The notes under the pieces are model-generated. The model was not told where the DNA came from, did not search any database, and saw only the letters and a program-made list of their open reading frames with translations. From IMG/VR virus record IMGVR_UViG_3300029892_000197, positions 1 to 39,108 of that record: a stretch of DNA of 39,108 nt; one strand, given 5' to 3'. Origin of the DNA: a virus. This document shows positions 1 through 39,108 of the stretch, one piece after another; within the stretch, counting starts at the first letter, position 1; each line of letters opens with the position of its first letter. The position numbers and the translations under genes were made by a program.

Positions 1-471
1 ATGACGACACACGCACCTCTGCCCGACACCGCAACCATATCGGCCCGAATCGCCCAGCTTCCTCTGTTACCGATGGACAGCCTCTGGGCGCTGTGGGATG
101 AGCATTTTGACCAGCGGCCGAACCATCATCACCGCACCTGGCTGGAGAGTCGACTGGCCTACAAACTCCAGGAACGTGCCTACGGATGCCTCAAGGTTTC
201 AGTACGACGCAAACTTGAGAGCATCGGCGAAACTGGCGTGCTGCCCAAGAATCTGCAACGTGATGCCGATCGGCTACTGCCCGGCACCATATTGACGCGA
301 ACCTACGATGACATCGACCACCATGTGTTGGTGCGAGGCGTGCGCGATTTCGAATATCGGGGACAGCGATTCACCAGCTTGAGCGCCATTGCCCGGGTAA
401 TCACGGGCAGTCCATGGTCGGGCCCCCTGTTCTTCGGACTCAAGTCACGTAACAAGAAGGAGGTCGTATGA
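1..471 (+). CDS. DUF2924 family protein
   Basis: This 156-residue protein carries the DUF2924 signature in its second half: a short beta-rich block (residues about 98-125) followed by the motif SLSAIARVITGSPWSGPLFF near the C terminus. Its biochemical role is not established. In many proteobacterial prophages and islands the family sits directly upstream of a large serine recombinase, as here, so a helper role in site-specific recombination or its control is a reasonable inference. Its stop overlaps the recombinase start as ATGA (468-471), implying translational coupling. The ATG is the first base of the window, so an upstream extension and the native ribosome binding site cannot be judged. 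Confidence 0.85.
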   Translation: MTTHAPLPDTATISARIAQLPLLPMDSLWALWDEHFDQRPNHHHRTWLESRLAYKLQERAYGCLKVSVRRKLESIGETGVLPKNLQRDADRLLPGTILTRTYDDIDHHVLVRGVRDFEYRGQRFTSLSAIARVITGSPWSGPLFFGLKSRNKKEVV

Positions 472-1886
472 GAACGATGCGTACCATGTCCGCGCCTTCG
501 CAGCCGATCGTCCCAAAAAAGCGATGCGCCATCTATACGCGTAAATCCACTGACGAAGGTCTGGACCAGGAGTACAACAGTCTCGAAGCGCAACGTGACG
601 CCGGCCTGGCATTCGTCGCCAGTCAGCGTCACGAAGGCTGGCTTGCTGTGGACGACGGCTACGACGACGGCGGGTACTCGGGAGGGAACTTGGATCGGCC
701 TGGTCTCAAGCGCCTCATGGCAGATATCGAGGCCGGCAGAGTTGATATCGTCGTGGTTTACAAAATCGATCGTCTGACCCGCAGCTTGTCGGATTTTGCC
801 AAGCTGGTGGACGTGTTCGATCGCAACGGCGTGTCCTTCGTTTCGGTCACCCAGCAGTTCAACACAACCACGTCCATGGGGCGGCTGACGCTGAACATTT
901 TGCTGTCCTTTGCTCAGTTCGAGCGGGAGGTCACTGGCGAGCGTATTCGCGACAAGATTGCCGCCAGCAAAGCCAAGGGAATGTGGATGGGTGGCATGCC
1001 CCCATTGGGCTACGACGTCGTGGAGCGAAAGCTGGTGGTCAAAGCCTCCGAAGCGAATTTGGTGCGTGGCATCTTCCGGCGTTATGCCGAGCATGGATCG
1101 GCGGCACAACTGGTTCGGGAACTGGCCATCGAAGGTCACACTACCAAGTCCTGGGTGACTCAGGGCGGACAGCAACGCCCGGGGCGCCCCATCGATCAGC
1201 AATATCTGTTCGCCTTGCTGCGCAACCGCATCTACCTTGGCGAAATGGTCCACAAAGGACAGAGCTTTCCAGGGCAGCACGAGGCTATCGTCCCCCAAGA
1301 ACTCTGGAATGCGGCTCACGCCTTCATCGAACGGCGGAAGCAAGGCCCTCGTGAGCACCGCACCGAACATCCCGCACTGCTGGCCGGCCTACTGTTCGCA
1401 CCCGATGGGCAGCGCATGATTCATCACTTCACGAAGAAGAAAAACGGACGCCTCTATCGCTACTACGTGCCCTACCTGCACAAGCGGCGCAATGCCGGGG
1501 CCACATTGCTGCCCGGTACCGAAGATATCGGTGCCCTACCTGCCGCCGAGATCGAGGCCGCAGTTCTTGAACAAATCCACCTGGCGCTCCGCTCGCCGGA
1601 GATGCTCGTCGCCACCTGGCGTGCCTGCCAGAAACATCCCGCTGGCGCGGATCTCGACGAAGGACATGTGCTGATCGCGATGCAACGAATCGGGGCAGTG
1701 TGGGAACAGCTCTTTCCGCTTGAGCAGCAACGCATCACGCAATTGCTGATCGAGCGTATCCAAGTGCACGGGCAAGGACTGGATATCCTTTGGCGCGAGG
1801 ACGGGTGGATTGGGCTGGGGGCTGACATTGCGCAGCACCCTCTGGTTGAGGAGATGAAGGAGTCCAGGGAGGAAGCGTTCGCATGA
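468..1886 (+). CDS. Large serine recombinase (phage integrase)
   Basis: This 472-residue protein is a serine integrase that would catalyse integration and excision through a covalent phosphoserine-DNA intermediate. The resolvase-type catalytic domain covers about residues 18-165, with YTRKS giving the likely nucleophile Ser27 and the KIDRLTR and AQFEREVTGERIRDKI segments typical of the family. The recombinase DNA-binding domain follows (about 185-290). The downstream region that is a cysteine zinc ribbon in many large serine recombinases has no CxxC pairs here (about 300-350), which seems normal for the DUF2924-linked subgroup. The start has a strong AAGGAGG (457-463) and overlaps the upstream stop; ATGs at 477 and 486 are in-frame alternatives. 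The downstream gene also overlaps it by ATGA. Confidence 0.93.
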   Translation: MRTMRTMSAPSQPIVPKKRCAIYTRKSTDEGLDQEYNSLEAQRDAGLAFVASQRHEGWLAVDDGYDDGGYSGGNLDRPGLKRLMADIEAGRVDIVVVYKIDRLTRSLSDFAKLVDVFDRNGVSFVSVTQQFNTTTSMGRLTLNILLSFAQFEREVTGERIRDKIAASKAKGMWMGGMPPLGYDVVERKLVVKASEANLVRGIFRRYAEHGSAAQLVRELAIEGHTTKSWVTQGGQQRPGRPIDQQYLFALLRNRIYLGEMVHKGQSFPGQHEAIVPQELWNAAHAFIERRKQGPREHRTEHPALLAGLLFAPDGQRMIHHFTKKKNGRLYRYYVPYLHKRRNAGATLLPGTEDIGALPAAEIEAAVLEQIHLALRSPEMLVATWRACQKHPAGADLDEGHVLIAMQRIGAVWEQLFPLEQQRITQLLIERIQVHGQGLDILWREDGWIGLGADIAQHPLVEEMKESREEAFA

Positions 1887-2368
1887 GAACGACCATCAAA
1901 CCTGCCATGAAAGCGAACAATCCCCGTCTGCGTAGCGTCCGAATCGATATCGGTGGCGATGCTCGCGACTACACCACCGGTCATCAGCGTGTGACGCTGG
2001 TGCCGCTGACCATCCGGCGTAAGCAGAACCGGAAAGTGATGATTCCGCCTCCTGGCGACGGCCCAGGCCAGGGCAACGGAGGGCATGATCTGCCAATGAT
2101 CAAGATGTTGGGCAAGGCCTTCTACTGGCAGCGTCTGCTCGATGAGGGGCGCTATCCAACGGCGAACGATTTGGCGCGGTCATTGAAGCTCGAGCCTGGG
2201 TGGGTGGCAGAAGTATTGCGTCTGACCACGTTGGCGCCGGACATCATCGAGTCGGTTCTCGAGGGGCGCCAGCCCCGTGATCTGAATCTCCATACGCTAC
2301 GCGGCCGTCGCGACCAACTGCCTCGTGACTGGCAAGAGCAGCGCAAGGCGCTGGGGTTCGCGCCTTAA
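1883..2368 (+). CDS. KorB/ParB-like HTH protein of the recombinase cassette
   Basis: This is a 161-residue basic protein. The N-terminal half is rich in Arg, Lys and Gly with no recognised fold. Residues about 90-150 hold a helix-turn-helix resembling the DNA-binding part of KorB/ParB: ANDLARSLKLEPGWVAEVLR followed by LAPDIIESVLEGRQP. Proteins of this type regularly form the third member of the DUF2924-recombinase cassette. I infer a DNA-binding accessory or autoregulatory role, for example in directing integration versus excision; that is not shown by the sequence. The start overlaps the recombinase stop by ATGA, and a strong terminator follows 28 bp after its own stop. Confidence 0.75.
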   Translation: MRTTIKPAMKANNPRLRSVRIDIGGDARDYTTGHQRVTLVPLTIRRKQNRKVMIPPPGDGPGQGNGGHDLPMIKMLGKAFYWQRLLDEGRYPTANDLARSLKLEPGWVAEVLRLTTLAPDIIESVLEGRQPRDLNLHTLRGRRDQLPRDWQEQRKALGFAP

Positions 2369-2395
2369 TCGTCCAACCCCGAAACTCTGAAGCTG

Positions 2396-2422
2396 ACGGC
2401 GAGCCATGTGCTCGCCGTTTTT
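2396..2422 (+). terminator. Rho-independent terminator after the recombinase cassette
   Basis: A perfect 8-bp stem, ACGGCGAG (2396-2403) with CTCGCCGT (2411-2418), encloses a 7-nt loop and runs into a T5 tract (2418-2422). It separates the recombinase cassette from the early operon, so the two are probably independent transcription units. Confidence 0.9.
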
Positions 2423-2442
2423 GCGTCTGTAGACCGGCATTA

Positions 2443-2470
2443 GCGAACCAGAAGTTCCGTCGTGGTTCGC
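2443..2470. promoter_or_regulatory. Inverted repeat, possible operator of the early operon
   Basis: GCGAACCA (2443-2450) and TGGTTCGC (2463-2470) form a perfect 8-bp inverted repeat with a 12-bp spacer, 80 bp upstream of the first early gene and just after the recombinase terminator. The position suits a repressor or HTH-protein operator. There is no T tract, so it is unlikely to be a second terminator. No convincing sigma-70 promoter was found beside it. Confidence 0.45.
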
Positions 2471-2549
2471 CATTCGGTCCCTCTTATGTTCGCCACCCGA
2501 CGACTGAAATGAGGCCTGCAATTCCTCAACAACGTCATAGGAGGCTTAC

Positions 2550-2813
2550 ATGCCGACACCAGTCAATAACACCCATCAATCGCCCCACCCGGCGATCAAC
2601 AGCCTGGCTCCGGGCGACCGGCGGGTCTTGAACGAAAACGAGCTCGCGCAGCGCTGGGGTGTCAGCCCCAAGACCCTGCAGCGTTGGCGCAGCGAAGGTC
2701 GCGGACCCCGCTATCTCAAGCTGTCGAAGCGGGTCAGCTATCCCCTCGAGGCCGTCATCGACTTCGAATATAGCGCGCTGCACGACTCGACTTCTGAGCG
2801 CGTGGCGCGGTGA
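2550..2813 (+). CDS. Small HTH DNA-binding protein (excisionase/AlpA-like)
   Basis: This 87-residue protein contains a MerR/excisionase-type winged helix over residues about 28-72: LNENELAQRWGVSPKTLQRW followed by the wing GPRYLKLSKRVSYPLEAVIDF. Such proteins bind phage operators or act as recombination directionality factors. It is the first gene of the early operon, after a terminator and an inverted repeat, so it could be either the regulator of this operon or the excisionase partner of the serine recombinase. AGGAGG lies 7-8 bp before the ATG. The fold assignment is firm, the role is inference. Confidence 0.8.
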   Translation: MPTPVNNTHQSPHPAINSLAPGDRRVLNENELAQRWGVSPKTLQRWRSEGRGPRYLKLSKRVSYPLEAVIDFEYSALHDSTSERVAR

Positions 2814-2824
2814 AGGGGATAGCG

Positions 2825-3304
2825 ATGAACGATCTCATCATCTTCCCCGATCAGCTCACTGCAATGTCGGTGTCGCAATTGCAGGCGCTGCCACCGGCAC
2901 ACCTCGTCGAAGTTCAACGCAATCTCGGGCAATTGGCCGACTGGCTCAAGAAGGAGCAGGCCAAGGTGCATACCGCCATGCAGCAGCGATTCGGAGAACT
3001 GGAACGCGCTGCGCGTGCAGAGACCGGCAAGGATTTCGGTACGGTTCGCTTCAGTGACGGCCCGCTCAGCGTGTCGATCGACAAACCGAAACGCGTCAGT
3101 TGGGACCAGAAGCAATTAGCCGAGATTGCCAAGCGCATCGCCGCCTCTGGCGATCGTGTCGAGGACTACCTCGACATCGAGTTCAGCGTCCCCGAGTCCC
3201 GCTTCAACAACTGGCCGACGTCACTGCGCGAGCAGTTCGAGGCCGCCCGCACCGTCAAACCCGGCAAGGCCATCTACGCCCTTGATCTCGATTCTGAGGA
3301 GTAA
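2825..3304 (+). CDS. Phage early protein, function unknown
   Basis: I do not recognise this 159-residue protein. It has a predicted helical, charged N-terminal half (residues about 15-60, rich in Gln, Glu and Lys, coiled-coil-like) and a C-terminal part ending in an acidic tail. The ATG at 2825 is preferred because AAGGGG (2813-2818) lies 6 bp upstream; an in-frame GTG at 2810 would place the start before that site. It lies in the early operon ahead of the antirepressor and recombination genes, so a role in DNA metabolism or its control is possible but not shown. Confidence 0.65.
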   Translation: MNDLIIFPDQLTAMSVSQLQALPPAHLVEVQRNLGQLADWLKKEQAKVHTAMQQRFGELERAARAETGKDFGTVRFSDGPLSVSIDKPKRVSWDQKQLAEIAKRIAASGDRVEDYLDIEFSVPESRFNNWPTSLREQFEAARTVKPGKAIYALDLDSEE

Positions 3305-3307
3305 TGC

Positions 3308-3589
3308 ATGAATACCATCAATACCGCCACGCTGCGAAAACACGTCAGCTCACTCTTCGCCGAAAACCTGCCGGAGCAGATCCGCTACCGGGATCGGGAC
3401 GGGCACGAAGTGGTCATCCCGACTCACACCGCGACCCTCGACGAACTGGCCTTTGCTATCCAGTTTGCCGCTGACGAGCAGTCCCTTGCCAGCCGTCGTC
3501 GCTGCGCACTGGACGATCTCTATATCAATGCCCGCAAGGTCGGCGCGATCGGTTCGGATCGTCTGTCCGCGATCGACTGGAAGGAGTGA
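3308..3589 (+). CDS. Small phage early protein, function unknown
   Basis: This is a 93-residue protein without a recognised domain. The N-terminal part (residues 1-45) looks beta-rich and the rest helical; it contains no cysteine pairs or membrane segment. It starts 3 bp after the previous stop with GAGGAG about 6 bp upstream, and its end lies over the Shine-Dalgarno site of the next gene, so it is a compact operon member. Only the coding call is supported. Confidence 0.6.
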   Translation: MNTINTATLRKHVSSLFAENLPEQIRYRDRDGHEVVIPTHTATLDELAFAIQFAADEQSLASRRRCALDDLYINARKVGAIGSDRLSAIDWKE

Positions 3590-3591
3590 TC

Positions 3592-4350
3592 ATGAACATG
3601 CTTACTCCGTTTCAGTTTGAGTCCCACGCCCTCCGGGTGCAGATTGATGATGCCGGCCAGCCATGGTTCAACGCCAATGACGTCTGTGCTGCCCTGGAAT
3701 TGGCGAATCCCTCTGATGCTGTTTCCAAGCACGTCGATGCCGATGACCTCGCAAAACGCGAGGTCATCGATAGCCTTGGGCGGACCCAGCGCGCAAACCA
3801 CGTCAATGAGTCTGGCCTTTACGCGCTGATCCTCGGTAGCACCAAGGAGGCCGCGAAAAGGTTCAAGCGCTGGGTGACCAGCGATGTCTTGCCGAGCATT
3901 CGCAAGACCGGGAGCTACGCGGTTCCGGCCCTGGCCGCTTTGCCCGCGCCAACGCAGGATCGTGTCACGGCCCTGTTGTTGATCGGCGAGGCCGTCGCCA
4001 AGGTGCCGGGGGTTAAGGCCGGGATTGCCATGGCCGCGACGCTGACCTGCATCCAGGAAAACACCGGGCTGACTGTCGAGACGATGCGTCGCGCACTGCC
4101 CGTGGCCAACGAACCAATCTGTTCGCTCAATGCGACTCAGCTCGGCAAGTTGATCGGCATCTCTGCCAAGGCAACCAACCAACGCCTGGCCAACTACGGT
4201 CTTCAGTTCCGCAATGATCGTGATGAGTGGGAACTGACCGAGGCAGGCGAATCCTGGGCTGAAGCCATGCCGTACTCGCGCAATGGCCATAGCGGCTACC
4301 AGATTCTCTGGAATCCGGCGGTTGCCGAGCAGTTGAAGGAGGTGGCGTGA
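3592..4350 (+). CDS. BRO family phage antirepressor
   Basis: This 252-residue protein has a BRO-N domain at residues about 5-105, shown by WFNANDVCAALELANPSDAV, the block NHVNESGLYALILGSTKEAA, and FKRWVTSDVLPSIRKTGSY. The BRO-N fold binds DNA in many phage antirepressors. A second, winged-helix-like region covers about 180-245 (ATQLGKLIGISAKATNQRLA and the WELTEAGESWAEA block). It probably inactivates or competes with a repressor, or regulates early expression. The ATG at 3592 is chosen because AAGGAG (3581-3586) precedes it by 5 bp; the GTG at 3586 overlaps that site. The stop overlaps the next start. Confidence 0.88.
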   Translation: MNMLTPFQFESHALRVQIDDAGQPWFNANDVCAALELANPSDAVSKHVDADDLAKREVIDSLGRTQRANHVNESGLYALILGSTKEAAKRFKRWVTSDVLPSIRKTGSYAVPALAALPAPTQDRVTALLLIGEAVAKVPGVKAGIAMAATLTCIQENTGLTVETMRRALPVANEPICSLNATQLGKLIGISAKATNQRLANYGLQFRNDRDEWELTEAGESWAEAMPYSRNGHSGYQILWNPAVAEQLKEVA

Positions 4351-5168
4351 TGGCTCTTCCCATCATTACCGCTGACCAGCGACTGCGCGAGAAGAAGGGG
4401 GTCAAGCTGGTGCTACTCGGCAAGAGCGGCATCGGCAAGACTACCCAACTCAAGACGCTTCCTGAAGACACCACCTTGTTCGTCGATCTGGAAGCCGGTG
4501 ATCTTGCGGTCAAGGATTGGCGGGGCGACTGTGTGCGGCCGACGACCTGGCCGGAATTCCGCGATCTGGTGGTGTTTCTGGCAGGGCCGAATCCGGCATT
4601 GCCTGCCGAGGCTCCGTACTCGGATGCTCACTATCAGCATGTCTGTGAGCGCTATGGCGATCCGGAACAGTTGGCGAAATACGACTGCTATTTCGTCGAC
4701 AGCATCACGGTGCTGGCCCGGCTGGCGCTGATCTGGGCTAAGACGCAGCCGCAGGCGATGTCCGAGCGCACAGGCAAACCCGACACGCGCGGCGCCTATG
4801 GGTTGCTCGGTACCGAGATGCTCGGTGCGCTGATGCATCTTCAGCACGCCCGGGGCAAGCATGTGGTGTTCGTGTCCATCCTCGATGAACGTCTCGATGA
4901 TTTCAATCGCAAGGTGTTCGTCCCGCAGATCGAGGGCGCCAAAACCTCGGCCGAGCTTCCCGGCATCGTGGATGAGGTGGTGACTCTGGCCGAGATAAAA
5001 GCCGAGGACGGCTCTGCCTACCGTGCCTTTGTCACCCACACCCTGAATCCCTACGGCTATCCCGCCAAGGATCGCTCCGGTCAGCTTGATTTGCTGGAGC
5101 CACCCGACTTGCGCGCGCTCATCGAGAAGTGCGCCACCGCAACCCAATCCCAAATTACCAAGGAGTAA
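4350..5168 (+). CDS. Sak4-like RecA-fold ATPase (phage recombinase, AAA_24)
   Basis: This 272-residue P-loop ATPase has Walker A GKSGIGKTT at residues 24-32 and a Walker B-like YDCYFVDSIT at about residue 113. Phage nucleotide-binding proteins of this AAA_24 type include Sak4, a shortened RecA/Rad51-like protein that anneals single strands with the help of an SSB. The next gene encodes an SSB-like protein and a Cas4-like exonuclease lies two kilobases on, which supports the recombination role. The start codon overlaps the antirepressor stop (TGATG). Sak4 is an inference from fold, size and neighbours; another ATPase of the same superfamily cannot be excluded. Confidence 0.78.
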   Translation: MALPIITADQRLREKKGVKLVLLGKSGIGKTTQLKTLPEDTTLFVDLEAGDLAVKDWRGDCVRPTTWPEFRDLVVFLAGPNPALPAEAPYSDAHYQHVCERYGDPEQLAKYDCYFVDSITVLARLALIWAKTQPQAMSERTGKPDTRGAYGLLGTEMLGALMHLQHARGKHVVFVSILDERLDDFNRKVFVPQIEGAKTSAELPGIVDEVVTLAEIKAEDGSAYRAFVTHTLNPYGYPAKDRSGQLDLLEPPDLRALIEKCATATQSQITKE

Positions 5169-5170
5169 TC

Positions 5171-5776
5171 ATGTCTGCCTGGAACGATTTCAACGACGCC
5201 GAACAACAACAATCCTTCGACCTCATTCCCAAGGGCACTGTCGCCCGTGTGCGCATGACCATCAAGCCCGGTGGCTACGATGATGCCGCACAGGGATGGG
5301 CGGGAGGATATGCCACGCAGAGCTTCGACACGGGCAGCATCTACCTGGCCTGCGAGTTCGTGATCCTTGAGGGTGAATTCGCCCGCCGCAAGATGTGGTC
5401 GAACATCGGCCTGCACAGTGCGAAGGGGCCTGCGTGGGGCAACATGGGCAGGACGTTCGTTCGCGCTGCGCTCAACAGCGCCCGCAATATCAATCCCAAG
5501 GACAACTCACCGCAAGCGGCGGCTGCACGCCGCATCCAGGGGTTCCACGAACTGGACGGCATCGAGTTCGTCGCTCGCATCGATGTCGAGAAGGATGGTC
5601 GCGGCGAACTGCGCAACGTGGTGAAGATCGCTGTCGAGCCCGATCAGCCCGAGTACGCCCGCGCCGTCGGAAGCACTCCCGCCCCGATGGCCGCGCCTAC
5701 CGTTGCTCGCCCGACGACGCCATCCGCCCCGACACCGAGCGCTTCTGTGTCGGGCAAACCGGCCTGGGCACAGTAA
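5171..5776 (+). CDS. SSB-like DUF669-type protein
   Basis: This 201-residue protein resembles phage DUF669-like single-strand-binding proteins. It begins MSAWNDFNDAE, has a beta-rich core (about 20-150) with SIYLACEFVILEGEFARRKM and the phrase NIGLHSAKGPAWGNMGRTF, and then a Pro/Ala/Thr-rich disordered tail (about 165-201) ending in WAQ. A folded OB-like core with a flexible tail is the normal SSB layout, although the usual acidic tip is missing. It follows the Sak4-like ATPase with AAGGAG 6 bp before the ATG. It probably coats single strands and loads that ATPase. An upstream ATG at 5129 lies inside the preceding gene and lacks a site. Confidence 0.75.
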   Translation: MSAWNDFNDAEQQQSFDLIPKGTVARVRMTIKPGGYDDAAQGWAGGYATQSFDTGSIYLACEFVILEGEFARRKMWSNIGLHSAKGPAWGNMGRTFVRAALNSARNINPKDNSPQAAAARRIQGFHELDGIEFVARIDVEKDGRGELRNVVKIAVEPDQPEYARAVGSTPAPMAAPTVARPTTPSAPTPSASVSGKPAWAQ

Positions 5777-5786
5777 GGGGATGGGC

Positions 5787-5999
5787 ATGAACGGGAAACG
5801 TTGCGGCAATTGTCGCCATCTCGATCCGTCAAGCGCCAGTGATATTGGCGGCCTGCGCATTGCGCGCTGCCGCCATCCCAGTGGCGTGCGTATCGGCTCG
5901 ACCCCGATTCGCGATGACTACGTCGAACTCGATGCCTATTGCACGGACCACGCGGTTCGCGCTCGCCCGGGCAAGCCGGCCGGAGGTTGCCATGTATGA
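5787..5999 (+). CDS. Small zinc-ribbon-like phage protein
   Basis: This 70-residue protein has a CGNCRHL knuckle at its N terminus, a later Cys (ARCRHPS), and two further Cys near the end (AYCTD, GGCHV). The pattern suggests a small metal-binding fold; the ligands are inferred. ATG 5787 is preferred over ATG 5781 because AAGGGG (5775-5780) is 6 bp upstream. Its stop overlaps the next start as ATGA. Its function is unknown; small zinc proteins of this kind are common in phage replication-recombination operons. Confidence 0.65.
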   Translation: MNGKRCGNCRHLDPSSASDIGGLRIARCRHPSGVRIGSTPIRDDYVELDAYCTDHAVRARPGKPAGGCHV

Positions 6000-6490
6000 G
6001 CGGCAAGTGCTGGGTATGCCAACGCCAGGCGCGGGGATTCGGCCACTCCGACAACCGGCATCGCATCGGCGATCCACGGCGCTACCCGATCGACTGGGTG
6101 TTCTGTTCACGCCGCTGTCAGGATGTGTTTCACGCCTTGTATGGCAACTGGCTGCGCGTGAAGGATGGCGGCAAGCGCATCGTGGAGGTCGCCATGATCG
6201 ATCCATCTGACGTCGAACTGGCCGCTATGCGCAAGTGCCTCAAGTCCTTCGGCGAAGCTGCCGGTGAGATTGGATTTGCCAAACCGCTCGGCGACTATAG
6301 CGAAGCCGAGGCACTGCGCGTGATCGACGCCATTGTCACCTGCTACACCGATGCGATGGTCGAGCACCACGAAGAGACCAAGTTCCCACCGGTACGTGGC
6401 ATGGTGCCGACACCGGATCCGATGGCCAACCCCTTCGCCGATCTGGAGGACGACTTGCCATGGGAAGACGGGAAGGGGGCGAAGCGATGA
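5996..6490 (+). CDS. Zinc-finger phage protein (possibly DUF6511-like)
   Basis: This 164-residue protein starts with a treble-clef-like cysteine pattern: CWVCQRQARGFG and then VFCSRRCQDVFHALYGNW (Cys pairs at about residues 5/8 and 39/43). The rest is mostly helical and ends in an acidic Pro/Asp-rich segment. The N terminus resembles the DUF6511 group of phage proteins, as far as I can recall. Its role is unknown; a nucleic-acid contact in the recombination operon is plausible. GGAGG (5982-5986) precedes the ATG, which overlaps the previous stop; the longer frame from 5939 has no site. Confidence 0.65.
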   Translation: MSGKCWVCQRQARGFGHSDNRHRIGDPRRYPIDWVFCSRRCQDVFHALYGNWLRVKDGGKRIVEVAMIDPSDVELAAMRKCLKSFGEAAGEIGFAKPLGDYSEAEALRVIDAIVTCYTDAMVEHHEETKFPPVRGMVPTPDPMANPFADLEDDLPWEDGKGAKR

Positions 6491-7224
6491 TGAACTTCAA
6501 CTCCTCGTCAAGCCTCTCCGGTCAGGTCACGGCATTGGTCGATTTTGGAATGCAGCGCCTGCGTTCCGAAGAGGTGCCGCGTGACTACCTCGGGGCATCT
6601 CGTCTCGGCGTGTCCTGTGCGCGGGCGTTGCAGTATGAGTTTGCCAAGGCGCCAGTCGACCATGGTCGTGACCACGATGGACGCTTGCTACGCATCTTCA
6701 GGCGCGGCCATGTCATGGAGGATTGCATGGTCGACTGGCTACGGGCGGCAGGGTTCGATCTGCGCACTCGCAAGGCCAATGGTGATCAGTTTGGTTTCTC
6801 GGCGGCTGGTGGACGTCTGCAAGGACATATCGACGGCGTCATCGTCGGCGGTCCCCAGGGCTTCGCCTATCCCGCGCTCTGGGAGAACAAATGTCTGGGC
6901 TCGAAGTCCTGGCGCGATCTCGAAAAGAGTGGGTTGGCGGTGGCCAAGCCAGTCTATGCCGCGCAGGTGGCGATCTATCAAGCCTACCTCGAGTTGCATG
7001 AGCAGCCAGCCATCTTCACGGCGGTCAATGCCGACACCATGGAGATCTACACCGAATTGGTGCCCTTCGACGCAGCCCTGGCCCAACGCATGTCCGATCG
7101 GGCGCTGAACGTGATCTCGGCGACTGAAGCCGGCGAATTGCTTCCACGTGCCTTTCATGACCCCACCCATTTTGAGTGCCGGATGTGCGCATGGCAGGAC
7201 CGGTGCTGGAGGAATACAGCATGA
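6487..7224 (+). CDS. Cas4/AddB-like PD-(D/E)XK exonuclease with Fe-S cysteines
   Basis: This 245-residue nuclease has the PD-(D/E)XK core GHIDG (Asp116) and WENK (Glu133, Lys135). It also has the four-cysteine Fe-S arrangement known from Cas4 and AddB: a single N-terminal Cys44 (GVSCARALQY) and a C-terminal C-x2-C-x5-C at 231, 234 and 240. In those families the cluster staples the nuclease domain. With the Sak4-like ATPase and SSB-like protein upstream it probably makes the single-stranded ends for annealing, replacing lambda exonuclease. A site GGAAGGGGG (6471-6479) lies 7 bp before the ATG, which overlaps the previous stop; ATG 6490 is an alternative. Confidence 0.88.
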   Translation: MMNFNSSSSLSGQVTALVDFGMQRLRSEEVPRDYLGASRLGVSCARALQYEFAKAPVDHGRDHDGRLLRIFRRGHVMEDCMVDWLRAAGFDLRTRKANGDQFGFSAAGGRLQGHIDGVIVGGPQGFAYPALWENKCLGSKSWRDLEKSGLAVAKPVYAAQVAIYQAYLELHEQPAIFTAVNADTMEIYTELVPFDAALAQRMSDRALNVISATEAGELLPRAFHDPTHFECRMCAWQDRCWRNTA

Positions 7225-7436
7225 ACCCATCATCCATCAGCGATGTATTTGGCGAACGCCTGGTCGATGCAAGCGAGGCTGCCCATTGCCTGAATTTGCC
7301 CATGTACCTGCTCACGCATCCCAAGGAACGAGCACGACTGGGCATACCGCATTACCGGGTCGGCAAGCTCGTCCGCTTCAAATTGCACGAGTTGGAAACG
7401 TGGATGTTGGCACAGGGAGGCGCGGCGAATGCTTGA
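7221..7436 (+). CDS. Small winged-helix protein (AlpA/excisionase-like)
   Basis: This 71-residue protein has a helix-turn-helix with a wing: VDASEAAHCLNLPMYLLTHP, then IPHYRVGKLVRFKLHELETW. The arrangement is that of excisionase/AlpA-type DNA-binding proteins. It overlaps both neighbours (ATGA at the exonuclease stop, and 8 bp with the primase), so it is translationally coupled to replication. It could guide the primase to DNA, regulate the operon, or serve as recombination directionality factor; a similar HTH protein is encoded at 2550-2813, so the roles may be divided. Confidence 0.75.
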   Translation: MNPSSISDVFGERLVDASEAAHCLNLPMYLLTHPKERARLGIPHYRVGKLVRFKLHELETWMLAQGGAANA

Positions 7437-9711
7437 TTTCAACGATGCCCCGGTTGAGTTGCCATCTGAGAGCGGGGCGACACGTGAGTCGTTACGGACG
7501 GATCTCGTCGGCCGACTGGAATCCGTACTGGCCACGCTGTTCCCGGCAGGAAAGAAGCGCAAGGGTAAATTCCTCATCGGCGACGTGCTTGGCAGCCCAG
7601 GCGATAGCCTCGAAGTTGTTCTCGATGGCGACAAGGCCGGGCTATGGACGGATCGGGCGACCGGTGATGGCGGTGACATCTTTGATCTGATCGCAGCGCA
7701 TCTGGGTGCAGACGCGCAGACGGAGTTCCCGCGTGTGCTGCAGCATGCTGCTGATCTGCTCGGTCAGTCGCCCCCGGTCCCATCCCGCAAGACCAGGAAG
7801 GAGGTCCCGGTCGATGAACTTGGGCCGGCAACCGCAAAATGGGACTACCTCGATGCGGCTGGCAAACTGATTGCAGTTGTCTACCGCTACGACCCACCTG
7901 GTCGGAAGAAGGAATTCCGACCCTGGGATGCAAAGCGGCGCAAGATGGCTCCCCCCGAGCCGCGCCCTCTCTATAACCAGCCCGGAGTGGCCTTGGCCAG
8001 TCAAGTGGTACTGGTTGAGGGCGAGAAATGCGCGCAGGCCTTGATCGAGGTCGGCATCGTGGCGACCACGGCGATGCACGGCGCGAACGCCCCGGTCGAC
8101 AAAACCGACTGGTTGCCGCTGGCCGGCAAGTCGGTGCTGATCTGGCCTGACCGAGACAAGCCGGGCTGGGAATACGCAACGCAGGCGGCACAAGCCATCC
8201 TCTCGGCGGGGGCCAAGTCCTGCTTCATTCTGTACCCGCCCGAGGAGGCGGCAGAGGGATGGGATGCAGCGGATGCCATCTCAGAGGGATTTGATGTCGC
8301 CGCCTTCCTTGCCCATGGCCCGCGCCTGCAGATGCACGACATCACCGTGGATGCCGAGCCGGTCGCGAGCAGCGACGAATCGGTGTGGGGCACAGAGGAT
8401 GCATTGGCTCTGGCCTTCACCCGGCGTTATCACCGCGACTGGCGCTACGTTTCAACCTGGGGTCGCTGGCTGGTGTGGGATGGCAATCGCTGGCGTACCG
8501 AGGACACGCTGGCCGCCTCCGATCTGATCCGTAGCGTTTGCCGGCATGCCGCCGTGCGTGCCGAGAATCCCAAGGTGGCCGCCAAGCTGGCCAGTGCCAG
8601 TACGGTCGGTGGCGTTGAGCGGCTGTCGCGTGCGGACCGCAGGCATGCGGCCACCACTGAGGAATGGGATGCCGATCCATGGCTGCTCAATACCCCAGGT
8701 GGTGTCGTCGATCTGAAAACCGGCCGCCAGCGCCCACATGATCGTGCTGACCGGATGACGAAAATCACCACGGCCACACCTGGAGGTGACTGCCCGATCT
8801 GGCGTCAGTTCCTCGATGAGGTTACGGGAGGCGATACGGAGTTGCAGAGCTATCTGCAGCGAATGGTCGGCTACGCACTCACCGGGTCGACGCGAGAGCA
8901 TGCGCTGTTTTTCTTGTACGGCACGGGCGCGAATGGCAAGTCGGTGTTCGTGAACACGCTGGCCACCATCCTCGGTGACTACGCGACCAACGCGCCGATG
9001 GACACCTTCATGGAAACGCGCACCGACCGGCATCCGACCGACATGGCAGGGCTGCGCGGTGCACGCTTCGTTGCCGCCATCGAAACCGAACAGGGGCGTC
9101 GCTGGGCCGAATCGAAGGTCAAAAACCTGACCGGGGGCGACAAGATTTCGGCGCGATTCATGCGTCAGGACTTCTTCGAGTTTTTCCCGCAGTTCAAGTT
9201 GTTCGTGGCCGGCAACCACAAGCCGGCGATTCGCAACATCGACGAAGCGATGAAGCGGCGCCTGCACCTGATCCCGTTCACGATCACCGTGCCACCCGAG
9301 CGTCGCGACAAGCATCTGCAGCAAAAATTGCTGGCCGAGCGCGACGGCATCCTAGCCTGGGCGGTGCAGGGCTGCCTCGACTGGCAGCGTCTGGGCCGGC
9401 TTGATCCTCCCCAGCGAGTGGTCGAGGCGACCGAGGAATATTTCGAAGCCGAGGATGCACTGGGGCGTTGGCTGGATGAGTGCTGTGTGCGCGAGCCCAA
9501 TGCCAAGTCGCTGACCGCCGAACTGTTCAACGACTGGAAACAGTGGGCAGAGGCAGCAGGCGAATTCATCGGCTCGCAGCGGCGCTTTTCCGATCTGCTC
9601 ATCACACGCGGCATCGAGAAATGGCGCAACAGCATGGGCGTGCGGGGATTTCAGGGCGTCGGCCTCAAGAACCCGCCCGCGCCTGCTTACACCCCCTATG
9701 CCGACAAATGA
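7429..9711 (+). CDS. Phage primase-helicase, D5/P4 family
   Basis: This 760-residue replication protein has three parts. Residues about 60-185 form an N-terminal region that lacks a cysteine zinc finger. A TOPRIM-type segment follows (VLVEGEKCAQAL near 195, and LIWPDRDKPG near 240). The D5_N domain and SF3/D5-like helicase occupy about 325-660, with Walker A GTGANGKS at 498-505 and the segment FKLFVAGNHKPAIRNIDEAM near 590. It would synthesise primers and unwind the phage origin as in P4 alpha and poxvirus D5. AGGGAGG (7414-7420) precedes the ATG by 8 bp. An inverted-repeat element, a possible origin, lies directly downstream. Confidence 0.92.
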   Translation: MLDFNDAPVELPSESGATRESLRTDLVGRLESVLATLFPAGKKRKGKFLIGDVLGSPGDSLEVVLDGDKAGLWTDRATGDGGDIFDLIAAHLGADAQTEFPRVLQHAADLLGQSPPVPSRKTRKEVPVDELGPATAKWDYLDAAGKLIAVVYRYDPPGRKKEFRPWDAKRRKMAPPEPRPLYNQPGVALASQVVLVEGEKCAQALIEVGIVATTAMHGANAPVDKTDWLPLAGKSVLIWPDRDKPGWEYATQAAQAILSAGAKSCFILYPPEEAAEGWDAADAISEGFDVAAFLAHGPRLQMHDITVDAEPVASSDESVWGTEDALALAFTRRYHRDWRYVSTWGRWLVWDGNRWRTEDTLAASDLIRSVCRHAAVRAENPKVAAKLASASTVGGVERLSRADRRHAATTEEWDADPWLLNTPGGVVDLKTGRQRPHDRADRMTKITTATPGGDCPIWRQFLDEVTGGDTELQSYLQRMVGYALTGSTREHALFFLYGTGANGKSVFVNTLATILGDYATNAPMDTFMETRTDRHPTDMAGLRGARFVAAIETEQGRRWAESKVKNLTGGDKISARFMRQDFFEFFPQFKLFVAGNHKPAIRNIDEAMKRRLHLIPFTITVPPERRDKHLQQKLLAERDGILAWAVQGCLDWQRLGRLDPPQRVVEATEEYFEAEDALGRWLDECCVREPNAKSLTAELFNDWKQWAEAAGEFIGSQRRFSDLLITRGIEKWRNSMGVRGFQGVGLKNPPAPAYTPYADK

Positions 9712-9730
9712 CGCTCATGAAAAACCATCT

Positions 9731-9827
9731 GTCTGACGCAGCCGACGCTCTTTCACGTAACTCGCCACACGTGTGCGCGTGCGCGCCTCATGGAATGTTT
9801 CGACAAACCGTGTCGGCTGCGTCAGAC
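9731..9827. repeat. 16-bp inverted repeat with Z-DNA-prone core, candidate origin
   Basis: GTCTGACGCAGCCGAC (9731-9746) and GTCGGCTGCGTCAGAC (9812-9827) are perfect inverted copies separated by 65 bp. Inside the spacer lies a 21-bp strictly alternating pyrimidine-purine tract (9766-9786) beginning with the 10-bp palindrome CACACGTGTG (9766-9775). Such tracts favour Z-DNA. The element fills the gap between primase and resolvase, a typical place for a phage origin or a structured RNA. The resolvase reading frame remains open across it, so part of it could be translated if an upstream start is used. Confidence 0.7.
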
Positions 9828-9851
9828 CGAAAGCAAGAAAGGACTGAACAT

Positions 9852-10313
9852 ATGAACACGACGATCCTGGCCCTTGATTTGGGTACCAACACAGGCTGGG
9901 CTGTCCGCCTCAAGGACGGCCAGATCATCAGTGACACGGAGACCTTTCGGCCTCAGCGCTTCGAGGGAGGAGGCATGCGCTATCTGCGCTTCAAGCGGTG
10001 GCTCACGGAGATCAAGCAATCTGGCGAAATCGATGCCGTTTACTTCGAGGAGGTGCGACGCCACGTCGGTGTCGATGCCGCTCATGCCTATGGTGGTTTC
10101 CTGGCCACGCTTACTGCATGGTGCGAGCACCACCAGATCCCGTACCAGGGCGTGCCGGTCGGCACGATCAAGAAGCACGCGACCGGCAAGGGTAATGCGG
10201 GCAAGGACGAGATGATCCTCGCCGCCCAGTCACGGGGTCACGATCCCAAAGACGACAACGAAGCCGATGCTCTGGCACTGCTCCACTGGGCTATCGAGAC
10301 ACAGGAGGTGTGA
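9852..10313 (+). CDS. RuvC-like Holliday junction resolvase
   Basis: This 153-residue protein has the RNase H-like RuvC fold. The first strand is ILALDLGTNTGWA (catalytic Asp9), the second acidic motif is YFEEV (Glu66/67), and the C-terminal motif is DDNEADALAL (Asp135, Asp139). It would cleave four-way junctions or branched replication intermediates before packaging. The ATG at 9852 is chosen because the fold normally begins within a few residues of the start and AAAGGA lies about 9 bp upstream. The frame is open back to 9480, so longer products running through the inverted repeat are possible but unlikely. Confidence 0.88.
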   Translation: MNTTILALDLGTNTGWAVRLKDGQIISDTETFRPQRFEGGGMRYLRFKRWLTEIKQSGEIDAVYFEEVRRHVGVDAAHAYGGFLATLTAWCEHHQIPYQGVPVGTIKKHATGKGNAGKDEMILAAQSRGHDPKDDNEADALALLHWAIETQEV

Positions 10314-10314
10314 G

Positions 10315-10515
10315 GTGAAGATCTCCATTCCTCCTTACCGCTGCCCACTCGGGCGCAGCACTTCGCGGGAAGAACCCGAGGACATTAAACGTCAGGGTTG
10401 GCGCGATCAACACATCCTGGTTATCGCTGAAAACGATGATCGGTTGGATTTCATGGAACGTGAGTTCGTCCGGCAACTGGGCGAGCGCCTGTATGGGGAG
10501 AAGCGCCGTGCTTGA
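10315..10515 (+). CDS. Small phage protein, function unknown
   Basis: This 66-residue protein has no recognised domain; it is charged, with a predicted helix over residues about 42-62. The start is GTG at 10315, with AGGAGG within 10301-10310 and one base after the resolvase stop. Its 3' end overlaps the DUF6362 gene by 8 bp. Good ribosome binding site and tight packing support it as a real gene. Confidence 0.6.
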   Translation: MKISIPPYRCPLGRSTSREEPEDIKRQGWRDQHILVIAENDDRLDFMEREFVRQLGERLYGEKRRA

Positions 10516-10906
10516 GTGGACAATCGAGATCGTGGCAGAACGCTTTGCCGAAGCGGCTGAAGCCAGTCGGCGACTGCCCAGGGTCACCGTCCAAGGCTAC
10601 TTCAACGTGTGGCCGGCATTTGCCAGGGATGCTTGGGAGACCTACCCAGACGAAGAGCATGTCTATCGCCCCTTGCCACCATCACCTCAGGCCATCGAGC
10701 AAATGCTGGAGACGATGCGTTGGGTGCAGTGGCTCGAAGTCGAACAGCGTCATCTGATCTGGATGCGCGCCAAGCACTACGAATGGAAGTTCATCTGTCG
10801 CCGCTTCGGCTGCGAGCGCACGACCGCTTGGCGGCGGTGGCAACGTGCACTGCAGGTCGTTGTCGAACGACTCAATGAGCAGACGCATCGCACGGTAGTA
10901 TTTTGA
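10508..10906 (+). CDS. DUF6362 family protein, possible late regulator
   Basis: This 132-residue protein matches what I recall of DUF6362: an N-terminal segment ending RLPRVTVQGYFNVWPAFARD and a C-terminal HTH (WKFICRRFGCERTTAWRRW, about residues 93-112) like a sigma region 4 or ArpU-type helix-turn-helix. It is the last early gene before the packaging region, the position of late-gene activators and antiterminators in many phages, so late regulation is a fair inference. The start is GTG 10508 with GGGGAG (10495-10500) 7 bp upstream; no ATG fits the conserved N terminus. Confidence 0.75.
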   Translation: MLEWTIEIVAERFAEAAEASRRLPRVTVQGYFNVWPAFARDAWETYPDEEHVYRPLPPSPQAIEQMLETMRWVQWLEVEQRHLIWMRAKHYEWKFICRRFGCERTTAWRRWQRALQVVVERLNEQTHRTVVF

Positions 10907-11139
10907 AGTGATTTGGCGTGCGTGAGCGTGACACAGAGGCAGGCAGCGGCAATCAGCGGTTTTTGGCCCTGCAACATCAACCCCGAAAATTGGATAGCAT
11001 GACAGCTATGATCTGGCGAGCGGTGTGGGTGTGATGCCTACATCGCTTCCGGTCAGAAATTCGACGGGTCCTTCCTGTCAAAAAGCCCATGCGGGAGGCG
11101 CGAGCCCGGCATTTCGCTACCGTCTGACCGCAAATTGAG

Positions 11140-11182
11140 GTTACCAGTTACCACCCTGGTTACCACCTGAACCGAGTTACCA
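11140..11182 (+). repeat. Four iteron-like GTTACCA repeats
   Basis: GTTACCA begins at 11140, 11147, 11159 and 11176, so the spacing grows 7, 12, 17 bp. The last three copies extend to GTTACCACC and two of them to GTTACCACCCT. Clustered short direct repeats upstream of a gene are typical of binding sites for a regulator or replication protein, but here the binding protein is unknown. Confidence 0.6.
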
Positions 11183-11192
11183 CCCTTTGATG

Positions 11193-11211
11193 ACCCGCCC
11201 CTGTGGCGGGT
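11193..11211 (+). terminator. Hairpin just upstream of the first methyltransferase
   Basis: ACCCGCC (11193-11199) pairs with GGCGGGT (11205-11211) around a 5-nt loop and is followed by TCTTGCATTT. It is terminator-like with a weak T tract. It ends only 12 bp before the methyltransferase ATG, so it could also act as an attenuator or hide the ribosome binding site. Confidence 0.65.
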
Positions 11212-11223
11212 TCTTGCATTTCT

Positions 11224-12621
11224 ATGACCGAACAACTGCGCGTCGAGTATCGCAAGATCGAGACGCTGATCCCTTTTGCCCGCAATCCGCGCACGCATTC
11301 CGAGGCGCAGATCGCCAAGCTGGCCTCCAGCATCGTCGAGTTCGGCTGGACACAGCCCATCCTCGTCGACGGCGCCAACGGCATCATTGCCGGCCACGGC
11401 CGACTGGCGGCAGCGCGCAAGCTGGATCTGCCGGAAGTGCCGGTCATCGAACTCGGCCACCTCAACGCGGCACAGAAGCGGGCTTACGTGATTGCCGACA
11501 ACCGACTGGCGCTGGATGCCGGGTGGGATGAGGAACTGCTTTCGCTGGAACTGGCCGAGTTGTCCGAGGCGGGTTACGACCTGCCCATGACCGGCTTTAC
11601 CAACGAGGAGATCGAGGAACTGCTGGTTGGGGCAGAACAAGCTCTTCAGGATGAGCCCTCGGATGAAACCGAAGATGATGCTGCCGACGAGGTTCCCGAT
11701 ACCTCGGCTAACCCAGTCTCACGCCCTGGCGATATCTGGCAGATCGGCGCGCACCGCGTCATCTGCGGCGATGCCACCGATCTGACCGTTATCCGAACGC
11801 TGATGGCCGGCGAGCAGGCCTCCCTGTGCTTCACTTCGCCACCCTATGGCAATCAGCGGGACTACACGAACACCATCATTGATTGGGATGTCCTGATGCG
11901 GGGCGTCTTCGCCAACCTGCCGATGGCCACCAACGGCCAGGTGCTGGTCAATCTTGGCCTCATCCATCGTGACAACGAAGTCATCCCGTACTGGGACGGC
12001 TGGATCGACTGGATGCGTACCCAGGGATGGCGACGTTTTGCCTGGTACGTCTGGGACCAAGGACCGGGATTGCCCGGAGACTGGAATGGCCGGCTGGCTC
12101 CGTCCTTCGAATTTGTCTTCCACTTCAACCGCCAGGCACGTCAGGCAAACAAGATCGTGCCCTGCAAATTTGCCGGTCAGGAAACCCATCTGCGCAAGGA
12201 CGGCAGTTCGACAGCCATGCGCAAAGCTGATGGCACGATCGGGGGCTGGACCGCTGCCGGTCAGCCGACGCAGGAGACCAAGATTCCAGATTCCGTGATC
12301 CGCATCATGCGGCACAAAGGCAAGATCGGGCAGGACATCGATCACCCGGCCGTGTTCCCGGTGGCGCTGCCCCAGTTCATTCTGGAGGCCTACACCGATG
12401 CCGGCGATATCGTCTTCGAACCCTTCTGCGGTTCGGGCACGACCCTGCTGGCGGGAGAGCGCACCGGCCGAAAGGTACGGGCGACCGAGATTGCCCCCGA
12501 ATATGTGGATGTCGCCGTGAAGCGCTTCCAGCAGAACTTTCCCGAGGTGCCGGTGACGCTCGTGGCGACGGGACAGACCTTCTCGGCGGTGGCCAGCGAA
12601 CGTCTGGGAGGTGCGGCATGA
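11224..12621 (+). CDS. ParB-domain/DNA methyltransferase fusion, SPPY type
   Basis: This 465-residue protein joins an N-terminal ParB/Srx-like domain (about 5-100, with NPRTHSEAQIAKL and GIIAGHGRLAAARKL) to a beta-class DNA methyltransferase. Motif IV is TSPPYGNQ (SPPY at 205-208) and motif I is FCGSGT (401-406), so the order is IV, target recognition, I. SPPY is most often found in N4-cytosine enzymes, so N4-methylcytosine is the likely product, though not certain. No restriction enzyme lies nearby, so it is an orphan, probably protecting phage DNA. ATG 11224 has no clear Shine-Dalgarno; GTG 11203 is an alternative inside the upstream hairpin. Confidence 0.9.
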   Translation: MTEQLRVEYRKIETLIPFARNPRTHSEAQIAKLASSIVEFGWTQPILVDGANGIIAGHGRLAAARKLDLPEVPVIELGHLNAAQKRAYVIADNRLALDAGWDEELLSLELAELSEAGYDLPMTGFTNEEIEELLVGAEQALQDEPSDETEDDAADEVPDTSANPVSRPGDIWQIGAHRVICGDATDLTVIRTLMAGEQASLCFTSPPYGNQRDYTNTIIDWDVLMRGVFANLPMATNGQVLVNLGLIHRDNEVIPYWDGWIDWMRTQGWRRFAWYVWDQGPGLPGDWNGRLAPSFEFVFHFNRQARQANKIVPCKFAGQETHLRKDGSSTAMRKADGTIGGWTAAGQPTQETKIPDSVIRIMRHKGKIGQDIDHPAVFPVALPQFILEAYTDAGDIVFEPFCGSGTTLLAGERTGRKVRATEIAPEYVDVAVKRFQQNFPEVPVTLVATGQTFSAVASERLGGAA

Positions 12622-13964
12622 CGATTTCCTGGCTTGCCGACAAGATCGAACAATGGCCGACGGCCAAGCTGGTGCCGTATGCCCGCAACTCCCGCACGCA
12701 CTCGGAAGCCCAAGTTGCCCAGATCGCGGCGTCGATCGCCGAGTTCGGTTTCACCAACCCGATCCTGGCCGGCGGCGATGGTGTCATCGTGGCGGGGCAT
12801 GGCCGTCTGGCCGCTGCACAGAAACTCGGTCTGGCCATGGTGCCGGTCGTGGTGCTAGACCATCTGACGCCCACCCAACGCCGGGCCCTGGTGATCGCGG
12901 ACAACCGCATCGCCGAGAACGCCGGCTGGGACGAGGCGATGCTGCAGGTGGAACTGGCCGCGTTGCAGGACGATCAATTCGACCTGGCTCTGACCGGCTT
13001 CGATGCCGACGCCCTGGCCGATCTACTGGTGGGAGAGGAAACCACTACCGAAGGCGACACCGACGAGGATGCGGTTCCGGACGGGTCCGGCACCGTCGTA
13101 TCCCGGGCGGGCGACGTCTGGATCTGTGGTGAGCACCGGGTGATCTGTGGTGATGCGACCGATGTCGATGCCTACGCGATGGTGCTCGGCGACAAGATTG
13201 CCGACATGGTCTTCACCGATCCGCCGTACAACGTCAATTACGCCAACTCGGCCAAGGACAGGATGCGCGGCAAGGATCGTGCGATCCTCAACGACAATCT
13301 GGGCGATGGTTTCTACGATTTCCTGCTGGCAGCATTGACGCCTACCGTAGCGCATTGCCAGGGCGGCATCTACGTCGCCATGTCGTCGAGCGAACTCGAC
13401 CGACTGCAGGCGGCGTTCCGTGCAGCCGGTGGCCACTGGTCGACCTTCGTCATCTGGGCCAAGAACACTTTTACCCTGGGTCGGGCCGACTACCAGCGCC
13501 AGTACGAACCAATTCTCTACGGCTGGCCCGAGGGCGCCGATCGTCACTGGTGCGGAGATCGCGACCAGGGCGACGTCTGGCAGATCAAGAAGCCGCAGAA
13601 GAACGATCTGCACCCGACTATGAAGCCGGTGGAACTGGTGGAACGGGCGATTCGGAATTCCAGTCGCCCGGGGGATGTGGTGATGGATCCCTTCGGTGGG
13701 TCAGGCACCACGATGATCGCGGCCCACAAGTCAGGCCGCAAAGCGCGGCTGATCGAACTGGATCCGAAGTACGTCGATGTGATCGTTCGCCGCTGGCAGG
13801 ACTATGCCGGAGCGAAGGCCATCAGGCTGTCCGATGGCGTGGCATTCGACGCGCTGTCAGTCGGTGGGGAACTCCGGCAGGAGGTCGCCGCTGGTGATGT
13901 CGGCGAAGTAAGTGACGTTGCCGAATTCGCCGGGGTCATCGGCGAGGATGACGCCGCCGACTGA
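12618..13964 (+). CDS. ParB-domain/DNA N6-adenine methyltransferase fusion, DPPY type
   Basis: This 448-residue protein repeats the layout of its neighbour: a ParB-like domain (about 10-100, with NSRTHSEAQVAQIAASI and GVIVAGHGRLAAAQKL) and a beta-class methyltransferase with DPPY at 201-204 and FGGSGT at 359-364. DPPY points to N6-adenine methylation. It starts by ATGA overlap with the upstream gene and has GGGAGG before the ATG, so the two are co-expressed. The last 35 residues, after the conserved core ends near residue 412, are encoded antisense to the minus-strand gene at 13857-14063 and look unlike the family; this tail may be non-native. Confidence 0.9.
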   Translation: MTISWLADKIEQWPTAKLVPYARNSRTHSEAQVAQIAASIAEFGFTNPILAGGDGVIVAGHGRLAAAQKLGLAMVPVVVLDHLTPTQRRALVIADNRIAENAGWDEAMLQVELAALQDDQFDLALTGFDADALADLLVGEETTTEGDTDEDAVPDGSGTVVSRAGDVWICGEHRVICGDATDVDAYAMVLGDKIADMVFTDPPYNVNYANSAKDRMRGKDRAILNDNLGDGFYDFLLAALTPTVAHCQGGIYVAMSSSELDRLQAAFRAAGGHWSTFVIWAKNTFTLGRADYQRQYEPILYGWPEGADRHWCGDRDQGDVWQIKKPQKNDLHPTMKPVELVERAIRNSSRPGDVVMDPFGGSGTTMIAAHKSGRKARLIELDPKYVDVIVRRWQDYAGAKAIRLSDGVAFDALSVGGELRQEVAAGDVGEVSDVAEFAGVIGEDDAAD

Positions 13965-14063
13965 CTGGATTGCCACGCCGTACTTGCGGGTGAGCTTGGT
14001 CAGTTCGGCGATGAATTTGTCGTAGTTGGCTTCGAGTTGCGGGGTGGTGACGACGGCGGCCAT
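13857..14063 (-). CDS. Small conserved-looking phage protein, function unknown
   Basis: This 68-residue minus-strand protein reads as a real protein: a helical first half with a TKLTRKYGVAIQSVGGVILA segment and a beta-like, acidic end. AAGGAGA lies 6 bp before its ATG (14063). It is 10 bp downstream of the gene at 14074-14451 and so shares its transcript. Its 3' 108 bp overlap the methyltransferase 3' end on the other strand. No function is recognised. Confidence 0.7.
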   Translation of the reverse strand: MAAVVTTPQLEANYDKFIAELTKLTRKYGVAIQSVGGVILADDPGEFGNVTYFADITSGDLLPEFPTD

Positions 14064-14073
14064 GGTGATCTCC

Positions 14074-14451
14074 TTACGCGGCTTCGGCTTCGAAGGACTC
14101 GTCAGTCACTTCGCAGTGGATCACGAAGCCAGTCAGGTAAGGCAGCCCCTTGGGGATGCCGTAGTCCTTGCTGGTCTGGCGGCCAATCGTCCAGCCCATC
14201 CACCGCGTTACTGCGGCGTCGATGGCTTGCTGGATCGTGTGGCCCCGGAGCATCTCGTTGAGGACGTCGTCGGCAAAGTGGCGTCCGTGGCGGCTGTCGA
14301 GGAACAGTCTGACCGACTCGAGGGGCTGGTGGGTGGCGTCCGAGATCGCGGTCATCGCGATCGGCCAGGCTGCTGCCGCGTTGTCGTTCATCGTGCCAAA
14401 AAACCCCCAGGCTTCGTTCTGGGTGGCGGGGATGGTTTGCTGGGTGGTCAT
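14074..14451 (-). CDS. Phage accessory protein, function unknown
   Basis: This 125-residue protein contains NEAWGFFGTMND, then AWPIAMTAISDATHQPLESV and FLDSRHGRHFADDVLNEML. It looks mostly alpha-helical, without membrane segments or known catalytic motifs. The ATG at 14451 has AAGGAGA 7 bp upstream, which rules against the longer frame to 14589. A copy of the repeated upstream element lies at 14465-14516. Proteins like this occur in proteobacterial prophages and islands as accessory genes; I cannot name a function. Confidence 0.7.
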   Translation of the reverse strand: MTTQQTIPATQNEAWGFFGTMNDNAAAAWPIAMTAISDATHQPLESVRLFLDSRHGRHFADDVLNEMLRGHTIQQAIDAAVTRWMGWTIGRQTSKDYGIPKGLPYLTGFVIHCEVTDESFEAEAA

Positions 14452-14464
14452 TTCTGTCTCCTTG

Positions 14465-14516
14465 GTTGATCGTTGCGACACCCGTATGAACGCGCTGTTT
14501 GATTGAAAAGCCAAGC
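14465..14516 (-). promoter_or_regulatory. Upstream repeat, copy 1
   Basis: This 52-bp copy is 47/52 identical to copy 2 (15017-15068). On the minus strand the conserved core reads GCTTGGCTTT, seven variable bases, then AACAGCGCGTTCAT, starting about 65 bp before the ATG of the 14451 gene. It probably holds a promoter or a regulator site shared by the cluster. No good sigma-70 match is visible. Confidence 0.75.
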
Positions 14517-14536
14517 TATTTATCGCAGAAGTTGAA

Positions 14537-15001
14537 TCAATTTTCCGAGGCGATCTGGTCGAGTAGTGCCATCGCCTGGTGGTCGCCACTCAACGCGATG
14601 CGCAGGGTGCGCAGTGCTTGGTCGATGCTGACTTCGGACCGGCGATTGTCGAGCAGCCAGCGGATCGCATTGGCCTGGTCGTTGCCGGATTTTGGCGAGT
14701 CAATCGCCACCCCGACGTACCGCCCGTAGCTGCCGCCGGAAGGATCGACGTAGAGGGTAATGCGGCCGGGGGCGCTGACCTCTACGACTTGCCGGTGGCC
14801 ATTTGCGTGGCCGCCGCGTCCAGTGAGCCAATCGCGGTCCTCCAGCAGGGTGTTGGCGAAGGTGTCGTACTCGGCGGTAGTCAGTTCCTTGCGGAGCTCG
14901 ATGTTGATCGACTCGGGCGGTGCGCTCGGGTCAGTGTTGTGAAGTACCTCATCGAGGCTGCAGGGCTTGCGGGTAAAGCGGGCGCGGATGGTGGTGGTCA
15001 T
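14537..15001 (-). CDS. Phage accessory protein, function unknown
   Basis: This 154-residue protein starts MTTTIRARFTRKPCSLDEVL; residues about 60-105 are beta-rich and Gly-rich (DWLTGRGGHANGHRQVVEV), and the C-terminal third is helical (NAIRWLLDNRRSEVSIDQAL). No family was recognised. The start at 15001 is chosen because GGAGA lies about 6 bp upstream and copy 2 of the repeat lies just beyond; the longer frame to 15208 would read through that repeat. It is a one-gene transcription unit in the cluster. Confidence 0.7.
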   Translation of the reverse strand: MTTTIRARFTRKPCSLDEVLHNTDPSAPPESINIELRKELTTAEYDTFANTLLEDRDWLTGRGGHANGHRQVVEVSAPGRITLYVDPSGGSYGRYVGVAIDSPKSGNDQANAIRWLLDNRRSEVSIDQALRTLRIALSGDHQAMALLDQIASEN

Positions 15002-15016
15002 GGTGGTCTCCGGTGA

Positions 15017-15068
15017 GTTGATTGTTGTGACATCCGCATGAACGCGCTGTTTGATTGAGAAGCCAAGC
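15017..15068 (-). promoter_or_regulatory. Upstream repeat, copy 2
   Basis: This is the second 52-bp copy, with five mismatches to copy 1, four of them T/C changes. It lies 16 bp before the ATG at 15001 (minus strand), which is almost the same distance from the start as copy 1 has from its gene. Confidence 0.75.
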
Positions 15069-15088
15069 GCTTTCTGAATCATTTTTTT

Positions 15089-15116
15089 CGGGGCGGCAGC
15101 GAGTGTCGCCGCCCCG
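15089..15116. other. GC-rich hairpin after the DUF3489 gene
   Basis: CGGGGCGGC (15089-15097) pairs perfectly with GCCGCCCCG (15108-15116) around a 10-nt loop, and a T7 run precedes it on the plus strand (15082-15088). For transcripts of the minus-strand DUF3489 gene the run would be A7 after the hairpin, which does not fit an intrinsic terminator; on the plus strand the T tract comes before the hairpin. It may still stall or stabilise the transcript end. Confidence 0.6.
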
Positions 15117-15122
15117 TCTCGA

Positions 15123-15677
15123 TCAGACGATCCGGTAGATGCGCTCGCTCCCTTCAGGCTTCTCGGACGCAAGGTTGAGCCCGAGTTTCTTCTTGAAGGC
15201 ACCGGCAAAGGTGCCGCGCACCGTGTGCGCCTGCCAGCCGGTGGTCGCGCAGATCTGGCTGATGGTGGCCCCCTCGGGGCGCTGCAGCATCTGGATCACC
15301 GTTGCCTGCTTGCTATTCTCGCGGGTGCGGGGCTTGCCCTCGACGCCGACCTTGAGCAGTCGCTGGGCGGCGGCTTGTTTCTCTTGCGTCCAGTTAGCCT
15401 CAGCGACCGACACGGCGGCCTCGACCTCGGGGTCGGGATGAGTGGTGGCAGGTGCCGGCAGGTCGCGCCCAAGGGCCACGTAACCCTCGGCGGCGACGAA
15501 GTAGTTGTGCTGGCCGTCGCGGGTGATAAGGGCCTTGTTGAACAAGCCCTGGATCACTTTGTGCCGGGCACCGCCCTTCACATTCTCGGGAAACCAGACG
15601 ATCTGGCCGTTGGTCTGGTCGATGGCGTGTTCGAGGATGTCGTACTGGGTCGTGCTGAGTGTAATGCGGGTGGTCAT
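15123..15677 (-). CDS. DUF3489 family HTH protein
   Basis: This 184-residue protein ends in a DUF3489 domain (about 120-184): TVIQMLQRPEGATISQICAT, then WQAHTVRGTFAGAFKKKLGL, a winged-helix-like DNA-binding fold. The N-terminal 75 residues resemble a second small winged domain (LSTTQYDILEHAIDQTNGQI, then KALITRDGQHNYFVAAEGY). It is probably a regulator, possibly of this minus-strand cluster. The ATG at 15677 has AGGAGA about 6 bp upstream; the frame to 16112 is overlapped by the next gene. It is co-transcribed with the gene at 15704-15952. Confidence 0.85.
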   Translation of the reverse strand: MTTRITLSTTQYDILEHAIDQTNGQIVWFPENVKGGARHKVIQGLFNKALITRDGQHNYFVAAEGYVALGRDLPAPATTHPDPEVEAAVSVAEANWTQEKQAAAQRLLKVGVEGKPRTRENSKQATVIQMLQRPEGATISQICATTGWQAHTVRGTFAGAFKKKLGLNLASEKPEGSERIYRIV

Positions 15678-15703
15678 GGTGATCTCCTGGTGGTGGGTGG
15701 TGT

Positions 15704-15952
15704 TCAGTCTTCGAGGACGATGCGTCCGTCGAGGGTGATCCAGAGGCGGGCATCCTCGATCGTGGCCATCTCGCGCGTCTCGCGGCCGGTAGACATCCAG
15801 ACGCCGTCTTTGCCCGTGTAGGTGTAGGTCTTGCCGTCGTGGATGACCTCGACCGGCAGGTTCTGGTGAAACTCGACATCGACGTTCATCCAGCCGCGCA
15901 GGCGATGGTTGGTATCGATGACTTTGGCCTCGACGGTCTGTTTGCCGTTCAT
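15704..15952 (-). CDS. Small phage accessory protein, function unknown
   Basis: This 82-residue protein is beta-rich (WMNVDVEFHQNLPVEVIHDG, GKTYTYTGKDGVWMSTG) and ends ITLDGRIVLED. No family was recognised. The ATG at 15952 follows GAGGAGC at about 7 bp, with repeat copy 3 about 35 bp upstream. It is the first gene of a two-gene unit with the DUF3489 gene, 26 bp apart. The longer frame to 16066 would cross the repeat and is not favoured. Confidence 0.7.
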   Translation of the reverse strand: MNGKQTVEAKVIDTNHRLRGWMNVDVEFHQNLPVEVIHDGKTYTYTGKDGVWMSTGRETREMATIEDARLWITLDGRIVLED

Positions 15953-15985
15953 GCTCTGCTCCTCGCGTGTGGTGATGGTGATTGC

Positions 15986-16016
15986 ATGAACGCGCTGTTC
16001 TGGAGGAAAGCCAAGC
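15986..16016 (-). promoter_or_regulatory. Upstream repeat, copy 3
   Basis: This is a 31-bp copy of the repeat core. It keeps the outer blocks of copies 1 and 2 (ATGAACGCGCTGTT and AAAGCCAAGC on the plus strand) and differs in the seven bases between them. It lies in the 112-bp gap between the divergent minus-strand cluster and the terminase operon. Confidence 0.7.
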
Positions 16017-16064
16017 TCTGAATCGCAACGTTGGAGAACATCTGCGATGGGCTTGATGTAGATC

Positions 16065-16613
16065 ATGGGTCTGTCGATACGCGCTTACGCCCGGCATCGC
16101 GGCGTCTCTCACGTGGCGGTCAAGAAGGCGATCGATAGCGGCCGCATCACGCCCGGGCCCGATGGCACGATCGAGCCGAACCGGGCCGATCTAGAGTGGG
16201 CACAGAACACGGTGTCGGCTAGGAAGCCCACCTCGGGCAAGGCAACACCCGCCGCATCCGAACCGCCTCGCACACGGACGATCGAGCCAGCAGAGCCATC
16301 TGCACCGGTACTCTCAACCGGCGGCACCTCGCTGCTGCAGGCCAGAACCGTGAACGAAGTGGTCAAGGCGCAGACCAACAAGGTGCGCCTGGCCCAACTC
16401 AAGGGCGATCTGGTCGACCGGGCCCAGGCGATTGCCCATGTATTCCGGCTGGCGAGGACTGAGCGTGACGCTTGGCTCAACTGGCCGGCGCGCATCTCCG
16501 CGCAGATGGCCGCCAAACTGGAGATCGACGCCCACGAACTGCATGTGGCCCTCGAATCCGCCGTGCGCGATCACCTGATCGAACTTGGCGAACTGCGGGC
16601 CCGGGTGGACTGA
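16065..16613 (+). CDS. Terminase small subunit
   Basis: This 182-residue protein has an N-terminal winged helix (about 4-50: SIRAYARHRGVSHVAVKKAI, IEPNRADLEW) like lambda Nu1-type DNA recognition domains, a Pro/Ser/Thr-rich linker (about 52-95), and a helical C-terminal oligomerisation region with NEVVKAQTNKVRLAQLKGDL and LIELGELRARVD. It would recognise the packaging site and recruit the large subunit encoded next. The ATG at 16065 is forced by a stop just upstream; its ribosome binding site is weak. The next start overlaps its stop (TGATG). Confidence 0.85.
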   Translation: MGLSIRAYARHRGVSHVAVKKAIDSGRITPGPDGTIEPNRADLEWAQNTVSARKPTSGKATPAASEPPRTRTIEPAEPSAPVLSTGGTSLLQARTVNEVVKAQTNKVRLAQLKGDLVDRAQAIAHVFRLARTERDAWLNWPARISAQMAAKLEIDAHELHVALESAVRDHLIELGELRARVD

Positions 16614-18598
16614 TGGAACTGGAAGACTACGAAGGCGCGCTCGACATCGAACGTGCCTGGCGGGAGGGGCTCGTCCCGGATCCGTTGCTGTCGGTATCGG
16701 AGTGGTCCGACCGGCATCGCATGCTCTCCTCGAAAGCCTCCTCGGAACCGGGGCGCTGGCGGACTAGCCGCACGCCGTATCTGAAGGAGATCATGGATTG
16801 TTTGTCGCCGACCTCAGCGGTCGAGCGGGTGGTGTTCATGAAGGCGGCCCAACTGGGTGCCACCGAAATGGGATCGAACTGGATCGGCTACGTGATTCAC
16901 CACGCCCCCGGTCCGATGATGGCGGTGTGGCCGACAGTGGAAATGGCCAAGCGCAACTCCAAGCAGCGGATCGACCCGCTGATCGATGAGTCGCCCATCC
17001 TCAAGGAACTGATTGCACCCGCCAGGAGCCGGGACTCCGGCAACACCATCCTGGCGAAGGAATTCCGGGGCGGCGTGCTGGTGATGACCGGGGCCAACAG
17101 CGCGGTCGGCCTGCGCTCGATGCCGGTGCGCTACCTGTTCCTCGACGAGGTTGATGGTTATCCCCTCGACGTCGATGGCGAGGGCAATGCGGTGGCGCTG
17201 GCCGAGGCCCGAACCCGGACGTTCTCCCGGCGCAAAATCTTCATCGTATCGACGCCGACGATTGCCGGTGTCAGCACCATCGAACGGGAGTACGAAGCCT
17301 CCGACCAGCGGCGCTTCTTTGTGCCGTGTCCGCACTGTGGGCACCGGCAATGGCTGCGCTTTGAGCAACTGCGCTGGGAGCGTAATGAATCCGGCACCTT
17401 CCCGGAAACGGCGGCCTACGTCTGCGAGTCCTGCGAGGTGCCGATCCCGGAGCATCACAAGACCTGGATGCTGGAGCATGGCGAGTGGCGCGCCATGGTG
17501 GAAAAATCGGCCGAAGGCAGCAACAAGACGGCCGGCTTCCACCTGTCGAGCCTATACAGCCCGATCGGCTGGCGGTCGTGGCGGGACATCGCCATGGCCT
17601 GGGAGCGTGCCATCAGCAAGGAGTCCGGGTCGTCGGCCGAGATCAAGACCTTCAAGAACACCGAACTCGGTGAGACCTGGGTCGAGGAAGGCGAAGCGCC
17701 CGACTGGCAGCGCTTGCTGGAACGCCGCGAGGACTACCGGATCGGGACCATTCCAGTTGGTGGCCTGCTGCTGACTGCCGGTGCCGACGTGCAGAAGGAT
17801 CGCATCGAAGTGTCGATATGGGCCTTCGGCCGAGGTAAGGAATCCTGGCTGGTTGAGCACCGCGTACTCATGGGCGACACTGCCCGCGACGAGGTGTGGA
17901 AAACACTGGCCGGCGTACTGCGGGAAACCTGGACGCATGAGACTGGCTGCCAGCTTGGACTAGGTCGTCTAGCACTGGATACCGGTTTCGCGACGCAGGA
18001 AGCCTATGCGTTTGTCCGGGGTGTGCGCGACCCGCGTCTGATGGCCGTCAAGGGTGTAGCCCGGGGAGCAGCACTGATCGGCACGCCGACGGCGGTGGAT
18101 GCCACCACCGGCGGCAAGAAACTGCGCCGGGGGATAAAAGTGTTCTCGGTGGCCGGAGGTATCGCCAAGCTCGAGTTCTACAACAACCTGCGCAAGTCCC
18201 CGGAGGTCGCCGAAGATGGGGTCACGATCCGTTACCCCACCGGCTTTGTCCATCTGCCCAAGGTCGATGCCGAGTACCTGCAGCAACTGTGTGCCGAGCA
18301 GCTGGTGACCCGGCGTGACCGGAACGGCTTTGCCATCCGCGAGTGGCAGAAGATGCGGGAGCGCAATGAAGCATTGGACTGCTACGTCTATGCCCGGGCC
18401 GCTGCGGCAGCCTCCGGCCTCGATCGCTTCGAGGATCGCCATTGGCGTGAACTGGAAAAGCAACTCGGGATCGCAACTGCAGATCCTCCTGAATCACCTG
18501 ACACAAACGATATCGAGGCCACCCATAGCGGTGGCCTCGCTGTTTCTGGCGTCCGCAAACCTGGCCGTCAATTGATCCGCAGCCGTTGGCTGACATAA
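16613..18598 (+). CDS. Terminase large subunit, lambda gpA family
   Basis: This 661-residue packaging motor has an N-terminal ATPase with a FMKAAQLGATEMG segment near residue 80 and Walker B YLFLDEVDGY near 175. A cysteine-rich insertion follows (CPHCGH near 240, CESCE near 280). The C-terminal nuclease domain has GADVQKDRIEV (about 388) and LALDTGFATQEAY (about 453). Gene order and motifs match the gpA-like family, which usually cuts at cos sites. The ATG at 16613 overlaps the small-subunit stop; the frame upstream to 16472 is a read-through of that gene. Confidence 0.95.
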   Translation: MELEDYEGALDIERAWREGLVPDPLLSVSEWSDRHRMLSSKASSEPGRWRTSRTPYLKEIMDCLSPTSAVERVVFMKAAQLGATEMGSNWIGYVIHHAPGPMMAVWPTVEMAKRNSKQRIDPLIDESPILKELIAPARSRDSGNTILAKEFRGGVLVMTGANSAVGLRSMPVRYLFLDEVDGYPLDVDGEGNAVALAEARTRTFSRRKIFIVSTPTIAGVSTIEREYEASDQRRFFVPCPHCGHRQWLRFEQLRWERNESGTFPETAAYVCESCEVPIPEHHKTWMLEHGEWRAMVEKSAEGSNKTAGFHLSSLYSPIGWRSWRDIAMAWERAISKESGSSAEIKTFKNTELGETWVEEGEAPDWQRLLERREDYRIGTIPVGGLLLTAGADVQKDRIEVSIWAFGRGKESWLVEHRVLMGDTARDEVWKTLAGVLRETWTHETGCQLGLGRLALDTGFATQEAYAFVRGVRDPRLMAVKGVARGAALIGTPTAVDATTGGKKLRRGIKVFSVAGGIAKLEFYNNLRKSPEVAEDGVTIRYPTGFVHLPKVDAEYLQQLCAEQLVTRRDRNGFAIREWQKMRERNEALDCYVYARAAAAASGLDRFEDRHWRELEKQLGIATADPPESPDTNDIEATHSGGLAVSGVRKPGRQLIRSRWLT

Positions 18599-18610
18599 CT
18601 GGAGTAACTC

Positions 18611-19102
18611 ATGAGCCTGCAAACCCAACTCAATAGCTTCGTCCTCCGCGTTGCCGAGGAATTCAATACCGTCAAAGGCCGTACCGGCACCCTGACGGCC
18701 CTGACGACGACAGACAAGTCGAGTCTTGTCGCCGCCATCAACGAACTCAAGGCCGCAATTGTCACGGCGGTCATGATCGATGACATGCAGGTGTCGACCA
18801 CGACGACCTATTCGTCGAACAAGGTGGTCACCTTGCTCGATGCCCTCAAGGCGGACATCCTGGGTGGGGCCGACCCGGCCTACGACACGCTGCTGGAACT
18901 CCAGCAGGCCTTGCAGAACGATCAGTCCGGTATCGCCGCTCTGACATCGGCTATCGACAAGCGCGTCCGCTTCGATGCTGCACAGACGCTCACCGTCCTG
19001 GAGCAACAGCAGGCCAGGACCAACATCGGTGCGGTGGCTGCAACTGATATTGGCGACGTTGCGACCGACTTTGTCGCAATCTTCGAAGCCGCCCTGGTGT
19101 AA
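18611..19102 (+). CDS. Fibre-like virion protein
   Basis: This 163-residue protein is helical and heptad-like at its N terminus, with a TLTALTTTDKSSLVAAINEL segment typical of repeats in phage tail fibres and neck or head appendages, and a C-terminal DAAQTLTVLEQQQARTNIGA segment often found before fibre tips. It is very likely a trimeric virion appendage, but its site on the particle is unknown. It lies between terminase and the gpW-like gene, outside the usual fibre region. GGAG precedes the ATG at 18611. The N terminus resembles that of the next gene. Confidence 0.7.
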   Translation: MSLQTQLNSFVLRVAEEFNTVKGRTGTLTALTTTDKSSLVAAINELKAAIVTAVMIDDMQVSTTTTYSSNKVVTLLDALKADILGGADPAYDTLLELQQALQNDQSGIAALTSAIDKRVRFDAAQTLTVLEQQQARTNIGAVAATDIGDVATDFVAIFEAALV

Positions 19103-19105
19103 GGC

Positions 19106-19498
19106 ATGAGCCTCGCATCGCAACTCTCTGTGCTGGCCAGCCGCATCGGCAACGAGATCAAGGGGCTGATCCGTCCCGATCACCCCGGACTCGCGCGTGC
19201 CTGGGTCAACTTCGGCTACGCGAATGGGTCGGTGCAACTACGTGCCGCCCACAACGTGGCGTCCGTGACCCGTCTGGCCACTGGCCGATACCGCATCGCT
19301 TTTGTGACCGCGATGCCCGATACGGGGTACTGCTGGGTGGCCACCGGGCGCAGCAATACGAACAGCGGCACCGTTCGCTTCGCTTCCGCACGTGGAACCA
19401 CAGACAACAAGGTGGAGGCCGGGCTGGAGATCGTCTGTACATCCTCGTCGGGGTCGCTGGCCGACTCCCCTGAGATCAGCCTGGTCGTGTTCCGGTGA
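19106..19498 (+). CDS. Fibre tip or receptor-binding-like virion protein
   Basis: This 130-residue protein has a short heptad-like N terminus (MSLASQLSVLASRIGNEIKG) followed by a beta-rich domain with RAWVNFGYANGSVQL, TRLATGRYRIAFVTAMPDTG and SLVVFR at the end. The pattern is that of C-terminal domains of phage tail fibres and tailspikes. It starts three bases after the previous stop with a weak ribosome binding site and overlaps the gpW-like start. I infer an exposed adhesin or decoration on the head or neck. Confidence 0.65.
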   Translation: MSLASQLSVLASRIGNEIKGLIRPDHPGLARAWVNFGYANGSVQLRAAHNVASVTRLATGRYRIAFVTAMPDTGYCWVATGRSNTNSGTVRFASARGTTDNKVEAGLEIVCTSSSGSLADSPEISLVVFR

Positions 19499-19725
19499 GC
19501 ACACCGACTTATACCGAGGCCCAGTTGCAGGCCCTGCGCGACGCACTGGCCAAGGGAGAGAAGCGCGTGACCTTCGGTGACAAGACCGTCGAATACCGTT
19601 CGATCGATGAGCTTACGGCGGCGATCCATGAGGTCGAAGTGGCGTTGCACAAGGATGCCGTGACGACCGGACTGATTCCGCGTGCCGCCCGGCAGATCCG
19701 CATCACCACGGCGAAGGGGTTCTGA
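19495..19725 (+). CDS. gpW-like head-tail joining protein
   Basis: This 76-residue protein matches the lambda gpW family in size and pattern: an N-terminal helix (YTEAQLQALRDALAKGEKRV), a small hairpin (FGDKTVEYRSIDEL) and a second helix (TAAIHEVEVAL). gpW is added to filled heads and makes the platform for FII and the tail. The start is GTG 19495, overlapping the previous stop; no ATG is available. It comes just before the portal, as in lambda. Confidence 0.85.
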   Translation: MSTPTYTEAQLQALRDALAKGEKRVTFGDKTVEYRSIDELTAAIHEVEVALHKDAVTTGLIPRAARQIRITTAKGF

Positions 19726-21216
19726 ATGGGCTGGATAAAACGCATCTCGCGCCGCATGTTCGGCGGTAACCCGCTGCACGAGGCCGCTGGTGCCGGTCGG
19801 CGTTCGTTTGCCTGGCTGCCGAGCAATCCGGGTGCCGTCGCGGCAATGACCGCAACCCAGACGGAACTGCGCACCAAGAGCCGTGACCTGGTCAGGAGAA
19901 ATGCCTGGGCCAACGCCGCTCTGGAATCCTATGTCGCCAATGCCATCGGCACCGGTATCAAACCGCAGTCGCTGGTCGCGGACCCGACCATCCGTGAGCG
20001 GATCCAGGCCTTGTGGCGCGACTGGACCCTGGATGCCGATGCGGCGGGCCTGACCGACTTCTACGGACTGCAGGCGCTGGCCTGCCGCGCTATGCTCGAA
20101 GGCGGTGAAGCGCTTATTCGTATCCGCTACCGCCGTAAGGAGGATGGTCTGGCCGTGGCGCTGCAATTGCAGGTGCTGGAACCGGAGCATCTGCCGGTGA
20201 CGCTCAACACCACGGCAGAGAACGGCAATGTGATCCGCGCTGGCATCGAGTTCGATCGCCTCGGTCGGCGCGTGGCCTACCACCTCTATCGCACCCATCC
20301 CGAAGATGGTGCCCTGGCCCCGATGTCCGGCAATGGCGGCATGGAAACCGCGCGAATCGATGCCAGCGAAATCCTGCATCTATTCCGCCCGTTGCGCCCG
20401 GGCCAGATCCGGGGCGAACCGTGGCTCGCGCGTGCCCTGGTCAAGCTCAATGAGCTAGACCAGTACGATGATGCCGAACTGGTGCGCAAGAAGACCGCCG
20501 CCATGTTCGCCGGCTTCATCACTCGTCTAGCCCCCGAAGACAACCTGATGGGCGAAGGCTCGGCCGACCCCAACGGCGTGGCGCTGGCTGGGCTGGAACC
20601 GGGCACCTTGCAGATCCTGGAGCCGGGTGAGGACGTGAAATTCTCGCAGCCGGCCGATGTCGGCGCGAGTTATGCCGAGTTCCTGCGCATGCAGTTCCGG
20701 GCGGTCGCCGCCGCTATGGGCGTGACTTACGAACAACTGACCGGGGATCTCACCCAGGTTAATTACTCCTCGATCCGAGCTGGACTCCTTGAGTTCCGCC
20801 GCCGCTGCGAAGCACTCCAGCATGGCGTGATCGTCCATCAACTGTGCCGGCCAATCTGGCAGGCTTTCATCGAACAGGCCGTACTTGAAGGGGCGCTGTC
20901 GCTGCCGGGCTATGCCCGGGGCGGCCAGGCCCAGCGGCGCGCATACCTGGCGGTGAAGTGGATTCCCCAAGGCTGGCAGTGGGTGGATCCGCAGAAGGAG
21001 TTCAACGCCATGCTGACGGCGATGCGTGCCGGTCTGCTGTCGCGCTCCGAGGCGATCTCGTCCTTCGGCTACGACGCCGAGGATGTCGATCGCGAGATTG
21101 CAGCGGATAACGCCCGGGCGGATGCCCTCGGCCTCGTGTTCGAGTCCGATCCCCGCCATGACCTGGGGACTGCGCAAGCGGTCCCTGTCGCTCCCGACAA
21201 TCCGGAGAACCCCTGA
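19726..21216 (+). CDS. Portal protein, lambda gpB family
   Basis: This 496-residue protein has the lambda-type portal pattern: LVRRNAWANAALESYVANAI near the N terminus, LQVLEPEHLP, FDRLGRRVAYHLYRTHPED, EILHLFRPLRPGQIRGEPWL, and the conserved GVTYEQLTGDLTQVNYSSIR (about 335-355) followed by GLLEFRR. It forms the dodecameric ring through which DNA is packaged and to which the connector proteins bind. The start follows the gpW stop directly. The order gpW, portal, protease is that of lambda. Confidence 0.95.
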   Translation: MGWIKRISRRMFGGNPLHEAAGAGRRSFAWLPSNPGAVAAMTATQTELRTKSRDLVRRNAWANAALESYVANAIGTGIKPQSLVADPTIRERIQALWRDWTLDADAAGLTDFYGLQALACRAMLEGGEALIRIRYRRKEDGLAVALQLQVLEPEHLPVTLNTTAENGNVIRAGIEFDRLGRRVAYHLYRTHPEDGALAPMSGNGGMETARIDASEILHLFRPLRPGQIRGEPWLARALVKLNELDQYDDAELVRKKTAAMFAGFITRLAPEDNLMGEGSADPNGVALAGLEPGTLQILEPGEDVKFSQPADVGASYAEFLRMQFRAVAAAMGVTYEQLTGDLTQVNYSSIRAGLLEFRRRCEALQHGVIVHQLCRPIWQAFIEQAVLEGALSLPGYARGGQAQRRAYLAVKWIPQGWQWVDPQKEFNAMLTAMRAGLLSRSEAISSFGYDAEDVDREIAADNARADALGLVFESDPRHDLGTAQAVPVAPDNPENP

Positions 21217-21217
21217 C

Positions 21218-22483
21218 ATGAATCTGCCTCACCTTGCGTCCCGTCTCTACGGAACGCCGCTTCTGCTCGCCCGTGCCAAGCTGGATGTGATCCTCTCCGT
21301 GCTAGGCGAACGGGTCAATTGGCCAGAGTCAGACCTGGCCACGCCAACCATTCAGAAGCGGCCGTCGATCGATGCCCCAGTAGGAATCGCCGTGATTCCG
21401 GTGGTCGGCTCGCTGGTGCGACGTACTGTGGGACTGGACCCGGCCTCCGGCTTCACGTCCTACGCCGAGATCGCCGGCATGGTCGATGCCGCACTTTCAG
21501 ATCCCTCGGTCGAGGGCATCGTTCTCGATATCGACTCCCCCGGTGGTGAAGCAGGCGGCGTCTTCGAACTCGGCGAGCGGATCCGTGCTGCCGATGCCAT
21601 CAAGCCGGTCTGGGCGGTATCCGCCGATTCCGCATTCTCGGCAGCCTATGCGATTGGCTGCTCGGCCTCGCGCCTGATGGTCAGCCGCACAGGCGGCGTC
21701 GGTTCTATTGGCGTGATCGCCATGCATGTCGATCAGACCGCCCGTGATGCGCAGCAAGGCTATCGCTACACACCGATCACGGCCGGGGATCACAAGAACG
21801 ACTTCTCTCCCCACGAAAAACTCACCCCCGACGCCCATGCCCGTCTGCAGGCCGAGGTTGATCGACTGTATGGCCTGTTCGTCGATCACGTTGCCGCCAT
21901 GCGCCGACTCGATGTCGATGCCGTGCGTGCGACCGAAGCCGGCATCTATTTCGGCCAGGACGCCGTAGCCAGTGGCCTAGCCGATGGAATCGGCAGTCTC
22001 GATGTCGTGCTTTCCGATTTCAGCAGTTTTCTGGTGGCTCGCCGGGCGCGCGGCCACGCGGTTTCTGGTTCCACGCGCTCACTGGTTGCAACCCCTTCAA
22101 CGCTCATGGAGAACACAAGCATGTACACGACTGACCCTGTCCAAACCCCGCAGCTCGATGAACCGGTAAAGGCAACTGATCCTGCCACCGAGCAGAACGA
22201 TAGCGACGAATCCGCTGCAGCCTCGCCTGCTGCCGGAGCGGCACACCCTGATGCCGTAGCCATCGCCGAACTCTGTCAACTTGCCGGCCATCCCGAACTG
22301 ACCGCTGCCTTCCTCGCCGAAGGCGTCTCGGAAGCTCATGTGCGCAAGGCACTGCTGGCCTCCCGGGCCGACAGCCCTGAAATCCGCTCGACGATTGCAC
22401 CGGATGCCGCGATACCTCAGCAATCCCAATCTGCCGCCAATCCCTTGATGGCGGCCGTCAAGAAACTCACCGGAAAGGAATAA
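21218..22483 (+). CDS. S49 family head maturation protease, lambda gpC-like
   Basis: This 421-residue protein is an SppA-like serine protease. The glycine-rich VLDIDSPGGEAGG segment is at about 104-116, the likely nucleophile Ser141 in AFSAAYAIG, and the general base Lys193 in GDHKNDFSP. It would cleave portal and scaffold during prohead maturation. After about residue 300 the sequence changes to an Ala/Asp/Glu/Gln-rich scaffold-like region, as in lambda C/Nu3. The start at 21218 has GGAG (21204-21207) upstream; the longer frame from 21026 overlaps the portal gene. Confidence 0.93.
   Translation: MNLPHLASRLYGTPLLLARAKLDVILSVLGERVNWPESDLATPTIQKRPSIDAPVGIAVIPVVGSLVRRTVGLDPASGFTSYAEIAGMVDAALSDPSVEGIVLDIDSPGGEAGGVFELGERIRAADAIKPVWAVSADSAFSAAYAIGCSASRLMVSRTGGVGSIGVIAMHVDQTARDAQQGYRYTPITAGDHKNDFSPHEKLTPDAHARLQAEVDRLYGLFVDHVAAMRRLDVDAVRATEAGIYFGQDAVASGLADGIGSLDVVLSDFSSFLVARRARGHAVSGSTRSLVATPSTLMENTSMYTTDPVQTPQLDEPVKATDPATEQNDSDESAAASPAAGAAHPDAVAIAELCQLAGHPELTAAFLAEGVSEAHVRKALLASRADSPEIRSTIAPDAAIPQQSQSAANPLMAAVKKLTGKE
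22121..22483 (+). CDS. Nested scaffolding protein, Nu3-like (in-frame in the protease gene)
   Basis: An in-frame internal ATG at 22121 (MYTTDPVQTPQLDEP) is preceded 7 bp upstream by GGAGAA (22108-22113), giving a 120-residue product identical to the protease C terminus. The product is acidic and low-complexity at first, then helical (AVAIAELCQLAGHPELTAAF), as expected for a capsid scaffold. Lambda makes Nu3 in exactly this way from within gene C. The internal translation start is inferred from the sequence; an ATG at 22106 is a weaker alternative. Confidence 0.7.
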   Translation: MYTTDPVQTPQLDEPVKATDPATEQNDSDESAAASPAAGAAHPDAVAIAELCQLAGHPELTAAFLAEGVSEAHVRKALLASRADSPEIRSTIAPDAAIPQQSQSAANPLMAAVKKLTGKE

Positions 22484-22486
22484 GCC

Positions 22487-22864
22487 ATGCCCGTCATCAC
22501 CGAAGGACTCAACCTGGGCGATCTGCTCAAGTACGAAGCCCCCAATCTCTATTCGCGTGACCAGGTCACCGTCGCCGCTGGCCAGAACCTTGTGCTCGGC
22601 ACCGTGGTCGGCATCGACACCACCACGGCCAAGGTCAAGCAGATCGACCCGGCCGCCACCGATGGCACCGAAGTCGCCGTCGGCGTTCTCGCCACCTCGG
22701 TCGACGCCACCCTGATCGATCGCGAGGACGGGATTCTGATTGCCCGTCATGCCGTCGTCGCCGATCACGCCCTGACCTGGCCGGCCGGTATCGCCCCCCT
22801 GGACAAAGCCGCTGCGATCGCCCAACTCAAGGCGGCCGGTGTGCTCGTTCGCCACGCTGTTTAA
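22487..22864 (+). CDS. Head decoration protein, lambda gpD-like
   Basis: This 125-residue protein matches the gpD/SHP group: EGLNLGDLLKYEAPNLYSRD at the N terminus, a central beta-rich region (VTVAAGQNLVLGTVVGID, EVAVGVLATSVDATL), and ARHAVVADHALTWPAG. Such trimers bind and stabilise the expanded capsid. It follows the protease/scaffold gene by 3 bp with AAGGAA upstream and precedes the capsid gene, the lambda order. Confidence 0.92.
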   Translation: MPVITEGLNLGDLLKYEAPNLYSRDQVTVAAGQNLVLGTVVGIDTTTAKVKQIDPAATDGTEVAVGVLATSVDATLIDREDGILIARHAVVADHALTWPAGIAPLDKAAAIAQLKAAGVLVRHAV

Positions 22865-22876
22865 AGGAGTCCTCTC

Positions 22877-23881
22877 ATGCAGAACCCGTTCTCGAATCCC
22901 GCCTTCTCGATGGCCAATCTCACGGCCGCCATCAACCTCCTGCCGAACCGCTATGGCCGGCTGGAGTCGCTCAACCTGTTCCCGGTCAAGCCGGTGCGCT
23001 TCCGCCAGATCCTCATCGAGGAGAAGAACGGCGTGCTGAATCTTCTGCCGACGCTACCGGTGGGCAGCCCCGGTACCGTGGGACAACGTGACAAGCGCAA
23101 GATGCGCTCCTTCGTCGTGCCCCACATCCCGCACGACGACGTGGTGTTGCCCGAGGAAGTCCAGGGGCTGCGCGCCTTCGGTTCGGAAACCGAACTGGAA
23201 ACCGTTGCCGGCGTCATGGCCCGTCATCTGGAGACGATGCGCAACAAGCACGCCATCACGCTGGAACACCTGCGCATGGGGGCATTGAAAGGCATCATCC
23301 TCGATGCTGACGGCTCGACGCTCTACAACCTTTACGACGAGTTCGGCATCGCGCCGAAGGCGATCAACTTCGCGCTGACCACGGACAGCACCAACGTCCG
23401 CCAGAAGTGCGTCGATACCCTGGCGCACATTGAGCAGAACCTGCTCGGCGAGTTCATGACCGGCGTTCGCTGTCTGTGCTCGCAGGAGTTCTTTGAGAAA
23501 CTGATCGCCCACCCGAAGGTCGAGAAGGCCTACGAGAACTTCCAGCAGGGTGCAATCCTGCGTGACGATGTCCGTGCCGGCTTCACCTTTGGCGGCATCG
23601 TCTTCGAGGAGTATCGCGGCCAGGCAACCGATGGCAATGGCGCGACCCGTCGCTTCATTGCGGCGGGCGAAGCCCATGCATTCCCCGTCGGCACGATCGA
23701 CACTTTCGGTACCTACGTGGCCCCGGCGGACTTCAACGAGACCGTCAATACCCTCGGTCAGCCGCTGTACGCCAAGCAGGACTCCCGCAAGTTCGAGCGT
23801 GGTACCGATCTGCACACGCAGTCCAACCCGCTGCCGATGTGCCATCGGCCGGGTGTGCTGGTCAAACTGACGATGTCCTGA
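22877..23881 (+). CDS. Major capsid protein, lambda gpE family
   Basis: This 334-residue protein is the main shell protein, HK97 fold of the gpE group. Recognisable parts are the N-terminal NPFSNPAFSMANLTAAINLL, the block LPEEVQGLRAFGSETELETV, the segment LEHLRMGALKGIILDADGST, and the C-terminal LYAKQDSRKFERGTDLHTQS followed by PGVLVKLTMS. AAGGAG lies about 8 bp before the ATG. The stop overlaps the next start (TGATG). Confidence 0.95.
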   Translation: MQNPFSNPAFSMANLTAAINLLPNRYGRLESLNLFPVKPVRFRQILIEEKNGVLNLLPTLPVGSPGTVGQRDKRKMRSFVVPHIPHDDVVLPEEVQGLRAFGSETELETVAGVMARHLETMRNKHAITLEHLRMGALKGIILDADGSTLYNLYDEFGIAPKAINFALTTDSTNVRQKCVDTLAHIEQNLLGEFMTGVRCLCSQEFFEKLIAHPKVEKAYENFQQGAILRDDVRAGFTFGGIVFEEYRGQATDGNGATRRFIAAGEAHAFPVGTIDTFGTYVAPADFNETVNTLGQPLYAKQDSRKFERGTDLHTQSNPLPMCHRPGVLVKLTMS

Positions 23882-24165
23882 TGGTCTCGGTCAGTGATCT
23901 CTATGCTGCCGCCGGCCGGGCCGGCCTGCTGACACCCGCCACGATCGGGGGCGCGGAAGTGCTGGTGGACTTCCGTGCGCCCGATGTGGAGGTGCTCGAT
24001 GGGCTGGGATTGTCATCCGACTTTGCCATCCGCTATCCCGCCGCAGATGTGGCGCTCGCCACCGGTCACGAGCTCGTGATCGGTGGCGTTACCTACCGGG
24101 TACGGGAAGTTCGCGCGATGGGCGATGGCTCGGAGTTCTGGGCGACGCTGATGCGCCTTACTTGA
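23881..24165 (+). CDS. Head-tail joining protein, lambda gpFII-like
   Basis: This 94-residue protein matches the FII family in size and position: a short N-terminal helix (VSDLYAAAGRAGLLTPATIG) and a beta-barrel-like core (EVLVDFRAPDV, FAIRYPAADVALATGHELVI, YRVREVRAMGDGSEFWATL). FII completes the connector that receives the tail. The ATG at 23881 overlaps the capsid stop. Its 3' end overlaps by 8 bp with the reverse-strand gene at 24158-24778. Confidence 0.85.
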   Translation: MVSVSDLYAAAGRAGLLTPATIGGAEVLVDFRAPDVEVLDGLGLSSDFAIRYPAADVALATGHELVIGGVTYRVREVRAMGDGSEFWATLMRLT

Positions 24166-24778
24166 TCCAGTGGTTCCATAGCAAACGCTTGATGGCAGCG
24201 TTCGCGGCCTGTCGATCGAACCGGGCGGGATCGTAGTCGAGTCCAACCCACTCACGCATCTCCTTCGTCTCGTCGGCATACGGTTCATTCTCGAGTTTGT
24301 CGAGAAAGTCCTGGAAGGCACCCATGCCGCCAATGTTCTCTGGAGGGCATGCGCTTTCACCTTCTATGACCCAAGCATCACCCGGAGCAAGCGGCTCACC
24401 GTCGTTGTCGTCGATCCACTCGACCGAGAGGTGATGTTCCCAGTTGTCGCCGAAGTCATAGAGGTAAGTGAATCGCGATCCGGTGGCGATGAGATCGCCA
24501 ATGATCAGAGCACTTTCATCTTCTGTATGCCATTCCGGAGCGTCGTTCTTCGGATCCGGTACGCCGATGTAACGCTGGCCGATGCGGAATTGATGCAGGT
24601 GGGCATCGTGCCAACCCATGGTGGCCTGGATGACGTGATGTAGCGCCGAAAAACTTGACCGTCCGTCGATACGGATGCGTCGCCACACCGGTGGCTGGCT
24701 TCCGGCTAGTTCGATACGAATTTCCATCAGGCATGGAGAGTCCGTGCTGGTTTTTTTCTTCTTGCGGGGTATGGCCAT
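24158..24778 (-). CDS. Plasmid pRiA4b ORF-3 family protein (reverse-strand cargo gene)
   Basis: This 206-residue protein matches the pRiA4b ORF-3 family: MEIRIELAGSQPPVWRRIRI, then FSALHHVIQATMGWHDAHLH, YDFGDNWEHHLSVE, ACPPENIGGMGAFQDFL and WVGLDYDPARFDRQAANAAI. The fold is known, the function in phage is not. It lies antisense between the FII-like and tail-terminator genes, breaking a late operon, so it is a moron-type insertion. The ATG at 24778 has GAGGAGG about 11 bp upstream, and a TAAAAT box (24804-24809, minus strand) may be its own -10. The GC content looks lower than that of the neighbours. A stop overlap of 8 bp shows tight packing. Confidence 0.9.
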   Translation of the reverse strand: MAIPRKKKKTSTDSPCLMEIRIELAGSQPPVWRRIRIDGRSSFSALHHVIQATMGWHDAHLHQFRIGQRYIGVPDPKNDAPEWHTEDESALIIGDLIATGSRFTYLYDFGDNWEHHLSVEWIDDNDGEPLAPGDAWVIEGESACPPENIGGMGAFQDFLDKLENEPYADETKEMREWVGLDYDPARFDRQAANAAIKRLLWNHWIK

Positions 24779-24833
24779 CAAAACGATTCCTCCTCGAACC
24801 CGAATTTTACGAATCCCATTCTGAAAGGACACG

Positions 24834-25274
24834 ATGAACTCCATCCGGGAACGCATTCTCCAGGCACTGACCAGTCGCCTGGCACCCATCGCACAGGGCG
24901 AAGGCGCCCAGATCCTGCGCTCACCAACCACCGCAGTCACCCGCGAGGCTTCGCCGGCACTGCTGATCTTTCCCGAGGCGGAGTCCATCGCCCAGCGCGC
25001 CAACGACCGCATCGAGCGGCATCTGGTCGTCCGCCTCGTGGCACTGGCGCGTGCCACCGACACCGAACCGGCTGAAGTGACCGCCGACCGGTTGATGGTG
25101 GCCTGTCACACCGCGCTGTTCTCCGATCCGAACTTGGGCGGCACCACCCTCGGACTCCAGGAACTCGATTGCGATTGGGACATCGAGGATGCCGATGCCA
25201 CGGCCGCCGCAATTCCGGCGCGCTACCAGATCACCTACCGCACCCTGGTCCATGACCTGACGGCCCAGGGCTGA
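24834..25274 (+). CDS. Tail terminator or tail completion protein
   Basis: This 146-residue protein begins MNSIRERILQALTSRLAPIA and has a mixed core with LIFPEAESIAQRANDRIERH and LVVRLVALARATDTEP, ending in IPARYQITYRTLVHDLTAQG. The size, fold pattern and place between FII and the tail tube suit a gpU-like tail terminator, which stops tube growth and binds the head. The family assignment rests mainly on position. It starts 56 bp downstream of the reverse cargo gene with AAAGGA before the ATG, so tail expression may need its own upstream readthrough past that gene. Confidence 0.75.
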   Translation: MNSIRERILQALTSRLAPIAQGEGAQILRSPTTAVTREASPALLIFPEAESIAQRANDRIERHLVVRLVALARATDTEPAEVTADRLMVACHTALFSDPNLGGTTLGLQELDCDWDIEDADATAAAIPARYQITYRTLVHDLTAQG

Positions 25275-25303
25275 CATTCACTTCCACCATAGGAGCAACC
25301 ACA

Positions 25304-26038
25304 ATGGCCTATTTCTCCGGTCAGGGGCGCGTATTCATCGGCGCCCGCACCAGCGGCGGCAATCCTGCCGGCCTCAACTTTGTCGGCAACGTTCCCGACC
25401 TCAAGGTATCTCTCTCGGTCGAGACCCTCGAGCATCAGGAATCGCAGTCCGGCCAGCGGCTCACCGATCTGCAGATCATCAAGGGCAAGAAAGGCGAGTT
25501 TGCCTGCACCCTGGAAGAACTTATCCCGAGCAATCTCGAACTGGCGCTCTACGGCAGCACCACGGTCGTGACTACCGGCACCGTGACTGACGAGGCCATT
25601 GCGACGACGGCCGAAGCCAACAAGTTGTATCTGCTCGGCAAGCAGAACGTGTCGTCCTTGGTGGTGAAAGCAGGAGCGACCACGGTCGCCAACACGAAAT
25701 ACACCGTGAATGCCAAGCACGGTTCCTTCCAATTCACCGACGTCACCGGCGTCACTGGGGCCATCACCGCCAGCTATTCCTACGGAGCAGCCAACGTGAC
25801 GGCGATGTTCACCCAGCCCTTGCCGGAGCGCTGGGTACGCTTCGAGGGACTCAATACCGCCGATTCGAACCGTGAAGTGGTCATCGATCTTTACCGAGTG
25901 GCCATCAACCCGGCCAAGGAACTGTCGGTGATCACCAGCGACCTGCTCAAGTTCGAGTTGTCCGGTCAGGTACTTGCCGATCTGACCAAGTCGGCCAGTG
26001 GTGAGTTGGGTCAATTCGGCCGGATCGTCCTCCTGTGA
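25304..26038 (+). CDS. Major tail tube protein, lambda gpV-like
   Basis: This 244-residue protein is the tail tube subunit: GRVFIGARTSGGNPAGLNFV, NVPDLKVSLSVETLEHQESQ, then FACTLEELIPSNLELALYGS, and the late block RWVRFEGLNTADSNREVVID. The middle (about 95-170) holds Thr/Ala-rich strands, probably an Ig-like or surface loop. It sits immediately before the tail assembly chaperone, as in lambda. TAGGAG precedes the ATG. The stop overlaps the next GTG start. Confidence 0.93.
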   Translation: MAYFSGQGRVFIGARTSGGNPAGLNFVGNVPDLKVSLSVETLEHQESQSGQRLTDLQIIKGKKGEFACTLEELIPSNLELALYGSTTVVTTGTVTDEAIATTAEANKLYLLGKQNVSSLVVKAGATTVANTKYTVNAKHGSFQFTDVTGVTGAITASYSYGAANVTAMFTQPLPERWVRFEGLNTADSNREVVIDLYRVAINPAKELSVITSDLLKFELSGQVLADLTKSASGELGQFGRIVLL

Positions 26039-26430
26039 AAAAGCCCACTGATCCCCTGGACGTTCTGCCACCCGTCCCGGTCGAGATGCGCGTGGCGGAG
26101 CAGACGCTCGCGCTCACGCCCCTCGTGCTGGGTGAACTGCCGGCTTTCGCCAAGGCCATTCAGCCCTTTACGGCGGATCTCGCCATCGAACCGGACTGGC
26201 TACGTCTTCTGGGCAGTCATGGTGATTCCATGATCGAAGCCATGGCCATCGCCAGCCGCCAGCCCCGCGATTGGATTGCAGGCCTGGAGCTGGATGATGC
26301 AGTCTGCCTTGCACAGGCCCTGTTCGAGGTGAATGCGGATTTTTTTATCCAGCGGGTAGTGCCGAAGTTGGGCGAGGCAGTGAGCCGCATCGGCAGTCAG
26401 TTGGCTGGGCCGACGCCTGTCAGCGCCTGA
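26035..26430 (+). CDS. Tail assembly chaperone, G-type product
   Basis: This 131-residue protein begins at GTG 26035 inside the tail tube stop and has VEMRVAEQTLALTPLVLGEL, LPAFAKAIQPFTADL and helices through LVDDAVCLAQALF-like text at LELDDAVCLAQALFEVNADF. It lies between the tail tube and the tape measure, where lambda encodes gpG. It probably keeps the tape measure protein soluble and recruits tail tube subunits. A T7 slippery tract near its end (26340-26346) gives access to a longer GT-type product. Confidence 0.85.
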   Translation: MKKPTDPLDVLPPVPVEMRVAEQTLALTPLVLGELPAFAKAIQPFTADLAIEPDWLRLLGSHGDSMIEAMAIASRQPRDWIAGLELDDAVCLAQALFEVNADFFIQRVVPKLGEAVSRIGSQLAGPTPVSA

Positions 26431-26630
26431 TTGCGAATGGCCATGCCTGGCAGGACATCCGGCACTACACCCTGGCGCAGGTCGACGCTTGGCTCGACGC
26501 CATCCATCGGCAGGAGCAGCGGCAACTGGCCAATCTGCTTACGGTCATTGCCACCGGTAGCCAGGGGACGGGCGAGGCCATCCGCAAGGCCATTCAGAGC
26601 CTCACCGCACCATGCTCAAAATCTCCCTGA
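26035..26630 (+). CDS. Tail assembly chaperone, GT-type product by -1 frameshift
   Basis: A second product is made if ribosomes slip -1 on T TTT TTT at 26340-26346. The frame 0 gene is read through 26346 (104 codons), then from 26346 in the -1 frame to the TGA at 26628-26630, giving 198 residues. The -1 frame is open from 26298 to 26627, has no start codon of its own, and encodes a T-like domain: WADACQRLIANGHAWQDIRH, YTLAQVDAWLDAIHRQEQRQ. This is the lambda G/GT arrangement. The last 19 bp overlap the DUF6441 start. Confidence 0.85.
26340..26346 (+). promoter_or_regulatory. Slippery heptamer T TTT TTT
   Basis: Seven T bases in the phase X XXY YYZ of the upstream frame lie at the only point where both frames overlap with a classic slip site. 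Downstream bases are GC-rich, but no clear pseudoknot is visible by eye. Transcriptional slippage on the T7 run could also yield the product. Confidence 0.75.
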
Positions 26631-27262
26631 CCACCTCGGGTCTGCTCGACAAGGGTGAATTGGCCGCCTGGACCCGCTCACGTCGCGAGGCGATTCACAA
26701 GGCGGTCGGCCTGGGGATGCGTGACAGCAGCCGCAGCCTGACGGAAGCACTACGCACTCGCATGCAGTCCGATCTGGCGATCCGCAAGCCGGCCTTCCTG
26801 CGCTCGATGCGTGCCAAGGTGCTGGATCGGGATCCATCGCGGTTACCGGCCTTGCTGGTGGGGTCACGGGTTTCCTGGCTGGGTGTGCATGTGCGAGGGG
26901 CGACCCTGATCGGCAAGATGCTGATCCCGCTGACCGAGTCCGGGAGACGGATGGGCCGCAAGGCCTTCGCCCGTGTGATCGACACACTGATGCGTTCCGG
27001 CAATGCCTGGTTCATTCGCAAGGACGGCAAGGTCATTCTGATGGCGGAGAACATTAAAGAGAACACCTCGGCCCTGACGCGCTTCAAGCGCGCTGAGCGA
27101 CAGCGCACCGGGGCGAAATCGATCAAGCGTGGCCAGGAGATTCCGATCGCCGTCCTGGTACCCCGCGTCACCCTGAAACGCCGCTTCGACTTCGACGGGA
27201 CGGTGCGGCGTGCGATGCCGCAACTGGCTCAATCCATCAATCGCTACTTGAACCGCAACTGA
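26612..27262 (+). CDS. DUF6441 family protein, tail completion candidate
   Basis: This 216-residue basic protein starts MLKISLTTSGLLDKGELAAW and has WTRSRREAIHKAVGLGMRDS and LRSMRAKVLDRDPSRLPALL, which resemble what I recall of DUF6441 proteins of siphophages. A minor tail or completion role is likely from its place between chaperone and tape measure; proteins with this pattern in other phages are compared to gpZ. The ATG at 26612 overlaps the frameshifted chaperone end by 19 bp. Function remains unproven. Confidence 0.7.
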   Translation: MLKISLTTSGLLDKGELAAWTRSRREAIHKAVGLGMRDSSRSLTEALRTRMQSDLAIRKPAFLRSMRAKVLDRDPSRLPALLVGSRVSWLGVHVRGATLIGKMLIPLTESGRRMGRKAFARVIDTLMRSGNAWFIRKDGKVILMAENIKENTSALTRFKRAERQRTGAKSIKRGQEIPIAVLVPRVTLKRRFDFDGTVRRAMPQLAQSINRYLNRN

Positions 27263-27263
27263 T

Positions 27264-29840
27264 ATGGCTTCCGATCGCGCACAAATCCTCATCACCGCCG
27301 TCGACCAGACCCGGACCGCCCTGGATGGCATCCGGAACAACCTCGGGCGTCTGGGTGACGAGACCCGCCGTGTGCAGGGATTGCTGGCAGGCTTGGGTGT
27401 CTCGCTCACGCTGGGCGCGTTCGCGGCACTGGTCAAGGGAGCGATCGATTCAGCCGATGAACTGAACAAACTCTCGCAGAAAATCGGCATCTCGGTCGAG
27501 GCATTGTCGACGCTGCAGTTCGCCGCCCAGTTGTCAGATGTCGGGCTTGATACCTTAAAGACCGGCCTGAAAGGACTCTCTGCCAACCTGACGGAAGCAC
27601 GTTCGGGACTGGGCGAAGGCGCCGCTCTGTTTCAGGCGCTCGGTGTCTCGGTCGAGGATACAGCGGGAAATCTCAAGTCATCGGACACGATCCTGCTGGA
27701 GATTGCCGATCGCTTCGCCAGTTTCGAGGACGGAGCCACCAAGACGGCCCTGGCGGTCAAGCTCTTCGGCAAGAGCGGAATGGACATGATCCCGTTCCTG
27801 AACCAGGGATCATCGGGAATCCGCGCACTGATGCAGGAAGCCGAAGGGCTCGGCTTGAAGTTGTCGACCGAAACCGCTCAGGCGGCCGAAGCGTTCAACG
27901 ACAACCTGACGGCACTCAAAGCCTCGTCTTCCGGGTTAGGCATTTCGTTGGCCACCGAGTTGCTGGCACCCTTGCGTGTGGTCACCGACGCCATCCGCGA
28001 AGGTCAGGGAGAAGCAACCGGCTTCGCAGCCATTCTTGGCGGCGCCCTCAAAACCACCCTGGAGGCGATTCTCGTCCTCGGCGTGAATGTCGCCTACGTC
28101 TTCAAGTCGATGGGCACCGAGATCGGTGGCATGGCCGCGCAACTCACCGCGCTGGCACGCCTCGATATCCGTGGTTTCAAGGCGATCGGCGAAGCCATGC
28201 GTGAAGATGCGGCCAAGGCGCGTGCCGAGGTCGATGCCTTGTCGGCGCGCATCCTCAATCCGCCCCAGGCACGCCCGGCAGGGCCTGCGTCATCCAGCCC
28301 TACTGCGGGAAATGCGGGTGCGGCGACGGAAGACATGCAGCGCATGGCCTGCGTGCTTTCGGGTGGGGAATGGCGTGGCGGGCGCTGCGTCAAGAAAGGC
28401 GCGGAAGCCAAGGACAACACTGCAGCCCGCCTGGCCGTCCTCAAGGCACAGGCCGACGCCGAGTTCCGTCTGCTCAAGACCGGGCTTGATCAGCAGAAGG
28501 CCGCGCTTGAACGGGCCCTGGATGATCGCCTGGTGTCGATTCGGGACTACTACGCGCAAAAGACTCGTCTTGAGCAGGCGGCCATCGACGAGGATGTTTC
28601 CCGCAAGACCGAGGAACGCAATGCCCAGCAACAGATGGCTCGTGGCGGGAAAGACGAGGCCACCCGGCTGCGGGCCATGGCCGAGGTCAAGAAGCTCGAT
28701 GGCGAGATAGCCGTTTTGGCACAACAGCGCGGTGAGATCGAGGTGGCCAATGCCCATACGGCGGCCAATGCCGAAAGGCAACTCGCCACCGAACTCGCGC
28801 GAGTACGTGATCGGCTCGCTGAGGTGCGGGGTGGCACAGGTGGTGACAGTACACGCGCCCGCTTGCAACGCGAATATCAGCCCCTGATCGAGCAGTTGCA
28901 GCGCATGGGCGATACCGCCGGTACGCAGGATGTGGCGAGGCTGATCGATGTCGAGTCGGATCTGGCGGAACTGGCCCGCTTCGAGCGTCAGTACCAGATC
29001 GCGACCGAGCGGCTGTCGCTGCGGGGTCGGGAACTCCAGGTTCAGAAGGAGGCGGGCCTCATCACCGAAACCCAGATGCGGCAGACGCTGCTGGGACTGC
29101 AGGCCGAGACGGCAAGGGAGGTCGAAGCACTGATCCCCAAGATGGAGCGACTCGCGCAATCGACGGGCTCCGAGGAAGCGGTCAATCGGGTTGCGCGGCT
29201 GAAGATCGAAATTGCCAGCCTCAAGACAGTGACGGACGAGGTGGCAGTACGCATCAATGGCGACACACAGAACGCCTTTGCCACGATGTTCGAGCAGATC
29301 GGCTCGGGCGCCAAGTCGGCCAAGGATGCCTTCGCCGATTTTGCGCGCAGCGTGCTGGCATCGATCAACCGGATCGCTTCGCAGAAACTCGCCGAGAGTT
29401 TGTTCGGGGCGATGGGAGGTGGTGGCAGTGGTGGCCTGGGTGCCTTCATCAGCGGACTGTTCAAGGGCTTCGCCACGGGTGGCCTGGTCAGCGGGCCGGG
29501 AACTTCGACCTCGGACTCGATCCCGGCGCGTCTGTCGGCCGGGGAATATGTCCTGCGGGCCGCTGCCGTGCGCCGGCTCGGCGTCGATTTCCTGCATGCC
29601 CTGAACGGCGGACTCAGTGTCCCCCGCTGGCAGGGTGTGCGTCTGGCCTTCGCCGAGGGCGGACTGGTGCCACCCGCCGCCCCGGCAACGACAGGGGGTG
29701 GGGCCGGTCAGGCGGTACGCATCGTCAATGTGATCGATCCCAGTCTTGCCGCCGACTACCTCACTTCCCCCGCTGGGGAAAAGTCGATTCTCAACATCCT
29801 CTCGCGCAATGGCTCGGCCGTGCGTGAGATTCTGCGTTAG
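27264..29840 (+). CDS. Tail tape measure protein
   Basis: This 858-residue protein sets tail length. Its N terminus contains SDRAQILITAVDQTRTALDG, typical of tape measure proteins; then a long helical region, with coiled-coil character at about 400-600 (DAEFRLLKTGLDQQKAALER). A C-terminal hydrophobic and Gly-rich zone (about 715-745) precedes the conserved SGPGTSTSDSIPARLSAGEY motif. It has no lysozyme domain. It is the largest gene in the window and starts one base after the previous stop. Confidence 0.93.
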   Translation: MASDRAQILITAVDQTRTALDGIRNNLGRLGDETRRVQGLLAGLGVSLTLGAFAALVKGAIDSADELNKLSQKIGISVEALSTLQFAAQLSDVGLDTLKTGLKGLSANLTEARSGLGEGAALFQALGVSVEDTAGNLKSSDTILLEIADRFASFEDGATKTALAVKLFGKSGMDMIPFLNQGSSGIRALMQEAEGLGLKLSTETAQAAEAFNDNLTALKASSSGLGISLATELLAPLRVVTDAIREGQGEATGFAAILGGALKTTLEAILVLGVNVAYVFKSMGTEIGGMAAQLTALARLDIRGFKAIGEAMREDAAKARAEVDALSARILNPPQARPAGPASSSPTAGNAGAATEDMQRMACVLSGGEWRGGRCVKKGAEAKDNTAARLAVLKAQADAEFRLLKTGLDQQKAALERALDDRLVSIRDYYAQKTRLEQAAIDEDVSRKTEERNAQQQMARGGKDEATRLRAMAEVKKLDGEIAVLAQQRGEIEVANAHTAANAERQLATELARVRDRLAEVRGGTGGDSTRARLQREYQPLIEQLQRMGDTAGTQDVARLIDVESDLAELARFERQYQIATERLSLRGRELQVQKEAGLITETQMRQTLLGLQAETAREVEALIPKMERLAQSTGSEEAVNRVARLKIEIASLKTVTDEVAVRINGDTQNAFATMFEQIGSGAKSAKDAFADFARSVLASINRIASQKLAESLFGAMGGGGSGGLGAFISGLFKGFATGGLVSGPGTSTSDSIPARLSAGEYVLRAAAVRRLGVDFLHALNGGLSVPRWQGVRLAFAEGGLVPPAAPATTGGGAGQAVRIVNVIDPSLAADYLTSPAGEKSILNILSRNGSAVREILR

Positions 29841-29848
29841 GAACTGCC

Positions 29849-30655
29849 ATGGCTTGGACATCCGGTACCGCTTCGGACTACCTCGACCTGCTGACCCGCC
29901 TCAAGGCCTTCGTCACCGAGCAGATGCTGCCGGCCAACGAGCGCTGGCAAGTCATGCGCTGGGTGCCGGGGCCGCCGGCCGAACTGGTGCTCAAGGGCGT
30001 CGGCCTGGCCGGCAGCGACGAAATCTATGTCGCCATCCAGACGGAGACATCGTCGGACTACGGCAACTGGAAACTGCGGGGCTATGTCACCTACAACCCT
30101 GGGGTGGCCTTCGATGCTCAGTACAACAGCAGTCAAACCTACTACGCACTGCTGACCCTGTCGGCGATGCCGTACTGGTTCGTCGCCAACGGTCGTCGCA
30201 TCGTCGTGGTGGTCAAGACCGGCACCTACTACGAGTGCGTGCACCTCGGGCTGTTCCTGCCCTATGCGACGCCGGCCCAATATCCGTATCCCCTGGTGGT
30301 GGGTGGCTCGTACAACGGCTCGACGCGCTGGAGCAACGCCTACACCTACCGCAACCATCTTCCGCGCACGGCCGGCTATTCCGGAGCGTACTGGTCGCCC
30401 ACGGGCACCTGGAACAGCAGTCCGTATTTCTGGCCGGGCACCTGGGGCAGCAATCAGCGCGAAGCCCCGGATGGCAGCTATCCGCTGTTGCCCTTCGTGA
30501 TGCAGGGGCTGGGCGAACTGGACGGCATGTACAGCGTGCCGGGCTACGGCAATTCCGTGGAGAACATCATCACCGCCAATGGCGTGGATCACCTGGTGGT
30601 GCAGGACGTGTATCGCACCGGGTACTACGACTATTGGGCACTGAAGCTCGCATAG
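29849..30655 (+). CDS. Virion structural protein, tail tip region
   Basis: This 268-residue protein is rich in Trp, Tyr and Gly and looks all-beta: PGPPAELVLKGVGLAGSDEI, YVAIQTETSSDYGNWKLRGY, MPYWFVANGRRIVVVVKTG, and a glycine-rich repeated aromatic part (about 170-215). Siphophages of this type carry such proteins between tape measure and tip genes as virion proteins. It shares an N-terminal pattern with the next gene (MA, SG, then a DLL-containing helix), suggesting duplication. The exact place in the tail is unknown. Confidence 0.65.
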   Translation: MAWTSGTASDYLDLLTRLKAFVTEQMLPANERWQVMRWVPGPPAELVLKGVGLAGSDEIYVAIQTETSSDYGNWKLRGYVTYNPGVAFDAQYNSSQTYYALLTLSAMPYWFVANGRRIVVVVKTGTYYECVHLGLFLPYATPAQYPYPLVVGGSYNGSTRWSNAYTYRNHLPRTAGYSGAYWSPTGTWNSSPYFWPGTWGSNQREAPDGSYPLLPFVMQGLGELDGMYSVPGYGNSVENIITANGVDHLVVQDVYRTGYYDYWALKLA

Positions 30656-30658
30656 ACC

Positions 30659-31420
30659 ATGGCATTCCAATCCGGCATCACCACCTCGCCGAACGACCTG
30701 CTCGACAAGATCCGGCTCTTCGCTACCACCTACTGCGGCTACACGCAGCTGATGTACCAGGCGGACTCGGGTTACTACCGGCTGCACCTGCAGCACGCGG
30801 GCAGCGGTCAATACGTCAATCTGCACTCCTGGAGCAGTTACCTCGCCGCCTACGGCTCGACCGCGTTCAGTAGCGGCCTGGCCTACGGCTCACAGACTGT
30901 ATCGGGCGGCTCGATCTCGGCCAACCTGCTTTCCGGCAGTGCCGAATACTTCCTGTTCGGCGGAGATGGCTACTGCTATTGCGTCACGCAATACACCAGC
31001 ACCATCTACAACATGCTGCTTTTCGGCACCATGACCAAGACCTGCAACTTCACGGGTGGTGCCTTTCTGTCCGATAGCTACAGCGGTGCCGTGCGCGCCG
31101 ACATCGACAGCGCGACCAATGCCTGGAAAACCGCCAACGGCTCCGGCAATACCGCGTCGCGGATGTTCTACACCAGCCTCACGCGACAACTCGACAGCTA
31201 TTCGCCGATTACCTTCAACGGGGTGACGCCGCTGTATCCGATCACCGTCGAGGTAGGACGCACCACGCCGACTTACTATTACTCGATGGTGGGCTATATC
31301 CCCGAGGTCCGCCTACTGCGCATGAACGGTCAGTACGCCAACAAGGACATCGTCACGCTTGGCAGCGACGAGTGGATGGTGTTCAGCACGTCCTATGGCG
31401 GCTACGCCTTCAAGAAATGA
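30659..31420 (+). CDS. Virion structural protein, paralogue-like partner
   Basis: This 253-residue protein is rich in Tyr, Ser and Gly and looks all-beta: YYRLHLQHAGSGQYVNLHSW, SAEYFLFGGDGYCYCVTQY, and a late ITVEVGRTTPTYYYSMVGYI segment. The first 25 residues follow the same pattern as the upstream gene. It is very likely a tail tip or adhesion component. It starts 3 bp after the previous stop with a poor ribosome binding site, so its translation is likely coupled. Its stop overlaps the next ATG. Confidence 0.65.
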   Translation: MAFQSGITTSPNDLLDKIRLFATTYCGYTQLMYQADSGYYRLHLQHAGSGQYVNLHSWSSYLAAYGSTAFSSGLAYGSQTVSGGSISANLLSGSAEYFLFGGDGYCYCVTQYTSTIYNMLLFGTMTKTCNFTGGAFLSDSYSGAVRADIDSATNAWKTANGSGNTASRMFYTSLTRQLDSYSPITFNGVTPLYPITVEVGRTTPTYYYSMVGYIPEVRLLRMNGQYANKDIVTLGSDEWMVFSTSYGGYAFKK

Positions 31421-33108
31421 CGATCTTTGCGGGAGGTGTGTTGCCCTCAGGCGTGAAGGGTGATCCGGCCTATGCCTTGCCGGAGAAATTCCTGCCGGCA
31501 CCGTTTCGCCCTTATGAGGGGGCCATTGCCCGATTCTCCAGCGGCGGTTCCCTGACCAACCTTCTGCCGGTCAGCGAACTGCCAATGGGTTTCGCCGGCT
31601 TCACGATCCGCCAGTTCGAGCAGCACTGGTATCACCAGATTCATCTGCTGCCGGGCAAGATCATACTGGGCAACCTGCTGTCGACGCAGATGCGGCAGAT
31701 CGAGGTCTGGAACGCGCATTTCGCCTCAAAGACCCTGTCGGCGATCGTCGGCGAGAACGATGGCGGCATCGTGCTGTCGGGCAGCAGCAATCCGCCGACG
31801 CAGTTCGGCATGCTGTCGTCGCGCCTGTACGAGGTTTCCATCAGCCTTGATGGTCCCCCGGTCATCGAGGCGTCCTTCAGCTTCCAGTTTCCTGGGGAGA
31901 CACCGCGCCTGAGCATCTCGGGTCGGCGGGTCGTGGTCTTCGGCCTGCGGCCCCACTGGGGCGAGTCCTGGCTGGAACGACTGGCCTGGGCCACCGATGT
32001 GCTGACTGCCCGGGATGGCACGGAACAGCGCGTGAGCCTGCGCGTCAATCCGCGCCGCTCGCTCGAATTCTCGATCCTGCTCGGGCGTGACGATGCGGCC
32101 TTGCTGGATGTCCTGCTGTCGGCCTGGCAGTCGCGGGTCTATGCCTTGCCGATCTGGCCCGACAAGACCCAGTTGGCGGGCAGTCTGATGGCGGGCAGTA
32201 CCTTCATTCCGCTGACGACAACGCATCTGGAGTACGAGGCCGATGGGCTGCTGGTGATCGGTACCGACAGCCGCAATACCGAGGCGGCCGAAGTCCTGTC
32301 GGTGGCCAGCAATGGTGTGACGCTCAAGCAACCCATCCTCCAGTCCTGGCCGGCAGGCGCCTTCGTGACACCGGCGCGCACGGCAAGGCTACGCATCAGT
32401 CAGCCGATAACGCGGATCACGGAAGCCATCGTGACGGCCCGGGTGGTGTTCGATATCGCGGGAACCACCTCGATCACCAAACAGGACAACGCCACCCGGC
32501 TGAGCAATGTACCGATCTGGCCGATGAGTTTCCCGCGACCGAACCGGGAGCGTGATGTCGAGGTTGAGTATCAGCGGCTCGCCGAGGTCCTGGACTACGA
32601 GACCGGCATCACAGCGGTGGATGACTCGGGGGCGCGACCGTTCATTCGTCGTACTTTCGATTTCCGCTTCACCAGTCGTGCCGAAATTGCCGCCCTCAAG
32701 GGCTGGCTGGCGGCCCGTGCTGGGCGCCTGGTGGCGTTCTGGCAGCCTGGCTGGGAAACGTCCATCGTGCCGACCCGCAAGATTCTGTCGAACCAGACGG
32801 TGATGACCGTGGCGGCGCGTGGTTATGCCCTGTACTTCAACCCCATGCCGGGGCGCACCGAAGCCGCCTTCCTGCACAAGAACGGCACCTGGTACTACCG
32901 CACGATCCTGAGCTTCGGCGCGGGGACCATCAATGACGAGGAGACGATGACGCTCGATCAGACCTTCGGCTTCGATGCCAACCCCGAAGACTGGTTCGCC
33001 ATTTACTTTCTGGAAAAAAGCCGGCTCGACAGCGACCAGATCGAATTGCACTGGATCTCCGACCGGATCGTCGAATCGGCATTGCCGGTCAAGAGCATCA
33101 AGGGATAA
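31417..33108 (+). CDS. Large tail structural protein
   Basis: This 563-residue protein has no single clear family name; it contains VEVWN-like beta segments, an internal repeat-like part of strands with LRISQPITRITEAIVTARVV, and the block IRRTFDFRFTSRAEIAALKG then WLAARAGRLVAFWQPGWETS, which is shared with siphophage tail proteins. It would be part of the distal tail or baseplate, next to the BR0599-type gene. The ATG at 31417 overlaps the previous stop; the longer frame from 31372 has no ribosome binding site. Confidence 0.7.
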   Translation: MTIFAGGVLPSGVKGDPAYALPEKFLPAPFRPYEGAIARFSSGGSLTNLLPVSELPMGFAGFTIRQFEQHWYHQIHLLPGKIILGNLLSTQMRQIEVWNAHFASKTLSAIVGENDGGIVLSGSSNPPTQFGMLSSRLYEVSISLDGPPVIEASFSFQFPGETPRLSISGRRVVVFGLRPHWGESWLERLAWATDVLTARDGTEQRVSLRVNPRRSLEFSILLGRDDAALLDVLLSAWQSRVYALPIWPDKTQLAGSLMAGSTFIPLTTTHLEYEADGLLVIGTDSRNTEAAEVLSVASNGVTLKQPILQSWPAGAFVTPARTARLRISQPITRITEAIVTARVVFDIAGTTSITKQDNATRLSNVPIWPMSFPRPNRERDVEVEYQRLAEVLDYETGITAVDDSGARPFIRRTFDFRFTSRAEIAALKGWLAARAGRLVAFWQPGWETSIVPTRKILSNQTVMTVAARGYALYFNPMPGRTEAAFLHKNGTWYYRTILSFGAGTINDEETMTLDQTFGFDANPEDWFAIYFLEKSRLDSDQIELHWISDRIVESALPVKSIKG

Positions 33109-33111
33109 CCA

Positions 33112-33909
33112 ATGTCCTATCTCACGCAGGAAACCTCGGTGGCCGCTGGTCTGCCGGTGGAACTCTATCGCTTCGTCCTTGGCCAGCAGGTCTGGGCGGT
33201 GACCAGTGGCCGCGAGGTCGTGACCTACCAGGCCGATACCTACCAGCCGGCCGTTCTGCGTCGTTCCGGACTCGAGCAATCGCCGGATTTCTCGCGCAAT
33301 GGCATCGAACTGGAATGTGCGCGCGACTTTGCGGTGGCCCAGTTGTTTGCCGCCAGCCGGCCCAACGGGGTGGTATCCCTGACGCTGTTTCGCAATCACT
33401 ATGGTGACAGCGAATACATCACGGCGTGGAAGGGCCGGGTGGCTTCGGTGGTGTTTGCCGGAAGCGGTGCGACGATCCGCTGCGAGTCGATCTTTACGGC
33501 CCTGAAGCGCCCAGGGCTACGGGCGCATTACCAGACGGGTTGCCGCCATGCCCTTTACGACCCGGGCTGTGGCATCAACAACCAGGCCTACAAGATCGCC
33601 GGCACGTTGAGCGCGGTCTCTGGCTTGACGGCGACGTCGGTGGCCTTCCTGTCGCAGAGCAGCGGATGGCTGACTGGCGGTTACCTGCGCGTGGGCGGCG
33701 TACCGCGCATGATCACCCAGCACTCGGGCGATACGGTGACCCTGTCGAGCGTCCTGCCCGGACTGGCGGTGGGCAGTGCCTTCGAAGCCTTCGCCGGCTG
33801 CGACCGCAGTTTCTCGACCTGCCAGAGCAAGTTCGGCAATTCGCTGAACTTTGGCGGATTCCCCTGGATACCAGCAAAGAACCCCTTTGCCGGCGACTCG
33901 ATCGTCTGA
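33112..33909 (+). CDS. DUF2163 / phage BR0599 family tail protein
   Basis: This 265-residue protein matches the phage BR0599 family: a N-terminal SYLTQETSVAAGLPVELYRF segment, a middle RPGLRAHYQTGCRHALYDPG followed by GCGINNQAYKIAGTLSAV, and the conserved C terminus CDRSFSTCQSKFGNSLNFGG then FPWIPAKNPFAG. Cysteines at these motifs are conserved in the family and may bind metal. It is a tail tip component in siphophages and gene transfer agents. The ATG lies three bases after the previous stop. Confidence 0.9.
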   Translation: MSYLTQETSVAAGLPVELYRFVLGQQVWAVTSGREVVTYQADTYQPAVLRRSGLEQSPDFSRNGIELECARDFAVAQLFAASRPNGVVSLTLFRNHYGDSEYITAWKGRVASVVFAGSGATIRCESIFTALKRPGLRAHYQTGCRHALYDPGCGINNQAYKIAGTLSAVSGLTATSVAFLSQSSGWLTGGYLRVGGVPRMITQHSGDTVTLSSVLPGLAVGSAFEAFAGCDRSFSTCQSKFGNSLNFGGFPWIPAKNPFAGDSIV

Positions 33910-33917
33910 GGCCAGTT

Positions 33918-34157
33918 ATGTGGACACAAATTCTCGTCTGGGTGGTGACCACGGTCATCGGAGCCTTGCTGAGCCCCCGGCCACCCAAACCGGCTTCCGT
34001 CTCGCCCGGCAATGTGGATGTTCCGGTGGCTGAACAGGGCAAACCCATCCCGGTGCTGTTCGGCACGCGGGTTATCCGCCAGGCCAACTGCGTCTGGTAT
34101 GGCGACATCAAGACCACGGAAATTCGCCAGACGTCTGGCAGTGGAGGTAAAAAGTGA
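33918..34157 (+). CDS. Small tail-associated protein
   Basis: This 79-residue protein starts with a hydrophobic segment (ILVWVVTTVIGALLSPRPPK), followed by VPVAEQGKPIPVLFGTRVIR and NCVWYGDIKTTEIR. Small proteins with this VWYGD pattern are usual between BR0599-type and tail tip genes of siphophages; the function is not known, perhaps tail tip assembly. The ATG at 33918 is chosen by the family-like N terminus; the ribosome binding site is weak (GAGG about 10 bp upstream). The upstream open frame overlaps the previous gene. Confidence 0.75.
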   Translation: MWTQILVWVVTTVIGALLSPRPPKPASVSPGNVDVPVAEQGKPIPVLFGTRVIRQANCVWYGDIKTTEIRQTSGSGGKK

Positions 34158-34171
34158 CGACCTTCCCCCCG

Positions 34172-34281
34172 ACCCCCTTCTCGAAGAAGGGGGTGACCAC
34201 GGTTCAGCCACGCAGGATTCCCTGCGTTGGCTTCCATGTCTTTGACTCGATGCCGCCTTGGGGCGGCCCGGCGGCGGCATC
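34172..34281. repeat. Cluster of three hairpins in a late intergenic gap
   Basis: Three stem-loops follow each other: ACCCCCTTCT (34172-34181) with AGAAGGGGGT (34185-34194), ACGCAGG (34210-34216) with CCTGCGT (34221-34227), and GATGCCGCC (34249-34257) with GGCGGCATC (34273-34281). None has a T tract. The last ends one base before the next ATG. The group resembles a REP/BIME-like element or a structured mRNA segment rather than coding sequence. Confidence 0.7.
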
Positions 34282-34482
34282 ATGACGGTGATCGCAACCC
34301 ACGAGGACGCCAAGGCCCTGGGCTATTGCAACGCGGGGCTGCGCAAATGGTTCCCGCGTGACGGGGTCAGTTTCGATGACTTCCGCAAGGACGGCGTGAC
34401 GACCGACTGGCTTCGCGCCACCGGCGACGCCATGGCCATGCGCCTTGCCGAAGCCGTTGAACAACGCGAGCAGGAGGCCTAA
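34282..34482 (+). CDS. Small tail-region protein, function unknown
   Basis: This 66-residue protein reads ATHEDAKALGYCNAGLRKWF, then FRKDGVTTDWLRATGDAMAM and an acidic C terminus. Similar small proteins sit at this place in related siphophages, as I recall, always between the small tail protein and the tip gene; none has a known role. The ATG at 34282 directly follows a hairpin arm, so its ribosome binding site may be sequestered. TTG 34258 is an in-frame alternative inside the hairpin loop. Confidence 0.65.
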   Translation: MTVIATHEDAKALGYCNAGLRKWFPRDGVSFDDFRKDGVTTDWLRATGDAMAMRLAEAVEQREQEA

Positions 34483-36693
34483 GTGGGCGGCGGCGGAAAA
34501 CGTGGTGGCGGCTCGAGTTCCTATGTCGTCGGCCATCGCTACTACGCTGGGCTGCATCTGGTCCTGTGCCATGGGCCGGTCGATGCCATCACCCGCATCA
34601 TCGTCGGCGAGCGCACCGCCTGGAGTGGCAGCATCACGAGCAGCCAGACGATCTACATCAATGCCCCGCAGCTGTTCGGCGGTGATTCACGCGAAGGCGG
34701 TGTGCAGGGCTATGTCGAGGTGAAGTTTGGCGGCCCGGCTGAAACAGTGTCCGGCTATCTGCAGCAGAAGCTCGGCAGCATCATTCCGGCGTTTCGCGGT
34801 GTGCTGTCGCTGATCGTCCAGCAGTGCCAGTTGTCAGCGATGAACCCCTACATCAAGCCCTGGAGCGTCGAGGCACGGCGGATTCCGGCACCGGTGGCCT
34901 TGGGCAGCGGCTACATCAATGGAGACGCCAATCCGGCCCACATCATCTACGAGTGCCTCAACAATGCGACCTGGGGTCTGGGGCACGCGACCAGCGAGAT
35001 CGATGCCAGCAGTTTCTCTACGGCGTCCTACACCCTGGGCAGCGAACAGTTCGGACTCTCCCTGTTGTGGGATCGCGAACAGCCCCTCGAAGAGTTCATC
35101 GGCGAAGTGCTGCGCCACATCGATGGCACGCTCTATGTCCATCCGCGTACCGGGCAATACACTCTGAAACTCGCCCGGGCGGATTACAGCCTTCCGAGCC
35201 TCATGGTGCTGGATGCCACCAATATCCTGGCGCTGGAAAGTTTTTCGCGCCCGGCCGAATCCGAACTGATCAATCAGGTCACGGTGCGCTACCGGGACCG
35301 CAGCACTGACAAGGACGCGGCGATCACCGTGCATGACCTGGCGGCACTGGAACTGGCCGGTGGTGTGGTGTCCTCGGTGACGGTGGACTATCCGGGCATC
35401 AGCAACGGCACGCTGGCCTCGAAGGTGGCGCTGGGCGACCTCAAGCAGTTGTCCGTGCCCCTGGCCAAGGCGACGCTGATCGCCAACCGCAAGGCGGCCA
35501 GTCTCAATATCGGCGATGTCTTCAAGCTGACCTGGCCGGAGTTGGGCATCGCCCAGCTGGTGATGCGGGTGGTGCGCATCAGCTATGGCACCCTGACTGA
35601 TGGGCGGGTGCGTATCGAATGTGTCGAGGACATCTTCGGCTTGCCCTCGGCCACCTATGTCTCACCGACGCCGACCTCCTGGGTTTCGCCTTTGACCGCC
35701 CCGGCCCCGGTGCCGTTCAGAAAACTGGGCGAGGCGCCATGGTGGACGGTAGTGAAGCGAGTGGTTGGCGAATCGGCGACGGCCCGGGCTGAACTAGAAC
35801 CTGAAGGCGGGCTTCTGGTGGTGTGCGCAAGCCGGCCCTCCGGAGATTCCCTCAACGTGAAGGTGCTGACGCGCCAGGGCAGTGCCGCATTTGCCGAGGT
35901 CGAGGCGATGGGTTTTACGCCCAACGCGACGCTGATCAACGACATCGACCCGGCTGCCACCGTACTGGCGATCGGTAACGGGCAGGACCTGGAGTCGGTC
36001 GGCCTCGACAAATTGGCCTATCTCGACGACGAGATCGTGGCGATCAAGGCGGTGAATCTCGGTGCTGGGACAATCACGGTGGAACGAGGCATTCTCGATA
36101 CCGTACCGGTGAGTCATCTGGCCGGCGCGCGGCTCTGGTTCGCCGATGGCGTGGAAGCCCTGCTCACCGAGCAGTATCTGTCCGGGGAATCACTGCAGGT
36201 CAAGCTGCTGCCGTCGACCGGCATGGGACGCCTGGCGGAGTCAGCGGCGACGGCCGACAGCTACACCTTCGCCAAGCGCATGATCCGGCCTTACCCACCG
36301 GGGAATGTACGGGTCAATAACGTGATGTGGCCCACCGTGATTCTGGGCCAGATGGCGCTGACCTGGGCCCATCGCGACCGGATGCAGCAGACCGTCTATC
36401 TGGTGACGCAGTCGGAAGGCAACATCGGCCCCGAGGCGGGGACCACCTACACGGTCCGCATCTACAACGAGAACCTTGGGCTCCAAAAAACCCTGACGGG
36501 ACTAACCACGACGTCCCTGACCTATACGACCAATGACGAAGCCACGGACAGTGGGCTGGGTCGGATCAACGGCCGGATCAAGGTCGAGATCGAGTCGGTG
36601 CGCGACGGGCAGGTCAACTGGCAGAAGCAGACGCGGAGTTTCGATCGGGCGGGCTTCGGCCTGAACTACGGCAAATACTATGGAGGCATCTGA
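34483..36693 (+). CDS. Tail tip / host specificity protein, gpJ-like
   Basis: This 736-residue protein is the central tail tip protein. It starts with a Gly-rich stretch (MGGGGKRGGGSSSYVVGHRY), then YYAGLHLVLCHGPVDAITRI, a WSVEARRIPAP segment near 126, and an extended region with LWDREQPLEEFIGEVLRHID and GTLYVHPRTGQYTLKLARAD, a pattern shared with gpJ/GTA tip proteins. The C-terminal third is beta-rich and ends in FGLNYGKYYGGI. It would bind the receptor and seal the tail. The start is GTG 34483 with AGGAGG (34472-34477) 5 bp upstream. Confidence 0.85.
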   Translation: MGGGGKRGGGSSSYVVGHRYYAGLHLVLCHGPVDAITRIIVGERTAWSGSITSSQTIYINAPQLFGGDSREGGVQGYVEVKFGGPAETVSGYLQQKLGSIIPAFRGVLSLIVQQCQLSAMNPYIKPWSVEARRIPAPVALGSGYINGDANPAHIIYECLNNATWGLGHATSEIDASSFSTASYTLGSEQFGLSLLWDREQPLEEFIGEVLRHIDGTLYVHPRTGQYTLKLARADYSLPSLMVLDATNILALESFSRPAESELINQVTVRYRDRSTDKDAAITVHDLAALELAGGVVSSVTVDYPGISNGTLASKVALGDLKQLSVPLAKATLIANRKAASLNIGDVFKLTWPELGIAQLVMRVVRISYGTLTDGRVRIECVEDIFGLPSATYVSPTPTSWVSPLTAPAPVPFRKLGEAPWWTVVKRVVGESATARAELEPEGGLLVVCASRPSGDSLNVKVLTRQGSAAFAEVEAMGFTPNATLINDIDPAATVLAIGNGQDLESVGLDKLAYLDDEIVAIKAVNLGAGTITVERGILDTVPVSHLAGARLWFADGVEALLTEQYLSGESLQVKLLPSTGMGRLAESAATADSYTFAKRMIRPYPPGNVRVNNVMWPTVILGQMALTWAHRDRMQQTVYLVTQSEGNIGPEAGTTYTVRIYNENLGLQKTLTGLTTTSLTYTTNDEATDSGLGRINGRIKVEIESVRDGQVNWQKQTRSFDRAGFGLNYGKYYGGI

Positions 36694-37043
36694 TGGCAAG
36701 TACTGATCCCAACCTGGGACTGACCTACGGCTGGACCCTCGGCGAGTCCGGGTGGCACACGACGATGGACGGTAATTTGAAGCGGCTCGGTGCGGTAGTC
36801 GGTCTCGCCGTCAAGGATCGGGATCTGGTCACGCCGCCGGCCAGTCCGGTCGATGGCGACCGCTACATCATTCCGGCCGCTGCGACCGGTGTGTGGGCTG
36901 GCAGGACCAACCAGATCGCCGTGCGCGTGGCCAGTGCCTGGGAGTACTACACGCCGAAGGTCGGCTGGCTTTGCTACATCGATGACGAGGCTGTTCTATC
37001 GGCTTACAAGGCCACCGGCTGGAGTGCCGGCATCGCGATCTGA
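36693..37043 (+). CDS. DUF2793 family protein
   Basis: This 116-residue protein matches DUF2793, a small domain found after tail tip genes: NLGLTYGWTLGESGWHTTMD, then PPASPVDGDRYIIPAAATGV and VGWLCYIDDEAVLSAYKATG. It is probably a receptor-facing or fibre-attachment module. The ATG overlaps the stop of the tip gene by one base, so the two are made together. Confidence 0.88.
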   Translation: MASTDPNLGLTYGWTLGESGWHTTMDGNLKRLGAVVGLAVKDRDLVTPPASPVDGDRYIIPAAATGVWAGRTNQIAVRVASAWEYYTPKVGWLCYIDDEAVLSAYKATGWSAGIAI

Positions 37044-37064
37044 CATTGCTTTATCAACACTACG

Positions 37065-37085
37065 AGCCCACCCACGAGGTGGGCT
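37065..37085 (+). terminator. Hairpin between tail and lysis genes
   Basis: AGCCCACC (37065-37072) pairs with GGTGGGCT (37078-37085) around CACGA and is followed by TCGCATTTCT, a weak T-rich stretch. It sits 24 bp before the DUF6127 ATG and may act as a partial terminator tuning lysis-gene expression. Confidence 0.65.
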
Positions 37086-37108
37086 TCGCATTTCTGGAGG
37101 ACGAAATC

Positions 37109-37402
37109 ATGGATGCAACCCCAATGGAGCGCCGCAAGATGGTGACCATTCCGCAAGAAGAGTTCGAGGCGATGCTGGAACGGGCGGCCGAACGTGGCGC
37201 TCGAGCCGCGCTGCACGGCGTGGGCCTGGATGGTGAGGATGCCGCTCACGACATCCGGGAACTGAGGAACCTGCTGGATGCCTTTAATGAGGCCAAGCGC
37301 ACAGCTGGCATCACCCTGGTCAAGATGATCGTCACCGGCCTGGTGCTGGCCTTGCTGGCTGGCACCGTGCTCAAGATCAAGTTGTTCGGGGGCCAGCCAT
37401 GA
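37109..37402 (+). CDS. DUF6127 family membrane protein
   Basis: This 97-residue protein matches what I recall of DUF6127: an acidic helical N terminus with MVTIPQEEFEAMLERAAERG and GLDGEDAAHDIRELRNLLDA, then one membrane helix (LVKMIVTGLVLALLAGTVLK, about 70-90) near the C terminus. Such genes precede holin and lysozyme, so a lysis-control or holin-partner role is likely. GGAGG lies before the ATG at 37109; an in-frame start at 37046 is upstream of the hairpin. Its stop overlaps the holin start. Confidence 0.82.
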   Translation: MDATPMERRKMVTIPQEEFEAMLERAAERGARAALHGVGLDGEDAAHDIRELRNLLDAFNEAKRTAGITLVKMIVTGLVLALLAGTVLKIKLFGGQP

Positions 37403-37875
37403 TCGAGACCTTGCTTGGCGGGTTGCTCGGCGGTGCATTCCGTCTGGCCCCGGAAATCCTGAAGTGGATGGACCGCAATGGCGAGCGTGCCCATGAACTG
37501 GCGATGCAGGACAAGGCGCTGGAGTTCGAGAAGCTTCGCGGGGCGCAGCGAATGTCGGAAATCGGGGAAGCTGCCGATGCGGCATGGAATACCGGGGCCA
37601 TCGAAGCACTGAAGGAGGCGGTCGCTGCCCAAGGTCAGCGTTCCGGCGTGCGATGGGCCGATGCGCTATCGATCAGCGTGCGGCCTGTGATCACCTACTG
37701 GTTCATGGCGATCTACTGCGCGGCCAAGACGGCAGCGTTTGCGGCGGCTGTCACGGCGGGTGCCGGCTGGGGAACCGCGATCTTGCACGCCTGGACGGAA
37801 GCTGATCAGGCGCTGTGGGCCGGGGTGTTGAACTTCTGGTTCCTCGGGCGGGTGTTCGATCGGGTGCGGCCGTGA
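37399..37875 (+). CDS. Holin of the 3TM (gene transfer agent-type) family
   Basis: This 158-residue protein has a weak N-terminal hydrophobic stretch, an amphipathic charged part (about 25-85), then SVRPVITYWFMAIYCAAKTA and ALWAGVLNFWFLGRVFDRVR as membrane segments. SVRPxITY is a hallmark of the GTA_holin_3TM family. It would form the membrane lesion that lets the endolysin out. It overlaps both the DUF6127 gene and the lysozyme start. Confidence 0.8.
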   Translation: MIETLLGGLLGGAFRLAPEILKWMDRNGERAHELAMQDKALEFEKLRGAQRMSEIGEAADAAWNTGAIEALKEAVAAQGQRSGVRWADALSISVRPVITYWFMAIYCAAKTAAFAAAVTAGAGWGTAILHAWTEADQALWAGVLNFWFLGRVFDRVRP

Positions 37876-38339
37876 TCGAAGTCCCGAAGACTGCCGTTGA
37901 TCTGGCCAAGCGCTTCGAGGGCTTTGAGCGCAAGGCAAAGCGTGGGGTCGAGATCACCGCAATTCCCTACATCTGCCCTGCTGGTTACTGGACTATTGGC
38001 TACGGCCACTTATGCGACCCGAAGCATCCGCCGATCACCGAAGCGGAGGCCGAGGTCTATCTGGCACGTGATTTACAAACGGCACTGGCAGCGACACTGC
38101 GTTATTGCCCGGTGCTGGCAAAAGAGCATGAGGGGCGACTCGCAGCCATCGTCGACTTCACTTTCAATCTCGGTGCAGGGCGATTGCAAACTTCTACTTT
38201 GCGGCGACGGATCAATCAGCGGGACTGGCTTGCCGCAGGTCAGGAGTTGCGACGCTGGGTCTATGGCGGTGGCAAGGTGCTGCCAGGGTTGGTTAGTCGC
38301 CGAGAGGCTGAAATAAATTGGCTAGTTCGCGGCCTGTGA
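37872..38339 (+). CDS. Endolysin, GH24 lysozyme family
   Basis: This 155-residue muramidase would cleave peptidoglycan after holin action. The catalytic Glu is Glu16 (RFEGFE), followed by YICPAGYWTIGYGH (33-46), in which Cys35 takes the place of the T4 Asp20 and Thr41 the place of Thr26. FTFNLGAG and RRWVYGGGKVLPGLVSRRE are further family motifs. The Glu-to-Cys gap is 18 residues, longer than the usual 8. No signal or SAR helix is present, so export by the holin is expected. The start is GTG 37872, overlapping the holin stop. No spanin gene was seen after it. Confidence 0.92.
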   Translation: MIEVPKTAVDLAKRFEGFERKAKRGVEITAIPYICPAGYWTIGYGHLCDPKHPPITEAEAEVYLARDLQTALAATLRYCPVLAKEHEGRLAAIVDFTFNLGAGRLQTSTLRRRINQRDWLAAGQELRRWVYGGGKVLPGLVSRREAEINWLVRGL

Positions 38340-38346
38340 TCTCAGA

Positions 38347-39108
38347 TCATCGATCTTCAAGCACTTGATCGGCAGACTCGCCAGCGGCGACAAAACTTCT
38401 CAGAATATTTCCACCCGATTCGCCGACCAACAAGTAAGCCAACCTGAAGCGTTCGTCAGAGCTGGCCAGAGCCTCTAACTTGCGTACCTGCTCTTGCAGC
38501 TTGACCATATCTTCGCCGAGCCATGCCATGATGCGGCGGACACGATCCTCGATGTTTGTGCTTTCCTTCAACTCGGCGAGCTCATGGACGACATCGTGCT
38601 TGGTGCCAATCCAGTCCGAACATAGAGACTCGATCGAAGCGCGAATATCTGCGGGCAGCTCGACATTCGGGAGTTCTTTCTGAACATAGTCAGCATTGCT
38701 CATCAGGCTCATTGCGCAAGCATATGCCGCTGAGCAAAATTGATCGAGTGCACCGCTTTCTGGAGAAGCGGAGTGCTGATTGCCGGACGAGTTGGCGCGG
38801 ATATATTCCTGACTGAACGGCTTCCAGTCATCCTCGGAGAATAGGCGCAGGATGTATTCACGCGCCGAGCCTGGTTCCCACTGATATTTTTCCGAGAACT
38901 GGTCGAGGAAACCAAGTAGGTGGAAAAAAGCCCGATTGCTGATGTCCCAATGAAGCTGCTCTCCAATGTAGTCCCCATTGATTCCCTTGTACTCGTCAAG
39001 CGACCGCCGCAGTCCAAGGCAGAATTCTTCGATGACTCGACTGACAAGCTCAGGGTCTTCACCCGTGTTGGCTGCTATCTGATCGACGAACGAGCGTTCT
39101 TTAGTCAC
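38347..39108 (-). CDS. Unrecognised accessory protein, reaches window edge
   Basis: This protein of at least 253 residues is on the minus strand, 7 bp after the lysozyme and convergent with it. It begins with a GTG at the last base of the window, so the true start may lie beyond it. Residues 5-40 (SFVDQIAANTGEDPELVSRV and IEEFCLGLRRSLDE) resemble the first two helices of HU/IHF proteins, but no beta arm follows. The C-terminal third is coiled-coil-like (DMVKLQEQVRKLEALASSDE). It has no membrane segment or catalytic motif that I recognise. Two 60-bp samples have 52% GC, lower than the phage. It is probably an accessory or lysogenic-conversion gene. Confidence 0.75.
   Translation of the reverse strand: MTKERSFVDQIAANTGEDPELVSRVIEEFCLGLRRSLDEYKGINGDYIGEQLHWDISNRAFFHLLGFLDQFSEKYQWEPGSAREYILRLFSEDDWKPFSQEYIRANSSGNQHSASPESGALDQFCSAAYACAMSLMSNADYVQKELPNVELPADIRASIESLCSDWIGTKHDVVHELAELKESTNIEDRVRRIMAWLGEDMVKLQEQVRKLEALASSDERFRLAYLLVGESGGNILRSFVAAGESADQVLEDR

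Follow-up and report, generated by a model that had tools for sequence, protein, structure and literature searches.

What is the role of a perfect inverted repeat that encloses a Z-DNA-prone tract in the short gap between a phage primase gene and a resolvase gene? This question is raised by positions 9731-9827 of a 39,108-nt viral sequence (IMG/VR record IMGVR_UViG_3300029892_000197, positions 1 to 39,108), the whole of which is termed the window here, and in which an initial annotation had interpreted the segment, next to a primase of D5/P4 type, as a replication origin or a structured regulatory element. The present analysis leads us to propose, with high confidence and in the absence of binding or replication data, that the segment is a phage replication origin which works in the manner of those of SaPI and P4 and is recognised by the C-terminal domain of the primase-helicase itself. 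If so, a large group of temperate proteobacterial phages, for which no origin is annotated in the records examined, would gain a concrete and short one. D5-type primase-helicases are widespread, yet little is understood of how they load at origins; a small phage system in which the loading site is defined would therefore be useful.

Gene Context and Anatomy of the Element

The element lies, as the initial annotation had placed it, between a gene for a D5-type primase-helicase (7429-9711, plus strand) and a gene for a RuvC-like Holliday junction resolvase (9852-10313, plus strand; PHROG 159, 1.4e-36). The primase-helicase, the proposed initiator, combines a toprim-like primase, a D5_N/SF3 helicase and a C-terminal winged helix; it matches D5_N (4.6e-38), DUF5906 (4e-10) and, weakly, Toprim (0.0021) in Pfam, and a DNA primase family in PHROG (2e-243). 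The left arm of the inverted repeat, GTCTGACGCAGCCGAC, occupies 9731-9746 on the plus strand, and its exact reverse complement, the right arm, is found at 9812-9827 on the minus strand, separated from the ruvC start codon by a gap of 24 nt. The arms are thus a perfect 16-bp repeat around 65 bp, and the strictly alternating pyrimidine-purine run of 21 nt within them, CACACGTGTGCGCGTGCGCGC (9766-9786, no strand assigned), is Z-DNA-prone and is proposed as a central opening or structural element; both features had been read correctly from the sequence at the outset. On either side of the tract lie a conserved inner-left segment, CGTAACTC (9756-9763, plus strand), which forms half of a weak inner inverted repeat, and a conserved inner-right segment, GTTTCG (9797-9802, minus strand), which pairs with it imperfectly. 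Under the proposed origin reading, the functional core would extend over about 9728-9830.

With loops of up to 100 nt allowed, the 16-bp arms are the longest perfect inverted repeat in the window, and none of 200 shuffles that preserved its dinucleotides reached a repeat of this length; perfect arms are unlikely to have arisen by chance. The alternating run is also the longest of its type in the window. Alone, however, it is borderline, and because 21 nt were reached in 9 of the 200 shuffles, the tract needs comparative evidence. Cumulative GC skew across the window has no turning point at 9.7 kb, which counts against an origin there, and GC skew was dropped as a source of origin evidence. In P4, crr is a second cis region carrying the iterons of ori. 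No crr-like second iteron cluster is present in the window, where the two exact matches to the iteron pair described below both fall within the element and near matches number 38 (32 expected).

Elsewhere in the window, another long perfect inverted repeat, with 14-bp arms, lies at 6651-6739 inside a Cas4-like exonuclease gene, and a tandem pair of paralogues (11203-12621 and 12618-13964) each encode an N4/N6 DNA methylase that carries a ParB-like domain at its N-terminus. A betaproteobacterial MAG (L083, DDFG01000004.1) contains a module nearly identical to that of the window (primase 97%, RuvC 99%), which suggests the host group of the phage. Wolbachia phage WO records, such as L164, encode a RuvC-like protein of approximately 60% identity that adjoins a DNA methylase, without a D5-type primase.

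Conservation of the Element and Nature of the Arms

Relatives were found via their RuvC-like proteins among viral contigs, named genomes and phage AcaML1, yielding 198 distinct primase-ruvC gaps with a full-length primase alignment, of which one containing Ns was set aside to leave 197. The gaps are nearly all 114-158 nt long, and the architecture of left arm, middle and right arm recurs in the 197 distinct gaps, with arms that have changed yet still match each other. Host groups named for the genome loci comprise Burkholderiales, Rhodocyclales, Nitrosomonadales, Lysobacterales, Hydrogenophilales and one Nitrospira. A nucleotide search of phages with the element gave no match, because arms and loop drift too far. 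The initial annotation would have been refuted had relatives with the same primase lacked the repeat, or had the arms failed to covary. Neither was the case: relatives with the same primase carry the element, 92.7% of cells are paired and 13 of 17 pairs have two-sided change, a level that 0 of 500 shuffles come near and that slid controls do not approach either.

Covariation of this kind may point to a structured RNA in the primase-ruvC transcript, as a leader, terminator or processing hairpin controlling ruvC expression, the more so as the plus strand folds as a long nested hairpin (z -5.9) and G.T mismatches outnumber A.C in the arm alignment by 51 to 19. However, the wobble bias is gone when mismatches are counted as tree events (47 G.T, 37 A.C and 58 others), and the minus strand folds too. 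Further, the right arm is not followed by a T-run, the ruvC ribosome-binding site lies outside the element, and no Rfam family is matched in the window at the gathering threshold.

Alignment on the arms instead resolves each of them into a TGACNNA unit followed, 9 or 10 bp on, by an NGAC unit, with the right arm inverted. In the window, the left arm contains TGACGCA at 9734-9740 and CGACGC at 9743-9748, a period of 9, and the right arm contains TGACGCA at 9818-9824 and CGACAC at 9810-9815, both on the minus strand. This strict pattern is met in 179 of the 197 distinct gaps, the period is equal in both arms in 196 of 197 (157 at 9 and 39 at 10), and TGAC is near-invariant across relatives. The tandem units within one arm agree in 82 of 166 cases (shuffle mean 27, maximum 43), and in a TGAA variant all four units have changed. 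Base pairing between arms fails to predict such agreement between tandem units, whereas one protein recognising each unit does, and the units are thus taken to be iterons. Between close relatives the arms have the lowest substitution rate of all regions, at 32 of 1998 sites; the inner segments differ at 144 of 2644 and the flanks at 186 of 3051. From these comparisons, and without binding data, a description of the arms as inverted pairs of iterons, putatively bound by protein, appears to fit better than that of a cruciform or RNA hairpin.

Co-Evolution with the Primase-Helicase C-Terminal Domain

A candidate for the protein that reads the iterons is the primase-helicase itself. AlphaFold2 models, fold matches and iteron tracking delimit a winged-helix, origin-binding-like domain at approximately residues 674-748 (codons 9448-9672, plus strand), over most of which pLDDT is 91-95. 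Within it, residues 717-726 (9577-9606, plus strand; model helix 427-436) form helix 3 of a winged helix with a two-strand wing. Fold matches of the domain model include the DNA-binding domain of RFX1 (Z 9.9), the C-terminal domain of a primase-polymerase from a large eukaryotic virus (Z 9.0) and 1ka8, the origin-binding domain of P4 (Z 8.0 with an rmsd of 2.3 over 72 residues), the last near-tied with other RFX-type winged helices. A model of residues 291-760 has the SaPI5 primase-helicase 7om0 as its closest fold match (Z 26.0, rmsd 6.0 over 348 residues), and papillomavirus E1 is among the fold matches of the helicase-half model (Z 13.7).

Across 88 non-redundant primases, iteron similarity correlates with the identity of residues 691-760 (r 0.64), less so with every other part of the primase, and scarcely with RuvC (0.15). 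When the rest of the primase and RuvC are controlled for, residues 691-760 retain a partial correlation of 0.54, compared with -0.01 for the rest of the primase and 0.004 for RuvC; the maximum in 2000 permutations was 0.11, so that 0 of 2000 reach 0.54. At the level of single positions, iteron base 6, which is C or G in period-9 loci, is predicted better by residue 718 (R718 in the window, codon 9580-9582), in helix 3, than by any other of 537 variable primase columns. The two fit in 62 of 64 loci (38 C-R, 24 G-K, 2 C-K and 0 G-R), and phylogenetically independent pairs taken on supported branches fit in 8 of 8 cases (p 0.008). Residue 718 was chosen after the fact from all columns, and the next nine best columns all fall within residues 687-758. 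Winged helix and iteron may thus be related by a code, in which GSQRRF occurs with TGACGCA, GSQKRF or GSVKRF with TGACGGA, and GTSRWL with TGACCGA; a readable code between the winged helix of an SF3 initiator and its iterons would be of interest in itself. Recognition of the iterons by the C-terminal domain is supported by co-evolution only, and binding is inferred. The initial annotation is thereby supported, and the co-evolution points specifically to an origin read by this domain.

Linkage of the Element to the Helicase Half

In a set of 48 loci (37 distinct gaps), the toprim half and RuvC are kept and the helicase half is instead RepA/RecA-like. The iteron-pair element is present in 0 of the 37 distinct gaps, in which the longest alternating run is 10. 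These gaps are about 290-311 nt long and carry other repeats and a hairpin instead; the repeats (in L017, L006, L009, L132 and approximately 44 other loci) fall into iteron-like GTTGGCA, GCAAACT or GCAATCTG classes, and a conserved hairpin, CTCCTACTACGTAGGAGAGGG, is present in most. The swapped gaps appear to hold a second, unrelated origin-like element in the equivalent position.

Three scans of viral contigs with the iterons only, using no protein information, returned 291 hits, 275 of which are directly 3' of a homologous primase. As the helicase-swapped loci lack the element and nearly all iterons-only hits adjoin the primase, the element belongs to the primase-helicase. An adjacent ruvC is missing in 27 of the 275 primase-linked hits, and ruvC is thus not required for the element. 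These observations weigh on three readings in which the neighbouring gene is central. The first, that the element is a cruciform substrate or resolution site for the RuvC-like resolvase, has in its favour the adjacent gene and the hairpin potential of the arms. However, iteron similarity is independent of RuvC, as the partial correlation of 0.004 indicates, the element is found in none of the 37 gaps that keep ruvC with another helicase half, and 27 elements have no ruvC beside them, such that we give this possibility almost no weight. The same loci return to the structured RNA considered above, as the element is present without the ruvC that such an RNA would control, is absent with ruvC kept where the helicase half is swapped, and has iterons whose similarity does not depend on RuvC; control of ruvC through an RNA is accordingly judged very improbable, if less so than a resolution site. 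A third possibility is that the primase-helicase or another regulator represses or activates downstream genes from an operator here and does not start replication, as the palindromic putative binding site ahead of ruvC, 24 nt before its start codon, might indicate. Yet the element is 3' of the primase whichever gene comes next, paired iterons with a symmetric core of 60-70 bp exceed what an operator needs, and replacement along with a helicase half is what an origin would be expected to show. An operator in place of an origin is therefore rated marginally below the RNA, although a secondary regulatory role of the element is not excluded. All three readings remain weaker than that of an origin.

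The scans yielded further configurations. One viral contig (L429) contains a tandem pair of complete iteron elements, at 4816-4898 and 4934-5016. TGACGSA-type inverted iteron pairs in L457, L511, L553, L559, L591 and L665 lack both an alternating tract and a primase resembling that of the window, and may be the origins of other replicons; the centre is AT-rich in L511 and L457. In L552, L482, L557, L565 and L597, iteron elements lie 3' of distant D5 primases (42-47% identity) without an adjacent ruvC, and L557 and L565 have 30-nt alternating runs. Downstream of the primases of BIP-1 and Arthrobacter phage Yang, inspected by eye only, no such iterons or alternating tract were seen.

The Alternating Tract

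The comparative evidence that the tract requires comes from several sources. The alternating run has a median of 21 nt in the 197 distinct gaps, as opposed to a shuffle median of 8, and runs of at least 14 occur in 86% of iterons-only hits and in 0.5% of shuffles. Among loci with primases less than 45% identical, a long alternating run is kept in 7 of 11, and the other 4 have iterons but no such run. Between close pairs, differences within the tract comprise 29 transitions and 5 transversions, compared with 193 and 169 elsewhere (Fisher p 2e-4), a pattern that implies selection for alternation itself as the sequence drifts. As a hairpin the tract was rejected, since its self-complementarity (5.1) is only slightly above that of alternating shuffles (4.7), and alternation rather than pairing looks selected. 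However, complementarity between the segments flanking the tract is higher for cognate than for non-cognate pairs, and from this a role for an extruded hairpin remains possible. Some members have no long alternation, so the tract would seem helpful rather than indispensable, or replaceable.

The expectation of an AT-rich opening region between the iteron sets is not met. The GC content of the tract is 69%, compared with 56% for the whole gap, and is the higher of the two in 75 of 76 cases. The SaPIbov1 origin is AT-rich between its iteron sets, unlike the middle of the present element with its GC-rich alternating tract. It can be suggested tentatively, as a possibility we hold somewhat short of even, that this family of phage origins opens its duplex at a GC-rich alternating tract and not at an AT-rich element, with a B-to-Z or similar non-B transition, flanked by the two inverted iteron pairs, acting as the switch that opens the strands, and with alternation selected while the sequence drifts. 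Nothing here demonstrates that Z-DNA or a cruciform actually forms, and any non-B structure is inferred. Should opening indeed take place at the tract, this would be a natural example of an origin that makes use of a Z-prone sequence.

Discussion

These data allow a mechanism to be proposed. Its foundation in sequence analysis consists of the architecture, its conservation, the covariation of arms and tandem iterons, the co-evolution with the C-terminal domain, the co-replacement with the helicase half and the prevalence of transitions as the tract drifts; what is inferred comprises binding, the loading of hexamers, opening, priming and initiation. The primase-helicase would bind the DNA just downstream of its own gene via the C-terminal winged helix. 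The two iterons of each arm (TGACGCA...CGAC) have the same orientation and are spaced by one helical turn, and the pairs of the two arms point towards each other, such that two initiator assemblies could load symmetrically, probably as two SF3 hexamers, head to head, as proposed for SaPI Rep. The 60-70 bp between the assemblies would then be opened and the fused primase would start strands. The GC-rich alternating tract probably aids opening via a non-B form in supercoiled DNA, for which the candidates are Z-DNA or, together with the inner repeat, an extruded hairpin.

Among SF3 helicases, SV40 T antigen and papillomavirus E1 load at recognition sites that are paired, inverted and adjacent to each other. 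In the present element, by contrast, the sites are 60-70 bp apart, and the predicted DNA-binding domain is C-terminal, unlike that of T antigen and E1, which is N-terminal (PMC7581432). A nearer counterpart is P4 alpha, in which a toprim primase is fused to an SF3 helicase and a C-terminal winged helix binds origin repeats (PMC4234260). The initiator proposed here likewise has a predicted C-terminal winged-helix domain (1ka8, Z 8.0) on a toprim-like primase-SF3 helicase; however, both the iteron and its arrangement differ from those of P4 ori. In SaPI, the C-terminal domain of Rep recognises iterons directly downstream of rep, and two hexamers have been proposed (PMC7581432). The two systems share a D5/SF3 initiator fused to a primase and paired iterons directly downstream of the initiator gene. 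The present element differs from SaPI in having only four iterons, as two inverted pairs, and a primase part that is toprim-like where that of SaPI is an archaeo-eukaryotic primase. SCCmec Cch2, a relative of SaPI5 Rep, is a D5-type helicase that uses its C-terminal domain to bind direct repeats located just downstream of its gene; there, the iterons are three direct AAGTG-type units, an inverted repeat is dispensable for binding and no primase is fused (PMC7581432). The type of helicase and the position of the repeats are as in Cch2, but inverted iteron pairs, a fused primase and an alternating tract (none is reported for Cch2) set the present element apart.

A comparison with pRN1 brings up the remaining alternative, namely that the working form of the origin is an extruded stem-loop, as a cruciform or single strand, with arm sequence secondary, as proposed for that plasmid. 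In pRN1, an essential stem-loop of approximately 100 nt lies directly 3' of the SF3 replication gene and, as reported, has neither iteron structure nor sequence-specific binding (PMC4234260). The present element resembles this stem-loop origin and that of phage BIP-1 as an inverted-repeat element of approximately 100 nt immediately 3' of an SF3 replication gene, conserved more in structure than in sequence, and its inner segments are complementary as well. However, a sequence-independent stem needs none of the near-invariant TGAC, the agreeing tandem iterons or the tracking of the C-terminal domain by the arms, and specific binding, not reported for pRN1 (PMC4234260), is what the iterons and their co-evolution with the initiator would imply. 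An origin that works chiefly as an extruded stem-loop is thus considered unlikely, if the least so of the alternatives weighed, and an origin read through its iterons is preferred. No published description of the element was found in the open literature searched. Relative to known systems, it joins the layouts of SaPI and pRN1 and adds the alternating tract, and what is new is the inverted arrangement of the iteron pairs, a readable code between initiator and iterons, and a GC-rich alternating tract that appears to be under selection.
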